Shown here: one piece after another, positions 1-45,116 of the stretch
Layout: every line of letters begins with the position of its first letter
Position numbering within the stretch: the stretch's first letter is position 1
Assembly: GCA_945861675.1 (NCBI GenBank)
Contig: CAMAVY010000009.1
Coordinates: forward strand, 1-45,116
Length of the DNA stretch: 45,116 bases
Direction of reading: 5' to 3'
From: Klebsiella pneumoniae
Lineage (GTDB): Bacteria > Pseudomonadota > Gammaproteobacteria > Pseudomonadales > Azotimanducaceae
Notes under the pieces: model-generated
The model's input: only the letters and a program-made list of their open reading frames with translations
Databases searched by the model: none
What the model was told of the DNA's origin: nothing
Program-made: the position numbers and the translations under genes

Positions 1-545
1 TACTCCACCGGGTAGTTCTGCCACCGGTCTTTGCCGCGCGCGCCCAGCAACGTGTTCATGTAGAACGACTTGAGATGCGTGCGTTCGAGGAACATCGACG
101 CCCAAGCGCTCCAATGACGCGCATCGATCGTGAATGCCCAGAAGATCCCCCCTTTGCGCATAACGCGGGCAAGACTCGCCATGAACGCTGCGGGGTCAGC
201 CACGTGTTCGGCAACCATCACCGCGTAGGCCAGGTCTATCGAGCCCGGAGCAATCGGCGCCTGCTCAAGCAGAGCGCGATGCACCTCATGAAAGCAGGGG
301 TCTGGTGTGATGTCGTCCGCTGGTTCAATGCCAATGAACCGGCCGGCTGCGCTCGCGATACGCCGTTGCAGCGGCACGTCGCCGTCGAAACCACCACCGC
401 ACCCGATATCGAGCACAGTACATCCCGGCCCGAGCACGGCGAGCTCCTGCAGCACGATGTCCGCGAATACCTCGGACCGGTATTCACCTGCGGTGTATCG
501 CTGCCAGGCAGCGGCGAAAGTCTGCTGAATCGAACCGTCGGTCAC
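1..545 (-). CDS. Class I SAM-dependent methyltransferase, 3' end cut off by window edge
   Basis: The minus frame reads open from a GTG at 545 to the window edge, about 181 residues. A GGAAGGG stretch lies just upstream of the GTG, and an in-frame TAG further upstream closes the frame, so this start is favoured; TTG at 563 is the alternative. The AdoMet-binding motif I is clear (VLDIGCGGGFDG, about residues 44-55), followed by IGIEPAD for the acidic ribose-binding position and by DLAYAVMVAEHVADP, typical of the UbiE/Methyltransf_11 group. RVMRKGGIFWAFT matches post-motif III. The substrate cannot be told. The following genes on the other strand include a GT4 glycosyltransferase, so a role in glycan or lipid modification is possible but only inferred. 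Its C-terminus lies outside the window. Confidence 0.85.
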   Translation of the reverse strand, partial: MTDGSIQQTFAAAWQRYTAGEYRSEVFADIVLQELAVLGPGCTVLDIGCGGGFDGDVPLQRRIASAAGRFIGIEPADDITPDPCFHEVHRALLEQAPIAPGSIDLAYAVMVAEHVADPAAFMASLARVMRKGGIFWAFTIDARHWSAWASMFLERTHLKSFYMNTLLGARGKDRWQNYPVE

Positions 546-613
546 TGGGTGCCCTTCCAATCTTGCCTTCCTGTCGCGAAGTGCTGAGTCGTGCGCTGAT
601 GCGCTCTACTTGA

Positions 614-646
614 CTGCTGAGTTCATTCCGGTCTGCTGAGTTCATT
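614..646. repeat. 14-bp direct repeat, 19-bp period, over the acyl-CoA synthetase stop codon
   Basis: CTGCTGAGTTCATT occurs at 614-627 and again at 633-646. The second copy contains the stop codon of the minus-strand acyl-CoA synthetase (642-644). It looks like a small tandem duplication of the gene's 3' end into the intergenic space. Confidence 0.85.
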
Positions 647-2189
647 GTGGCGCAGGCCCCGGAAACTGCGTCCTCAACATGCGCTTGAGGACCTTGCCTG
701 ATGGGTTGCGGGGAATCACATCAACGAATGCGGCGCCACGCGGGAGCTTGTAGCGTGCCATCTTGCCGTCACACCAGCTCAGCACGTCCTGCTCCGTAAG
801 CGTGTCGTCCTTGCGCACCACGATCGCGAACGGCGACTCGCCCCAACGCTCTGAAGGCTGGCCGATCACGGCAACTTCGCCCACTTTCGGGTGCTGCAGG
901 ATGACGTTCTCAAGCTCTGCCGGATAAATGTTCTCGCCACCGGATATCACCATGTCCTTGGTGCGATCCATGATGTAGATGAAGCCATCCGCATCGATGG
1001 TTGCAACATCGCCTGTATACAGCCAGCCGTCCCGAATCGCTTCAGCCGTGGCTTCCGGGCGCTGCCAGTACTCCTTCATGAGGTGACGGCCGCGGACCAG
1101 CACCTCACCCGGCTCGCCGGGCGCGCAGTCGTGGCCGGCCTCGTTGGCCACGCGAACGTCCGTGTGGAAGAACGCCTTGCCGGTGGACCCCGCCTTCTTG
1201 ATGGCATGTTCACCATCGATGACGCACGCCGGACCGCAGGATTCAGTCAGACCGTAGATCTGCTGAATCTCGATGCCTACCGCCGCGTACTGCTGGATCA
1301 ACGACACAGGCACCGGTGCCGCGCCGGACAGAATCCAGCGCAGCGACGACCGATCGAAGCTGTCGCGCTGCGGCACCTGCCACATGAAGTTCAGCATCGC
1401 TGGCACGGCCAGCATCACGGTCACGCGTTCGCGCTCGATGACCTGCCACGTGCGCACCGCATCGAAACTGCGTGCGACCACGGAGGTCGCGCCGCGATAC
1501 ACGCACATCGTCACCGGTGTGAGCGCGCCGACATGGAACATCGGCAGCAGGTGGAGATAACGATCCCCGCCGCGCAGGTCGGTCACGACATTCATGGTCA
1601 ACAGCGCCCACAGCACGGTGCTGTGCGTATGCACGGCGCCCTTGGGCAAACCTGTCGTGCCCGAGGTGTACATGATGTAGAGCATGTCATCGTCGCCGGC
1701 ACCCGCTGCTGGCTCCGTTGTTGCCGCAGCGCCTTGCACATCCGCATACGCAACCGCATAGGGCGAAACAGCAGTTGAAGGCGCGGAGATCTGCACCCAG
1801 CGGCGGATGTCCGTGCGTTCGCCTCGGGCGTGCAGCTCATCAACGACCTGCGCGAAGTCCGCGTCGAACAGCAGCACCGATGCGCCGCTGTTCTTGAGAA
1901 TGAACTCAAGCTCGTCGGCCACCAGGCGCCAGTTCACCGGCACCACCACCGCGCCGAGCTTTGCTATCGCGAAAAACGACTCCGTGAACTCGACGCTGTT
2001 CATCAGCAGCAGCGCCACGCGATCACCCGGCTGTACACCCATACCCGCCAGTGCATTTGCAGTCCGGTTGCACCGCTCGTTCAACGCGGCGAACGAATAG
2101 CGCGTGCCGCTTTCGGCATCGACGAACGCGTCAAGCTGGCTGGACAGCAGTGCGCGCTTCGTCAGAAATGCGCCGATATTGATTTTCAT
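642..2189 (-). CDS. Fatty acyl-CoA synthetase (class I adenylate-forming enzyme)
   Basis: 515 residues, the usual length for the ANL superfamily. It activates a carboxylic acid to an acyl-adenylate with ATP and then forms the CoA thioester. The phosphate-binding loop YTSGTTGLPKG is at about 174-184, followed by the A5-type IYGLTES, the YTGD motif with the ATP-ribose aspartate, DRTKDMVISGGENIYP (hinge and A8 region), and the A10 lysine in NPSGKVLKR near the C-terminus. No signal peptide. The sequence most resembles medium/long-chain or aryl acid CoA ligases of the FadD type; chain length cannot be read. It lies near two acyl-CoA dehydrogenase genes at 4.6-7.0 kb on the other strand, which fits a beta-oxidation or side-chain degradation role. 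Start ATG at 2189. Confidence 0.93.
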   Translation of the reverse strand: MKINIGAFLTKRALLSSQLDAFVDAESGTRYSFAALNERCNRTANALAGMGVQPGDRVALLLMNSVEFTESFFAIAKLGAVVVPVNWRLVADELEFILKNSGASVLLFDADFAQVVDELHARGERTDIRRWVQISAPSTAVSPYAVAYADVQGAAATTEPAAGAGDDDMLYIMYTSGTTGLPKGAVHTHSTVLWALLTMNVVTDLRGGDRYLHLLPMFHVGALTPVTMCVYRGATSVVARSFDAVRTWQVIERERVTVMLAVPAMLNFMWQVPQRDSFDRSSLRWILSGAAPVPVSLIQQYAAVGIEIQQIYGLTESCGPACVIDGEHAIKKAGSTGKAFFHTDVRVANEAGHDCAPGEPGEVLVRGRHLMKEYWQRPEATAEAIRDGWLYTGDVATIDADGFIYIMDRTKDMVISGGENIYPAELENVILQHPKVGEVAVIGQPSERWGESPFAIVVRKDDTLTEQDVLSWCDGKMARYKLPRGAAFVDVIPRNPSGKVLKRMLRTQFPGPAPQ

Positions 2190-2332
2190 GGCCCCGATCC
2201 AAAGTCGTTGTTCGATTCATAAGGCTACCGTGACCTGCAGGCCGCGCGCTCAATGTCTGCGACAATTCCTGCCGGGAACAGGTCCTGTTCGCACACGCCA
2301 CACATCCCCTCTGCCGACCACACGAGATCGAG

Positions 2333-3439
2333 TTGCCAGCCGAGCCCTCCCCACTTCGCGTCATGCACATTGCGTCTGGCGACCTCTGGGCGGGCGCCGA
2401 GGTGCAGGCCTGCACGCTGCTTACGAATCTGCAGCTGCGACCCGAAGTCGAAGTGGCAGCGGCGATCTTGAACCCGGGCGAACTCTCGGAACGGCTAGCA
2501 GCTGCCGGTGTTCGTGTCTGGACGTTCGACGAATCCCGACAATCCTCGCCCGTCATCGCCCGGGGGCTGTACAGCGCCATGCGGACTTGGCGACCACTCA
2601 TCGTCCACACGCACAGGCAGAAGGAGAACGTGCTGGGTGGTGTCGTTGCGGCACTGTTGGGTATCCCTTCGCTGCGTACGGCCCATGGTGCAGAGGAGCA
2701 TGCTGTTTCGTGGCGCGAGCCACACAAACGGCTGGCACACCTACTCGACGACGCGGTGGCGAAACATCTTCAGCAGGCAGTCGTGGCTGTCTCTGACGAC
2801 CTCGCGGGCATCCTTCGCGCGAAGTGGCCGCGCACGCGCATCGGAGTCATCGACAACGTCGTCGATATCGATCAGTTGCGCGCGCAATCGGCGGCCGTCA
2901 CGCCGCGGCCAACGACTCCACCCTGGCGCATTGGCATTGTCGGTCGCCTCGTGCCGATCAAACGCATTGATCTGTTCATCGCCGCTGCGGCACTGCTCAA
3001 CAGGCAAAGTCCGGGTGGCTTTTGTTTTGACATCATCGGTGACGGCCCACTGATGGCTTCGCTCCGCCAGCAGGCCGAGCGCGCCGCCGCGTCCAACATC
3101 GTGTTCCACGGATTCCGCAACGACAGTGCGCGGCAGATTGCGGGCATGAGCGTGCTGGCGCTCACGTCGGATCACGAAGGCCTGCCGACGGTTGCCTTGG
3201 AGGCCCTTGCGCTGGGCGTGCCCGTCGTCACCCGCGCCGTGGGCGGTCTGCCCGCGCTGGCAGCGGCAGGTGGTGATTGCACGCTGGTCGATTCGGCCGA
3301 GCCGCAGGCAATTGCCGACGCAATCCTTGCGACCGCCACGCGCACTTCGGTCTACGCGCCGCTGCCTCCGCGGTATGCCGCAAGCTACGGAGCACAGCGC
3401 TACCTGCAGCTGTACCGCGAGCTGGCCCGCACCTCATAG
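2333..3439 (+). CDS. GT4-family glycosyltransferase
   Basis: 368 residues from TTG at 2333; an ATG at 2363 (residue 11) is an alternative, and neither has a strong ribosome binding site. The N-terminal half starts with VMHIASGDLWAGAEVQ, typical of GT-B glycosyltransferases that find an acceptor in Rossmann domain 1. The C-terminal Glycos_transf_1 domain begins around GRLVPIKRIDLF (about residue 204) and has the EX7E donor-binding pair in HEGLPTVALEAL (E282/E290). It transfers a sugar from a nucleotide-sugar donor, most likely to a surface polysaccharide or lipid carrier in the cytoplasm. No signal peptide or membrane segment. Upstream lies the acyl-CoA synthetase on the opposite strand, so it probably has its own promoter in 2190-2332. 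Donor and acceptor unknown. Confidence 0.9.
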   Translation: MPAEPSPLRVMHIASGDLWAGAEVQACTLLTNLQLRPEVEVAAAILNPGELSERLAAAGVRVWTFDESRQSSPVIARGLYSAMRTWRPLIVHTHRQKENVLGGVVAALLGIPSLRTAHGAEEHAVSWREPHKRLAHLLDDAVAKHLQQAVVAVSDDLAGILRAKWPRTRIGVIDNVVDIDQLRAQSAAVTPRPTTPPWRIGIVGRLVPIKRIDLFIAAAALLNRQSPGGFCFDIIGDGPLMASLRQQAERAAASNIVFHGFRNDSARQIAGMSVLALTSDHEGLPTVALEALALGVPVVTRAVGGLPALAAAGGDCTLVDSAEPQAIADAILATATRTSVYAPLPPRYAASYGAQRYLQLYRELARTS

Positions 3440-3484
3440 TCAGGGCCATTCGCAGCTCAGATCAGAGCACGCTACACCAGTTAA

Positions 3485-3911
3485 TCACGGCACCACTTTA
3501 CGGATTTCCGGTGAGTAGTCGCTCTCGCGCACGTCCGTCCCGCCGGCACCGTCAGACACATTCGCCATCGTGGTCACAGCAACAAACCAGGTGCCCGTGC
3601 TCAACGGAACAACTGCGTTATTCGTCGCGCCCGCAACGTGCGTAGCGCCCTCGTACTTGCCGCTGGTGCGACCGTAGTACACGTTGTAGCCCTCGATGAC
3701 GCCAATCGGCGTGCCGTCGCTTTGCAGGGACGGCTGCGTCCACGTCACTCGGGTACCGGTGCTTGAGACGCTGGTGCTTGCGATCGCCTCGCCAGCGCTG
3801 TTCGTGCAGCGAATGCTGAAGTTCCAATCGCCGGTGATCGGGCTGCTGCTGCGCGTGCCACTCGACGGGATCGCGCCCTGGAACGCGGGGTCGCTACCGC
3901 TGGCAATACAG
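3485..3911 (-). pseudogene. C-terminal fibronectin type III fragment of a secreted protein, 5' end missing
   Basis: The minus frame ending at 3485 encodes a good FN3-like beta sandwich: RVTWTQPSLQSDG, then GYNVYYGRTSGKY, then GTWFVAVTTMANVSDG, then ESDYSPEIRKVV at the end. This is the usual order of FN3 strands in extracellular bacterial proteins. Going upstream the frame becomes Cys/Arg-rich noise past about 3911, because there the sequence belongs to a different gene in another frame. The first plausible FN3-protein residues are IASGSDPAFQG. So only the last 140 or so residues survive, without start codon, signal peptide or ribosome binding site. An assembly join would give the same picture. 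Confidence 0.65.
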
Positions 3912-4358
3912 GTGCCGCAGCCGCCAGAGCCCGTTGAGCGCAACACCGCACAGCGAGGCGCCCCACTCGGTGGCGCCAAATTGCAGAAGCACATCGAGTT
4001 TCTGCAGCCGCAGGTGCCGCAGCATCGACAGCGGCGCGGTGGCCGGGTCGGCATCGCGCGGAATGCTCAGTCGCTCAGCATTGCGCAGACCGGCTGGCAA
4101 AGGCTGCAGTTCGAAAAAGCTGGCCGCACCCGAGTACAGCAGGCGTTCCAGCCCCAGCCACAGTCGCCAGGACAGACTGCGCGTGGCGCCGTCCCAATCG
4201 CCCACATCTTCGGGTTCACCGCCACGCGGGTCATCGCGCGTCAGCACCAGCGCAATCTCGGCGTCGCCCGCGGCGGCAATGTCTGCCAGCAAACGCACGA
4301 TCCACGCGGGAGCGAGTTCGCCATCCAGCAGCACGCCAATGCGTAGCTTATCCGGCAC
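3894..4358 (-). pseudogene. N-terminal fragment of a formyltransferase-like / glycosyltransferase-associated protein
   Basis: Start GTG at 4358 preceded by GAAGGGGACGAG, a strong ribosome binding site. The translation runs KLRIGVLLDGELAPAWIVRL, then AEIALVLTRDD, and after a variable segment LDVLLQFGATEW and LNGLWRLRH. This order recalls the N-terminal domain found in bacterial relatives of glucosamine-inositolphosphorylceramide transferase (formyltransferase-like fold); that assignment is from memory of the family and is moderate. After LRH, where the family would continue into its HGD-type motif, the frame gives six residues (LYCQR) and a stop. The remaining protein, normally several hundred residues, is absent. 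The break coincides with the FN3 fragment's loss of sense, near 3911. Confidence 0.6.
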
Positions 4359-4612
4359 CTCGTCCCCTTCCTTGCATAGCTGATCGGTCCGTCTGCTGAG
4401 TGTGCCTACCTGCGCGCAGCCGCGCAGCCGCACAGCCGATCGCGCTATGCGCGTCGGGCACGGAGTGTAGCTACCGCGCCCAACTCAGGAACATCGTGGC
4501 AGCGGCAAGGCACGCCCGGAAACCGTTGCCTGCACCCGGACACTCGGGATTGAATGCAGCCCTTTTCCGCTCCACCCACCTTTATCCGCATTGCCCAGCA
4601 GGAACACCGCAA

Positions 4613-5740
4613 ATGAATTTCGAGTTCTCCGAAGAGCAAAACATGCTGCGCGAGCAGGCGCAGGGGTTTCTCAACGACAAGTGCCCGCTGACCGTCGTGC
4701 GGCGGGTACTCGACAATGCCAACGAACCCTATGCCGCGGATGTGTGGAAGGGCATGGCCAGCCTGGGCTGGCAGGCCACCACAATTCCTGAGGCGTACGG
4801 CGGTATTGGCCTGGGGCATCTCGAGCTGTGCGTCATTGCCGAGGAGCTCGGCCGCTCGCTGGCCCCAACGCCGTTTTCGTCGTCCGTGTATCTGGTCACC
4901 GAAGCCCTGCTGCGCTTCGGCTCGGAGGCCCAGAAGCTCAAGTACCTGCCGAAGCTCGCGACCGGTGAGCTGATCGGCGCGTATGCCACTGCAGAAGGCA
5001 CACGCGCTGTCACCGCCGCGAACCTTGCGACGACGGGCACCGCCGATACCGTCACCGGCAGCAAACTGCCTGTCGCCGACGGTGATGTGGCGGGGCTTGC
5101 AGTGGTGCTCGCAAAGGATGGTGCCGGCACCACCCAATACCTGGTGGAACTTGGCAGCGCCGGTGTATCGCGCGCCACGGTCGCCACGCTGGACCCGACG
5201 CGTTCACACGCCAGCATCGAATTCAAAGGCGCTGCCGCAGAATCACTCGGCGCACGCGGCGAAGGCTTCGCGCAACACGAACAACTGTTGGATCGCGCGG
5301 CCATTCTGTTTGCCTTCGAACAGGTCGGCGGTGCACATGCCGCGCTCTATATGGCGCGGGACTACGCACAGGGCCGCTTCGCCTTTGGCCGGCCCATCGG
5401 CTCGTTCCAGGCCATCAAACACAAGCTGGCAGACATGTACATCGCGGCCACACTCGCGCGCTCGAACAGCTACTACGGCGCCTGGGCACTCTCCACAGAT
5501 GCCAGCGAACTGGCCGTTGCCGCAGCGACATCGCGCGTGTCGGCCACCGAAGCCTTTCACCTGTGCTCGAAGGAGAACATCCAGACCCACGGCGGCATGG
5601 GTTTCACCTGGGAATTCGACTGCCACATGTTCTATCGGCGCTCCAAGCTGCTGTCGGTCAACCTCGGCGCACTGCCGCGCTGGAAGGACCGGCTGATCAC
5701 AGCCATTGAGCAATCCAATCTGCTTGCGGCGGCGGGCTAG
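4613..5740 (+). CDS. Acyl-CoA dehydrogenase, small/partner subunit type
   Basis: 375 residues from ATG 4613, with AGGA about 10 nt upstream. It oxidises acyl-CoA at the alpha-beta bond with FAD. The N-terminal helical domain starts MNFEFSEEQNMLREQ; the middle contains YGGIGLGHLELCVIAEELG. The C-terminal domain has the FAD-contact motif FGRPIGSFQAIKHKLADMY (about 260-278) and HGGMGFTWEFDCHMF. The region after GFTWE is short and lacks the usual YEGT or GGTxEI tail, as in one member of two-subunit (alpha2-beta2) dehydrogenases known from steroid side-chain degradation. The next gene, 64 nt downstream, is a full-length dehydrogenase with that tail, so the two probably form one heteromeric enzyme (inference). 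Confidence 0.92.
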   Translation: MNFEFSEEQNMLREQAQGFLNDKCPLTVVRRVLDNANEPYAADVWKGMASLGWQATTIPEAYGGIGLGHLELCVIAEELGRSLAPTPFSSSVYLVTEALLRFGSEAQKLKYLPKLATGELIGAYATAEGTRAVTAANLATTGTADTVTGSKLPVADGDVAGLAVVLAKDGAGTTQYLVELGSAGVSRATVATLDPTRSHASIEFKGAAAESLGARGEGFAQHEQLLDRAAILFAFEQVGGAHAALYMARDYAQGRFAFGRPIGSFQAIKHKLADMYIAATLARSNSYYGAWALSTDASELAVAAATSRVSATEAFHLCSKENIQTHGGMGFTWEFDCHMFYRRSKLLSVNLGALPRWKDRLITAIEQSNLLAAAG

Positions 5741-5804
5741 GCCGCGCTCCTCCGCTGCAGGTCATACGCAATCAAGCACACACGCACAGCCCCAAGGAAC
5801 ACAG

Positions 5805-7019
5805 ATGGATTTCAACGACACCGCCTCCGAAGCCGCGTTCCGCGCCGAGGCCCGCAGCTTCCTTGAAGCCCACGCGAAGCAGGTCGCGGCACAGGCGGGC
5901 GCCGCAGACACAGTGGAAGAAAACGTCCGCCGCGCCCGCGCCTGGCAGCAACTCAAGCAGCAACACGGCTGGGCTTGCCTCAGCTGGCCGAAGGAGTTCG
6001 GCGGCCGCGCTGCAAGCCCGATGGAGCAGATCATCTGGAGCCAGGAAGAATCGAAGTACGACGTGCCCACCGGCCCACTCGCCATCGGCCTGGGCATGTG
6101 TGGCCCGACGGTCATGGCCTATGCCAGCGACGAACTGAAGCGCGAACACCTGCCGCGCATGGCCAGCGGCGAGCGCATCTGGTGCCAGCTGTTCAGTGAA
6201 CCCTCGGGCGGCTCGGACCTGGCCAACCTGCGCACCCGCGCCGAGCGCGATGGCGACAGCTGGGTGATCAACGGCTCGAAGGTCTGGACGTCAGGCGCGC
6301 ACTACTCCGATTGGGCCATTCTGGTCACACGCACCGACCCGACCGTGCCCAAGCACAAGGGTCTGACGTTCTTCTTCCTGGACATGAAGTCGAAAGGCAT
6401 CGAAGTGCGGCCGATCAAACAGATCAGCGGCGCGGCGGACTTCAATCAGGTGTTCTTCACCGAAGTACGCATCCCCGACAGCCAGCGCCTTGGCGCGGTC
6501 GGCCAGGGCTGGCAGGTGTCCATCACCACGCTGATGAACGAGCGCCTGGCCGTTGGCAACGCCGGCGGCGTGGATTTCGCTGAACTGCATGCGCTGGCGC
6601 GCAAAGTCGAGATCGATGGCCAGCCTGCCGCCGACAACGCCGCAGTGCGTGAACGGCTGGCGTCCTGGTACTGCCAGGAAAGCGGGCTGAAGTTCACCAA
6701 CTACCGCACCATCAGCGCGCTGTCGCGCGGGCAAACGCCGGGGCCAGAGAACTCCATCACCAAGGTGGTCAGCGCGAACAAGCTGCAGGAACTGGCGTCG
6801 TTCGGCATCGACCTGATGGATATGGGCGGCGTGATGCTGCAGGGCAATGAAGCGATTGATCAGTTCCAGGACGCCTATCTGTGGTCCCCCGGTATCCGCA
6901 TCGCCGGTGGCACCGACGAGATCCTGCGCAACATCATTGCCGAGCGTGTGCTCGGCATGCCGGCCGATATCCGCGTGGACAAGCACTCACCGTTCAATGA
7001 GGTGCCGCAAGGAAACTGA
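5805..7019 (+). CDS. Acyl-CoA dehydrogenase, larger subunit type
   Basis: 404 residues from ATG 5805, ribosome binding site AAGGAA upstream. N-terminal domain with WPKEFGGRAASPMEQIIWSQE; middle beta domain with the FAD-binding QLFSEPSGGSDLANLRTRA and WVINGSKVWTSGA; then KHKGLTFFFLDM, GVEVRP-like and FNQVFFTEVRIP; C-terminal helical domain ending IRIAGGTDEILRNIIAERVLG, the FAD/adenine and dimer-contact region. This is a full set of acyl-CoA dehydrogenase motifs, close to the FadE17/FadE26-type proteins. Together with the 375-residue partner it likely forms a heteromeric dehydrogenase. A perfect 14-bp GC hairpin follows the stop, so the transcription unit probably ends here. Confidence 0.93.
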   Translation: MDFNDTASEAAFRAEARSFLEAHAKQVAAQAGAADTVEENVRRARAWQQLKQQHGWACLSWPKEFGGRAASPMEQIIWSQEESKYDVPTGPLAIGLGMCGPTVMAYASDELKREHLPRMASGERIWCQLFSEPSGGSDLANLRTRAERDGDSWVINGSKVWTSGAHYSDWAILVTRTDPTVPKHKGLTFFFLDMKSKGIEVRPIKQISGAADFNQVFFTEVRIPDSQRLGAVGQGWQVSITTLMNERLAVGNAGGVDFAELHALARKVEIDGQPAADNAAVRERLASWYCQESGLKFTNYRTISALSRGQTPGPENSITKVVSANKLQELASFGIDLMDMGGVMLQGNEAIDQFQDAYLWSPGIRIAGGTDEILRNIIAERVLGMPADIRVDKHSPFNEVPQGN

Positions 7020-7025
7020 CGTAAC

Positions 7026-7065
7026 TCAGGGCGCGCGCCGTTCGGCGGGCCGGCGCGCGCCCTGA
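7026..7065 (+). terminator. Strong GC-rich hairpin after the dehydrogenase pair
   Basis: TCAGGGCGCGCGCC (7026-7039) is perfectly complementary to 7052-7065, leaving a 12-nt loop. It sits 7 nt after the stop codon of the dehydrogenase. There is no U-run after it (ATTCAGC), so it may be a transcript-end stabiliser or pause site rather than a classical intrinsic terminator. Confidence 0.55.
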
Positions 7066-7115
7066 TTCAGCAATTCGACAAGCCGGGACAGGACTGCCCG
7101 CACTGGAATCCCGCA

Positions 7116-7792
7116 ATGGAGCTGCACGCGCGCGCCATCGGTTGCCTGTTGGGCCTCGCCATTGGCGACGCCATCGGCACCACACTCGAGTTTCAACGCC
7201 CAGCGACCCCTTCGCCGGCCCGACCGAACTGAACAGCGCGGGCAAAGGCTCGTTGATGCGTCTGGCGCCCGTCGCCATCTACTACAGCTACGACCGCGAG
7301 CTGTGCGTGCAGCAGGCGCAGGCATCCTCACGAACCACCCATGGCGCCAAACTGGCCGTGGAAGCGTGTGGTCTGTTTGCCGCCATGCTGCAAGTAGCGC
7401 TACGAGGCGATGTATCGCGCGTATTGACCGATCATGGCTTCACGCCGGACACACCCGAACTGCAGGACGTGCTGAAAAACGCCGCCATGGCCGCCAGCCG
7501 CTCCGCCACATCGGTGCGCGGCACCGGGTACTGCGTAGACGCGTTGGACGCCGCACTCTGGTGCTTCGCCACCACCGACAACTACGCAGACGCCGTGCTG
7601 AAAGCCGCCAACCTCGGCGACGACGCAGACACAACCGCTGCCATCACCGGTCAGCTGGCCGGCGCGGTGTATGGCGTGAACGGGATTCCGAATCAGTTGC
7701 GCGAAGCGGTGTCGGAGGGGCGTGAGATATCGGAGCTGGCGGTGCAGTTGGTTGAAGCGGGCCGAAGCGCACACAGAGGATCATCTGCCTGA
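7116..7792 (+). pseudogene. ADP-ribosylglycohydrolase with internal deletion and frameshift
   Basis: From ATG 7116 the frame reads ELHARAIGCLLGLAIGDAIG and TTLEFQRP, the exact opening of the ADP-ribosylglycohydrolase (DraG/ARH) family, then drifts and stops at TGA 7227-7229. The family's continuation resumes in another frame at about 7200: DPFAGPTELNSAGKGSLMRLAPVAIYY, then TTHGAKLAVEACGLFAAML, ATSVRGTGYCVDALDAALWCF and the second metal motif GDDADTTAAITGQLAGAVYG, to a stop at 7792. What is missing is the stretch of about 70-90 residues with the WTDDT motif that binds the dinuclear metal centre, so no active hydrolase can be made. The usual GNGSLMR also reads GKGSLMR. The deletion joins near 7197-7205. 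A real lesion or an assembly collapse are both possible. Confidence 0.8.
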
Positions 7793-7951
7793 TGTCACAC
7801 GAGCATGGCGGTCCGTCCGCAGTGCAACGGACCTGATGGCGGATTGCTTGACAGACGAATGACGCCCGGCGAGCGTGGCCATGCGCGGTGAAGCAAGCAT
7901 TCCCACGCGCGTCGACCCACCAGCATTCGTCCCGCCACCATTCGTTCCACC

Positions 7952-9418
7952 ATGCAGCGCACTGACATCGACACACTGCCCCCAGCCCTCCTCACCTTCG
8001 ACCTCGGCACCACCCGCCTGAAGGCGGCACTGTTCGACCGTCAGGGCAAGTTGCTGGGCCAGGCCTCGGCCCGCAACGACGAGTATCGCGACGGCGACCG
8101 TGCGTGGCAGGACGCCGATCAGTGGTGGTCCAACGCGGTTCGCATCGGGCGCGCGTTGTGCGCAGAAGTTGCGTGCGACGTACAGGCCGTTTCCACGTCC
8201 GGCCGCGCCGGCGCTGCCGTCTTCATCGGCCGTGACGGCACCGTCATCGGTCAACCCTGGTCCGACGCACGGCATCGCGATGAACTGCGCCAGTTGCTTG
8301 CCGGCCAGGCCGACGACGCCGTCAAGACCAACTACGTGCTGGCACTGTTGAGCAAGAAGCTGTGGTTTGTTGCCAACGAGCCTGAACGGGCGCGCGGGCT
8401 ACGCCATGTGTTGTACGCGAAGGACCTGCTGGTCTACCGCCTGACCGGCAAAGCCGCCACCGACCCGAGCAGTGGTCCGGACGCGCTGACCTGGGACCCT
8501 GACCTGCTGGCGCGCGCAAAAGCGGATGGCCTGGTGCCGAACGTGCTGCTGCCCTGGGCGCAGGTCGGCCCGCTCACGCCTGCTGCAGCGCAGGCACTTG
8601 GTCTGCGCGCCGGCATTCCCGTGGTTGTCGGTGCGCACGACGGTGTGTGCGCAAACCTCGGCGCAGGTGCGGGCTTTCCGGGCGCCTACGTCATCACCAT
8701 CGGCACCAACACCGTGGTGCGCGCAGTCGCGAGCACCCATCCACCTGGCAGCAACCGCTTCTACATGTTGCCGCCAGATCGCCACGCCATCGGCGCCAGC
8801 GGTGTGATGGTGGGCCGCTCACCGGACTGGTTCCTCGACATTGTGTACGGCGCCAACGATTCCGCGCGGGCGCGGCACTTCAAACAGATGGACCGCGCGG
8901 CAGCGGCCGTGCCGATCGGCGCGCAGGGCGTTCGCTTTCTGCCCTACCTGAACGCACAGATTGCGCCCGATGTGCGCGGCGGCGCTCGCGCGTTGTTTCA
9001 CGGCATGCGCGCCGATCACGATCGCAACGCCCTGTACCGTGCGGTACTCGAAGGCAGCGCCTGCACCATGCGCAGCTTGTTCGATCAGATCCACGCCTGG
9101 TGTGGCGCGCCGGCTGTGCTGCGCTTGACCGGCAGCGGCGCAGGGAGTGCGGTGTGGACCCGCATGATCGCGAACCTGCTCAATCGCACGCTTGAAGCGT
9201 CCGACAGCGCGGTCGAGGGGCGCGGGGCTGCAATGTGCGCGGCAGTCGCGCTTGGCTGGTACGCCGACATCGACACCGCAGGCGTGGCCATGGCACAGAT
9301 CAGCCGCCGGATTGCGCCGGACCCGGCGCAGATCGCGCACTACGCGCAGCTGTACGCCGACTGGCAGGCATTGGACACTGCTACGCGCCAGCTGGACGTG
9401 CAACGCCCGCCGCGCTGA
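7952..9418 (+). CDS. FGGY-family carbohydrate kinase (xylulokinase/gluconokinase-like)
   Basis: 488 residues from ATG 7952. It phosphorylates a sugar, polyol or sugar acid with ATP in the cytoplasm. The N-terminal ASKHA domain opens LLTFDLGTTRLKAALFDRQG (phosphate 1 loop); the substrate-side aspartate lies in WSDARHRDEL; the second domain has GAHDGVCANLGAG (phosphate 2), GTNTVVRA, and the family signature region LRLTGSGAGSAVWTRMIANLLN with the adenosine loop. The nearest well-known members act on xylulose, gluconate or erythritol-like substrates; the true substrate is unknown. A broken ADP-ribosylglycohydrolase precedes it and a lactonase-like gene converges on it, which together with the KDPG aldolase downstream suggests a sugar-acid pathway. 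Confidence 0.9.
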   Translation: MQRTDIDTLPPALLTFDLGTTRLKAALFDRQGKLLGQASARNDEYRDGDRAWQDADQWWSNAVRIGRALCAEVACDVQAVSTSGRAGAAVFIGRDGTVIGQPWSDARHRDELRQLLAGQADDAVKTNYVLALLSKKLWFVANEPERARGLRHVLYAKDLLVYRLTGKAATDPSSGPDALTWDPDLLARAKADGLVPNVLLPWAQVGPLTPAAAQALGLRAGIPVVVGAHDGVCANLGAGAGFPGAYVITIGTNTVVRAVASTHPPGSNRFYMLPPDRHAIGASGVMVGRSPDWFLDIVYGANDSARARHFKQMDRAAAAVPIGAQGVRFLPYLNAQIAPDVRGGARALFHGMRADHDRNALYRAVLEGSACTMRSLFDQIHAWCGAPAVLRLTGSGAGSAVWTRMIANLLNRTLEASDSAVEGRGAAMCAAVALGWYADIDTAGVAMAQISRRIAPDPAQIAHYAQLYADWQALDTATRQLDVQRPPR

Positions 9419-9432
9419 ACGAGCAGCCGGGC

Positions 9433-10494
9433 TCAGCGCGCAAGCGACTCCCGTAACCAGCACACGCACACCGGTACCGGCACCGCGGTGCTCGGCACAC
9501 CCACGGCGGCAAGCGCGCCCGAAGCAGCCGCAACAGAGAACAACTGCAACGACGCGCCATCGCGATTCGCTGCCAGCAACCACGCGCCATCTGCAGACAG
9601 TGCGAAGTGTCGGGGATGACCGCCGCCGCTCGGCGTCCATGCGCGCGCCACTGGCGAGCCGTTGGCCTGCAACTCGCAGCACACAATACTGTCGTGACCG
9701 CGGTTGCCCACATACAGCCAGCGTTGATTCGGATGCAGCACAATTTCGCTCGTGGCACTGCGCACGCGCTCGCCCGCCGCTGGCGGTAGCGTGCCGCACC
9801 ACGTGCGTTCGCTCAGACCACCGGAGCCGCCACGCTCGAGCAGCGACACTGTGTTTTCCAGTTCATTGCTCAGATAGATCCGGCCGCCATCGGCGCTCGC
9901 ACACAGGTGACGCGGACCTGCGCCGGCATGCACGCTGCAGCGAGACTGGGCCACGAACTGCATCGCGCCATCACCATCCACAGCCAGTCGATAGTGCAGC
10001 ACCGCGTCTTGGCCGAGATCCGCAACGTAGATGTCGTCCGCCAGCACCAGCACGCAGTGCGCATGCGCGGTCGACTGCCTGCGCGGGTGTGGACCACTGC
10101 CAGCATGCTGCACCACACAGCTGCGCCCATCGGGCAGCCCGTCATCGCCCAGCCCCAACCATTGCACCCGGCCGCAGCCGTAGTGCGCCACAACCAGCCC
10201 GGACCCATCAGGCAACACAGCGAGGTGGCACGGCAGATGCCCGGCCAGCGCAAGCGTTGCGACCACCTGTGGCGGCCTGTCGCGATCCAGGGAAATCACC
10301 TGCAGCCCGCCAGGCGCTTCCGCAGTCTCATTCACCACATAGGCCAGCGGCCACCGCGGATGCAGCACAACGAACGACGGATCTACGCTTGCGACGACGT
10401 CCTGCACCTCAACGCGTCCGTCGGGATGCACATCCACCACATAGAGCCCCGCAGATGAATAACCCGTTGTGTAGGTGCCAATGAGCGCGCGCAT
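9433..10494 (-). CDS. pgl: 6-phosphogluconolactonase-like seven-bladed beta-propeller lactonase
   Basis: 353 residues, starting RALIGTYTTGYSSAGLYVVDV, which matches the YbhE/Pgl (lactonase PF10282) opening. Repeated propeller blades are visible: DPSFVVLHPRWPLAYVVNET, PCHLAVLPDGSGLVVAHYGC, HAHCVLVLADDIYVADLGQD, GPRHLCASADGGRIYLSNEL, HPNQRWLYVGNRGHDSI and GGHPRHFALSADGAWLLAAN. The conserved HPxxxxLYVxNE, HP and GPRH features support a lactone hydrolase that opens 6-phosphogluconolactone or a related sugar lactone. No signal peptide, so cytoplasmic. It converges on the FGGY kinase and ends 6 nt from the start-side of the flavoprotein gene's stop, possibly one unit with it. The substrate may be a non-phosphorylated sugar lactone in this setting (inference). 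Confidence 0.85.
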   Translation of the reverse strand: MRALIGTYTTGYSSAGLYVVDVHPDGRVEVQDVVASVDPSFVVLHPRWPLAYVVNETAEAPGGLQVISLDRDRPPQVVATLALAGHLPCHLAVLPDGSGLVVAHYGCGRVQWLGLGDDGLPDGRSCVVQHAGSGPHPRRQSTAHAHCVLVLADDIYVADLGQDAVLHYRLAVDGDGAMQFVAQSRCSVHAGAGPRHLCASADGGRIYLSNELENTVSLLERGGSGGLSERTWCGTLPPAAGERVRSATSEIVLHPNQRWLYVGNRGHDSIVCCELQANGSPVARAWTPSGGGHPRHFALSADGAWLLAANRDGASLQLFSVAAASGALAAVGVPSTAVPVPVCVCWLRESLAR

Positions 10495-10500
10495 GCCGCG

Positions 10501-12237
10501 TCAGCCGCTGTCGTCGAGCTTGGAAGGATCGATACCGCGTTGGCGCATGATGTCGACCAGCGCCTGACGTGTACCTGGCAAGTAGCGCACCAGCTTCTCA
10601 AATGCAGGACGGCTGACGCTGAGCACCTCGAGATCGGTGAGCGCGTGAATGTCGGCATTGCGCACCGCTTCCGAGACCAGCGCCACCTCACCGAACACCT
10701 CGCCGGCTTTGAGTGTGGCCAGCAACTCGCCATCGCGCGCCACTTGTGCCTCACCGCTCAGGATCACGTACAGCTTGTTGCCGTAGTCGCCTTTGTCGAA
10801 CACCCTCTCGCCTGCGTGAAAGCGTTCGTTGTGAATCTGGTCCGGTGGAAAGATGCGCAGCTGGGTGATGTCGCGCGGCAACAGAATGTCGAGCAACCAG
10901 TCGACGGCGATGCGTATCTGGCGGTCGAAGCCCGGGAAGCGCACCAGATACACCGCGCGCCAGAACACCCAGGCAATGAAGCCGCGCAAGCGCACACCCA
11001 TCACTTCCGCAACCGCAGAGTAATGGCCAAGCGACGCCAGGCTGCCGAGCCCCGTGAACTTGAACTTCTGCATCGGTTGGCCGCGCAGATTCGCCAGAAT
11101 GTTGTTGGCGCAGGTCTGCGCCTGGCGCAAGGCGTGCTGCGCCGTGGGCGGCGAGAAGATGCCATCCACCTGCGGCACGGCGGCGCAATCGCCCAACGAC
11201 CACAGACCGGGATGCCCCATTACATTCAGATGCTCGGTCACCGCGATGCGCCCGCCGTTGTGTTCTGTGGGCAGCATGTCGATGAGCGGGTGCGGCGCAG
11301 CGGGCACCGTTGTGACAATGGTCCGGCTCGCAATCACTTCCGTCGCCCCGGTTGCCTTGTCGGCAATGATGGCAGCGTCTGCCGACACGGCTTTCAGACG
11401 CGTGTTCAAGCGAATCTCCACGCCGCGCTCAGTCAGAATCCGATGCGCGTAAGCCGCCAGATCTTCGCTGACCTCCGGCAGGATGCGCGCGCCGCTCTGC
11501 AGCAGCACACAGCGAATCTCATGTTTCGCGATGTTGTCGTAGGCCTTCTCTGCGCTGCACACGAAGTCGTGCAGTTCAGCGATGCACTCCACGCCCGAGA
11601 AGCCACCGCCGCCAACCACGAATGTGAGCAGTTTGCGTTTCTCCTCCGGGTCCTGCTCGACATTGGCCTCCTCAAGAATGCGCACCGCCTCGTTGCGCAA
11701 CCGCAGCGCATCGCCGATGTTCTTGAACGGAACGGCGTGCTCGCTTGTGCCGGGCACCAGATCGAAGTTCAGACGGGTGCCAAGGCACACCACCAGTTCA
11801 TCGAACGGCAGATCGAGTGGCCGTGGCAGATAACCGGGCCCCAGCCGCACGGTCTTGGCCGCCAGATCGATGGCCTCGATGTTGCGGGTGTAGAGCTGGG
11901 TGCGCCGCGCAAGCCGGCGAATGGGCGTCAGGCAGTGCAGCGTGTCGATGGTGCCCGAGATGACTTCCGGCAACAGCGGCTGGAAAACGATGTAGTTCTC
12001 GTTGCTGACGATGGTCAGCTCGATCTGACTGCGTTCCGCGCGCGTCATGCCACGCTCGAGATACACCGCCGTGTAGACCCCGGCAAAGCCGCCGCCAAGG
12101 ATGACGATCCTGTGCTTTGGTTTGGGTTTGGGTGTGGTGAGTTCTGATTGCGACTGCCTGACTTGCTGAGCAGGCGCTGGCTGACCAGTCGCCGGCTGGC
12201 CGGCCGCATGTTCACCAGTCGCGTGTTCACCAATCAT
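10501..12237 (-). CDS. NDH-2-like NAD(P)/FAD oxidoreductase fused to a cyclic-nucleotide-binding domain
   Basis: 578 residues from ATG 12237 (GGAG about 12 nt upstream); an earlier ATG at 12324 would leave only 18 nt to the divergent gene. After a 41-residue Gly/Gln/Pro-rich tail with small repeats, the FAD motif is HRIVILGGGFAGVYTA (about 42-57); the second dinucleotide motif is FVVGGGGFSGVECIAEL; LWSLGDCAAVP is the second FAD site near the end of that module, and the C-terminal membrane-anchor-like segment FIAWVFWRAVYLVRFPGFD follows, as in type II NADH dehydrogenases. From about residue 462 there is a CRP-like cyclic-nucleotide-binding domain, with the phosphate-binding cassette GEVFGEVALVSEAVRNADI retaining its Glu and Arg. 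Likely a peripheral inner-membrane quinone reductase whose activity may be tuned by a nucleotide; the regulation is inference. Confidence 0.88.
   Translation of the reverse strand: MIGEHATGEHAAGQPATGQPAPAQQVRQSQSELTTPKPKPKHRIVILGGGFAGVYTAVYLERGMTRAERSQIELTIVSNENYIVFQPLLPEVISGTIDTLHCLTPIRRLARRTQLYTRNIEAIDLAAKTVRLGPGYLPRPLDLPFDELVVCLGTRLNFDLVPGTSEHAVPFKNIGDALRLRNEAVRILEEANVEQDPEEKRKLLTFVVGGGGFSGVECIAELHDFVCSAEKAYDNIAKHEIRCVLLQSGARILPEVSEDLAAYAHRILTERGVEIRLNTRLKAVSADAAIIADKATGATEVIASRTIVTTVPAAPHPLIDMLPTEHNGGRIAVTEHLNVMGHPGLWSLGDCAAVPQVDGIFSPPTAQHALRQAQTCANNILANLRGQPMQKFKFTGLGSLASLGHYSAVAEVMGVRLRGFIAWVFWRAVYLVRFPGFDRQIRIAVDWLLDILLPRDITQLRIFPPDQIHNERFHAGERVFDKGDYGNKLYVILSGEAQVARDGELLATLKAGEVFGEVALVSEAVRNADIHALTDLEVLSVSRPAFEKLVRYLPGTRQALVDIMRQRGIDPSKLDDSG
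12166..12232. repeat. Imperfect repeats coding the N-terminal tail of the flavoprotein
   Basis: The minus-strand reading gives GEHATGEHAAGQPATGQPAPAQ, i.e. GEHA twice and ATGQPA-like units twice, from degenerate tandem copies of ACTGGTGAAC and GGCCAGCC-type segments. It lies before the first FAD-binding residue, so it should be a flexible tail without catalytic effect. Confidence 0.55.
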
Positions 12238-12342
12238 TGCGCCGACCTGCTCCGAACCCTGCGTGTACCGGGTCGGGAGTCTGTCCGAACGGCGCCTGGG
12301 AGACCACAATCCGCGCTCAATCACCTTTCATATAAGCGACCC

Positions 12343-12849
12343 ATGGCCATTCCATCGATCACCCCCGAAATCCGAGCGTTCCTCGAAGAGATGCGTGTTC
12401 CATGCGTCATCTCAACGCTGCGGCCGGATGGGGCGCCCATCACCTCGGCAACCTGGTTCGGCTTTCTCGGCGACGACGTCATCGTGTCCACGCCCGCGCA
12501 ACGCAACAAGGCGCGCAACGTGCGCAACGACCCACGCGTCTCATTCATTGTCGACACCAAGACCAATCCGGTTCAGGGCGTTGCAATTGAAGGTGTGGTG
12601 GAGGTTCTGGAAGACAACGACGACGCCATACTCGGCAGCATCGTGGCCCGCTACCTGGGCGCTGAAGCCGCTGCAGAGATGATGCAGCGGCTCAGCGCGG
12701 CGCGCGGTGAACGCGTGATCCTGCGTATTCGTCCGCAACGTGTCCGGCCGTGGGCTATTCCTGCGCCCTCCGCATCTACTGCTCCTTCAGCATCTCCGGA
12801 ACCTTCGGCCTCTCCTTCACCTTCAGCATTGGAGGCCGAATCCCCATGA
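12343..12849 (+). CDS. Pyridoxamine-5'-phosphate-oxidase-like (PPOX class) flavoprotein
   Basis: 168 residues from ATG 12343. The split-barrel fold is recognisable in CVISTLRPDGAPITSATWFG, then DVIVSTPAQRNKARNVRNDP and RVSFIVDTKTNPVQGVAIEG, the pattern of small PPOX-class FMN- or F420-binding proteins (TIGR03618-type). The substrate is unknown. The last 27 residues are a Ser/Pro/Ala tail (PSASTAPSASPEPSASPSPS) made of about 15-bp imperfect repeats, which looks like a recent extension. Its stop TGA overlaps the ATG of the aldolase gene by four bases (ATGA at 12846), so it leads a translationally coupled operon. Start upstream has only a weak ribosome binding site. The divergent flavoprotein shares the intergenic space of about 105 nt. 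Confidence 0.8.
   Translation: MAIPSITPEIRAFLEEMRVPCVISTLRPDGAPITSATWFGFLGDDVIVSTPAQRNKARNVRNDPRVSFIVDTKTNPVQGVAIEGVVEVLEDNDDAILGSIVARYLGAEAAAEMMQRLSAARGERVILRIRPQRVRPWAIPAPSASTAPSASPEPSASPSPSALEAESP
12766..12840 (+). repeat. Degenerate Ser/Pro/Ala-coding tandem repeat at the 3' end of the PPOX gene
   Basis: About 75 bp of imperfect copies of a 12-18 bp unit of the kind CCTTCAGCATCT, read as alternating P-S-A. It extends the protein past the end of the fold and runs to the overlap with the aldolase gene. Confidence 0.6.
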
Positions 12850-13490
12850 TTGACGCACTTCTCAGCGCCGCCCGCGTGCTCCCCACCATCGCCATCGATG
12901 TGGCCGACGATGCACTGCCGCTGGCCGAAACGTTGCAGACGGCCGGCATCACCCTCATCGAGATCACGTTGCGCACGCCCGCCGGGCTGCCGGCCATTCG
13001 CGTGTTGAAACGCCGTACGGATCTGCGCATGGGCATCGCCGCCGGCACCTTGCGCACACCGGATGAGATGCGCGAAGCCGCAGATGTGGGCGCCGAACTC
13101 CTGGTCAGCCCTGGGGCCACACTCTCGCTCATCGCATTGGCCGAGCGCCTGCAGTTGCCCTGGTTGCCTGGCTGCGCCACAGCCAGTGAAGTGCTGCATC
13201 TGCTCGAGCATGGGTACCACGTACAGAAACTGTTTCCTGCCCAGTTGGCGCTGCTCGACGCACTCGCGGGCCCCTACGCCGACGTGCAGTTCGTGCCCAC
13301 CAGCGGCGTGAACCAGGACAATGCCGCGCAATGGCTGGCGCGACCGAACGTCATCGCAATCGCAGGCACCTGGATTGCGCCGCGGCAGTTGATCGCGGAA
13401 CGCAACTGGGGCGAGATCGGTCGCCGCGCCAGCGCTGCGCTGGCGGCGAGCGCTGCGCTGGCGGTTGCGCCGCACGCAGCTACACACTGA
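12846..13490 (+). CDS. eda: KDPG/KHG-type aldolase
   Basis: 214 residues from ATG 12846, overlapping the upstream stop. Class I aldolase that cleaves 2-keto-3-deoxy-6-phosphogluconate (or a relative) to pyruvate and glyceraldehyde 3-phosphate. The TIM-barrel motifs are GITLIEITLRT with the acid/base Glu39, MGIAAGTLRTP, VSPGAT, PWLPGCATASEV, HVQKLFPA with Schiff-base Lys128, and QFVPTSGVNQDNAAQWL for the phosphate site. All catalytic residues are present. The C-terminus ends in a short Ala/Ser repeat (ASAALAASAALAVA) from an 18-bp duplication. Context with the amidohydrolase and the SelA/DgaE-like enzyme parallels the known aldolase (DgaF-type) of D-glucosaminate use, so KDG-6-phosphate from an amino-sugar acid is a plausible substrate. 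Confidence 0.92.
   Translation: MIDALLSAARVLPTIAIDVADDALPLAETLQTAGITLIEITLRTPAGLPAIRVLKRRTDLRMGIAAGTLRTPDEMREAADVGAELLVSPGATLSLIALAERLQLPWLPGCATASEVLHLLEHGYHVQKLFPAQLALLDALAGPYADVQFVPTSGVNQDNAAQWLARPNVIAIAGTWIAPRQLIAERNWGEIGRRASAALAASAALAVAPHAATH
13429..13468 (+). repeat. 18-bp in-frame tandem duplication in the aldolase C-terminus
   Basis: AGCGCTGCGCTGGCG occurs twice, separated by GCG (18-bp period), coding SAALAASAALAV. Length in multiples of three keeps the frame; it lies outside the barrel. Confidence 0.75.
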
Positions 13491-13517
13491 CCTGACCTAC
13501 TGACATGGTCCACTGAA

Positions 13518-14672
13518 GTGGCAAGCACACTGATCAAAGGCGGCCAGTTGTACGACGCCGCACACAATCGCTTCGTTGCCGGCGATCTGCTGCTTACGGA
13601 TACGCGCATCGCCGCCGTGGGCGACAGCGTTCAAGCGCCTGCCAACGCGACCGTGGTCGATGCACGCGGCGCCTATGTCGCACCCGGATTCATCGACGCC
13701 CACGCCCACGTATTCCGCCACCCGCTGTTCGACTCCGGGCGCGTGACCGCCGATCGCATCGGTGTGCAGCAGGGTGTGGCCTGCGTGGTCGATGCCGGCT
13801 CGTTCGGCGCCGACATGGTCGACGCATTCCCCGAGTTCGTACTGCGCACGCAGCAGACCCGCGTATACGCATTCATCAACATCGGCGCTGCCGGGCTGCC
13901 CAATCTCGGCGCAGGGCACAGCTCGCGACCCGAGTTGTGCGATCTGCCCGGCGTGGTCCGGGCATTCGAGCGACACAGCGACTGGCTGGTCGGTGTGAAG
14001 GTACTGGCATCGGGTTCACACACCGGCGCGTTCGGCGAACAGGCCGTGAAGCTGGCCCGCAAAGCCGCAGAGCTGGTCAACAAACCACTGATGCTGCACA
14101 TCGGCAACGCACCGCCAGTGGTCGACGATGTGCTGGACATGCTGCGCCCCGGCGACATCGTTACCCATGCATATCACGGCAAGATCGGCGGCGTGCTGGG
14201 TTGGCAAAACCGCATCCTGCCCGCATTCAAGGCCGCCGTAGAACGCGGCGTGTGGGTGGACATTGGGCATGGCCAGTCCTCATTCAGCTTCCGCACCTGC
14301 GAGCAGGCGCTGGCACAGGGCATGCCCGTGCATTCGATCAGCAGCGACCTGCACACCGGCAGCTACAAGCGCCATTCAATCTCGCTGGCGCGCAGCATGA
14401 GCAAACTGTTGGCGCTGGGCATGCGGCTCGAAGACGTGGTGCAGGCCGTCACAATCACGCCCGCGCGCATGCTGCAGCTCACCGATCTCGATACGGCTGG
14501 GTTCGGCAGCTTGACTGTCGGCGCACCCGCACACATCACCGTGTTCGATGTGCTGAACGAAACTCACGATCTCACCGACGCAGAAGGCGAGACGCGCCGC
14601 ACTGAGCGATGGATCGCGCCACGAAGCGCTTTTGTTCACGGCCAGGCCTTCCAACGCAGCGCAGAGCTATGA
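13518..14672 (+). CDS. COG3964-type amidohydrolase/deacetylase metallohydrolase
   Basis: 384 residues from GTG 13518, 27 nt after the aldolase stop. Amidohydrolase-superfamily barrel: the first metal motif is APGFIDAHAHVF (H62, H64), the candidate carboxylated bridging lysine is K161 in VGVKVLASGSHTG, further ligands are H194 (LMLHIGN), H217/H220 (VTHAYHGK) and D277 (SSDLHTG). Family members (EF_0837, Atu3266) were once called dihydroorotases; a characterised one hydrolyses acetyl esters of 2-hydroxy acids, so the natural reaction is probably deacylation of a sugar-acid or hydroxy-acid derivative. In many genomes this gene sits beside a SelA-like PLP enzyme and a KDPG-type aldolase, exactly as here. 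The stop overlaps the next start (ATGA, 14669). Confidence 0.88.
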   Translation: MASTLIKGGQLYDAAHNRFVAGDLLLTDTRIAAVGDSVQAPANATVVDARGAYVAPGFIDAHAHVFRHPLFDSGRVTADRIGVQQGVACVVDAGSFGADMVDAFPEFVLRTQQTRVYAFINIGAAGLPNLGAGHSSRPELCDLPGVVRAFERHSDWLVGVKVLASGSHTGAFGEQAVKLARKAAELVNKPLMLHIGNAPPVVDDVLDMLRPGDIVTHAYHGKIGGVLGWQNRILPAFKAAVERGVWVDIGHGQSSFSFRTCEQALAQGMPVHSISSDLHTGSYKRHSISLARSMSKLLALGMRLEDVVQAVTITPARMLQLTDLDTAGFGSLTVGAPAHITVFDVLNETHDLTDAEGETRRTERWIAPRSAFVHGQAFQRSAEL

Positions 14673-15898
14673 ACACCAACAAGTCCGCAACGAAAGCGCC
14701 GAACAGCACCGAACAGACCGTGTTCGGCCGCATCGGCCTGACCAACGTCATCAACGCCGCCGGCAAACTGACCGCGCTCGGCGGCAGTGCGCAGTCCGAC
14801 AGCGTGGCCCAGGCACAGGCACAGGCCGCACAGGCACATGTCGATCTGCAGTCGCTGCGCGATGTCGCCGGACAGCACATTGCAAAGTGGACAGGCGCCG
14901 AAGCTGCATGCGTAACATCCGGCGCCGCCGCCGGCATTGCCATCGCGACCGCAGCCTGCATCACCGGTTCACGCATCGATCGCGTTCTGCGTATTCCGGA
15001 CAGCACCGGCATGGCCAATCGCGTGCTGCTGCAAGCCGGACACGATGTGCACTTCGGCGCTGGCGTGACACAGATGATCCGTCTGGGCGGCGGCATCGCG
15101 CTGCGCATCGGCTGGGCGAACGCTGTGCCCTTCGAACTGCTGGACGAAGCGCTGACAGACAGCACCGACACCGCTGCCTTCATGTACGTGCAATCCCATC
15201 ATTCCATCCAGGAGCGCATGATCCCGCTCGAGGCGTGCATTGCTGCGTGCCATCGCAAAGGCGTGCCGGTCATTGTCGACGCAGCTGCCGAAGATGATCT
15301 GCGGCGCTACATCGCGCTCGGCGCAGACCTCGTCACCTATTCCGGGGGCAAGGCCTTCGGCGGTCCAACGTCCGGCTTCATCGCGGGCCGCCGCGATCTG
15401 ATTGAAGCCTGCGAACTGCAGCAGCGCGGCATCGCGCGCACGATGAAGGTGGGCAAGGAACAGATCGCCGGCTTACTGGCAGCACTGACGGAATATGTCG
15501 GGCGCGATGAAGCGGCCATCGATGCTGCACGCAACGCGCTCATCGGCAACCTGCAGGCTGCGCTTGCCGGCGTGGGCGGCCTGGCAACACACCTGAAGGC
15601 CGACGAAGCCGGCCGTGCCATTCATCGCCTGGCATTGCGCCGCAGCGACGGCGGCGATATCCGCGAACTCGTACGCTTCCTGGCGCGCGGCACGCCGAGT
15701 ATCCGCGTGCGTGAGCATCACCTGGACGATGGCATCGCACTCATCGATCCACGCGAAATGTCTGCAGCACAGTCAGACATCGTGGCCAGCCAGGTGCGTG
15801 CGTTCTTCGCCACGAAGAGCGCTGCCAACGCTGCGCCTGCTGTGGCTGCGCGCAGCACGCCAAAGCGCACGCAGAAAAAACGAAAAGGCACCGCGTGA
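14669..15898 (+). CDS. SelA/DgaE-like PLP-dependent enzyme (probable amino-sugar-acid ammonia-lyase)
   Basis: 409 residues from ATG 14669, overlapping the amidohydrolase by four bases. Fold-type I PLP enzyme with TNVINAAGKLTALGGS at the N-terminus as in selenocysteine synthase relatives, VTSGAAAGIAIATAACI for cofactor phosphate, VPVIVDAAAEDDL (D204 toward the pyridine nitrogen) and TYSGGKAFGGPTSGFIAG with K228 as the internal aldimine. Characterised relatives include DgaE, which eliminates ammonia from D-glucosaminate 6-phosphate to give 2-keto-3-deoxygluconate 6-phosphate, the aldolase's substrate. That role fits the operon but is inference. The C-terminus is a Lys/Arg-rich tail (TPKRTQKKRKG). 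Its stop overlaps the next gene's GTG (GTGA, 15895). Confidence 0.85.
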   Translation: MNTNKSATKAPNSTEQTVFGRIGLTNVINAAGKLTALGGSAQSDSVAQAQAQAAQAHVDLQSLRDVAGQHIAKWTGAEAACVTSGAAAGIAIATAACITGSRIDRVLRIPDSTGMANRVLLQAGHDVHFGAGVTQMIRLGGGIALRIGWANAVPFELLDEALTDSTDTAAFMYVQSHHSIQERMIPLEACIAACHRKGVPVIVDAAAEDDLRRYIALGADLVTYSGGKAFGGPTSGFIAGRRDLIEACELQQRGIARTMKVGKEQIAGLLAALTEYVGRDEAAIDAARNALIGNLQAALAGVGGLATHLKADEAGRAIHRLALRRSDGGDIRELVRFLARGTPSIRVREHHLDDGIALIDPREMSAAQSDIVASQVRAFFATKSAANAAPAVAARSTPKRTQKKRKGTA

Positions 15899-16749
15899 TC
15901 CTGCATCCGGACCACCGCGATCAGTTGTTGCGCGAGGGCTACCTGGCGATCGACAACGTCGTGCCGAAAACGTATTGCGAAGCCGTCATCGCAGCGATGT
16001 GCGAATTCGTGGGCGTGGACATCGAAGATCCTGTGACCTGGCCCAACTGTCAGGCGCAAGGCCACGGCATTGTGCCGCTGCATCACCATCAAGCCCTGTG
16101 GGATGTTCGCCAGCTGCCGCAACTGCACAGCATTTTCTCGGCGCTCTACGAAACCGAGCAGCTCTGGGTAACGCTGGACCGCGTGTCGTTCAAATTGCCA
16201 ACCCGTCTGCGTGCACAGCCATTCCGCATGGACAAAGTGCATTGGGACGGCGACCCACGTCAGATCGCGCCGTTCGCGCTGCAGGGTCTTGTGTACCTCA
16301 CCGACACACCGGCGGAACAAGGCGCGTTCGCCATGGTGCCATCGCTGTACAAGGGCTTGGATGGCTGGCTCAGTGCAGGCCGCAGTGACGCCGAAGTCGC
16401 AAGCCCTGATGTCGCCGGCTATCCGCTGGTCCCCGTGCCCGGCAAGCAGGGCACGTTGGTCATCTGGCACCGCCGCATGCCGCACACCAGCACGCCCAAC
16501 AACGGCACACAGCCGCGTCTGGTGCAGTACGTCACGATGAACGCAGCGCCAAGTGCAGACGGCGCCAACCAGTTGAGCCACGAGAAAGTCGATGCGGCTT
16601 ACGCAGCGCAGGCCAATGCCTGCATACAGAAGCGTCCACCTGCCTGGGCAATTCGACAGCGTGTCGCTGGCCAGCAGGACCCCGAGCCCGGCCCACCTGT
16701 GCAGTTCACAGCGCTTGGCCGCAAGCTTGCCGGCATTGACCGCTGGTAG
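15895..16749 (+). CDS. Phytanoyl-CoA dioxygenase (PhyH) family protein, in the aldolase operon
   Basis: 284 residues from GTG 15895, overlapping the PLP-enzyme stop. Fe(II)/2-oxoglutarate oxygenase fold: MDKVHWDGDP gives the HxD pair (H116, D118), WHRRMPHTSTPNNGTQPRLV gives the distal His (H197) and the 2-oxoglutarate-binding Arg (R208). GLVYLTDTPAEQGAFAMVPS is the conserved strand before the distal motif. All facial-triad residues are present, so it is probably an active hydroxylase. The substrate is unknown; because it is translationally coupled to sugar-acid genes it may hydroxylate or open an amino-sugar-acid or related polar compound rather than phytanoyl-CoA. aceK starts 9 nt after its stop. 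Confidence 0.85.
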   Translation: MILHPDHRDQLLREGYLAIDNVVPKTYCEAVIAAMCEFVGVDIEDPVTWPNCQAQGHGIVPLHHHQALWDVRQLPQLHSIFSALYETEQLWVTLDRVSFKLPTRLRAQPFRMDKVHWDGDPRQIAPFALQGLVYLTDTPAEQGAFAMVPSLYKGLDGWLSAGRSDAEVASPDVAGYPLVPVPGKQGTLVIWHRRMPHTSTPNNGTQPRLVQYVTMNAAPSADGANQLSHEKVDAAYAAQANACIQKRPPAWAIRQRVAGQQDPEPGPPVQFTALGRKLAGIDRW

Positions 16750-16758
16750 GCGGGCACG

Positions 16759-18633
16759 ATGGCGAGCGATACCCACGTGAGCGCACCCGACACCCGCACA
16801 GACGAAATCACGGCCATCGAACGCAGCCCTGGCGATACCAAATCACTTGCCATTGCACGCTTGATCGATGCCCGCTTCAGCGACTATCGCCGCGCCTTCT
16901 CCGCCATCACGCTGACTGCCGGCGCGCGCTTCGCGCATGCCGACTGGCAGGGCAGCCAGGCCGCCAGCCTGCAACGCCTTGGTCTGTACAACACGCATGT
17001 GCACGCCGCATCTGAAGCCGTGCGCGCGTTGTCGGGCAACTATCCCGCGCCCGGCTTGTGGCATCGGGTCAAGCTGGCCTACATCAGGTTGCTTGCAGAG
17101 CGCTTCGACTACGAACTGGCCGAAACCTTCTTCAACTCCGTGCATCGGCGCGTGATGCACGCGGCCTACGTACGTGAAGACGAAATGTTCGTGCTCTCGC
17201 CCTTCACGGCGCCGCCCAAGACATTGACGGTCGAGGTGTTCAAGCGCTGGACGGCGGGTGACAACGAAACAGTACTTGCGCTGGTGCGGCGCGTGCTCAC
17301 CGATCAACGCTTCACCCTGCCCTGGGAGAACCTTGATCGCGATGCGACGCGCATTGCCGCGGCACTGCACAACATCCTGCGTGGGCAACCGCACGGCCTG
17401 GACATCGAGCACGCGACAGGGGAAGCGGCATTCGAATTCGTGCGCATGCCGTTCTACCGCAACAAGGGCGCGTATCTGGTGGGGCGCTTCGTGTGGGGAG
17501 CATTGGCGCTGCCCGTCACCATTCCCGCGCTGCACAACGAACCCGTCTTGCACGGCCCACCTGCGTTGCACAGCATGCCTGTGTTGCAGAAGGAAGGCGC
17601 CGCGCTATTCGTAGACACGCTGCTGGCCGGCGAAGACGAGCTGTCGATTGTGTTCAGCTTCACCCGCGCCTACTTCATGGTGGACACAGCACTGCCCTCG
17701 GCACTGGTCAGCTTTCTTAAAGAACTGATGCCGCAGAAGCAACCTTCCGAACTGTATGCAGCGCTTGGCCTGCGCAAGCACGGCAAGACCGAGTTCTACC
17801 GGAGTTTTGTCGAGCACCTCAGCCGGTCCAGCGATCAGTTCATCATCGCGCCCGGCATCAAGGGCATGGTCATGGCCGTGTTCACACTGCCGAGCTACCG
17901 CACCGTGTTCAAGATCATCAAGGACCGCTTTGCGCCACAGAAGAACACCACCCGCGCCCAGGTGAAGGCCGCCTACCGGCTGGTGAAGGAGCACGATCGC
18001 GTAGGTCGGATGGCCGACACCCAGGAGTTCCAGAACATGGTGTTTCCGCGCGGCCGTTTCGCGCCGGAGCTCATCGCGGAGCTGCTGGAAACCTGCCGCG
18101 GCAGCGTGCAGATCGTGGGCGACCGCATTGTCATCGCGCACCTGTACACCGAGCGCGCCATGACGCCGTTGAATCTGTACCTGCAAACTGCGAGCGACAG
18201 CGAAATCCGGCAGGCACTCGACGGCTACGGGCGCGCCATCAAGGAGCTGGCCGCGGCAAACATCTTCGCCGGCGACATGCTGCTGAAGAACTTCGGCGTG
18301 ACGCGTCATGGCCGGGTGGTGTTCTACGACTACGACGAGATCTGCTACCTGACCGAGGTCAACTTCCGCCGGATCCCGGCAGCCCGCACCGAGGAAGACG
18401 CCCTGTCGGCCGAGCCGTGGTACTCGGTGGCCCCGGGCGACGTGTTCCCCGAGGAGTTCGAGCAGTTCCTGTTCGGCCGCGCCAGCATCCGGCAGCTGTT
18501 CCGCCAACTGCACGGCGAGCTTTACGACGCTGACTACTGGCGGGGTCTGCAGGCCAAGATCCGCACCGGGGAGCTGCTGGACGTGTTCCCCTACCCGGCC
18601 GACAAACGTTTTGAAGATCGCAGCACGCGCTGA
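16759..18633 (+). CDS. aceK: Isocitrate dehydrogenase kinase/phosphatase
   Basis: 624 residues from ATG 16759. AceK phosphorylates isocitrate dehydrogenase to send isocitrate into the glyoxylate shunt and removes the phosphate again. The N-terminal regulatory domain includes YNTHVHAASEAVRAL and FFNSVHRRVM; the kinase half has the ATP-loop IAPGIKGMVMAVFTLPSY (about residue 365), FKIIKDRFAPQKNTTRAQV with the catalytic-core lysine, and NFGVTRHGRVVFYDYDEICY (about 511-530) with the metal-binding Asp. The usual length is 570-600; the excess includes a repeat-like insert LHNEPVLHGPPALHSMPVLQ at about 257-276. aceA and aceB are not in the window. It follows the PhyH gene by 9 nt, so it may be read from the upstream operon. 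Confidence 0.96.
   Translation: MASDTHVSAPDTRTDEITAIERSPGDTKSLAIARLIDARFSDYRRAFSAITLTAGARFAHADWQGSQAASLQRLGLYNTHVHAASEAVRALSGNYPAPGLWHRVKLAYIRLLAERFDYELAETFFNSVHRRVMHAAYVREDEMFVLSPFTAPPKTLTVEVFKRWTAGDNETVLALVRRVLTDQRFTLPWENLDRDATRIAAALHNILRGQPHGLDIEHATGEAAFEFVRMPFYRNKGAYLVGRFVWGALALPVTIPALHNEPVLHGPPALHSMPVLQKEGAALFVDTLLAGEDELSIVFSFTRAYFMVDTALPSALVSFLKELMPQKQPSELYAALGLRKHGKTEFYRSFVEHLSRSSDQFIIAPGIKGMVMAVFTLPSYRTVFKIIKDRFAPQKNTTRAQVKAAYRLVKEHDRVGRMADTQEFQNMVFPRGRFAPELIAELLETCRGSVQIVGDRIVIAHLYTERAMTPLNLYLQTASDSEIRQALDGYGRAIKELAAANIFAGDMLLKNFGVTRHGRVVFYDYDEICYLTEVNFRRIPAARTEEDALSAEPWYSVAPGDVFPEEFEQFLFGRASIRQLFRQLHGELYDADYWRGLQAKIRTGELLDVFPYPADKRFEDRSTR
17528..17587 (+). repeat. Degenerate in-frame repeat inserted in aceK
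   Basis: Copies of CTGCAC/TTGCAC followed by a proline-valine-leucine stretch recur about every 15-24 bp, coding LHNEPVLHGPPALHSMPVLQ. The insertion lies in the regulatory domain and keeps the frame. Confidence 0.5.
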
Positions 18634-18689
18634 CCACCGCGTGCGCTATCCTCGCCGCCCGTTTTTCGCGGCCAGTTTTGGAGAACACC

Positions 18690-18863
18690 ATGGGCAAAGG
18701 CGACGCTCGCACCAAGCGCGGCAAAATCTTCCGACACAGCTTCGGCAAGTCACGTCCGCAGAATCCCGAACGCAAGTCCGGCAACAACGGAGCACCGGCC
18801 GTCAAGGCTCCACCCCGTGCGGCACCGGCGCCTGCGCCGCGCAATCGCGGCAAGCGTGGCTGA
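18690..18863 (+). CDS. 30S ribosomal protein THX
   Basis: 57 residues from ATG 18690 with a strong ribosome binding site (TTTTGGAGAAC). It opens GKGDARTKRGKIFRHSFGKS, the hallmark of the small basic protein THX that sits at the top of the 30S head and stabilises the RNA there. The Lys/Arg-rich first half is followed by an Ala/Pro tail and a final RNRGKRG, longer than the classic form of about 26-40 residues. It stands alone between aceK and yfbR on the same strand. Confidence 0.85.
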   Translation: MGKGDARTKRGKIFRHSFGKSRPQNPERKSGNNGAPAVKAPPRAAPAPAPRNRGKRG

Positions 18864-19010
18864 GCCAGCGACGGGGCAGCGCAGTTGGCTCGGCTCGTGT
18901 TGCAGACGCCGAGTTTTGCCCATCTGCCATGCCGCCGCCCGCTGCAGTCTGCGCGGGCGCATCCCGCTCCGCTAAGACGTTGATGCATCCAGCACAGGTG
19001 AACTAGCCCA

Positions 19011-19619
19011 GTGGATCCCACCGACGCCCCAACTCAGAGTCACTTCTTCGCCTTCCTGGCGCGGATGCGTTTCATCCAGCGCTGGGGGCTGATGTACACC
19101 ACCTGGCCCGAGAACATCTCGGAGCACAGCTTGCGGGTGGCCATGATCAGCCATGCGCTGGTGATCATTCGCAACACGCTGTTCAACGGCCAGCTCAACC
19201 CGGACCGCGCCGCCGCGCTGGCGATGTACCACGACGTGACCGAAGTCATCACAGGCGACCTGCCTGCGCCCGTGAAGTACTTCAACCCCGACATCGAAGT
19301 GGCCTACAAGGCGCTTGAAGCCACTGCAGCCGACAAGCTGTTGTCGATGCTGCCCAGCGAGTTGCGCAGCGCATTCGCCGGCTATATTCAGGCGGAGTTG
19401 CTGCCGGACGATGTGCCATACAAGGCCGTGATCAAAGCCGCAGACAAACTCTGTGCGTACCTGAAATGTCTGCAGGAGCTCGGCACAGGCAACCAGGAGT
19501 TTCTGCGTGCGGAACGCACACTGCGCACAGCAGTCGAGGAAACCGACCTTGCTGAGGTGCGCTACTTTCTGCAGGTGTTCGTGCCAAGCTTCCGCCTGCA
19601 GCTCGATGACTTGGGCTAG
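19011..19619 (+). CDS. yfbR: 5'-deoxynucleotidase (HD domain)
   Basis: 202 residues from GTG 19011. YfbR removes the 5' phosphate from deoxyribonucleoside monophosphates and is part of dUMP/dTTP balance. Motifs agree closely with the family: QSHFFAFLARMRFIQRWGLM, ENISEHSLRVAMISHAL (H39), LAMYHDVTEVITGDLPAPVKY (H74, D75) and IKAADKLCAYLKCLQELGTG (D145), giving the complete HD metal site. The VFVPSFRLQLDDL end is also typical. The start is a GTG; no good ATG lies nearby, and the residues before QSHFF form a short extension. About 150 nt of non-coding sequence separate it from THX. Confidence 0.94.
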   Translation: MDPTDAPTQSHFFAFLARMRFIQRWGLMYTTWPENISEHSLRVAMISHALVIIRNTLFNGQLNPDRAAALAMYHDVTEVITGDLPAPVKYFNPDIEVAYKALEATAADKLLSMLPSELRSAFAGYIQAELLPDDVPYKAVIKAADKLCAYLKCLQELGTGNQEFLRAERTLRTAVEETDLAEVRYFLQVFVPSFRLQLDDLG

Positions 19620-19674
19620 CACTGCCCGCGTTGGCCATCGCCCCCTCTCAAACAACACACAGACAACCTTGCAC

Positions 19675-20319
19675 ATGCGCGCATTTTCCCTGGGTTTCGA
19701 TGAATATCTGGCACGGGGCGGCAAGTGGGCGCGGCGTGCGCGCTACGTGTTGATGCTCATGCTGCTCGCGTGCACGACACTGTCGGCGCCTGTGCAGGCT
19801 GCGCCTGCTGCGCGAGCAGCAGACGCAGTCAGCGCAAGCCATGTTGAAGCCGCAAAGGAAGTGCTGCGCATCCTGCGGGTGCGAGAGTCCATTGCGCCGA
19901 TGGTCGGGCAGCTCTCGGCGCTGATCAGAGAACAGATCGAGCAATGGCAGCCGCCGGTCGAGCAGCAGGCCGAGGTCGACAAGACCATCGTCAAACTCAA
20001 CGCTGTGCTTTCCACAGAGCTGAACTGGACCAACCTGGAGGCCGACTACGTCGTGCTGTACACCGAGAACTTCAACGAAGCCGAACTCAAGGAAATTGCG
20101 CGCTTCTTTCGCTCCGGCACCGGCGCGAAGTACGTCGCGAGTGCGCCGGCCATGCAACAGAAGATGCTGAACATCAGCCAGCTGCGCATCGCGCGCGTTC
20201 AGCCACAGGTAGAGCTGTTGCTGGGCGACCTCAAGCGGCATCTCGACACATTGGCCATGCAACGCGAGCTGGCGCCCGCTCCCGCTCAAGCAGCGCAACC
20301 AGCGGAACCGGCGCACTGA
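19675..20319 (+). CDS. DUF2059 protein, predicted periplasmic
   Basis: 214 residues from ATG 19675, 55 nt after yfbR. A basic N-terminus (RRARYVLMLMLLACTTLSA) gives a signal peptide cleaved near VQAAPA. The mature part has HVEAAKEVLRILRVRESIAP and YVVLYTENFNEAELKEIARFFRSGTGAKYV, the characteristic helices of DUF2059, a small periplasmic or membrane-associated domain of unknown role. The C-terminus is Ala/Pro-rich. No catalytic residues are known in this family. It precedes the TPP riboswitch, which governs the next gene, not this one. Confidence 0.82.
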   Translation: MRAFSLGFDEYLARGGKWARRARYVLMLMLLACTTLSAPVQAAPAARAADAVSASHVEAAKEVLRILRVRESIAPMVGQLSALIREQIEQWQPPVEQQAEVDKTIVKLNAVLSTELNWTNLEADYVVLYTENFNEAELKEIARFFRSGTGAKYVASAPAMQQKMLNISQLRIARVQPQVELLLGDLKRHLDTLAMQRELAPAPAQAAQPAEPAH

Positions 20320-20387
20320 CGGCCGCGCACAAGCGCTGACAAAACTACGCTTGCCCCCGGCCGGCAAAGCGACTACAAAGCGCGCGT

Positions 20388-20475
20388 CACCTAAGGGGGG
20401 GTCGCAAGACCTGAGACGCTCGAATGAGCGGACCCTTTGAACCTGATCCGGTTAATGCCGGCGGAGGAATAGGTG
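20388..20475 (+). promoter_or_regulatory. TPP riboswitch (THI element)
   Basis: The conserved TPP aptamer sequences are present in order: GGGGGGGTCGC, CTGAGA, then ACCCTTTGAACCTGATCCGG followed by TTAATGCCGGCGGAGGAATAGG. The closing helix P1 is formed by CACCTA (20388-20393) and TAGGTG (20470-20475). It senses thiamine pyrophosphate and lies 120 nt before the TonB receptor start, in the same direction. Expected effect is reduced expression when thiamine is plentiful. Confidence 0.93.
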
Positions 20476-20562
20476 TTGGTCTTCGCCTCCCCGCTCTCCC
20501 TGGCAACAGGAAACAAGACGGAAGACGGAAACCGGCGCACCTTCCCTTGCGCCCAATTGCCG

Positions 20563-20590
20563 ATCCTGTGACGCCCTTCGACCACAGGAT
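20563..20590 (+). promoter_or_regulatory. Shine-Dalgarno-sequestering hairpin, probable riboswitch expression platform
   Basis: ATCCTGTG (20563-20570) is perfectly complementary to CACAGGAT (20583-20590), with a 12-nt loop. The right arm contains the AGGA ribosome binding site of the receptor gene (ATG at 20596). This suggests translational control: TPP binding upstream would favour the hairpin that hides the binding site. The alternative pairing partner was not established. Confidence 0.6.
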
Positions 20591-20595
20591 TCGCC

Positions 20596-22773
20596 ATGAC
20601 ACTGCACGCTCGCCCATCGCGCCGAAACTCGGCGCGGTGCCCCACCACGCAGCTTCGACGCAACGTCGCGCATCGCGCTGGCATTTCCGGCGCAATCCTG
20701 CTGTGCACATTGTTCGCCGCGCACACCAATGCAGACACCGCAGCGATAGGTTCCGCGCAGACCGCAGCGCAGATGCAGGAGATCATCGTCACCGCGGACT
20801 ACCGCCAGAGCGCGCTCGACAAGCTGCCTGTCAGCGTCTCGGTGCTCAGCGAAGAGACCATCGTCGCGCGCGGCGCTGTGCATCTTGAACAGTTGCTCGG
20901 AGCATCACCCAACCTGAACTTCGCCGGCGGCACGTCGCGAGCGCGTTACATCCAGATTCGCGGCATCGGCGAGCGCAGCCAGTTTGCAGAGCCCCTCAAT
21001 TCGTCTGTTGGCCTGCTGGTCGACGGTGTCGACTATTCCGGGCTTGGCACCACGGCAACCTTGTTCGACGTACATCAGGTCGAAGTGCTGCGCGGCCCGC
21101 AGGGCACGCGTTACGGCGCCAATGCGCTGGCAGGGCTCATCAACGTGCAGTCCAACAGCCCCGGCGATACACGGGAGTTCCGCCTGACCGCCGAAGCCGC
21201 CAACTACGAAAGCTGGCGCCTCGGGCTTGCAGGCGGCGGCCCCACCGGCATCGACGATCTGCAGTATCGCGTTGCCGTTGAACAGCATCGCTCGGACGGC
21301 ACCACGAACAACCGCTATGCGGGCGACAAGACCGGCCAGCAGGACGAGCTGACGCTGCGCACAAGATTGCGTTGGGCGCCCACCGCCGACAGCAGCTACA
21401 ACCTCACACTGGGACGCGTCGATGTCGACAACGGCTACGATGCGTTCTCACTCGACAACGATCGCCGACCGTCATCGGACCAACCGGGCCACGATAGACA
21501 GGTGTCGAACTTCATCACGCTGGCAATCGACCGCCCCGCATTCGACGGCGCCAACCTGGAAATACGTCTGGCCGGCGACAACAGCGATATCGACTATGGC
21601 TACGACGAAGACTGGACCTTCACAGGCTTCCACCCCGACGGCTATGCCTCGACCGACAACTACCAGCGCGATCGTCGTGCACGAAGCATCGATGCACGTC
21701 TGCTCGGAACGCCTGACGGCGCCCAAGACGGCAGAATATTCAACGGCCGCACGCGTTGGCTGGTGGGCCTGTACGCCATCCGCGAGGAAGTGAATCTCAA
21801 GCGCGAATACACGTTCCTTGGCGCGCCATTCACTTCGCAGTTCGACACCCGTCGCATCGCCGCCTATGGCCAGCTGGACACTGATCTCGGTGGCGGCTTC
21901 ACATTGGGTGTGGGTTCACGCATCGAACAACGCAAGGCACGCTACCGGGACAACGAAGGCGTGCGCTTCGACCCAGACGAAACGTTGTGGGGCGGCGAGC
22001 TTGCACTGTCGCGCCAGTTCGAGAACGGCGCACTTGCCTACGCGAGCCTCGCACGTGGTTACAAGGCGGGCGGTTTCAACACAGACGGCTCGCTCAGCCC
22101 GTCACTGCGCGAGTACGGTGACGAAGGCTCGTTCAGTGTGGAACTCGGACTGAAGGGCAGCGCGTTCGCGGAGGCACTGAACTACCGCCTGGCGTTGTTC
22201 CACATGCGCCGCAGCGACATTCAGATCGCCAGTTCGATCACGGTGCCGCGTGACGATGGCAGCGCCGAGTTCATCGACTTCATCGGCAACGCTGCGAGTG
22301 GCCGCAACAGTGGCTTGGAGATGGAGTTCGACGCGGCGCTCAGCGACCAGCTGCAGCTGTTCGGCAGCCTGGGTTTGCTGCGCACCGAGTACCGCAACTT
22401 CACCAACGCCAACGGCGAGCAACTGGACGGCCGCGATCAAGCCCAGGCCCCGCGCTATCAGTTCAATCTCGGCGGTACCTGGCAGATCGCGCCGGCGCTG
22501 GCATTGCGCGTTGAAGCCGAAGGCAAAGACGGCTTCTTCTTCGACGACGCCAACAACGCTCGGGCCAACGACTACGCGCTGCTGCACAGCCGGCTGACCT
22601 ACAGCGGCGATGGCTGGCAGGTGTCCGCCTGGGGCCGCAATCTGCTGGACAAGGACTACCGGGTACGTGGCTTCGTGTTCGGCAATGACCCTCGCATCGG
22701 CTACGAGCCCCGGACCTACACCCAGCTGGGCGAACCGCGCCGGCTTGGCATCAGCGTCAGCGCCGATCTTTGA
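20596..22773 (+). CDS. TonB-dependent outer membrane receptor under TPP control (probable thiamine-compound uptake)
   Basis: 725 residues from ATG 20596. A signal peptide ends near HTNADT (about residue 46); a TonB-box-like QEIIVTADYR follows at about 61-70. The plug domain has LPVSVSVLSEETI, QLLGASPNLNFAGGTSRARY and VEVLRGPQGTRYGANALAGL. The rest is a 22-strand barrel ending with WGRNLLDKDYRVRGFVFGNDP. The protein imports a substrate across the outer membrane with TonB/ExbBD energy. Because a TPP riboswitch precedes it, thiamine or a precursor is the best guess; thiamine-regulated TonB receptors are known in other gammaproteobacteria. No inner-membrane thiamine transporter gene follows in the window. 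Confidence 0.93.
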   Translation: MTLHARPSRRNSARCPTTQLRRNVAHRAGISGAILLCTLFAAHTNADTAAIGSAQTAAQMQEIIVTADYRQSALDKLPVSVSVLSEETIVARGAVHLEQLLGASPNLNFAGGTSRARYIQIRGIGERSQFAEPLNSSVGLLVDGVDYSGLGTTATLFDVHQVEVLRGPQGTRYGANALAGLINVQSNSPGDTREFRLTAEAANYESWRLGLAGGGPTGIDDLQYRVAVEQHRSDGTTNNRYAGDKTGQQDELTLRTRLRWAPTADSSYNLTLGRVDVDNGYDAFSLDNDRRPSSDQPGHDRQVSNFITLAIDRPAFDGANLEIRLAGDNSDIDYGYDEDWTFTGFHPDGYASTDNYQRDRRARSIDARLLGTPDGAQDGRIFNGRTRWLVGLYAIREEVNLKREYTFLGAPFTSQFDTRRIAAYGQLDTDLGGGFTLGVGSRIEQRKARYRDNEGVRFDPDETLWGGELALSRQFENGALAYASLARGYKAGGFNTDGSLSPSLREYGDEGSFSVELGLKGSAFAEALNYRLALFHMRRSDIQIASSITVPRDDGSAEFIDFIGNAASGRNSGLEMEFDAALSDQLQLFGSLGLLRTEYRNFTNANGEQLDGRDQAQAPRYQFNLGGTWQIAPALALRVEAEGKDGFFFDDANNARANDYALLHSRLTYSGDGWQVSAWGRNLLDKDYRVRGFVFGNDPRIGYEPRTYTQLGEPRRLGISVSADL

Positions 22774-22929
22774 GCGCCGGCCTTCTTCCACGCGGGCCTT
22801 CCTCACACCGGCTAGGCTGAATCCGGGCACTCAGGCTTGCGCGGCCTCCGCGCAATGCTCATCCTCGCGGCCGCGGCTCAAACGGGCACGCGTTCCTCAT
22901 AAAAAACACTGCTTAGGGCGAACCAGAAG

Positions 22930-23040
22930 ATGGACGACAACAAGACCGTTAAGAACCTGACGATCATGGTAGGCATGCTGGCGGTGCTCGGCGTCGCGAT
23001 CTATTTCGTCGCAGACATGGTCTCGGGGATGGGTGTCTGA
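22930..23040 (+). CDS. Small single-span membrane protein, 36 residues
   Basis: ATG 22930 to TGA 23040. The reading is a short polar start (DDNKTVKNL) followed by one hydrophobic helix with glycines (IMVGMLAVLGVAIYFVADMV) and a short end. The acidic/basic start and single transmembrane segment are typical of small inner-membrane proteins. The ribosome binding site is weak (CAGAAG). The region 22774-22929 before it holds no recognisable gene. Function not recognised; the evidence is composition and coding frame only. Confidence 0.45.
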   Translation: MDDNKTVKNLTIMVGMLAVLGVAIYFVADMVSGMGV

Positions 23041-23110
23041 GGCGCAAGCCCTACACCGGTAAACCGACTCGCCGCCCGGGCGAACACGCGCCCAGGCATG
23101 TGCACAAGCA

Positions 23111-23587
23111 ATGACGACCGACACCGCTATCCAGCAGGATCGCGCTGCGGCCGCACGGCTGCTCGAAGCGAAATTCCGCAGCGACATTCCCATCACCGGT
23201 GCCATTGACGTCCGGGTGCGGGAGTTCGCGGGCGATCGCATCGTGCTCACCGCCCCGCTGGCGCCCAACGTGAATGTGCATGGCACCGGCTTCGCCGGCA
23301 GCATCTATGCATTGGGCGCGCTGTGCGGTTGGGGCCTGATCTTCCTGTCGCTGCGCGAAGCGGGTGCCGCCGGCACGCTGGTGATGACGGAGGCCACGAT
23401 CCGTTACGCGCGGCCCCTGACCGGTGAACTCGTGGCCATCTGCGACGTGCAGGCCAACGCGGACTTTCACGCGGCCATGGACAAGTACCACCGCACCGGG
23501 CGCGCGGGTTTCGACCTGCCCGTCACGATTGGTGATCCAGACGCGCCTGCGGCAGTGCTGTCAGCGCGGTACATGCTGCGGCGCTGA
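23111..23587 (+). CDS. YiiD_C-type thioesterase-domain protein
   Basis: 158 residues from ATG 23111. The sequence contains IPITGAIDVRVREFAGDRIV, APLAPNVNVHGTGFAGSIYA, LGALCGWGLIFLSLREAG and EATIRYARPLTGELVAIC, which follow the hotdog-fold YiiD_C (putative thioesterase, PF09500) profile; the N-x-H-x-T-x-F-x-G-S segment is the hallmark. It probably hydrolyses an acyl thioester or binds an acyl-CoA. No signal peptide. It follows the small membrane protein by 70 nt. Substrate unknown. Confidence 0.8.
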   Translation: MTTDTAIQQDRAAAARLLEAKFRSDIPITGAIDVRVREFAGDRIVLTAPLAPNVNVHGTGFAGSIYALGALCGWGLIFLSLREAGAAGTLVMTEATIRYARPLTGELVAICDVQANADFHAAMDKYHRTGRAGFDLPVTIGDPDAPAAVLSARYMLRR

Positions 23588-23631
23588 CGTTTCTGCAGTC
23601 GGCGCCTGCTGTCAGGACCCGCAGTCAGGGC

Positions 23632-24087
23632 CTACGGTGCTGGGTAGTCGTCGGCCTCACCCAGTTGAAACCGTATCTGCGCAGTCGTGCCGATGACAGG
23701 CACCGCCTGGCCGTCCTTGCGCGCCGGCAGGTAACGACGCCCCTGCACATAGGCCAGCGCAGCAACATCGAAAACACCGGGTGGCTGCGCCGATTCAACC
23801 CGCGCATTCCGCACCTGCCCGTCCACACCGATGTCGAATCGCACCAGCACATTGCCTTGCGTCTGTGCAGCCTTGGCATTCGCCGGATACACAAACACGC
23901 CGTCCTGCTGCAGCTGCGGATTGCGATCGCCGGTCAGCGCGCAACCGGTCCCGCCCAACAGGACGGTCAGGAACAACGCCGACCACATCAGCAGCGAAGG
24001 CAGCCGGAGGGCAGGCAGCCGGGCAATACCACGCGGTCTGCGCAACGCATTCGTCGAACATCGGTGCTGCGCCAGACTCATTCGCAT
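23632..24087 (-). CDS. TonB C-terminal-like domain protein, probable lipoprotein
   Basis: 151 residues from ATG 24087, which overlaps the end of the PhyH gene upstream (its TGA is at 24078-24080). A hydrophobic segment LLMWSALFLTVLLGGTGC ends with a possible lipobox cysteine. The rest is a TonB_C-like domain: NVLVRFDIGVDGQVRNARVE, PPGVFDVAALAYVQGRRYLP and GTTAQIRFQLG. It lacks the long Pro-rich linker of true TonB proteins, so it is more likely a periplasmic or outer-membrane-anchored protein with a TonB-like fold. The N-terminal 30 residues are Arg-rich and the true start may be further in. Confidence 0.7.
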   Translation of the reverse strand: MRMSLAQHRCSTNALRRPRGIARLPALRLPSLLMWSALFLTVLLGGTGCALTGDRNPQLQQDGVFVYPANAKAAQTQGNVLVRFDIGVDGQVRNARVESAQPPGVFDVAALAYVQGRRYLPARKDGQAVPVIGTTAQIRFQLGEADDYPAP

Positions 24088-24920
24088 GTCTCTGCCTGTC
24101 CGTCGCGTAGCACCATGAACTGCCGGCCCGGCGCGTTGGCGAGTTCCGGCGCTTTGTTCGGCCGCATGATGCTGGCGCCATCGGGCGCGTATTGCACGAT
24201 GTAAGCCTTGCGCGGCAGGCCAGTCAGGTTTGGCCCGGTGCGATGCGGCGTCAGGCTCGAGAACACGGCGATGCCGCCCGGCCGCAGCTCGATCGGCACC
24301 GCGCCCTGCACGTCGGTCAGGCAACAGAACCCGTACTCCGTCCAGCGATGCGCAAGCGTCCCCAGGGTATGCAGGTTCGGCACAACCCAAGGGCAGCCGT
24401 TGTCCTGCGTCGCCTCGGTCATAGCAATCCAGCAGGTGAGGTACTGCTGCGGTTCCAGGAACGTGTAGCCATTGTCCTGATGCCAGGGGAACTCCTCGCG
24501 CATGCCGGGCTTCTTGTACACGGACTGCTCCCAGTACAAGCGAACGTCCGGCCCGATCAGATCGCGGCAGATGCCCAGCAAGCTCGGATGACGGCAGAAC
24601 TGCGCCAGGGCATCGGATACCAGCACGAGGTGCGCCCGGAACGTGATCTCGTCCGCGCGGGATATGAGCTGACGGCCATCGGGCTGTTGCCGTAACGCTG
24701 CCTCGGACTCGGCTTCAAGCGGGTCGATCTGCGCGCATAGCGCCGCCACTTCGTCCGCGCTGAAAACGTCCTGCAGGGCCACGAAGCCATCGCGATGGAA
24801 GGCTTCAATCTGCGCGGTCGACAGAAACGCATCTTCGCGTTGGCCGGGCTCGGAGGTTGAATGCGGTACCTGCCACTGGAAGGCATGATTCTGTGGATGC
24901 AGTTCGTAACGCACGCGCAA
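24078..24920 (-). CDS. Phytanoyl-CoA dioxygenase (PhyH) family protein
   Basis: 280 residues from ATG 24920. Fe(II)/2-oxoglutarate oxygenase: LSTAQIEAFHRDGFVALQDV is the typical N-terminal helix-strand, EEFPWHQDNGYTF provides H147 and D149, and LTPHRTGPNLTGLPRKAYIV provides H226 and R237. LTCWIAMTEATQDNGCPWVV is the conserved core strand. All facial-triad residues are kept. The substrate cannot be inferred; marine and soil proteobacteria carry many such proteins. It overlaps the TonB-C-like gene on the same strand, so the two are probably co-expressed. The 155 nt to the divergent gene at 25076 should contain promoters for both directions. Confidence 0.9.
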   Translation of the reverse strand: MRVRYELHPQNHAFQWQVPHSTSEPGQREDAFLSTAQIEAFHRDGFVALQDVFSADEVAALCAQIDPLEAESEAALRQQPDGRQLISRADEITFRAHLVLVSDALAQFCRHPSLLGICRDLIGPDVRLYWEQSVYKKPGMREEFPWHQDNGYTFLEPQQYLTCWIAMTEATQDNGCPWVVPNLHTLGTLAHRWTEYGFCCLTDVQGAVPIELRPGGIAVFSSLTPHRTGPNLTGLPRKAYIVQYAPDGASIMRPNKAPELANAPGRQFMVLRDGQAETCE

Positions 24921-25075
24921 GCCGCTGACAGCACAAGTGCCTGCACTCTACCGTCTACGCGTCGTCTACGGATCCTCTGAACAAGCCGCTGCTGCGGCTT
25001 GTTCGGGTTCACATCCCTCTGCGCCGCTATCCGCGCTGGTATCCTTCCGGGCCCCATCGCAGCACGCCCAGCCCC

Positions 25076-25348
25076 ATGGCGCTACGTCAGCAAGTCCTCG
25101 TGCTCTATCTGGCCAATTCAGCGCTCGATACACCGGTGATTGCGTGGTCCATGTACGACGGCACGGGGGCGCGTGAGCACATGGCCGGCGATGAAGAGCG
25201 CCCGCCCTACGCAACCGGGCTGCATGCGCTGCGCGATAGCTGGCGCCTGTTCCAGACCTCGCAATTGCTGCCACATGCACGCGGTGAAGAACTGGAGCTC
25301 AGCTATCTGAAGTACGAGTTCATGTTCGAAAAGCTCATCGACAGCTGA
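25076..25348 (+). CDS. Small conserved-looking protein of unknown function
   Basis: 90 residues from ATG 25076. It reads LRQQVLVLYLANSALDTPVI, then SMYDGTGAREHMAG, then PPYATGLHALRDSWRLFQTS and LSYLKYEFMFEKLIDS. No known domain was recognised, but the sequence has the look of a folded, soluble alpha/beta protein and I recall similar short hypotheticals next to oxygenase genes in proteobacteria. It ends 12 nt before the third PhyH gene, so it heads a plus-strand unit of five genes. The Tyr/Trp-rich body and acidic C-terminus are its notable features. Confidence 0.75.
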   Translation: MALRQQVLVLYLANSALDTPVIAWSMYDGTGAREHMAGDEERPPYATGLHALRDSWRLFQTSQLLPHARGEELELSYLKYEFMFEKLIDS

Positions 25349-25360
25349 GATGCCGCCCAC

Positions 25361-26290
25361 ATGAAACTCAATTCGCTGCAGATGGCTCAGTTCGTTGCGC
25401 GTGGCTTCCTGCGCTTCGACGCGGTGGTGCCCGACGACATCAACGCGCAGTTCATGCAGGAAGCCGGCGCGGTGCGCGAAGACGGCAACTACAAGCGTGT
25501 AATGCAGCTGCTGGGCGAGATGATCGCGACCAACGATATTCCAGAGGTGCGTGCTGGCGTGCCGCTAGGCACTGCGTTTGCGCCGGGCAGCGCGCTGCAG
25601 CGGCTGCTCGATCTACCCGTGGTGCGCGGCGCGTTGACCAGCCTGGTCGGCGCCGACCCGGTGTTCGACCACCACTTCCTGCACGTCACGTTTCCCGATC
25701 GTTACTACGCGGCGGCAGGCCAGCACAACGTTGCGCAGCACACGCACCAGGATTCGACCATCGACCCACGGCGGGCCGCGTTCGACGTGCAGATCATGTA
25801 CTACCCGCACGAGGTGTCGCGCGATATGGGCGGCACGCGCTTCATCCCCGGCACGCACCTTCGCAAAGTCAGCGAGGTCGCCATCGGCCGTTACCAGAAC
25901 ATGCTCGGGCAGCAACACATGACCTGCCCCGCGGGCACGTTGTTGTTCCTGCACCACGGAATGTGGCATGGCGCCGGTGTAAATCATGGTGAACGCGTGC
26001 GCTACATGTACAAGGTGCGCATCAACCCCACGGTGCCGCAGGTGCGCCTGTGGGATACCAGCGATCTGCGTGAAGACAATGCGCAACGGCCCATCTTCTT
26101 CGTGAAGAACAAGCCCGCAACCGATACGGTGGACAACATTCTGATGACACCCGAACCCTGGTTCGAGCACGACACCGGGCGGCTTGAATTCATCAATCGC
26201 GTGCGCTTCTGGCGGCAACTGACCGGCGATGCACAGCGCGACGTCGATTACTGGATGACGCGCATCGAGAACGAACCGCAGGTGCATTGA
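25361..26290 (+). CDS. Phytanoyl-CoA dioxygenase (PhyH) family protein
   Basis: 309 residues from ATG 25361, directly after the small unknown protein. The oxygenase motifs are VAQHTHQDSTID (H129, D131), GGTRFIPGTHLRKVSE, and LFLHHGMWHGAGVNHGERVR with the distal H203 and a downstream Arg (R212 or R214). DVQIMYYPHEVSRDMGGTRF is the conserved core. The N-terminal part is longer than in the other two PhyH proteins of the window and shows little similarity to them, so they are not recent duplicates. Its neighbours (methyltransferase, MFS transporter) suggest a small-molecule tailoring or uptake pathway. Confidence 0.88.
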   Translation: MKLNSLQMAQFVARGFLRFDAVVPDDINAQFMQEAGAVREDGNYKRVMQLLGEMIATNDIPEVRAGVPLGTAFAPGSALQRLLDLPVVRGALTSLVGADPVFDHHFLHVTFPDRYYAAAGQHNVAQHTHQDSTIDPRRAAFDVQIMYYPHEVSRDMGGTRFIPGTHLRKVSEVAIGRYQNMLGQQHMTCPAGTLLFLHHGMWHGAGVNHGERVRYMYKVRINPTVPQVRLWDTSDLREDNAQRPIFFVKNKPATDTVDNILMTPEPWFEHDTGRLEFINRVRFWRQLTGDAQRDVDYWMTRIENEPQVH

Positions 26291-26371
26291 CCACGCGGCA
26301 CGCTCGACACCCGCACGCTCGACCACACGCAACCACACCGCTCACAACCAAAAGACCAGGAACAAAGTCAC

Positions 26372-27178
26372 ATGCCAGCCGGCACGTCACCTTCATCCAG
26401 CGCGAAGCTTGTACTGACCGCCGAACAGCAGCACCGGCTAACGCTGGCGAAGTACCCGCGCAGCGGCAAGTACGACGCCAGCTGGATGATGAGCAACATG
26501 ATGGGCCCGAACCCGCTGTGGCTCGTGGAAGCGCTGCTGCAGGCCATGCATCTGAAGCCTGGCATGCGCGTGCTGGATCTGGGCTGCGGCAAGGCCGTCA
26601 CGTCGATCTTCCTGGCGCAGGAGTTCGACATTCAGGTGTGGGCGGCGGATCTGTGGGTTGCGCCGGCCGACAACCTGGCCCGCATAGAAGCGGCGAAGCT
26701 TGCGGACCGCGTATTTCCGCTGCGCGTGGAAGCGCACCAGCTGCCGTTTGCAGAGGGCTACTTCGACGCCGTGATCAGCGTGGACGCCTATCACTACTTC
26801 GGCACCAACGACCTGTATTTCGCGCAGTACCTCGCGCCAATGCTCAAGACCGGCGGCGAACTGGGCATCGTGGTGCCGGGTCTGGCCAACGAGTTCACCG
26901 AGGTGCCGCCGCACATCAAGCCGTACTGGGAGCCCGCATTCCACAGCTTCCACAGCCCGGACTGGTGGCGCCGGCACATCGATCACAGCGGCCTGGCGAA
27001 GGTCACCAAAGCGGATCGCGTCAGCGAAGGCTGGCGCGACTGGCTGACCTGGCAGGAAGTGTGCACGGAAGTGGGTGTGCGTCCCGAGACGGCGCAGCGC
27101 GAAGCAGAAATGCTGCGTGTAGATGCCGGGCGGCACCTGGGTTTCACGCGCCTCGTCGCACGCACAACCGCCCGATGA
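26372..27178 (+). CDS. Class I SAM-dependent methyltransferase
   Basis: 268 residues from ATG 26372. Motif I is PGMRVLDLGCGKAVTSIFLA (about 62-81), with WAADLWVAPADN as the acidic motif, AHQLPFAEGYFDAVISVDAY for motif II and LKTGGELGIVVPG for motif III. The ending is Trp-rich: KPYWEPAFHSFHSPDWWRRH and GWRDWLTWQEVC, a signature of a family found in many bacteria without known substrate. The stop overlaps the transporter start by four bases (ATGA at 27175), so the two are translated together. It may methylate the oxygenase product or the transported compound (inference). Confidence 0.9.
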   Translation: MPAGTSPSSSAKLVLTAEQQHRLTLAKYPRSGKYDASWMMSNMMGPNPLWLVEALLQAMHLKPGMRVLDLGCGKAVTSIFLAQEFDIQVWAADLWVAPADNLARIEAAKLADRVFPLRVEAHQLPFAEGYFDAVISVDAYHYFGTNDLYFAQYLAPMLKTGGELGIVVPGLANEFTEVPPHIKPYWEPAFHSFHSPDWWRRHIDHSGLAKVTKADRVSEGWRDWLTWQEVCTEVGVRPETAQREAEMLRVDAGRHLGFTRLVARTTAR

Positions 27179-28473
27179 CCGACACCGCGCAGACAGGCGC
27201 GGCGCCCGCCATCTACTACGGCTACTGGCTTATCGGCGCCGCATTCGTTGCGCAGTTCGTCGCAATCGGCGCGCAGAACTACGCCATCGGCGCATTCATG
27301 ACGCCCATGATCGACGAGCTGGGCTGGACGCGCGCCGAGTTCATTCTGCCGCGCACCGTCGGCCAGCTGGTGATGGCATTCACCGGCTTCTTCATCGGCA
27401 CGCACGTGGATAAGCATGGCGGCCGGCCATTCATGCTGGCGGGCAGCTTCATCCTGGCCGCGTCGCTGTATGCGTTGTCGCTGGTGCACGTGTGGTGGCA
27501 GTGGGTGTTCCTGAACGGGGTTGCGCTTACCGCAGGCGCAGCGCTGATCGGCAACCTGGTGGTGAACGTCACGCTGGCGAAGTGGTTCGTTGAGAAGCGC
27601 GGGCAGGCAATTGCCTGGTCATCGATGGGCGTGTCGTTCGCCGGCATCGTCATTACGCCCGCGGTCACATGGTTCATCGATCAATTTGGCTGGCGCGCCG
27701 GTTGGCAGGCCATGGCGGTGGCATCGCTGCTGCTCACTGTGCCCATTGCCTTGCTGATGCGCCGCGCGCCTGAAGATCATGGTCTGCATCCTGACGGCAA
27801 GACGATGGCGCAGATGGCCGCCGGGCACGGCGCGCGTGCGCAGGCAGACTTCGATTCGTCGCTGACGCGCGCGCAAGCGCTGCGTACACGCACCTTTTAT
27901 ATGTTGGTGTTCGCCTTCGGCATGTTTCAGGTGGTCATTCCGGTGGTGCTGCTGCAGACCATCCCATTCATGACCGACGCCGGCTACTCGCGTGCGACAG
28001 CCGCGTTCATGATCACCATTGCATCGGTACCCGCGCTGGTTTCAAAACCCATCTGGGGCTGGCTGATCGATCGCATGAACCCGAAGCCGCTGGCCGCCGC
28101 AAGCGCGCTTTGCGCAGGCATCGCCATGATCATGATTGTGTTCAGCGTGCAGGCCCGTTCGCAGCTGTGGGAGTACGTGGCGTTCTTCATGCTGGGCATC
28201 GGTTGGGGCGGCATGATCCCGATGCAGGAAGTGATCTGGGCTTCGTACTTCGGCCGGCGGTATCTCGGCGCCGTGCGCAGTGCGGCATTGCCGTTCGCGT
28301 TGATTCTGGGTGGGGGTGGGCCGCTTGTGGTGGCGTGGTATTACGACGTTGTGGGGAACTATGACGGTGCGTTTCTTACCGTGGCTGGGATGAGCGTGCT
28401 TGCGGCGGGGTTGATATTGGCGCTGCCGAAGGCGACGCGGATTCAGCGGCATGCGGCGCAGCAGGCTGCGTGA
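27175..28473 (+). CDS. MFS transporter, 12 predicted transmembrane segments
   Basis: 432 residues from ATG 27175. Start YYGYWLIGAAFVAQFVAIGA is typical of the oxalate/formate-antiporter-like and monocarboxylate-type MFS branch. The loop after TM2 has GTHVDKHGGRPFMLAGSF (motif A), then WFVEKRGQAIAWSSMGVSFA after TM5; the second half begins ALRTRTFYMLVFAFGMFQVV and has GWLIDRMNPKPLAAASALCA. It exports or imports a small organic anion in symport with protons, direction unknown. Coupled to the methyltransferase by an ATGA overlap. Confidence 0.92.
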   Translation: MTDTAQTGAAPAIYYGYWLIGAAFVAQFVAIGAQNYAIGAFMTPMIDELGWTRAEFILPRTVGQLVMAFTGFFIGTHVDKHGGRPFMLAGSFILAASLYALSLVHVWWQWVFLNGVALTAGAALIGNLVVNVTLAKWFVEKRGQAIAWSSMGVSFAGIVITPAVTWFIDQFGWRAGWQAMAVASLLLTVPIALLMRRAPEDHGLHPDGKTMAQMAAGHGARAQADFDSSLTRAQALRTRTFYMLVFAFGMFQVVIPVVLLQTIPFMTDAGYSRATAAFMITIASVPALVSKPIWGWLIDRMNPKPLAAASALCAGIAMIMIVFSVQARSQLWEYVAFFMLGIGWGGMIPMQEVIWASYFGRRYLGAVRSAALPFALILGGGGPLVVAWYYDVVGNYDGAFLTVAGMSVLAAGLILALPKATRIQRHAAQQAA

Positions 28474-28480
28474 GCACGCG

Positions 28481-29203
28481 ATGTCTGCTGGATCGATAGA
28501 GCCGAGGCTGCCCAACCTCGACGGCTGCACGAGGGCGCGCGATGCGTGTGCTGCGCTCGCGCTACTCGGCTGGCAGGAGTGCGGTCGCGGCGACTGGAGC
28601 TGGGTGCTGCGCGACCCCAGCGACAGCATCGCGGCGCGAATCACGCCATGGGATGCGGCCTATCTGATGCATGGGCGGATGTGCATTCAGCATGCGCACA
28701 ACCCCTACCTGCAACGCATCCTGCGCATTCAACCACTGGGCCGGGTTGGCCACGCCATCTTCATGGAACGCTTGCACGCCGCAGATGAGGCGCGCGCAGC
28801 CGAACTTGTGACGGCACTTGATCTGGTCAGCGGTGTTGATTCGAAACAGCGATCTACAGCCGCACATCGGACTGGCGATACACCACAGCTTCACGAACTC
28901 CGCACGCTGCTGCTTGCTGCCGAACACCAAGGCAGAATTACGCTGCCGTTCTGGGGCGGCTTCGACGTCTCGACCAAGAACATCATGGCGACTGGCGACG
29001 GCCAACTGAGGCTGATCGATCCGTACTTCGTGAGTGGCCTTGCGATCGTGTCTGCGCTGCAGAACGGGGAGACGGATCGGCTGCGCGCGCTGAGTGCCGA
29101 TGAGTTGCGTGCGTTTCTGCAGATTCCCGTCTTCGCGGACACTGAAGAGACTGCCGCGCTTCGGCGCGTGGTGGATGGGATGTATCCGACGCACGAGCGC
29201 TGA
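28481..29203 (+). CDS. Uncharacterised protein with a kinase-like WGGFDVSTKNIM...DPY motif
   Basis: 240 residues from ATG 28481, 7 nt after the transporter stop; a start at 28451 is also possible. The middle is LPFWGGFDVSTKNIMATGDG followed by QLRLIDPYFVSG, which resembles the catalytic and metal-binding loops of aminoglycoside-phosphotransferase-like kinases (xxDxxxxN ... LIDxx), but the HxD is replaced by FDxSxxN. The N-terminal half has WSWVLRDPSDSIAARITPWD, like the N-lobe strand of such proteins. So it is probably a small atypical kinase-fold protein; activity is unproven. Last gene of the five-gene unit. Confidence 0.65.
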   Translation: MSAGSIEPRLPNLDGCTRARDACAALALLGWQECGRGDWSWVLRDPSDSIAARITPWDAAYLMHGRMCIQHAHNPYLQRILRIQPLGRVGHAIFMERLHAADEARAAELVTALDLVSGVDSKQRSTAAHRTGDTPQLHELRTLLLAAEHQGRITLPFWGGFDVSTKNIMATGDGQLRLIDPYFVSGLAIVSALQNGETDRLRALSADELRAFLQIPVFADTEETAALRRVVDGMYPTHER

Positions 29204-29217
29204 GCACGCAACCTGCC

Positions 29218-29724
29218 TCAAGGCTCCGACAACTTCCGCTGCTTAGCCTCACCCAACGGCAACTCCACCGCCGCATCCAGATTCCCCTTGCCCGGCACGT
29301 AGTTGACTTCCAACCGCGTGCCACACGGATCTTCGAACAGCAGCGAGAAATAGCCTGGCGCCCAGTCATCGTCCACCGGCTCATGCACGATGCGCCCGCC
29401 CACGCGCGCGCACAGGTCAGCGATGAAACGTGCGCAACGCTGCACATCCTCACGCGAACGCGCGCGCAAGCACAGGTGATGCATGCCCGCACGATACTGA
29501 TCGAACGCCACATCGCGATGCGCCGCACTTGCCGCACGTATGCCGATACCCGTGCGGCTGCCGACCGCATAGAACAGCACGTCGGTGCGCACCAGCGTCT
29601 GCATGTCGAAGAAGCCCAGCATGGCTTCATAGAACGGCAGGCAGCGCGTGTAGTCCTGCACCGTAATGTAGATGTGCGCAATGCCATTCAGGCTTACGCG
29701 ATCTGGTTCAGTCGAGTCGCTCAA
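29218..29724 (-). CDS. VOC (glyoxalase/bleomycin-resistance/dioxygenase) family protein
   Basis: 168 residues from ATG 29724. Beta-alpha-beta-beta-beta modules are visible: NGIAHIYITVQDYTRCLPFY, AGMHHLCLRARSREDVQRCA and GYFSLLFEDPCGTRLEVNYV. Candidate metal ligands are H17, H82 or H83 and E139, as in extradiol-dioxygenase-like or fosfomycin-resistance-like members. The reaction cannot be assigned. It ends convergently 14 nt from the kinase-like gene on the plus strand and starts 12 nt from the following membrane protein. Confidence 0.85.
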   Translation of the reverse strand: MSDSTEPDRVSLNGIAHIYITVQDYTRCLPFYEAMLGFFDMQTLVRTDVLFYAVGSRTGIGIRAASAAHRDVAFDQYRAGMHHLCLRARSREDVQRCARFIADLCARVGGRIVHEPVDDDWAPGYFSLLFEDPCGTRLEVNYVPGKGNLDAAVELPLGEAKQRKLSEP

Positions 29725-29736
29725 GGATTGTCTCCG

Positions 29737-30252
29737 TCAGATTGTTTTGCGGCCGCGGCGCGTGCGCAGCAGCACGCCCACACCCGGCGCCAGCAGATTC
29801 AGACACATCACCTGAGTGAACGTGGACCAATCCACCTCCACCTCGCCCGACGACATCTGCTGCCACAACGAGTAGCAGACGTAGAGAACGACCAACACGC
29901 CATACACCGGCCAGGCACGTCGGCGCGCGATGCTCGCAGCAAGCCACCCCCCCAACACCGACATCAGTGTGCCCAGCCCAAACGACACAACAGTCCACGG
30001 ATTCGCGAACGACTGCGTCCAATTCGAAAAGTCCATGAAGGGCGCCTCGCTTGCCGGCGCCACGATCGCCTGCACAACGGCCAGCACGATGTCGAGCACC
30101 TGAGTGCCGAACACATCAACCAGAAAGCCTGCAATGGCCGCGAGCAGCACACGCACGGGACCTGCGGTCGTCGCGGCCGCGTTACCCGCCGCATGCGCAT
30201 CCAGCTCGCTTTCGGGCGGTTTGTAGTGCGCTTCGTAGTCCGGGTCGCTCAT
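29737..30252 (-). CDS. Membrane protein, four predicted transmembrane helices
   Basis: 171 residues from ATG 30252; the ATG overlaps the end of the NahK-like gene, whose stop is at 30249-30251. The N-terminus is soluble and acidic (SDPDYEAHYKPPESELDAHA), then helices appear around VRVLLAAIAGFLVDVFGT, VVSFGLGTLMSVLGGWLAA, VYGVLVVLYVCYSLW and VMCLNLLAPGVGVLL, with a final basic RTRRGRKTI. The function is not recognised. Its overlap suggests co-expression with the amino-sugar genes. Confidence 0.72.
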   Translation of the reverse strand: MSDPDYEAHYKPPESELDAHAAGNAAATTAGPVRVLLAAIAGFLVDVFGTQVLDIVLAVVQAIVAPASEAPFMDFSNWTQSFANPWTVVSFGLGTLMSVLGGWLAASIARRRAWPVYGVLVVLYVCYSLWQQMSSGEVEVDWSTFTQVMCLNLLAPGVGVLLRTRRGRKTI

Positions 30253-31319
30253 GTCTGTGCTGCCAATGCATGTTCCAGCGAGCGCCGCCGCAACATGAAC
30301 AATGCCGCCATGCGCAGCTGCGCGCGCGCGCGATCGAGGTTCTGGCCCGCGCGCTCGGTGTGGAAATAGACATCGCCACTCAGATGATCGGTGATGAAGC
30401 GCACGCCGAGCATGAACGCGATGTAGGCACACGCGGGCACCATCAGTTCAACCTCCTCACGCTGCAGCGAACTGCCCAACGCCTGGCGAAAGCCCAACGC
30501 GATGGCCGCGAACTGCGCCGCGTTTACGCCAACCCGCGCGATGTCTGGTTCGTCTTCACGCGCCGTGGCGCACGCCGAGCGAACCAGATCGCCGAAGTCG
30601 AACAGCAGCGTGGCCGGCATGACGGTGTCCAGGTCGACCACAGCCACTGCTTCATCGCGATCCTTCGCCAGCAGCAGATTGCTGATCTTGCAGTCGCCGT
30701 GAATCAGACGCTGCGGCAACGCAGCGAATGGCAATGCCAACAGGGACGCACGATGCTCGGCAATGAAGTCCGTAACGTCGGCGCAGGCACCTGCACGCAC
30801 AAGCGCGTCATCGCGCAGCGCAGCGTCGTAGGCGTGCACGCGCGGCCGCAGATCGTGAAAGCCTGCGATGGCCGGGACGAAACCGGCAGTCTCGAAATCT
30901 TCTGTGAGCTGCAGAAAGTGCCCGAAACCTGCGCCCGCAGCCTCGGCTGCAGCGATGCCCGTGGGCATCAGCAGCGTGCGTGTATCGGCGATGAACTGCG
31001 TAAGCCGCCAGACCTCGCCACGCGTATCTCGGGCAAACGGCGCGCCCTCGAGCGTGCGCGCCTGTGCTGGCACAAACGGCGCCTTGCGACGCACGTGTTC
31101 GGCTACAGCCAGCGTGTTGGCGACCAGCCGCGCAGGATCGGGGAACACCGCGCCGTTGATCCACTGCAGAACATCACAGCCACGCGCGTGCTCAATGCGC
31201 CAGGTGCGGTTGATGTGCCCGGCCACGATCAGGTCAGCTGTCCAGCCGCCGGCGATGTCGAATTGCGCCAGCACCTCGTCTGTTGGATGCGCCGGCAGTG
31301 CGCGATCGCTGCCGCTCAC
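30249..31319 (-). CDS. NahK-like N-acetylhexosamine 1-kinase (APH fold)
   Basis: 356 residues from GTG 31319, overlapping the GH20 stop by four bases (GTGA). It has the aminoglycoside-phosphotransferase fold. AGHINRTWRI and LQWINGAVFPDPARLVANTL match the N-acetylhexosamine 1-kinase pattern, in which QRIN is followed by VFKDP. Catalytic residues are HGDCKISN (207-214, D209) and VVDLDTVMPATLLFDFGDLV (metal DLDT at 229-232). Such kinases make GlcNAc-1-phosphate or GalNAc-1-phosphate from free sugar in salvage pathways. The direct overlap with a hexosaminidase that releases HexNAc strongly supports this role. Confidence 0.85.
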   Translation of the reverse strand: MSGSDRALPAHPTDEVLAQFDIAGGWTADLIVAGHINRTWRIEHARGCDVLQWINGAVFPDPARLVANTLAVAEHVRRKAPFVPAQARTLEGAPFARDTRGEVWRLTQFIADTRTLLMPTGIAAAEAAGAGFGHFLQLTEDFETAGFVPAIAGFHDLRPRVHAYDAALRDDALVRAGACADVTDFIAEHRASLLALPFAALPQRLIHGDCKISNLLLAKDRDEAVAVVDLDTVMPATLLFDFGDLVRSACATAREDEPDIARVGVNAAQFAAIALGFRQALGSSLQREEVELMVPACAYIAFMLGVRFITDHLSGDVYFHTERAGQNLDRARAQLRMAALFMLRRRSLEHALAAQT

Positions 31320-33454
31320 GTCGCGATCGTCCGAGCTGGTGCGAAGGCGTGCAGAACGGGCAGCACGGCTTCCTCGAACACGATGAACATGCCGCCGACG
31401 GGTGCACTCAGGCGCAGATCGATATCGGGCTGATCTGAGTTGAATGGTGCACGGCCATCGAACACCGCCAGCAATGCCTCGGCAAGTTGTGCAACCCGAA
31501 CCGCCAATGGCAGAAGCGTTGCCTGCTCTGGCGCGTCATGCGGGGCTGCGCGAACGATGGCGGCCGCCGCCACGCTCTCAACAAGCAGCGGACGCAACTC
31601 ATCCAGCAGCTCGTCCAACAGCGCGTTTGCGTGCGCTGAATTGTTCGGCTCGAGCCCGGCCACTACTTGCCGCCATCGCGCAAACGTTTCCATCCAGCGT
31701 CGCGCCCGCAGGCTCTCGGGCGACAACACGTCCACCAATCGATCCACCGGCGTGTGGGTCTCGTAGGGCCGCGTTGGCGGATCCGGCTCGCCCATCGCGC
31801 GGCTGGCCAACGCATCGTCGCCCAGCAGGCGGGCGTACCACTTCAGCGGCTCCAGGCAATCGAGCAACGCCCTTGCCGGCTGCAGCCATGCGGCCCGCGG
31901 TTGCAGCGCGATCAGGACAGCCAATGGGTCAGATTGCGCACCCGCAGCCGCGAATACCGACGGCAGTACGCTCGCGACTCGGGCGTTCAGATCGCGCGCA
32001 TCGCACTGCGGCGCCTGCGTCCACAAGCGTTCGGCAATGGCAGGCAACCGCGAGAACAATCGTTGGGGCAGTACGGGTGCATCCACCAGCTCGCCCCACA
32101 GACAGGCTTCACCGCCAATCAGCCGTCCTGTTGCCGGCGTGTCGCTGGCAGCGGTTGCTGCCTGGCGCGTCCAACGATTGAAGCCTTCCAACGTGCGACG
32201 CACAGGCGCAAAGCCTGGCGCGGTCGGCAACGCATCTTCCCAACGAAGCAGATCGGGCGCGGACCCGCCCGGGTCCAGGCCATAGTGCGTTTCAGAGCCG
32301 TAGAACAGGTCCAGGTAATACGGCGATGAAAACAGTACGTCGCGCCCGCTGGCCAACGCCCGATCGCGCGCCGCCACACCGCGCCATGCCTGCACTGTCA
32401 GATTGGCGGGCAATGGATGCCCCAGCACCTCGTCCCACGCAATCGCACGACGACTTAAGCGCTCGAGAATGCCGCACACACGCACGGTGAAGTAATGCTG
32501 CAGCGCGCGCTCGTCGGCCAGGCCCTGCTCCTGCATGAACGCAAGAATGTGCGGCTGCTCTGCCCACGCCTTCGGATGCACTTCATCACCGCCGATGTGC
32601 ACGTACTCGTCGGGAAACAGCTCGCAGACTTCGGTGAGCAGTTCGGTCACGAATTCGTAGGTGCGCTCGCGCGTTGGATCCAGGCTGCCGCGGCCGATGC
32701 CGAACGGCTTGCGCAATTCCCATTGCTGCCCCATCGGCGCCAGTTCCGGATAGCCCACCAACCAGCTCTGACAATGCCCCGGCATATCGAGCTCAGGCAC
32801 AACACGAATGCCCAGTTCTGCCGCTGCCGCAACCAGCCGCCGGACATCGTCGCGGCTGTAGTGCTGCGCGTGGGTTGTGGCCAGCATGGGCAACCTGCTG
32901 CTGGCGAGGCGAAAGCCCTGGTCATCGGAAAGATGAAGGTGCAGGACATTCAGTCGCAATGCCGCCATGCCTTCCAACACGTCGAGCACGGAAGGCAACG
33001 GCAGAAACCGCCGCGCAGGATCCAGCATGACGCCGCGCCAGGGAAAACGCGGCGCGTCCTTGATCGCCACCGCCTGCAACGCAGGGCCCGACAGACATTG
33101 CAACAACGCACGCATTGCCCACTGCAGCCCGAAGCGATTCGCAGCGCGCAAGTGCGCGCCCGCAGCATCGAGTACCAGCGTGTAACTTTCGTCGCCATCG
33201 TGTTGTGGTTGGGCGGTGCCAGCTTCAGCAACTTCGAGATGCAGTTCGAACAGCGCGCCTGGCGCGGTCAAATTCGCAGCGCGACCCGACTGCGCTGCGG
33301 TGTGCGGCAACAACGCCGCCTGCACACGCCTCAAGCAATCGGCCTGTGTATGCGCAGGCACGGGTCCGCGCACATGCAGACGCACCTCGCCTGCGAACGC
33401 CAACGGCCCACCACGCTCAAGTGCTTCCGGCCACGGCATGAGTTGCAGACGCAC
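31316..33454 (-). CDS. GH20 beta-N-acetylhexosaminidase
   Basis: 712 residues from GTG 33454, with GAGG 4 nt upstream; earlier starts at ATG 33559 or ATG 33652 are possible, but the last would overlap the divergent gene. The N-terminal GH20b domain leads to the catalytic barrel: WRGVMLDPARRFLPLPSVLD, LNVLHLHLSDDQGFRL, VPELDMPGHCQSWLVGYPEL and YVHIGGDEVHPKAW. The Asp-Glu catalytic pair (polarising Asp and acid Glu) is in GGDEV at about 290-291. It removes terminal GlcNAc or GalNAc. No signal peptide was seen, so it probably acts in the cytoplasm on imported oligosaccharides. Coupled to the NahK-like kinase. Confidence 0.9.
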   Translation of the reverse strand: MRLQLMPWPEALERGGPLAFAGEVRLHVRGPVPAHTQADCLRRVQAALLPHTAAQSGRAANLTAPGALFELHLEVAEAGTAQPQHDGDESYTLVLDAAGAHLRAANRFGLQWAMRALLQCLSGPALQAVAIKDAPRFPWRGVMLDPARRFLPLPSVLDVLEGMAALRLNVLHLHLSDDQGFRLASSRLPMLATTHAQHYSRDDVRRLVAAAAELGIRVVPELDMPGHCQSWLVGYPELAPMGQQWELRKPFGIGRGSLDPTRERTYEFVTELLTEVCELFPDEYVHIGGDEVHPKAWAEQPHILAFMQEQGLADERALQHYFTVRVCGILERLSRRAIAWDEVLGHPLPANLTVQAWRGVAARDRALASGRDVLFSSPYYLDLFYGSETHYGLDPGGSAPDLLRWEDALPTAPGFAPVRRTLEGFNRWTRQAATAASDTPATGRLIGGEACLWGELVDAPVLPQRLFSRLPAIAERLWTQAPQCDARDLNARVASVLPSVFAAAGAQSDPLAVLIALQPRAAWLQPARALLDCLEPLKWYARLLGDDALASRAMGEPDPPTRPYETHTPVDRLVDVLSPESLRARRWMETFARWRQVVAGLEPNNSAHANALLDELLDELRPLLVESVAAAAIVRAAPHDAPEQATLLPLAVRVAQLAEALLAVFDGRAPFNSDQPDIDLRLSAPVGGMFIVFEEAVLPVLHAFAPARTIAT

Positions 33455-33650
33455 GGAACCTCGACAATCAGTCGACACGGCAGAGAAACATACCCCGCGT
33501 GCTGGCCCAGGCGCCATGCCATCCGCCCGCAGGAAATTCGGCGTCTGCCCGACATCCATCGCTAGAATCGACGCACCTGTCCCAGTCCGATCCGCGTACT
33601 GCCAGGCAACCTGCTCGTCCATCGCCTCATCATCCACCAGGGCCCACACC

Positions 33651-35132
33651 ATGTTCGAAGCCGTTGAAGTCGGCAGGAAGATATCGAAGGAGGCCTACGC
33701 CGAACGCGAACCCGCGCTGCGTGCTGCATTGCTGGCCGCGCAGATACTCGCCAAGGAACGCAATCGCTCAGTCATCATTCTGGTGTCTGGCGTTGAAGGT
33801 GCCGGCAAAGGCGAGGTCGTGGACCGGCTGAATGAATGGCTGGATGCGCGCGGTGTGCGCACCCATGCGTTCTGGGACCACAGCGCAGACGAAGCCGAGC
33901 GACCTCCGTACTGGCGGTTCTGGCAGGCGCTGCCACCACGCGGTTCCATCGCCGTGATGTTTGGCTCCTGGTACACGCAGCCGATCGTCGAATTCGCCAT
34001 GGGCGAATGCGGCAAGTCACGTTTCGAGCGCGCGCTGACGCATATCAACGAGTTCGAGCAGGGCATCAGCGAAGACGGCGCGATCGTCGTGAAGTTCTGG
34101 TTCCATCTGAGCAAGAAGGCACAACGCAAACGTCTTGAAGCCGACGAGAAGTCGGTAAACATGAAGCAGGCGCCGCAGGCCGCGCGCTTCGCCAAACGCT
34201 ACGACGATTTTCTTGCGGCGTCAGAGCGCGCCATCCGTGCCACCGATACCTGGTTCGCACCCTGGTATCTCATCGAGTCGGAGCACCCGCGCTACCGCGA
34301 CCTGACCATGGGCGAGACACTGCTGGAGGCCCTGCAGACACGCATGGGCGACACCCAGACTGCCGTCCGATCGCCTGCGCTCAGTGCCGCCATCAAGGCA
34401 CCTGAGCGCGAAGCGCAACGCACGGTGCTCGACACGTTGGACCTGCACGCATCGCTTGAGGAGGCCGACTACGAAGCACGCATCAAGGCAGCCCAGGCCA
34501 GGTTGCATGTGCTGTCGTGGCAGGCACGCGAAGCGCACAAGAGCACGGTACTGGTGTTCGAAGGCTGGGACGCCGCCGGCAAAGGCAGCGCCATACGCCG
34601 CATCACACAGGCGATCGACGCGCGGCTGTACCGCGTCATCTCCACCGCCGCACCCACTGATGAAGAACGCGCGCACCAATATCTGTGGCGCTTCTGGCGG
34701 CACATTCCGCGCACCGGCAATTTCACCATCTACGATCGCTCCTGGTATGGCCGCGTGCTGGTCGAGCGCGTCGAGGGGTTTGCCACGCCGCAGGAATGGG
34801 GCCGCGCGTATCAGGAGATCAACGACTTCGAAGAGCAACTGACCGAGCACGGCATACTGGTCTTGAAGTTCTTCCTGCACATCAGCGAAGAAGAACAACT
34901 GAAGCGCTTCCGCGAACGCGAAGCAACGCCTTACAAGCAGCACAAGATCGGCCCCGAGGACTGGCGCAATCGCGACAAGTCGGGCGCCTACATGGTGGCC
35001 ATCAACGACATGGTGGCGCGCACCAGCACCACGAGTGCACCGTGGCTGCTGATCCCCGCCAACGATAAGAAGCTGGCGCGGGTACAGGTGCTGGAGCACA
35101 TCTGTGCGGCGCTTGAAGCGGCGCTCCGTTAA
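33651..35132 (+). CDS. pap: Polyphosphate:AMP phosphotransferase, two PPK2 domains
   Basis: 493 residues from ATG 33651. Two PPK2 domains are fused: the first has SGVEGAGKGEVVDRL (Walker A, about 46-60), HAFWDHSADEAERPPYWRFW and GSWYTQPIVEFAMGECGKS; the second has FEGWDAAGKGSAIRRI (about 303-318), FWRHIPRTGNFTIYDRSWYG and RVEGFATPQEWGRAYQEIND. The second copy is the canonical one with the lid-region YDRSWYGR; the first keeps the Walker A but diverges elsewhere (GSWYTQ). This is the class II PPK2 that makes ADP from AMP and polyphosphate. Divergent from the hexosaminidase. A link to energy salvage is known for the family. Confidence 0.95.
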   Translation: MFEAVEVGRKISKEAYAEREPALRAALLAAQILAKERNRSVIILVSGVEGAGKGEVVDRLNEWLDARGVRTHAFWDHSADEAERPPYWRFWQALPPRGSIAVMFGSWYTQPIVEFAMGECGKSRFERALTHINEFEQGISEDGAIVVKFWFHLSKKAQRKRLEADEKSVNMKQAPQAARFAKRYDDFLAASERAIRATDTWFAPWYLIESEHPRYRDLTMGETLLEALQTRMGDTQTAVRSPALSAAIKAPEREAQRTVLDTLDLHASLEEADYEARIKAAQARLHVLSWQAREAHKSTVLVFEGWDAAGKGSAIRRITQAIDARLYRVISTAAPTDEERAHQYLWRFWRHIPRTGNFTIYDRSWYGRVLVERVEGFATPQEWGRAYQEINDFEEQLTEHGILVLKFFLHISEEEQLKRFREREATPYKQHKIGPEDWRNRDKSGAYMVAINDMVARTSTTSAPWLLIPANDKKLARVQVLEHICAALEAALR

Positions 35133-35248
35133 GCCGCTCAACAATCCACCAAGGGTGTTCGCGGCGCTTATCGATTGACTGCGCCGCCGCTGCACCCGCA
35201 GGCTTCGCCGCCGGATTCACCCGCAACAGCTGTGTTGCCGCAGAAGCA

Positions 35249-35296
35249 GTTCTACCCGCATCAGCTGTTCTACCCGCATCAGCTGTTCTACCCGCA
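35249..35296. repeat. 18-bp tandem repeat (2.7 copies) upstream of hisG
   Basis: GTTCTACCCGCATCAGCT is repeated at 35249-35266 and 35267-35284, with a partial third copy (GTTCTACCCGCA) at 35285-35296. Each unit includes the CAGCTG palindrome at its junction. It ends 24 nt before the hisG start. An upstream CAACAGCTG at 35224-35232 is a looser match. It lies in the 5' untranslated region. Confidence 0.9.
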
Positions 35297-35319
35297 AAAG
35301 AGAATGGAGGATTTTCAAC

Positions 35320-36180
35320 GTGACCGAGTCGGTGCCATTGCGGATCGGAATTCCCAGCAAGGGACGCTTGAGCGAATTGGCAGGCGAACTGCTGCGCCAG
35401 GCGGGTCTGCATTTCCGCCGCCAGGATCGCTCGTTGTTCGCGCGCGTCAGCGGGCTGCCCGTAGAAGTCACGTTTCTGCGCACCGACGACATCCCGGTGC
35501 TGTGTGCCGAAGGCGCCATCGACATCGGCATCACCGGAAGTGATCTCGTGGAAGAAGCCGCTGCCGATGTCGACGTGCGTATGCTTCTGGGCGTGGGCCG
35601 CTGCCGGTTGGCGATCTGCATACCCACCGACTCAAGCATCCAGACACCCGCCGAACTCGATGGCAAACGCATTGCCACCAGTTTTCCTGCGACCACGCAG
35701 CGCTATCTGCAGCAGCACGGCGCCGCGGCACATCTGGTCAATCTGCACGGCTCCGTGGAAGTCATGATCAGCCTGGGCATCGCCGACGCCATTGTCGATC
35801 TGGTCGAGACCGGCAGCACGCTGGCTGCCAACAAGCTGCAGATCCTCACGGAGATCGGCGCTTACGAATCCGTGCTGATCCAAAGCAAATCCTGCCGCGA
35901 CACCGCGACTGCGGACCGCATCGTCCGGCGCCTGGAAGGCGTGGTGATTGCGCGTGACTACTCGCTGCTCGAATACAACATTGCGCGGGCCCGCCTGCGC
36001 GAAGCGGAAGCCATCACACCCGGATTCACCTCACCCACCGTCAGCGCACTGGAGAACGCCGACTGGTGCGCAGTGCGCGTGATGGTCCGGCGCAGCGACG
36101 TCATCAACATCATGGAGGCGCTGGAAGCGATCGGAGCATCGGCGATTCTGGAAACGGCCATCAGCAACTGCAGGCTGTGA
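35320..36180 (+). CDS. hisG: ATP phosphoribosyltransferase, long form with regulatory C-terminus
   Basis: 286 residues from GTG 35320 with GGAGG at 35306-35310. It catalyses the first step of histidine synthesis, from ATP and PRPP to phosphoribosyl-ATP. Visible motifs: RIGIPSKGRLSELAGELLRQ, TFLRTDDIPVLCAEGAIDIG, ITGSDLVEE, RIATSFPATTQRYLQ and VDLVETGSTLAANKLQIL, the last being the PRPP-binding loop region. The C-terminal about 75 residues (NADWCAVRVMVRRSDVINIM) form the HisG_C domain that binds histidine for feedback control, so HisZ is not needed. No other his gene lies in the window. The gene is separated from pap by about 190 nt that carry the 18-bp repeat. Confidence 0.95.
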   Translation: MTESVPLRIGIPSKGRLSELAGELLRQAGLHFRRQDRSLFARVSGLPVEVTFLRTDDIPVLCAEGAIDIGITGSDLVEEAAADVDVRMLLGVGRCRLAICIPTDSSIQTPAELDGKRIATSFPATTQRYLQQHGAAAHLVNLHGSVEVMISLGIADAIVDLVETGSTLAANKLQILTEIGAYESVLIQSKSCRDTATADRIVRRLEGVVIARDYSLLEYNIARARLREAEAITPGFTSPTVSALENADWCAVRVMVRRSDVINIMEALEAIGASAILETAISNCRL

Positions 36181-36186
36181 ATCACT

Positions 36187-36219
36187 GTGGGCCGTGAGTA
36201 GCGGGAGCGCGCGGCCCAC
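36187..36219 (+). terminator. Hairpin between convergent hisG and mscS-like gene
   Basis: GTGGGCCG (36187-36194) pairs with CGGCCCAC (36212-36219), leaving a 17-nt loop. It starts 7 nt after the hisG stop and lies in the convergent gap. No T-run follows on either strand, so its terminator role is tentative; it could serve both genes. Confidence 0.4.
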
Positions 36220-36272
36220 CCGATGGCAACACGCACCACATGCCGCAGCGTGCCGCCTGCAACAGCGGTCCG

Positions 36273-37085
36273 TCAGTTGCCGAGGTGCAGCACCGGTGTG
36301 GCAGGTACGGGCCAGCCGGCTTCCCTGGCCACACGCACAATGGCTTCGTTGGTATCGAAGTACACCTGCCAGTAGTGATCGTTGTGGGTGTAGGGCCGCA
36401 CGGAGATCTGCGCGCCCTCAAGTTTCATGTCCAGCAGGTTGATCTCCGGCGGCACCTCTTTCGACACGTTGGGGATCAACGCCACGGCAGCTTTCAGCCG
36501 AGCGATTGCATCCAGCGGATCCACGCCGCCGGCAAGCTGTGCCACGCGCTCCACGCGCCGCACCGGCAGCGCCGAGAAGTTCTGAATGGTGTCGCCAAAG
36601 ATCTTGCCGTTGCCCACGATCGTCATGACGCTGTCCGGCGTGATGATGGTGGTGCCGAACAGTCCCAGTTCATGCACGGTGCCCACCACGCCACCCACGC
36701 TGACGAAGTCGCCCGCTTTGAATGGCCGCAACACCAGCATGAACGCGCCGGCCGCGAAGTTGCCAAGCAACCCACTCCAGGCCGCGCCAATGGCCAGACC
36801 CGCGCCGGCCAGCAGCGCAGCAAACGAAGTCGTCTGAACGCCGAAGTAGCCGAGAATGCCCAGCACCAGGGTGATGTTCAGCAGCACCGTGATGACTGAA
36901 CCCAGATACTTGGTCAGCGTGGGGTCGATGTTGTTGCGGCCCATCACCGCCTGCACCAGGCCGATGACCTTGCCGATCAGCCAGCGGCCAATCACCCAGA
37001 AGGCAATCGCTGCGGCCACCTTGATGGCGATATCGATCGCCGTGGTGCTCAGAAAAACCTGAATCGCTTGCATGTCCATCACCAA
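36273..37085 (-). CDS. MscS-family small-conductance mechanosensitive channel
   Basis: 270 residues from ATG 37085 (or ATG 37079). Three transmembrane segments are expected: IAIKVAAAIAFWVIGRWLIG, TVLLNITLVLGILGYFGV and the pore helix AALLAGAGLAIGAAWSGLLG with its Gly/Ala packing. The cytoplasmic beta domain follows with FMLVLRPFKAGDFVSVGGVV, GTVHELGLFGTTIITPDSVM and the vestibule-type INLLDMKLEGAQISVRPY. It opens on membrane tension to release solutes under hypo-osmotic shock. Length is close to the 286 of E. coli MscS. Confidence 0.95.
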   Translation of the reverse strand: MVMDMQAIQVFLSTTAIDIAIKVAAAIAFWVIGRWLIGKVIGLVQAVMGRNNIDPTLTKYLGSVITVLLNITLVLGILGYFGVQTTSFAALLAGAGLAIGAAWSGLLGNFAAGAFMLVLRPFKAGDFVSVGGVVGTVHELGLFGTTIITPDSVMTIVGNGKIFGDTIQNFSALPVRRVERVAQLAGGVDPLDAIARLKAAVALIPNVSKEVPPEINLLDMKLEGAQISVRPYTHNDHYWQVYFDTNEAIVRVAREAGWPVPATPVLHLGN

Positions 37086-37184
37086 GACTCCAGTCGGCCA
37101 AACAGGGCGCAGTCTTTTCGGCCTGCAATTGTGTGGCGTGTATGGTCGCCCGCGCCACGTGACGATACGACTGCGTTTTGCAAT

Positions 37185-38006
37185 CTATAACGGTTGTTCA
37201 CCCTGGGGCGGCGGGTCCCTGGGCGGCCCGATCAGCCTGGCATCCAGCTTTTCATTCGCCTCCTGGGCGTAGCGCTCAGCATCGGCCCAATGCGTCTTCG
37301 TGCCAGCCGCGCCGTACCAGGACTGATCGCCCGGCTCCGCAATCGGTCCAAAGTCCTCGTCGATGTAGCGCCGCGTGCCCGATACCGCGGCGGCTGCGCG
37401 CGCGGGTTCTGCCGCAATTTCAGGGGCTGTCGCCACAGCAGGCGCCGGCGGCAGCAACTCCGGCGGAACCGCCGACGGCGAATAACGCTGCGGCCTATTG
37501 TTGCGCAGCCAACGCCATGCAAACGGCAGCAACGCCAGCATGACCAGCGCGTGCAGAAACGCCGGCACGCCCATGGCTGTGCCCATGCCGATCAACAGCG
37601 CCAGCGCAATCGGCACCACCAGCACAGCACAGCCGATGTTGAACGCATAGCGCGGGCCCGAAATGCCACTGCCGAACTGCACGGGATGGCCGGAAGCCAC
37701 AAGCGCGCTGTGCAGCGCCAGAATTGCGGCGCGATATTCGGTGGCGTGGGGCTCAAACCGCCCCGGCCCGACATAGCTCGTACTCAACACCCGCATGCGC
37801 TTGCCACCGCGGCCCGCGATGTCGCAGCAATAGCGCTGGCTGTCGAAGCGCGAGGGCATGTACGACAGCCGCACGGATTCGATGTACTCGAAGGGCAGCG
37901 CGTCGATCACGCCGGGCCGCACCAGCGACACGCCTTCACTGCCCACCGAGAAATAGGTGAGCGCGGACGCAGCGGACGCTTTGAAGCTGCAGCTGACCTG
38001 CGTCAT
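37185..38006 (-). CDS. Membrane protein of unknown function, PH-like N-terminus
   Basis: 273 residues from ATG 38006. The N-terminal part has ASALTYFSVGSEGVSLVRPG, EYIESVRLSYMPSRFDSQRY and RMRVLSTSYVGPGRFE, a beta-rich pattern like bacterial PH/YdbS-type domains. Two hydrophobic segments follow (NIGCAVLVVPIALALLIGMG and FLHALVMLALLPFAW). The C-terminal half is a Pro/Ala-rich linker and a charged end (KTHWADAERYAQEANEKLDA). Function not recognised. It starts 13 nt from the glyoxalase stop and is on the same strand. Confidence 0.7.
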   Translation of the reverse strand: MTQVSCSFKASAASALTYFSVGSEGVSLVRPGVIDALPFEYIESVRLSYMPSRFDSQRYCCDIAGRGGKRMRVLSTSYVGPGRFEPHATEYRAAILALHSALVASGHPVQFGSGISGPRYAFNIGCAVLVVPIALALLIGMGTAMGVPAFLHALVMLALLPFAWRWLRNNRPQRYSPSAVPPELLPPAPAVATAPEIAAEPARAAAAVSGTRRYIDEDFGPIAEPGDQSWYGAAGTKTHWADAERYAQEANEKLDARLIGPPRDPPPQGEQPL

Positions 38007-38019
38007 CGCGCCTGTCAAC

Positions 38020-38568
38020 CTACTTGGCAATCCCGCGCGCAACCAATAGCGCGCGCAGATTGTTGCCCGACACAACCTCGATCCAGTAGCCGTCAGGATC
38101 CTTGATGAACGCCAGCCCTTTCATGGCGCCATCGTTCGGTCGTTTGACGAATGGCACGCCCAGCGCCTCGAAGCGCTCGCACGCCGCCTCGACGTTGGGC
38201 ACCGAGATACCGATGTGGCCGAAGCCACGCGGCTCTGTGTTGCCGTTGTGGTAGCTGAACGCTTCGTCGGACTCGGTGCCCCAGTTGTGTGTCAGTTCCA
38301 GCAGCGCCGGCTGTTCGAACACCCATTTCGCGCGTGTGGGGCCGTCCTGCGGCACCGGGCTGGTGGGGTAACCCATGAAGTACAGGGAGAACTTCATATC
38401 GTCGAAGTCGTAACGATCCAGCAGCGTCATGCCCAGCACATCGCGATAGAACGCGGTGGACGCGACCGGATCGCGAACGCGCAACATGGTCTGGTTCAGC
38501 ACGAAGCCCGTGGTCGGGCTGTCGCCCGTCGCACCACGCTGGTCCGGCCCTGGGGTAGTCGCGCTCAT
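38020..38568 (-). CDS. gloA: Lactoylglutathione lyase (glyoxalase I)
   Basis: 182 residues from ATG 38568. It converts the hemithioacetal of methylglyoxal and glutathione to S-lactoylglutathione. Metal ligands are Q26 (LNQTMLRV), E91 ([12 protein letters not shown]), H118 (GFGHIGISV) and E164 (YWIEVVSG), with [20 protein letters not shown] typical of the longer form found in eukaryotes and many proteobacteria. Q26 with the extended loop around THNWGTE suggests the Zn-type enzyme. It precedes the membrane protein of unknown function on the same strand. Confidence 0.95.
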
Positions 38569-38700
38569 CGTTGCGAGGTCTCCTCGTATCGCACGTTGAT
38601 GAATTGCGCTGGCGGGCTACGAGCGGCATTGTTGCGGAAACTCTGCGGCATCATCAGCAGCGCCCTCGCGCGCGCTCACCTTAACCGAAGGAACTGCACT

Positions 38701-39813
38701 ATGCGTACGCTGGCAGCGGACGAACGCGCGGCACTGGAGAACGCATTCACGCGTCTCCTCACCGACCACAGCAGCGAAACCCACGTGCGCAACACCATGG
38801 AGTCGCCCACCGGCTACGACCCCGCGCTGTGGCGCTTGCTCTCTGAGATGGGCATCACCGGCCTGCTGGTAGATGAACGCTTCGGCGGCGCCGGTGCCGG
38901 ACCCGTTGAGATCGAGCGTGTGATGGAACACGCGGGCGCAGCACTGCTGTGCTCGCCGCTGCTTGCCTCGAGCATCCTGGCGGCCGCTGTGCTCAACGCA
39001 TGCACTGATACAGACGCGCAGGCACGACTGTTGCCCGACATCGCCAATGGCCAGTGCATTGCCACCGTTGCCATCACCGGCAATGCGGGCACCTGGACGC
39101 CTGCCGGCGTTGAAGTGACTGCCAGCGAGCAGAGCCAGTTATGGACGCTGAGCGGCTGCGCCAGCTACGTGTTGCACGCCAGCAATGCGCAACTGCTGCT
39201 GGTGGTCGCCAACAGTGCTGCGGGTCAGAGCCTGTTTGAGGTCGATGCGCATTCTGCCGGCGTTGCGCTGACCACACTGCCGACCTTCGATCGCACCCTG
39301 CGCATGTCGCGCATCGACTTCAGCAACGTGCCCGCCCGCCTCCTTGGCGCAGCCGGCCAGGGCTGGCCAGTGATAGAAGCAGCGCTGAACGTTGCCCGCA
39401 TCGCGCTGGCTGGCGAGCAGGCCGGCGCCGCGAGAAGAACACTGGAATTCACGGTGGAATACGCCAAGAACCGTGTGCAGTTCGGGCGCGCCATTGGCAG
39501 CTTTCAGGCCATCAAACACATGGCCGCCGATCTGCTGCTCGAGTCTGAGTCCGCAATATCGGCAGCCCGCCACGCCGCCGATGCACTGGCAACAGACGCT
39601 GCCGATGCCGACGCAGTGATCAGCCTGGCGGCATTCGCCTGCGCAGACGCCTTCAGCACCGTGACCGCAACCGCCGTGCAGATGCATGGCGGCATCGCCT
39701 TCACCTGGGAACACCCGGCGCACCTTTACCTGCGCCGCGCCCGCGCCGCTGCGCAGCTGTTCGGCACTCCAAGCTTCTATCGCGAACGCTACATCCAACA
39801 GATTGGAGGCTGA
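38701..39813 (+). CDS. Acyl-CoA dehydrogenase, small/partner subunit type
   Basis: 370 residues from ATG 38701, with AAGGA 8 nt upstream. N-terminal domain: PALWRLLSEMGITGLLVDER and FGGAGAGPVEIERVMEHAGA. Middle domain with SGCASYVLHASNAQLLLVVA is poorly matched to FAD-contacting motifs. C-terminal: YAKNRVQFGRAIGSFQAIKH and MHGGIAFTWEHPAHLYLRRA. As in the gene at 4613, it ends soon after FTWE and has no GGTxEI tail. The two are diverged homologues. It is followed 1 nt later by the larger dehydrogenase, so the pair probably forms a heteromeric enzyme; the FTWE glutamate is a candidate catalytic base. Confidence 0.9.
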   Translation: MRTLAADERAALENAFTRLLTDHSSETHVRNTMESPTGYDPALWRLLSEMGITGLLVDERFGGAGAGPVEIERVMEHAGAALLCSPLLASSILAAAVLNACTDTDAQARLLPDIANGQCIATVAITGNAGTWTPAGVEVTASEQSQLWTLSGCASYVLHASNAQLLLVVANSAAGQSLFEVDAHSAGVALTTLPTFDRTLRMSRIDFSNVPARLLGAAGQGWPVIEAALNVARIALAGEQAGAARRTLEFTVEYAKNRVQFGRAIGSFQAIKHMAADLLLESESAISAARHAADALATDAADADAVISLAAFACADAFSTVTATAVQMHGGIAFTWEHPAHLYLRRARAAAQLFGTPSFYRERYIQQIGG

Positions 39814-39814
39814 C

Positions 39815-41086
39815 ATGAGCAATTCCAACGACGCAGGGGCCGACGACGCACTGGCCGCAGACGCTGCCGCAAACCTGAGTGCAGCCGAGCAAGCGCTGCA
39901 AGCCGAAGTACGCGCCTGGCTGAACAGCCACTGGGACCCCGCGTTGCGCAGCGCACCGGGCACCACTCCCGGCGTACAGACCGAAGCGCAACGCGCCTGG
40001 CTCGCCAAAGTGGTCGATGCCCGCTGGGCCGTCACACGCTGGCCAACGGAATGGTTCGGGCGCAGCTTCGATGATGCGCAAGCCCGCATTGTCGAGCGCG
40101 AGTTCAACCGGGTCGGCGCGTTCGGCACCGCCCAGGATCGCACCAACCTCTGGGCGAACACCGCGCTGGCGTTTGGCAACGATGCCTTCAAGGCGAAGTT
40201 CGTGCGCGGCCTGCTGTGCAACGAGATCAACATGTGCCTGCTGTACAGCGAACCCGGCGCAGGTTCGGACCTGGCGGGTATTCGCACGCGCGCAGACCGC
40301 GACGGCGACTCCTGGGTGGCCAACGGCCAGAAGGTCTGGACCTCCAATGCAGTGAAGGCCGACTACGGCATGCTGATCGCACGCACCGACTGGGACGTAC
40401 CCAAACACAAAGGCATCAGCTTCTTCTTCCTGCCCATGAAACAGCCGGGCGTCGACATTCGGCCACTGCGGCAGATCACCAACGAAGCGCACTTCAATCA
40501 GGTGTTCATCACCGACGCCCGCATCCCTGCAGACAATCTGCTGGGCAAGGTGCACAACGGCTGGGGTGTATTGCAGACCGCGCTGGCCTATGAGCGTTCC
40601 GTGATGGGTGAAGGCGCGCGCGGCACACGCAGTGGTGCGGCCAACGCAGCGCAACAGGGCGAAGAGGAGCTCATTGCGCTGGCACGCGAAGCCGGCGTGC
40701 TGAACGATCCGGTGCTGCGCCAGGACATCGCGCGCGTCATCGCATACAAGAAGCTGAATGCCATGAACACCGCACGCGCCAAGGCCGAGCTGGCGCAAGG
40801 CACGTCATCGCCCATCATGTCGCTGGGCAAGCTGGCCATGTCGCGCATCCTGCACGAGGAGGCACGCTTGCGCACCGCCATGCTGGGCGCGGCAAGCCTG
40901 CTCGAAGGCCCCGAGTATCCGCGCGCAGAAGATGCAAATTTTCTGTCGCTGAACGCGTACTTCACATCGATCGGCGGCGGCACGGATCAGATCCAGCGCA
41001 ACATCATCGGTGAGCGCGTGCTGGGTTTGCCGAAGGAGCCGGAAGTAGATCGAGATGTGCCGTTCCGCAGTGTGCGCAGCGGCTGA
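39815..41086 (+). CDS. Acyl-CoA dehydrogenase, larger subunit type
   Basis: 423 residues from ATG 39815, ribosome binding site GGAGG inside the end of the preceding gene. Motifs: LLYSEPGAGSDLAGIRTRAD, WVANGQKVWTSNAVKADYGM, HKGISFFFLPMKQPGVDIRP, FNQVFITDARIPADNLLGKV and the C-terminal FTSIGGGTDQIQRNIIGERV. The pair arrangement repeats the 4.6-7.0 kb locus. N-terminal 25 residues are acidic and Ala-rich. Probably the FAD-binding partner of a two-subunit dehydrogenase. The next gene is an SDR, 50 nt downstream. Confidence 0.93.
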   Translation: MSNSNDAGADDALAADAAANLSAAEQALQAEVRAWLNSHWDPALRSAPGTTPGVQTEAQRAWLAKVVDARWAVTRWPTEWFGRSFDDAQARIVEREFNRVGAFGTAQDRTNLWANTALAFGNDAFKAKFVRGLLCNEINMCLLYSEPGAGSDLAGIRTRADRDGDSWVANGQKVWTSNAVKADYGMLIARTDWDVPKHKGISFFFLPMKQPGVDIRPLRQITNEAHFNQVFITDARIPADNLLGKVHNGWGVLQTALAYERSVMGEGARGTRSGAANAAQQGEEELIALAREAGVLNDPVLRQDIARVIAYKKLNAMNTARAKAELAQGTSSPIMSLGKLAMSRILHEEARLRTAMLGAASLLEGPEYPRAEDANFLSLNAYFTSIGGGTDQIQRNIIGERVLGLPKEPEVDRDVPFRSVRSG

Positions 41087-41136
41087 ACGCGCCAACAACG
41101 GCTGATCGACAAAGCACCACTCAGACGGAGCCAGAC

Positions 41137-42009
41137 ATGCGCATGCACCCCGCCATCGCACCCGGACGCGTTGCCGTAATCACCGGCGCCGCCAGCGGCA
41201 TCGGGCTTGCGGCGGCAACGCGTTTCGCAAGTCTGGGCATGCGTGTGTGCATGGCCGACCTGGACGCAACGCAACTGAACGCCGCTGCCACAGAAGTTGC
41301 CGCCATTGCGCAAGGCGGTGCAGCAGACGTCCTGGCGGTGCCGACCGACGTAGCGCAACAGCCGCAGGTGCAGGCGCTCAGGGACAAGGCCTACGCAGCG
41401 TTCGGCGACGTCGCCGTATTGATGAACAACGCAGGCACCGGCGGCGGTGGCGGCCCATGGCAAAGCTACGAAGGCTGGCAGCGCGTACTTGCTGTGAACC
41501 TGTGGGGCGTCATCAATGGCGTGCATGCGTTTGCCGAAGCGATGATTGCGCAAGGCAAGCCCGCTGCAATCATCAACACCGGCTCCAAGCAGGGCATTAC
41601 CAACCCGCCCGGCGATACGGCATACAACGTCAGCAAGGCAGGCATCAAAGTATTGACCGAAGGCCTGGCGCATCAGTTGCGCAACACACCGAACTGTCAG
41701 GTCACCGCGCATCTGCTGGTGCCCGGCTTCACATTCACCGGGCTCACGCGGCGCCCTGCCTCGACAAAAACGGTCAGCGAGAAGCCAGCAGCGGCATGGT
41801 GGCCGGAACAAGTGGTTGACGAACTGCTTGCACGCATTGCCATCGACGACTTCTACATCATCTGCCCTGACAACGACGTCACGCCGCAGATGGATCAACT
41901 GCGCATGCAGTGGAACACCGACGACGTCATTCTGAATCGGCCCGCACTGTCACGCTGGCATCCAGACTTTGCGGATGCGTTTGCGGAGTTCATGGCAAAC
42001 CGCGACTGA
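41137..42009 (+). CDS. Short-chain dehydrogenase/reductase
   Basis: 290 residues from ATG 41137, after ACGGAGCC. Classical SDR: TGAASGIG nucleotide motif (16-23), DLDATQ after beta-2 (NAD(H)-preferring acidic end), NNAG (97-100), Ser150, YNVSK with catalytic Y163 and K167, and VPGFTFTGL for cofactor binding. The C-terminus (WHPDFADAFAEFMA) is long. It is in line with the dehydrogenase pair and probably acts on a 3-hydroxyacyl or alcohol intermediate of the same pathway. Substrate unknown. Confidence 0.93.
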   Translation: MRMHPAIAPGRVAVITGAASGIGLAAATRFASLGMRVCMADLDATQLNAAATEVAAIAQGGAADVLAVPTDVAQQPQVQALRDKAYAAFGDVAVLMNNAGTGGGGGPWQSYEGWQRVLAVNLWGVINGVHAFAEAMIAQGKPAAIINTGSKQGITNPPGDTAYNVSKAGIKVLTEGLAHQLRNTPNCQVTAHLLVPGFTFTGLTRRPASTKTVSEKPAAAWWPEQVVDELLARIAIDDFYIICPDNDVTPQMDQLRMQWNTDDVILNRPALSRWHPDFADAFAEFMANRD

Positions 42010-42184
42010 CGCCGCGCGCACACGTGTTCCCGCAGCAGTAGATCGAGTTACTTCGTTTGGGGTATGGGCGGATGCGTTGCGCAACCGCACAGTACCCCTG
42101 CGCGCACCCTCCCCTCCCCCCCCAGGGCCGCCGAGTCCGTTTGGCCGGCGACGCGCGCACCCAGGTTCTAATGGAGTGCAATTT

Positions 42185-42206
42185 GGGACAAGGACGTCCC
42201 TCTTTT
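42185..42206 (+). terminator. Weak terminator-like stem with T-rich tail
   Basis: GGGAC (42185-42189) pairs with GTCCC (42196-42200) across a 6-nt loop, followed by TCTTTT. A 5-bp stem is short for an intrinsic terminator; it would end the SDR transcript. Confidence 0.3.
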
Positions 42207-42244
42207 CGCGCCGGATGGGCGCCAGCGGCGAACCTGATCGGGCC

Positions 42245-42295
42245 GCACTGCAACGCACTGCAATGCACTGACTCGCACTGCACTGACTCGCACTG
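42245..42295. repeat. GCACTG units at 10-bp spacing
   Basis: GCACTG begins at 42245, 42255, 42265, 42275, 42280 and 42290, i.e. four copies exactly 10 bp apart and then copies at 5 and 10 bp. A further GCACTG-AAGC copy occurs near 42310. The 10-bp step puts the units on the same face of the DNA helix. Confidence 0.85.
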
Positions 42296-42457
42296 AACAG
42301 CGCCCCACCGCACTGAAGCCCAGCCCGCTCAATGCGCTACTGCGCTTTAGGTATCGCCGTTCGACCTGGACCGCGCGTCAATTGGCGCGGACGGCAAAGC
42401 CTGGGCGACATCGCCGCGATCTGCCAATCCCTGACGACGGGCACACACGAGGCACGA

Positions 42458-42766
42458 ATGCATTCGCTGCGCTTCAGAACATTGCTGGTTGCTGCGCTCG
42501 CTGCGGCCGCGCTCCTCGTCACAGTAATGCTGGTCAAGGCACGGCTGCCGCCTGAAGTGCTCTCCAGCGCACCCATCATGACCGCGCCATTCGCGCTGCT
42601 ACTGCTGGTTGCTGAACGTCGACGCCGAGGTGCCGCGGCTGACCAACTGAACGCAATCAGCAACCCAACTTCAACTACACGCAGCCAATCCGCTGCAGCG
42701 CTGCACGCACGTCGTCCGGGGACTGCACGTGCACAGCCGTCAGCCCTGCCTGCGCTGCCCCAGTGA
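42458..42766 (+). CDS. Small membrane protein of unknown function, overlapping the HAD gene
   Basis: 102 residues from ATG 42458 with GAGG just upstream. Two hydrophobic segments (TLLVAALAAAALLVTVMLVK and LSSAPIMTAPFALLLLVAER) are followed by a basic stretch RRRRGAAAD and a long Ser/Ala/Pro tail. The last 92 bp overlap the 3' end of the minus-strand HAD gene, so the tail may be a read-through of the true end or the frame may have shifted. Function not recognised. Confidence rests on the hydrophobic segments and the ribosome binding site. Confidence 0.4.
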   Translation: MHSLRFRTLLVAALAAAALLVTVMLVKARLPPEVLSSAPIMTAPFALLLLVAERRRRGAAADQLNAISNPTSTTRSQSAAALHARRPGTARAQPSALPALPQ

Positions 42767-43292
42767 TGTTCTCCAACGTGTCGTCAAAAAACATGATTGC
42801 CTCCAACGGCACACCAAGTACTGCACCCACGTGTTCGAACGCGGGCCGATCCGGCTTGCGCAGCCCGATTTCAGACGACACAAACAACCGCTCAAACGTG
42901 TGACCCAGCCAGGTGTAACGCGTTGACCATACGGCGTGGTGAGTTGCATTGGTGTTGCTGAAGACATGGCAAGGCAGCGACTGGCGCGCCGCTTCGACCA
43001 GCGCGCGCGTTGCGCGAAACTCGTCAATGAAGATGGCGTTCCAGCCGTCAGCCACCTGCTCAAGATCACAGCGCAACTCGAGCTGGCTGCGCACGTGCGC
43101 GAAATAGTCAGAGCCCGAGATCTCGCCACGCTCGTGCTGCCGATACGGCTCATCAAAGGCAAATCGTGCACTGAGTTCTGCAAGCGACAACGCCGAGTGC
43201 GCCTGCCAATGCGCAAACACGCGCGCGAAATCAATGTCGATGAGCACGCCGCCCAGATCGAACAGCAACGCCTGAATACTCGGAGAAACCAA
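42675..43292 (-). CDS. HAD-superfamily phosphatase, YihX-like
   Basis: 205 residues, from a TTG start at about 43292. The first catalytic motif is LLFDLGGVLIDIDFARVFAH, then EPYRQHERGEISGSDYFAHV in the cap, HVFSNTNATHHAVW (motif II), IGLRKPDRPAFEHV with the motif III Lys, and FFDDTLENITGA (motif IV). The order and the DIDF and QHERGEIS segments closely follow E. coli YihX, an alpha-D-glucose-1-phosphate phosphatase. The real substrate is not certain. The gene is tail-to-tail with the small membrane protein. Confidence 0.88.
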   Translation of the reverse strand: MVSPSIQALLFDLGGVLIDIDFARVFAHWQAHSALSLAELSARFAFDEPYRQHERGEISGSDYFAHVRSQLELRCDLEQVADGWNAIFIDEFRATRALVEAARQSLPCHVFSNTNATHHAVWSTRYTWLGHTFERLFVSSEIGLRKPDRPAFEHVGAVLGVPLEAIMFFDDTLENITGAAQAGLTAVHVQSPDDVRAALQRIGCV

Positions 43293-43374
43293 AGCCAGAT
43301 ACCTTGAGGCAGGCGAAGCGATTCAGAAACGATGCAGAGCAAGCGCCAAGAATGTCGGTCCAAGCGGCCGCACT

Positions 43375-43953
43375 TTACCCAGCCAATACGCCCAGCACAT
43401 AGCGCTGCGCGCCATCCTTTGCCGATTGCGCGCGCAGAAACCCCAGACGCTGCGCAAGCCGCACCGATGCCAGGTTGTCCTGCTCGATGAAGGCCTCGAC
43501 CTGCTGCGTGCCCTTGCGCACGCACAGCCAGGCCAAGACCGCGCCGCACGCTTCCTGCATCAACCCGTTGCCCCAGAAACGTGGATGCAGGTGATACGCC
43601 AGTTCCGCACATGCGCCCATTGCGTTGAAGCCGACCGCACCCACAAATGCGCCCGCAAATGCGCCCGCGTTTGCGGCGCCGACCGCGCCGCCCGGCACAT
43701 CAGCGACAAGGCTGCGCATTGCCCAGCGACACCCTGTTCCACCGGCCTGCATTGCCTGAAAAAAGGCAATGATGCGATCACTGTCGTGCGCCGACTGCGC
43801 TGGCAATGGAATTTCATGGCCGTGCAGATCGAACGCGCGGCCCGAGTACGCGCAGACTTCAGGCGCCGACCACAGCGCAAACATGCCATCGGAGTGGGCT
43901 TGGGTGAGCGGCTCGAGCAATAGCCGTTCCGTGTTCAGAATTGGCAGCTGCAT
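43375..43953 (-). CDS. GNAT acetyltransferase (RimJ/RimL-like)
   Basis: 192 residues from ATG 43953. It opens PILNTERLLLEPLTQAHSDG, as in the Acetyltransf_3 family, and has AELAYHLHPRFWGNGLMQEA, the acetyl-CoA pyrophosphate loop, followed by VEAFIEQDNLASVRLAQRLG. The middle has a Gly/Ala repeat (GAVGAANAGAFAGAFVGAVG) where the family normally has a short beta turn, coded by tandem AATGCGCCCGC-type units. Acceptor unknown. Confidence 0.88.
   Translation of the reverse strand: MQLPILNTERLLLEPLTQAHSDGMFALWSAPEVCAYSGRAFDLHGHEIPLPAQSAHDSDRIIAFFQAMQAGGTGCRWAMRSLVADVPGGAVGAANAGAFAGAFVGAVGFNAMGACAELAYHLHPRFWGNGLMQEACGAVLAWLCVRKGTQQVEAFIEQDNLASVRLAQRLGFLRAQSAKDGAQRYVLGVLAG
43634..43686 (-). repeat. 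Gly/Ala-coding tandem units inside the acetyltransferase
   Basis: The plus strand reads ACAAATGCGCCCGC then AAATGCGCCCGC then GTTTGCGGCGCC, an about 12-bp repeat that codes AGAFAGAF on the minus strand. In frame with the fold. Confidence 0.65.
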
Positions 43954-44038
43954 CACCTGGCCCCGTCCGCATTGATTGGTAATGATCACTCGGACCGCTA
44001 CACGAATCACTTACTACAAATCACAAGAGGACATCGAA

Positions 44039-44824
44039 ATGGCACTCGACCAGGCAAACTATCAGGCAATGCAGATCGACAAGCGCGCCAATGGCGTGGC
44101 AGTCGTGCTGCTGAATCGTCCGGAACGGCTGAACGCCGTGAACGGCACGCTGCATCACGAACTGGCGCGCTTCACGCGCGATGCTGACGCAGACCCGGAA
44201 GTGAAAGTGGTGCTGCTCGCGGGCGCCGGACGAGCCTTCTGCGCCGGCGGTGACTTCGGGCCCGGATCGAACGCAGGCGAGATCACGCTCGAAGAAGGCC
44301 GGCAGATCGTCGACCACCTGCTGGAACTGCGTAAGCCCATCGTCTCTGCGGTGCAGGGCTACGCCATGGGGCTCGGCGCCACCATCGGCCTGTTGTGTGA
44401 CGTGGTGGTTGCAGGTCACGGCACCACCATTGCCGACACACACGTGAACATGGGCATCGGCGCAGGCGACGGCGGGCAGGTCATCTGGCCGCTGCTCATG
44501 GGCGTGAACCGTGCGAAGTGGTTTCTCATGACTGGTGAGCGTGTGACCGGCCAGCAACTGTTCGACTACGGTCTGGTGAACTTTCTCGTTGCCGACGAAG
44601 AGATCATGAACAAGGCGCTCGAGTGCGCGGATCGCCTCGCTGCCGGCCCAGGCATGGCCATCAGCGCATCGAAGGTGCCGATCAATCAGTTCATCCGCAT
44701 GGTGTCGAACCTGGTGCTGCCGCTGTCGTTGAGCCTCGAGGGCGGCACCATGCGCAGCGAAGACGCACGCGAAGCACAGCGCGCATTTGTCGAGAAACGC
44801 CCGGCGAAGTTCACGGGGCGCTGA
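44039..44824 (+). CDS. Crotonase-superfamily (enoyl-CoA hydratase/isomerase-like) protein
   Basis: 261 residues from ATG 44039, ribosome binding site AAGAGGA. Oxyanion-hole segments AGRAFCAGGDFGPG and GYAMGLGATIGLLCD are clear, and LNRPERLNAVN is the family opening. The two usual hydratase glutamates, which would lie in the GCELAMMCD and GQPE positions, are Thr115 (GLGATIGLLCD) and His135 (IADTHVNMGI) in this sequence. A subfamily with ADTHV...GAGDGG in this place exists and its reaction is not clear to me. So fatty-acyl hydration is doubtful; a different CoA-thioester reaction is more likely. Downstream 42 nt is the rhombosortase. Confidence 0.9.
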   Translation: MALDQANYQAMQIDKRANGVAVVLLNRPERLNAVNGTLHHELARFTRDADADPEVKVVLLAGAGRAFCAGGDFGPGSNAGEITLEEGRQIVDHLLELRKPIVSAVQGYAMGLGATIGLLCDVVVAGHGTTIADTHVNMGIGAGDGGQVIWPLLMGVNRAKWFLMTGERVTGQQLFDYGLVNFLVADEEIMNKALECADRLAAGPGMAISASKVPINQFIRMVSNLVLPLSLSLEGGTMRSEDAREAQRAFVEKRPAKFTGR

Positions 44825-44866
44825 CTCTGACCAAGTCAGCAGGCGGACTACACATCTGAGCCGGAT

Positions 44867-45116
44867 ATGCATCGACTCGACGCCCCAAGCAACCGCTGGC
44901 GATTCCTTCACGTTCCGGCCGGAGCGGCTGCGATCTACTTCACGGTGACGCTGCTCGCATCCGCGCTGGCGCAGCGCGTGCCCTACGTCATGAGTCTGCT
45001 TGAGTACAACCGCGCCGCCATTCTGCACGGCGCGTTCTGGCGGTTGTTCACGGGCCATCTCGTGCACCTGGGTTGGCTGCATCTGGCGCTCAACCTGCTT
45101 GGCATCGCGCTGCTTG
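44867..45116 (+). CDS. Rhombosortase (rhomboid-family intramembrane protease), cut by window edge
   Basis: About 83 residues from ATG 44867 to the window edge. The sequence has a first transmembrane helix (IYFTVTLLASALAQRV) and then GAFWRLFTGHLVHLGWLHLA followed by LNLLGIALL, a sequence typical of rhombosortase/rhomboid proteases: the conserved WR and the His/Asn-rich HLxHLxWxHLxxN that supplies the oxyanion Asn. The catalytic Ser and His helices lie beyond the window. Rhombosortases cut proteins that end in GlyGly-CTERM tails before their transfer to the surface. None of the proteins in this window has such a tail. Confidence 0.85.
   Translation, partial: MHRLDAPSNRWRFLHVPAGAAAIYFTVTLLASALAQRVPYVMSLLEYNRAAILHGAFWRLFTGHLVHLGWLHLALNLLGIALL

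Follow-up and report, generated by a model that had tools for sequence, protein, structure and literature searches.

We have analyzed a stretch of 45,116 nucleotides (the window) whose gene set probably serves the catabolism of an N-acetylated amino-sugar acid with the help of a dedicated oxygenase; two neighboring genes, for a PPOX-class protein and an NDH-2-type dehydrogenase, are excluded from this set. The direct basis is the order of the genes, the residues conserved in their products, and linkage and co-occurrence across the family. The PhyH oxygenase is a conserved partner gene that is absent from described amino-sugar-acid pathways, and no description of this cluster was found in the open literature searched.

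Gene order and overlaps

The run from 12343 to 16749, read from the sequence and rechecked, comprises five genes with three four-base overlaps and one 27-nt gap. The PPOX-class oxidoreductase (TIGR03618; 12343..12849, + strand) shares ATGA (12846-12849) with the KDPG/KHG aldolase (TIGR01182; 12846..13490, +). After the gap (13491-13517) comes a COG3964/EF_0837-type amidohydrolase, the proposed deacetylase (EF_0837-like/PRK09237; 2ogj, E=3e-70; 13518..14672, +), with GTG at 13518 as start codon. It shares ATGA (14669-14672) with a DgaE-like PLP enzyme, a putative aminosugar-acid-phosphate ammonia-lyase (DgaE-family TIGR01437/NF047797; 14669..15898, +), which in turn shares GTGA (15895-15898) with a PhyH-type Fe(II)/2-oxoglutarate oxygenase of a cluster-associated subfamily (PF05721; 15895..16749, +). 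The first-pass annotation had described these overlaps as linking the genes, and direct reading confirmed all three. AceK starts at 16759, 9 nt past PhyH. The FGGY carbohydrate kinase proposed for the route (PF00370/PF02782; 7952..9418, +) lies outside the run. Two opposite-strand genes intervene: an optional component, the 7-bladed beta-propeller lactonase (PF10282, E=1.6e-70; 9433..10494, -), and the NDH-2-type dehydrogenase, which has a cNMP domain and is annotated over 10504-12231. PTS-type uptake was rejected, as the ten annotated proteins of the 7.2-18.6 kb interval include no PTS family.

Genes in related loci were called with a codon-usage caller. Amidohydrolase and DgaE-like genes were both called at 17 other family loci (the amidohydrolase of the 18th, G545, was missed by the caller), and at 9 of these the start calls of this analysis again give an overlap of exactly four bases; this overlap is therefore beyond chance. 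The PPOX/aldolase overlap is weaker evidence, because the three PPOX relatives found align no farther than residue 148 of 168 and the tail beyond, up to the aldolase start, consists of a low-complexity Pro/Ser/Ala repeat. PPOX had been counted as a member of the operon, a claim that finds no support: the gene occurs at none of the 18 other family cluster loci, and the G026 cluster has the same gene order without PPOX and without NDH-2. PPOX relatives (E<=1e-20) are present in 3 of 199 other family genomes. It is very improbable that PPOX is a functional member, for example one that reduces or oxidises an intermediate of the route. Besides its overlap with the aldolase, such a role could draw on the fact that three of the four genomes with PPOX at this threshold (the window's included) also carry the cluster; however, PPOX is unlinked in both other cluster genomes that have a relative, the remaining 16 have no match at E<=1e-20, and the overlap itself sits in the low-complexity tail. 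We place PPOX and NDH-2 outside the pathway, and PPOX looks like a bystander.

The conserved core and its optional neighbors

The family sample consisted of 200 genomes, the window's included, of which 20 were lyase-positive and 180 lyase-negative. The deacetylase adjoins the lyase in all 18 other family genomes with a close lyase. The FGGY kinase is present at 16 of these 18 loci and, in G008, lies farther along the same contig. All three genes are also found together in a Caldilineaceae locus (L021) and a Litorilinea locus (L024). The core of the cluster is thus the FGGY kinase, the COG3964 deacetylase and the DgaE-like PLP lyase. An order-wide search for the lyase (390 genomes, E<=1e-70) returned the window's own as the single match, and G050 has a distant relative (30% identity) that falls under the family threshold used. 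The title of one contig refers to the Tara Red Sea sampling.

Residues of the deacetylase and lyase are well conserved. An alignment of 22 amidohydrolase sequences, the window's among them, shows His62, His64, Lys161, His194, His217 and Asp277 at 92% conservation or more; the metal site, which we take to be HxH, Lys, His, His and Asp, is complete in the window protein. This protein passes the Pfam EF_0837-like cut-off (35.4 vs 27) and scores under the NCBIfam cut-offs for PRK09237 (363.2 vs 371) and TIGR03583 (286.3 vs 432.15). Conservation likewise reaches at least 92% for the lyase residues His177/His178, Lys228, Arg320, Arg348 and Arg362 across 23 sequences, among them that of the window. 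Alignment to 7lc0 pairs the histidines and arginines with His162/163 and Arg301/332/346 of Salmonella DGL, so that the catalytic histidines and all three phosphate-site arginines of the Salmonella lyase are retained in the window lyase. Its scores lie under both NCBIfam cut-offs (TIGR01437, 350.1 vs 385.3; NF047797, 341.8 vs 600), and it is therefore filed as DgaE-like and not as DGL. The nearest solved relatives of the kinase are named xylulose, gluconate or FGGY kinases (94-115 bits).

The first-pass annotation had drawn the core trio as COG3964 hydrolase, DgaE-like lyase and KDPG aldolase. The first two stand (18 of 18 loci), but the aldolase is optional, being beside the cluster in 3 of the 18 other loci and, in G008, farther along the same contig. 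The window aldolase is the sole PF01081 match in the draft genome and passes TIGR01182 (196.1 vs 156.05 bits). Glu39, Arg43 and Lys128 are retained in all five aligned cluster aldolases; Glu39 and Lys128 are presumably the catalytic residues. Compared with the solved aldolases shown, the protein lacks four residues directly behind FPA, and the PTGG/GGSW of the three solved relatives shown is replaced by PTSG/AGTW.

These departures in the aldolase, the score of the DgaE-like protein under its equivalog cut-off and the naming of the nearest solved kinases for xylulose or gluconate would all suit a substrate other than glucosaminate. It would then be another acetylated 2-amino-3-hydroxy acid, with PhyH adding the hydroxyl needed for elimination; galactosaminate, a pentose-derived acid or an O-acetyl hydroxy acid could be considered. 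We regard this reading as possible but rather doubtful, as the lyase keeps both histidines of DGL and its three phosphate-site arginines, and the loop has its usual length in the aldolases of G008, G441 and G004.

The lactonase was dropped as a core member and is treated as optional: it is beside the cluster in 6 of the 18 other loci, and matches at E<=1e-40 occur in 7 of 20 lyase-positive vs 17 of 180 lyase-negative genomes. It could open an aldonolactone.

The cluster-associated PhyH subfamily

PhyH is a real member of the cluster, as had been claimed. The subfamily is found in 19 of 20 lyase-positive vs 7 of 180 lyase-negative family genomes, and by genus in 13 of 13 vs 1 of 24. Fisher tests that ignore phylogeny give 7e-20 by genome and 4e-9 by genus; the lyase and PhyH searches are taken to cover the same 200 genomes, their handles and totals being in agreement. 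PhyH is on the contig of the lyase in 15 of the 18 other family genomes: 13 of these have it head to head with FGGY, G026 has it at the operon tail, as does the window, and G008 has it beyond the aldolase and FGGY. A profile search of the class sample (E<=1e-40) found the subfamily in none of 368 other genomes.

In three lyase-positive genomes (G004, G521 and G536) PhyH is on another contig than the lyase. Two genomes, G483 and G503, keep PhyH next to a second PhyH gene without a close lyase, and four g32 genomes, also without a close lyase, have a divergent copy; PhyH may therefore function apart from the route. The core route could thus operate as proposed while PhyH, a merely co-inherited neighbor, acts separately in detoxification, in regulation or on another substrate. 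We consider this unlikely in view of the co-occurrence counts. Moreover, there are two distinct linked arrangements, and unlinked copies still co-occur with the lyase, which argues against mere positional inheritance.

The window protein passes the PF05721 cut-off (51.4 vs 22 bits). His116-x-Asp118, His197 and Arg208 are invariant in all 20 aligned members of the subfamily; we take the first three residues to be the HxD...H iron triad and Arg208 to be the distal arginine for 2-oxoglutarate. Sixteen of the aligned members (window and L034 included) are lyase-linked on one contig, that of G442 is beside FGGY only, and those of G004, G521 and G536 are unlinked; the G544 fragment was left out. The window PhyH is 40-58% identical to PhyH of the 16 genomes compared among the 18 other cluster genomes. 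Its own genome has 38 PhyH-family matches, and the closest paralog tested is 27% identical over 170 residues. This comparison took in 33 of the 37 other matches (contigs C46, C245, C176 and C29 were left out), of which three distinct paralogs scored E<1e-4 against a 23-sequence profile of the subfamily and were compared by BLAST.

These proteins form a separate subfamily that leans weakly towards the Gig2-like/DUF1479 oxygenases. Of 20 subfamily members, 13 have weak Gig2-like Pfam matches, compared with 2 of 32 paralogs (the 37 less the four contigs above and L006, which has an internal stop). The best E value over the 20 members is 1.1e-4. None of 10 members scanned singly passes the PF07350 cut-off of 27 bits (best 19.0 bits), and the window PhyH itself has no Gig2-like match at E<=5. 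For structure model m027fad12f5d9 the best query-normalised TM scores are to DUF1479 structures (0.64-0.67), whose VIA Z of 19.1 is joint top, tied with many oxygenases of other substrates. The nearest solved sequence is 4xaa (AviO1). A relation to methylphosphonate hydroxylase was dismissed (20.2 bits vs a cut-off of 500 bits).

The proposed route and known systems

We infer the substrate, the order of the steps and all enzyme activities from sequence. The route would most likely be of the Entner-Doudoroff type, and the best candidate for its N-acetyl amino-sugar acid is N-acetyl-glucosaminate or a close isomer. Where present, the lactonase would open the aldonolactone first. The COG3964 enzyme would remove the acetyl group, the FGGY kinase would phosphorylate the far hydroxyl, and loss of water and ammonia catalysed by the DgaE-like enzyme would yield a 2-keto-3-deoxy acid phosphate, which the KDPG aldolase would cleave to pyruvate and triose phosphate. 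The conserved genes and the catalytic residues are in keeping with the order proposed in the first-pass annotation (deacetylation, FGGY phosphorylation, ammonia elimination, aldol cleavage). The draft genome of the window has no match to NagB. No dedicated C1 dehydrogenase was found for the route; an SDR is found close to the cluster in two genomes (G008 and G020) and close to the unlinked PhyH in a third (G521), but was dropped from this role as uninformative, because close homologues occur in 183 of the 200 family genomes.

PhyH would be the route's own Fe(II)/2-oxoglutarate oxygenase and would act on the sugar on entry or earlier. Our best guess is that it hydroxylates a carbon bearing an O- or N-substituent. 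This could be the anomeric carbon, in which case a lactone would form, or that of a blocking alkyl or ether group, which would be removed oxidatively. More tentatively, the PhyH/Gig2-like oxygenase may provide an oxygen-dependent entry, by oxidising the anomeric carbon of a GlcNAc-type sugar or glycoside or by stripping an ether or methyl block, and so feed an aldonate route with FGGY as the aminosugar-acid kinase. If true, this would be a new oxygen-dependent branch of amino-sugar turnover in one gammaproteobacterial family. To our knowledge, a substrate has been assigned to only a minority of PhyH-family genes; this subfamily is tightly tied to a readable catabolic core, so that its substrate can be narrowed and tested.

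The Salmonella dga pathway, as outlined in PMC9529869, consists of the DgaABCD PTS, the DgaE lyase and the DgaF aldolase. The window shares with it a KDPG aldolase and a DgaE-like lyase in which these histidines and phosphate-site arginines are identical, and differs in the FGGY kinase proposed in place of the PTS and in the additional deacetylase and PhyH oxygenase. The ong cluster of Pseudoalteromonas prydzensis belongs to an oxidative chitin pathway (PMC9537276) and shares cytoplasmic deacetylation and loss of ammonia from an N-acetylaminosugar acid leading to KDG-6-phosphate. There OngB resembles D-aminoacylases, OngC carries the annotation of a D-amino-acid deaminase and phosphorylation by KdgK follows deamination, whereas in the window the enzyme families are different and the lyase suggests phosphorylation before ammonia loss. 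An ong-type pathway was rejected on account of these families and of the lack of any LPMO_10 (PF03067) match in the window's draft genome, which is 94.7% complete.

The GlcNAc route predicted for Natrarchaeobius is similar in that glucosaminate is phosphorylated, by an unknown kinase, before a DGL homologue leads to KDPG (PMC12343721). In the sections of that paper used here the kinase is unnamed, deacetylation precedes oxidation and no oxygenase is mentioned; the FGGY kinase of the cluster is a candidate for this missing glucosaminate kinase step.

The Gig2-like/DUF1479 oxygenases (YbiU, Candida Gig2) have the best TM, a tied VIA Z and weak Pfam matches with the PhyH subfamily, although their chains have about 395-451 residues and the window PhyH has 284. 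The cluster offers a test case for the function of these oxygenases. Candida Gig2 is reported to be GlcNAc-inducible (PMC7832408, and a title cited in PMC10377528), and the same entry chemistry might be the reason for the inducibility of this fungal relative.

Layout of the genes in the window

A partly overlapping run of five genes at 12343-16749 had been described in the first-pass annotation, and direct reading of the sequence placed all five genes and the three four-base overlaps exactly where they had been reported. The run encodes a TIGR03618 PPOX protein, a KDPG aldolase (TIGR01182 cut-off passed), an EF_0837-like amidohydrolase, a DgaE-like PLP lyase and a PhyH oxygenase (PF05721 cut-off passed). 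The run is interrupted by a gap of 27 nt between the aldolase and amidohydrolase genes. The FGGY kinase gene (7952-9418, forward strand) ends 2.9 kb upstream of the run; a lactonase gene (9433-10494) and an NDH-2-type dehydrogenase gene (10504-12231), on the opposite strand, intervene. The dehydrogenase has a cyclic-nucleotide-binding domain fused at its C-terminus. The gene at 7250-7789 looks N-terminally truncated, since its ADP-ribosylglycohydrolase match spans only profile positions 125-286 of 287. Directly after PhyH, at a spacing of 9 nt, lies AceK, the isocitrate dehydrogenase kinase/phosphatase (16759-18633).

The draft genome (94.7% complete) holds no other PF01081 match than the window aldolase, and neither NagB (TIGR00502) nor LPMO_10 was found in it. 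PhyH matches are numerous (38 per 4.88 Mb). Three fall inside the window (15931-16518, 24204-24800 and 25403-26002), the first alone belonging to the cluster subfamily.

Conservation of the core genes and of the oxygenase

Relatives of the DgaE-like lyase (E<=1e-60) were found in 20 of 200 family genomes from 37 genera: the window's own, 18 others, and G437, with a distant copy (36% identity) on a 9.8 kb contig where neither amidohydrolase nor kinase was seen. At the other 18 loci the amidohydrolase always adjoins the lyase, with the exact four-base overlap in 9 of the 17 loci having both genes called. The FGGY kinase is present at 16 of the 18, the lactonase at 6 and the KDPG aldolase at 3; in G008 the kinase and aldolase lie farther along the same contig. 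In G018 a gene with an M81-type metallopeptidase domain (DUF1485; L058:5231-5959) directly follows the lyase. PPOX, NDH-2 and AceK are each absent from all 18 loci. Acetate from deacetylation would feed the glyoxylate bypass, but the linkage of AceK to the cluster is not conserved.

The inclusion of PPOX in the cluster is therefore not sustained. Only four of the 200 genomes, the window's included, have PPOX at E<=1e-20. Two of the other three, G026 and G441, carry the cluster on different contigs from PPOX, and no NDH-2 or cluster gene occurs within the fetched flanks (~1.5 kb) of any of these three PPOX genes. The order in G026 is FGGY, lactonase, aldolase, amidohydrolase, lyase, PhyH, without PPOX and NDH-2; most parsimoniously, these two genes entered the lactonase-aldolase interval in the window's lineage.

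The PhyH gene, in contrast to PPOX, proved to be conserved with the core. A search with the window PhyH (E<=1e-40) gave matches in 26 of the 200 genomes: 19 of 20 lyase-positive genomes, G437 being the exception, versus 7 of 180 lyase-negative ones. By genus the counts, which ignore phylogeny, are 13/13 versus 1/24. In a sample of 369 genomes from the class, the window's genome alone has the subfamily at this threshold. Identity to the window PhyH is 40-58% in the 16 genomes, out of the 18, that were compared, and 27% over 170 residues (42.7 bits) for the best paralog in its own genome.

Lyase and PhyH share a contig in 15 of 18 genomes, and in 13 of these PhyH stands head to head with FGGY. 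Distances were computed for 11 of the 13 pairs, eight being at most 78 nt apart or overlapping; the pairs in G439 and G020 were read from the gene neighbourhoods. In G026 PhyH is at the operon tail, as in the window, and in G008 it lies beyond the aldolase/FGGY pair. In G004, G521 and G536 it is on contigs other than the lyase's. Because there are two linked arrangements as well as unlinked co-occurrence, we argue for an association that reflects function rather than inertia.

Among lyase-negative genomes, PhyH adjoins FGGY on a 3.5 kb contig in G442. Four genomes (g32) have a divergent PhyH (41-42% identity) and, within the fetched stretch, none of the other cluster genes. In G483 and G503 (L114, L115) a PhyH of the cluster subfamily is retained beside a homologue of another PhyH gene (~420 residues, with a linked copy in G510), and the fetched stretch contains no FGGY kinase, amidohydrolase or lyase. 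On the other flank of this PhyH is a homologue (62%) of the CoA-transferase-III gene following the lyase in G521 and G536.

An FGGY-amidohydrolase-lyase trio with 48-57% identity to the window occurs on L009, filed under a Chloroflexi MAG; this is possibly a binning error, the contig name giving very low coverage. The three genes are also present at L021 (Caldilineaceae) and L024 (Litorilinea), loci with no PhyH match. At L021 a 212-residue protein with no Pfam match is encoded between amidohydrolase and FGGY. No description of a PhyH protein tied to an amino-sugar-acid cluster was found in the open literature, the search having covered non-subscription papers.

Relatives of the oxygenase and conserved active-site residues

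Among solved sequences, the window PhyH matched AviO1 (4xaa) alone at E<=1e-3; a 20-member profile gave weak matches to SnoK, EctD and proline hydroxylase H11. A structure model (mean pLDDT 82.6) resembled many PhyH-fold oxygenases. Several of these, namely AviO1, EvdO1, SnoK, SnoN and KanJ, act on sugars or aminosugars. Query-normalised TM scores were highest for DUF1479 proteins (0.64-0.67, versus 0.50-0.57 in the other matches listed). The top VIA Z score, 19.1, was that of Gig2 (255 residues aligned, rmsd 3.2) and YPO2976 (249 residues, rmsd 3.0), tied with most matches listed. The Pfam Gig2-like family matched, at E<=5, 13 of 20 subfamily members (best 1.1e-4), the window PhyH not among them, versus 2 of 32 paralogs from the window's genome (best 0.11). 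This sequence control agrees in direction with the structure comparison, toward Gig2-like proteins. Matches of members scanned singly were all below the Pfam cut-off, and six of seven fell within the N-terminal ~80 residues. Candida GIG2 is called GlcNAc-inducible in the title of a structure and in that of a cited paper, and a review passage lists it among GlcNAc metabolic genes.

The iron triad and distal arginine of PhyH are retained in 20/20 subfamily members. The amidohydrolase has all six residues expected at its metal site, and they are shared by 92% or more of the 22 sequences aligned. The window aldolase retains Glu39 and Lys128, but both it and its G026 relative are four residues short after FPA; in the other three cluster aldolases of the alignment the loop has its usual length. 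Two adjacent histidines and three arginines of the Salmonella lyase (7lc0) are retained in the PLP enzyme, and in 92% or more of the 23 sequences aligned. In the Salmonella work, phosphate was docked near the three arginines (PMC9529869).

A proposed route and its known counterparts

Since this phosphate site is retained, the order of steps would be deacetylase, kinase, lyase and aldolase. We tentatively assign PhyH to the entry step, since the other genes cover the later ones and the PhyH gene mostly runs divergently from the kinase gene; which reaction it catalyses can only be guessed. A Pseudoalteromonas study describes a different arrangement, in which deamination precedes phosphorylation and different enzyme families are used (PMC9537276). 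A glucosaminate kinase has been predicted elsewhere, without a name in the portion consulted (PMC12343721), and the FGGY kinase is a candidate for it.
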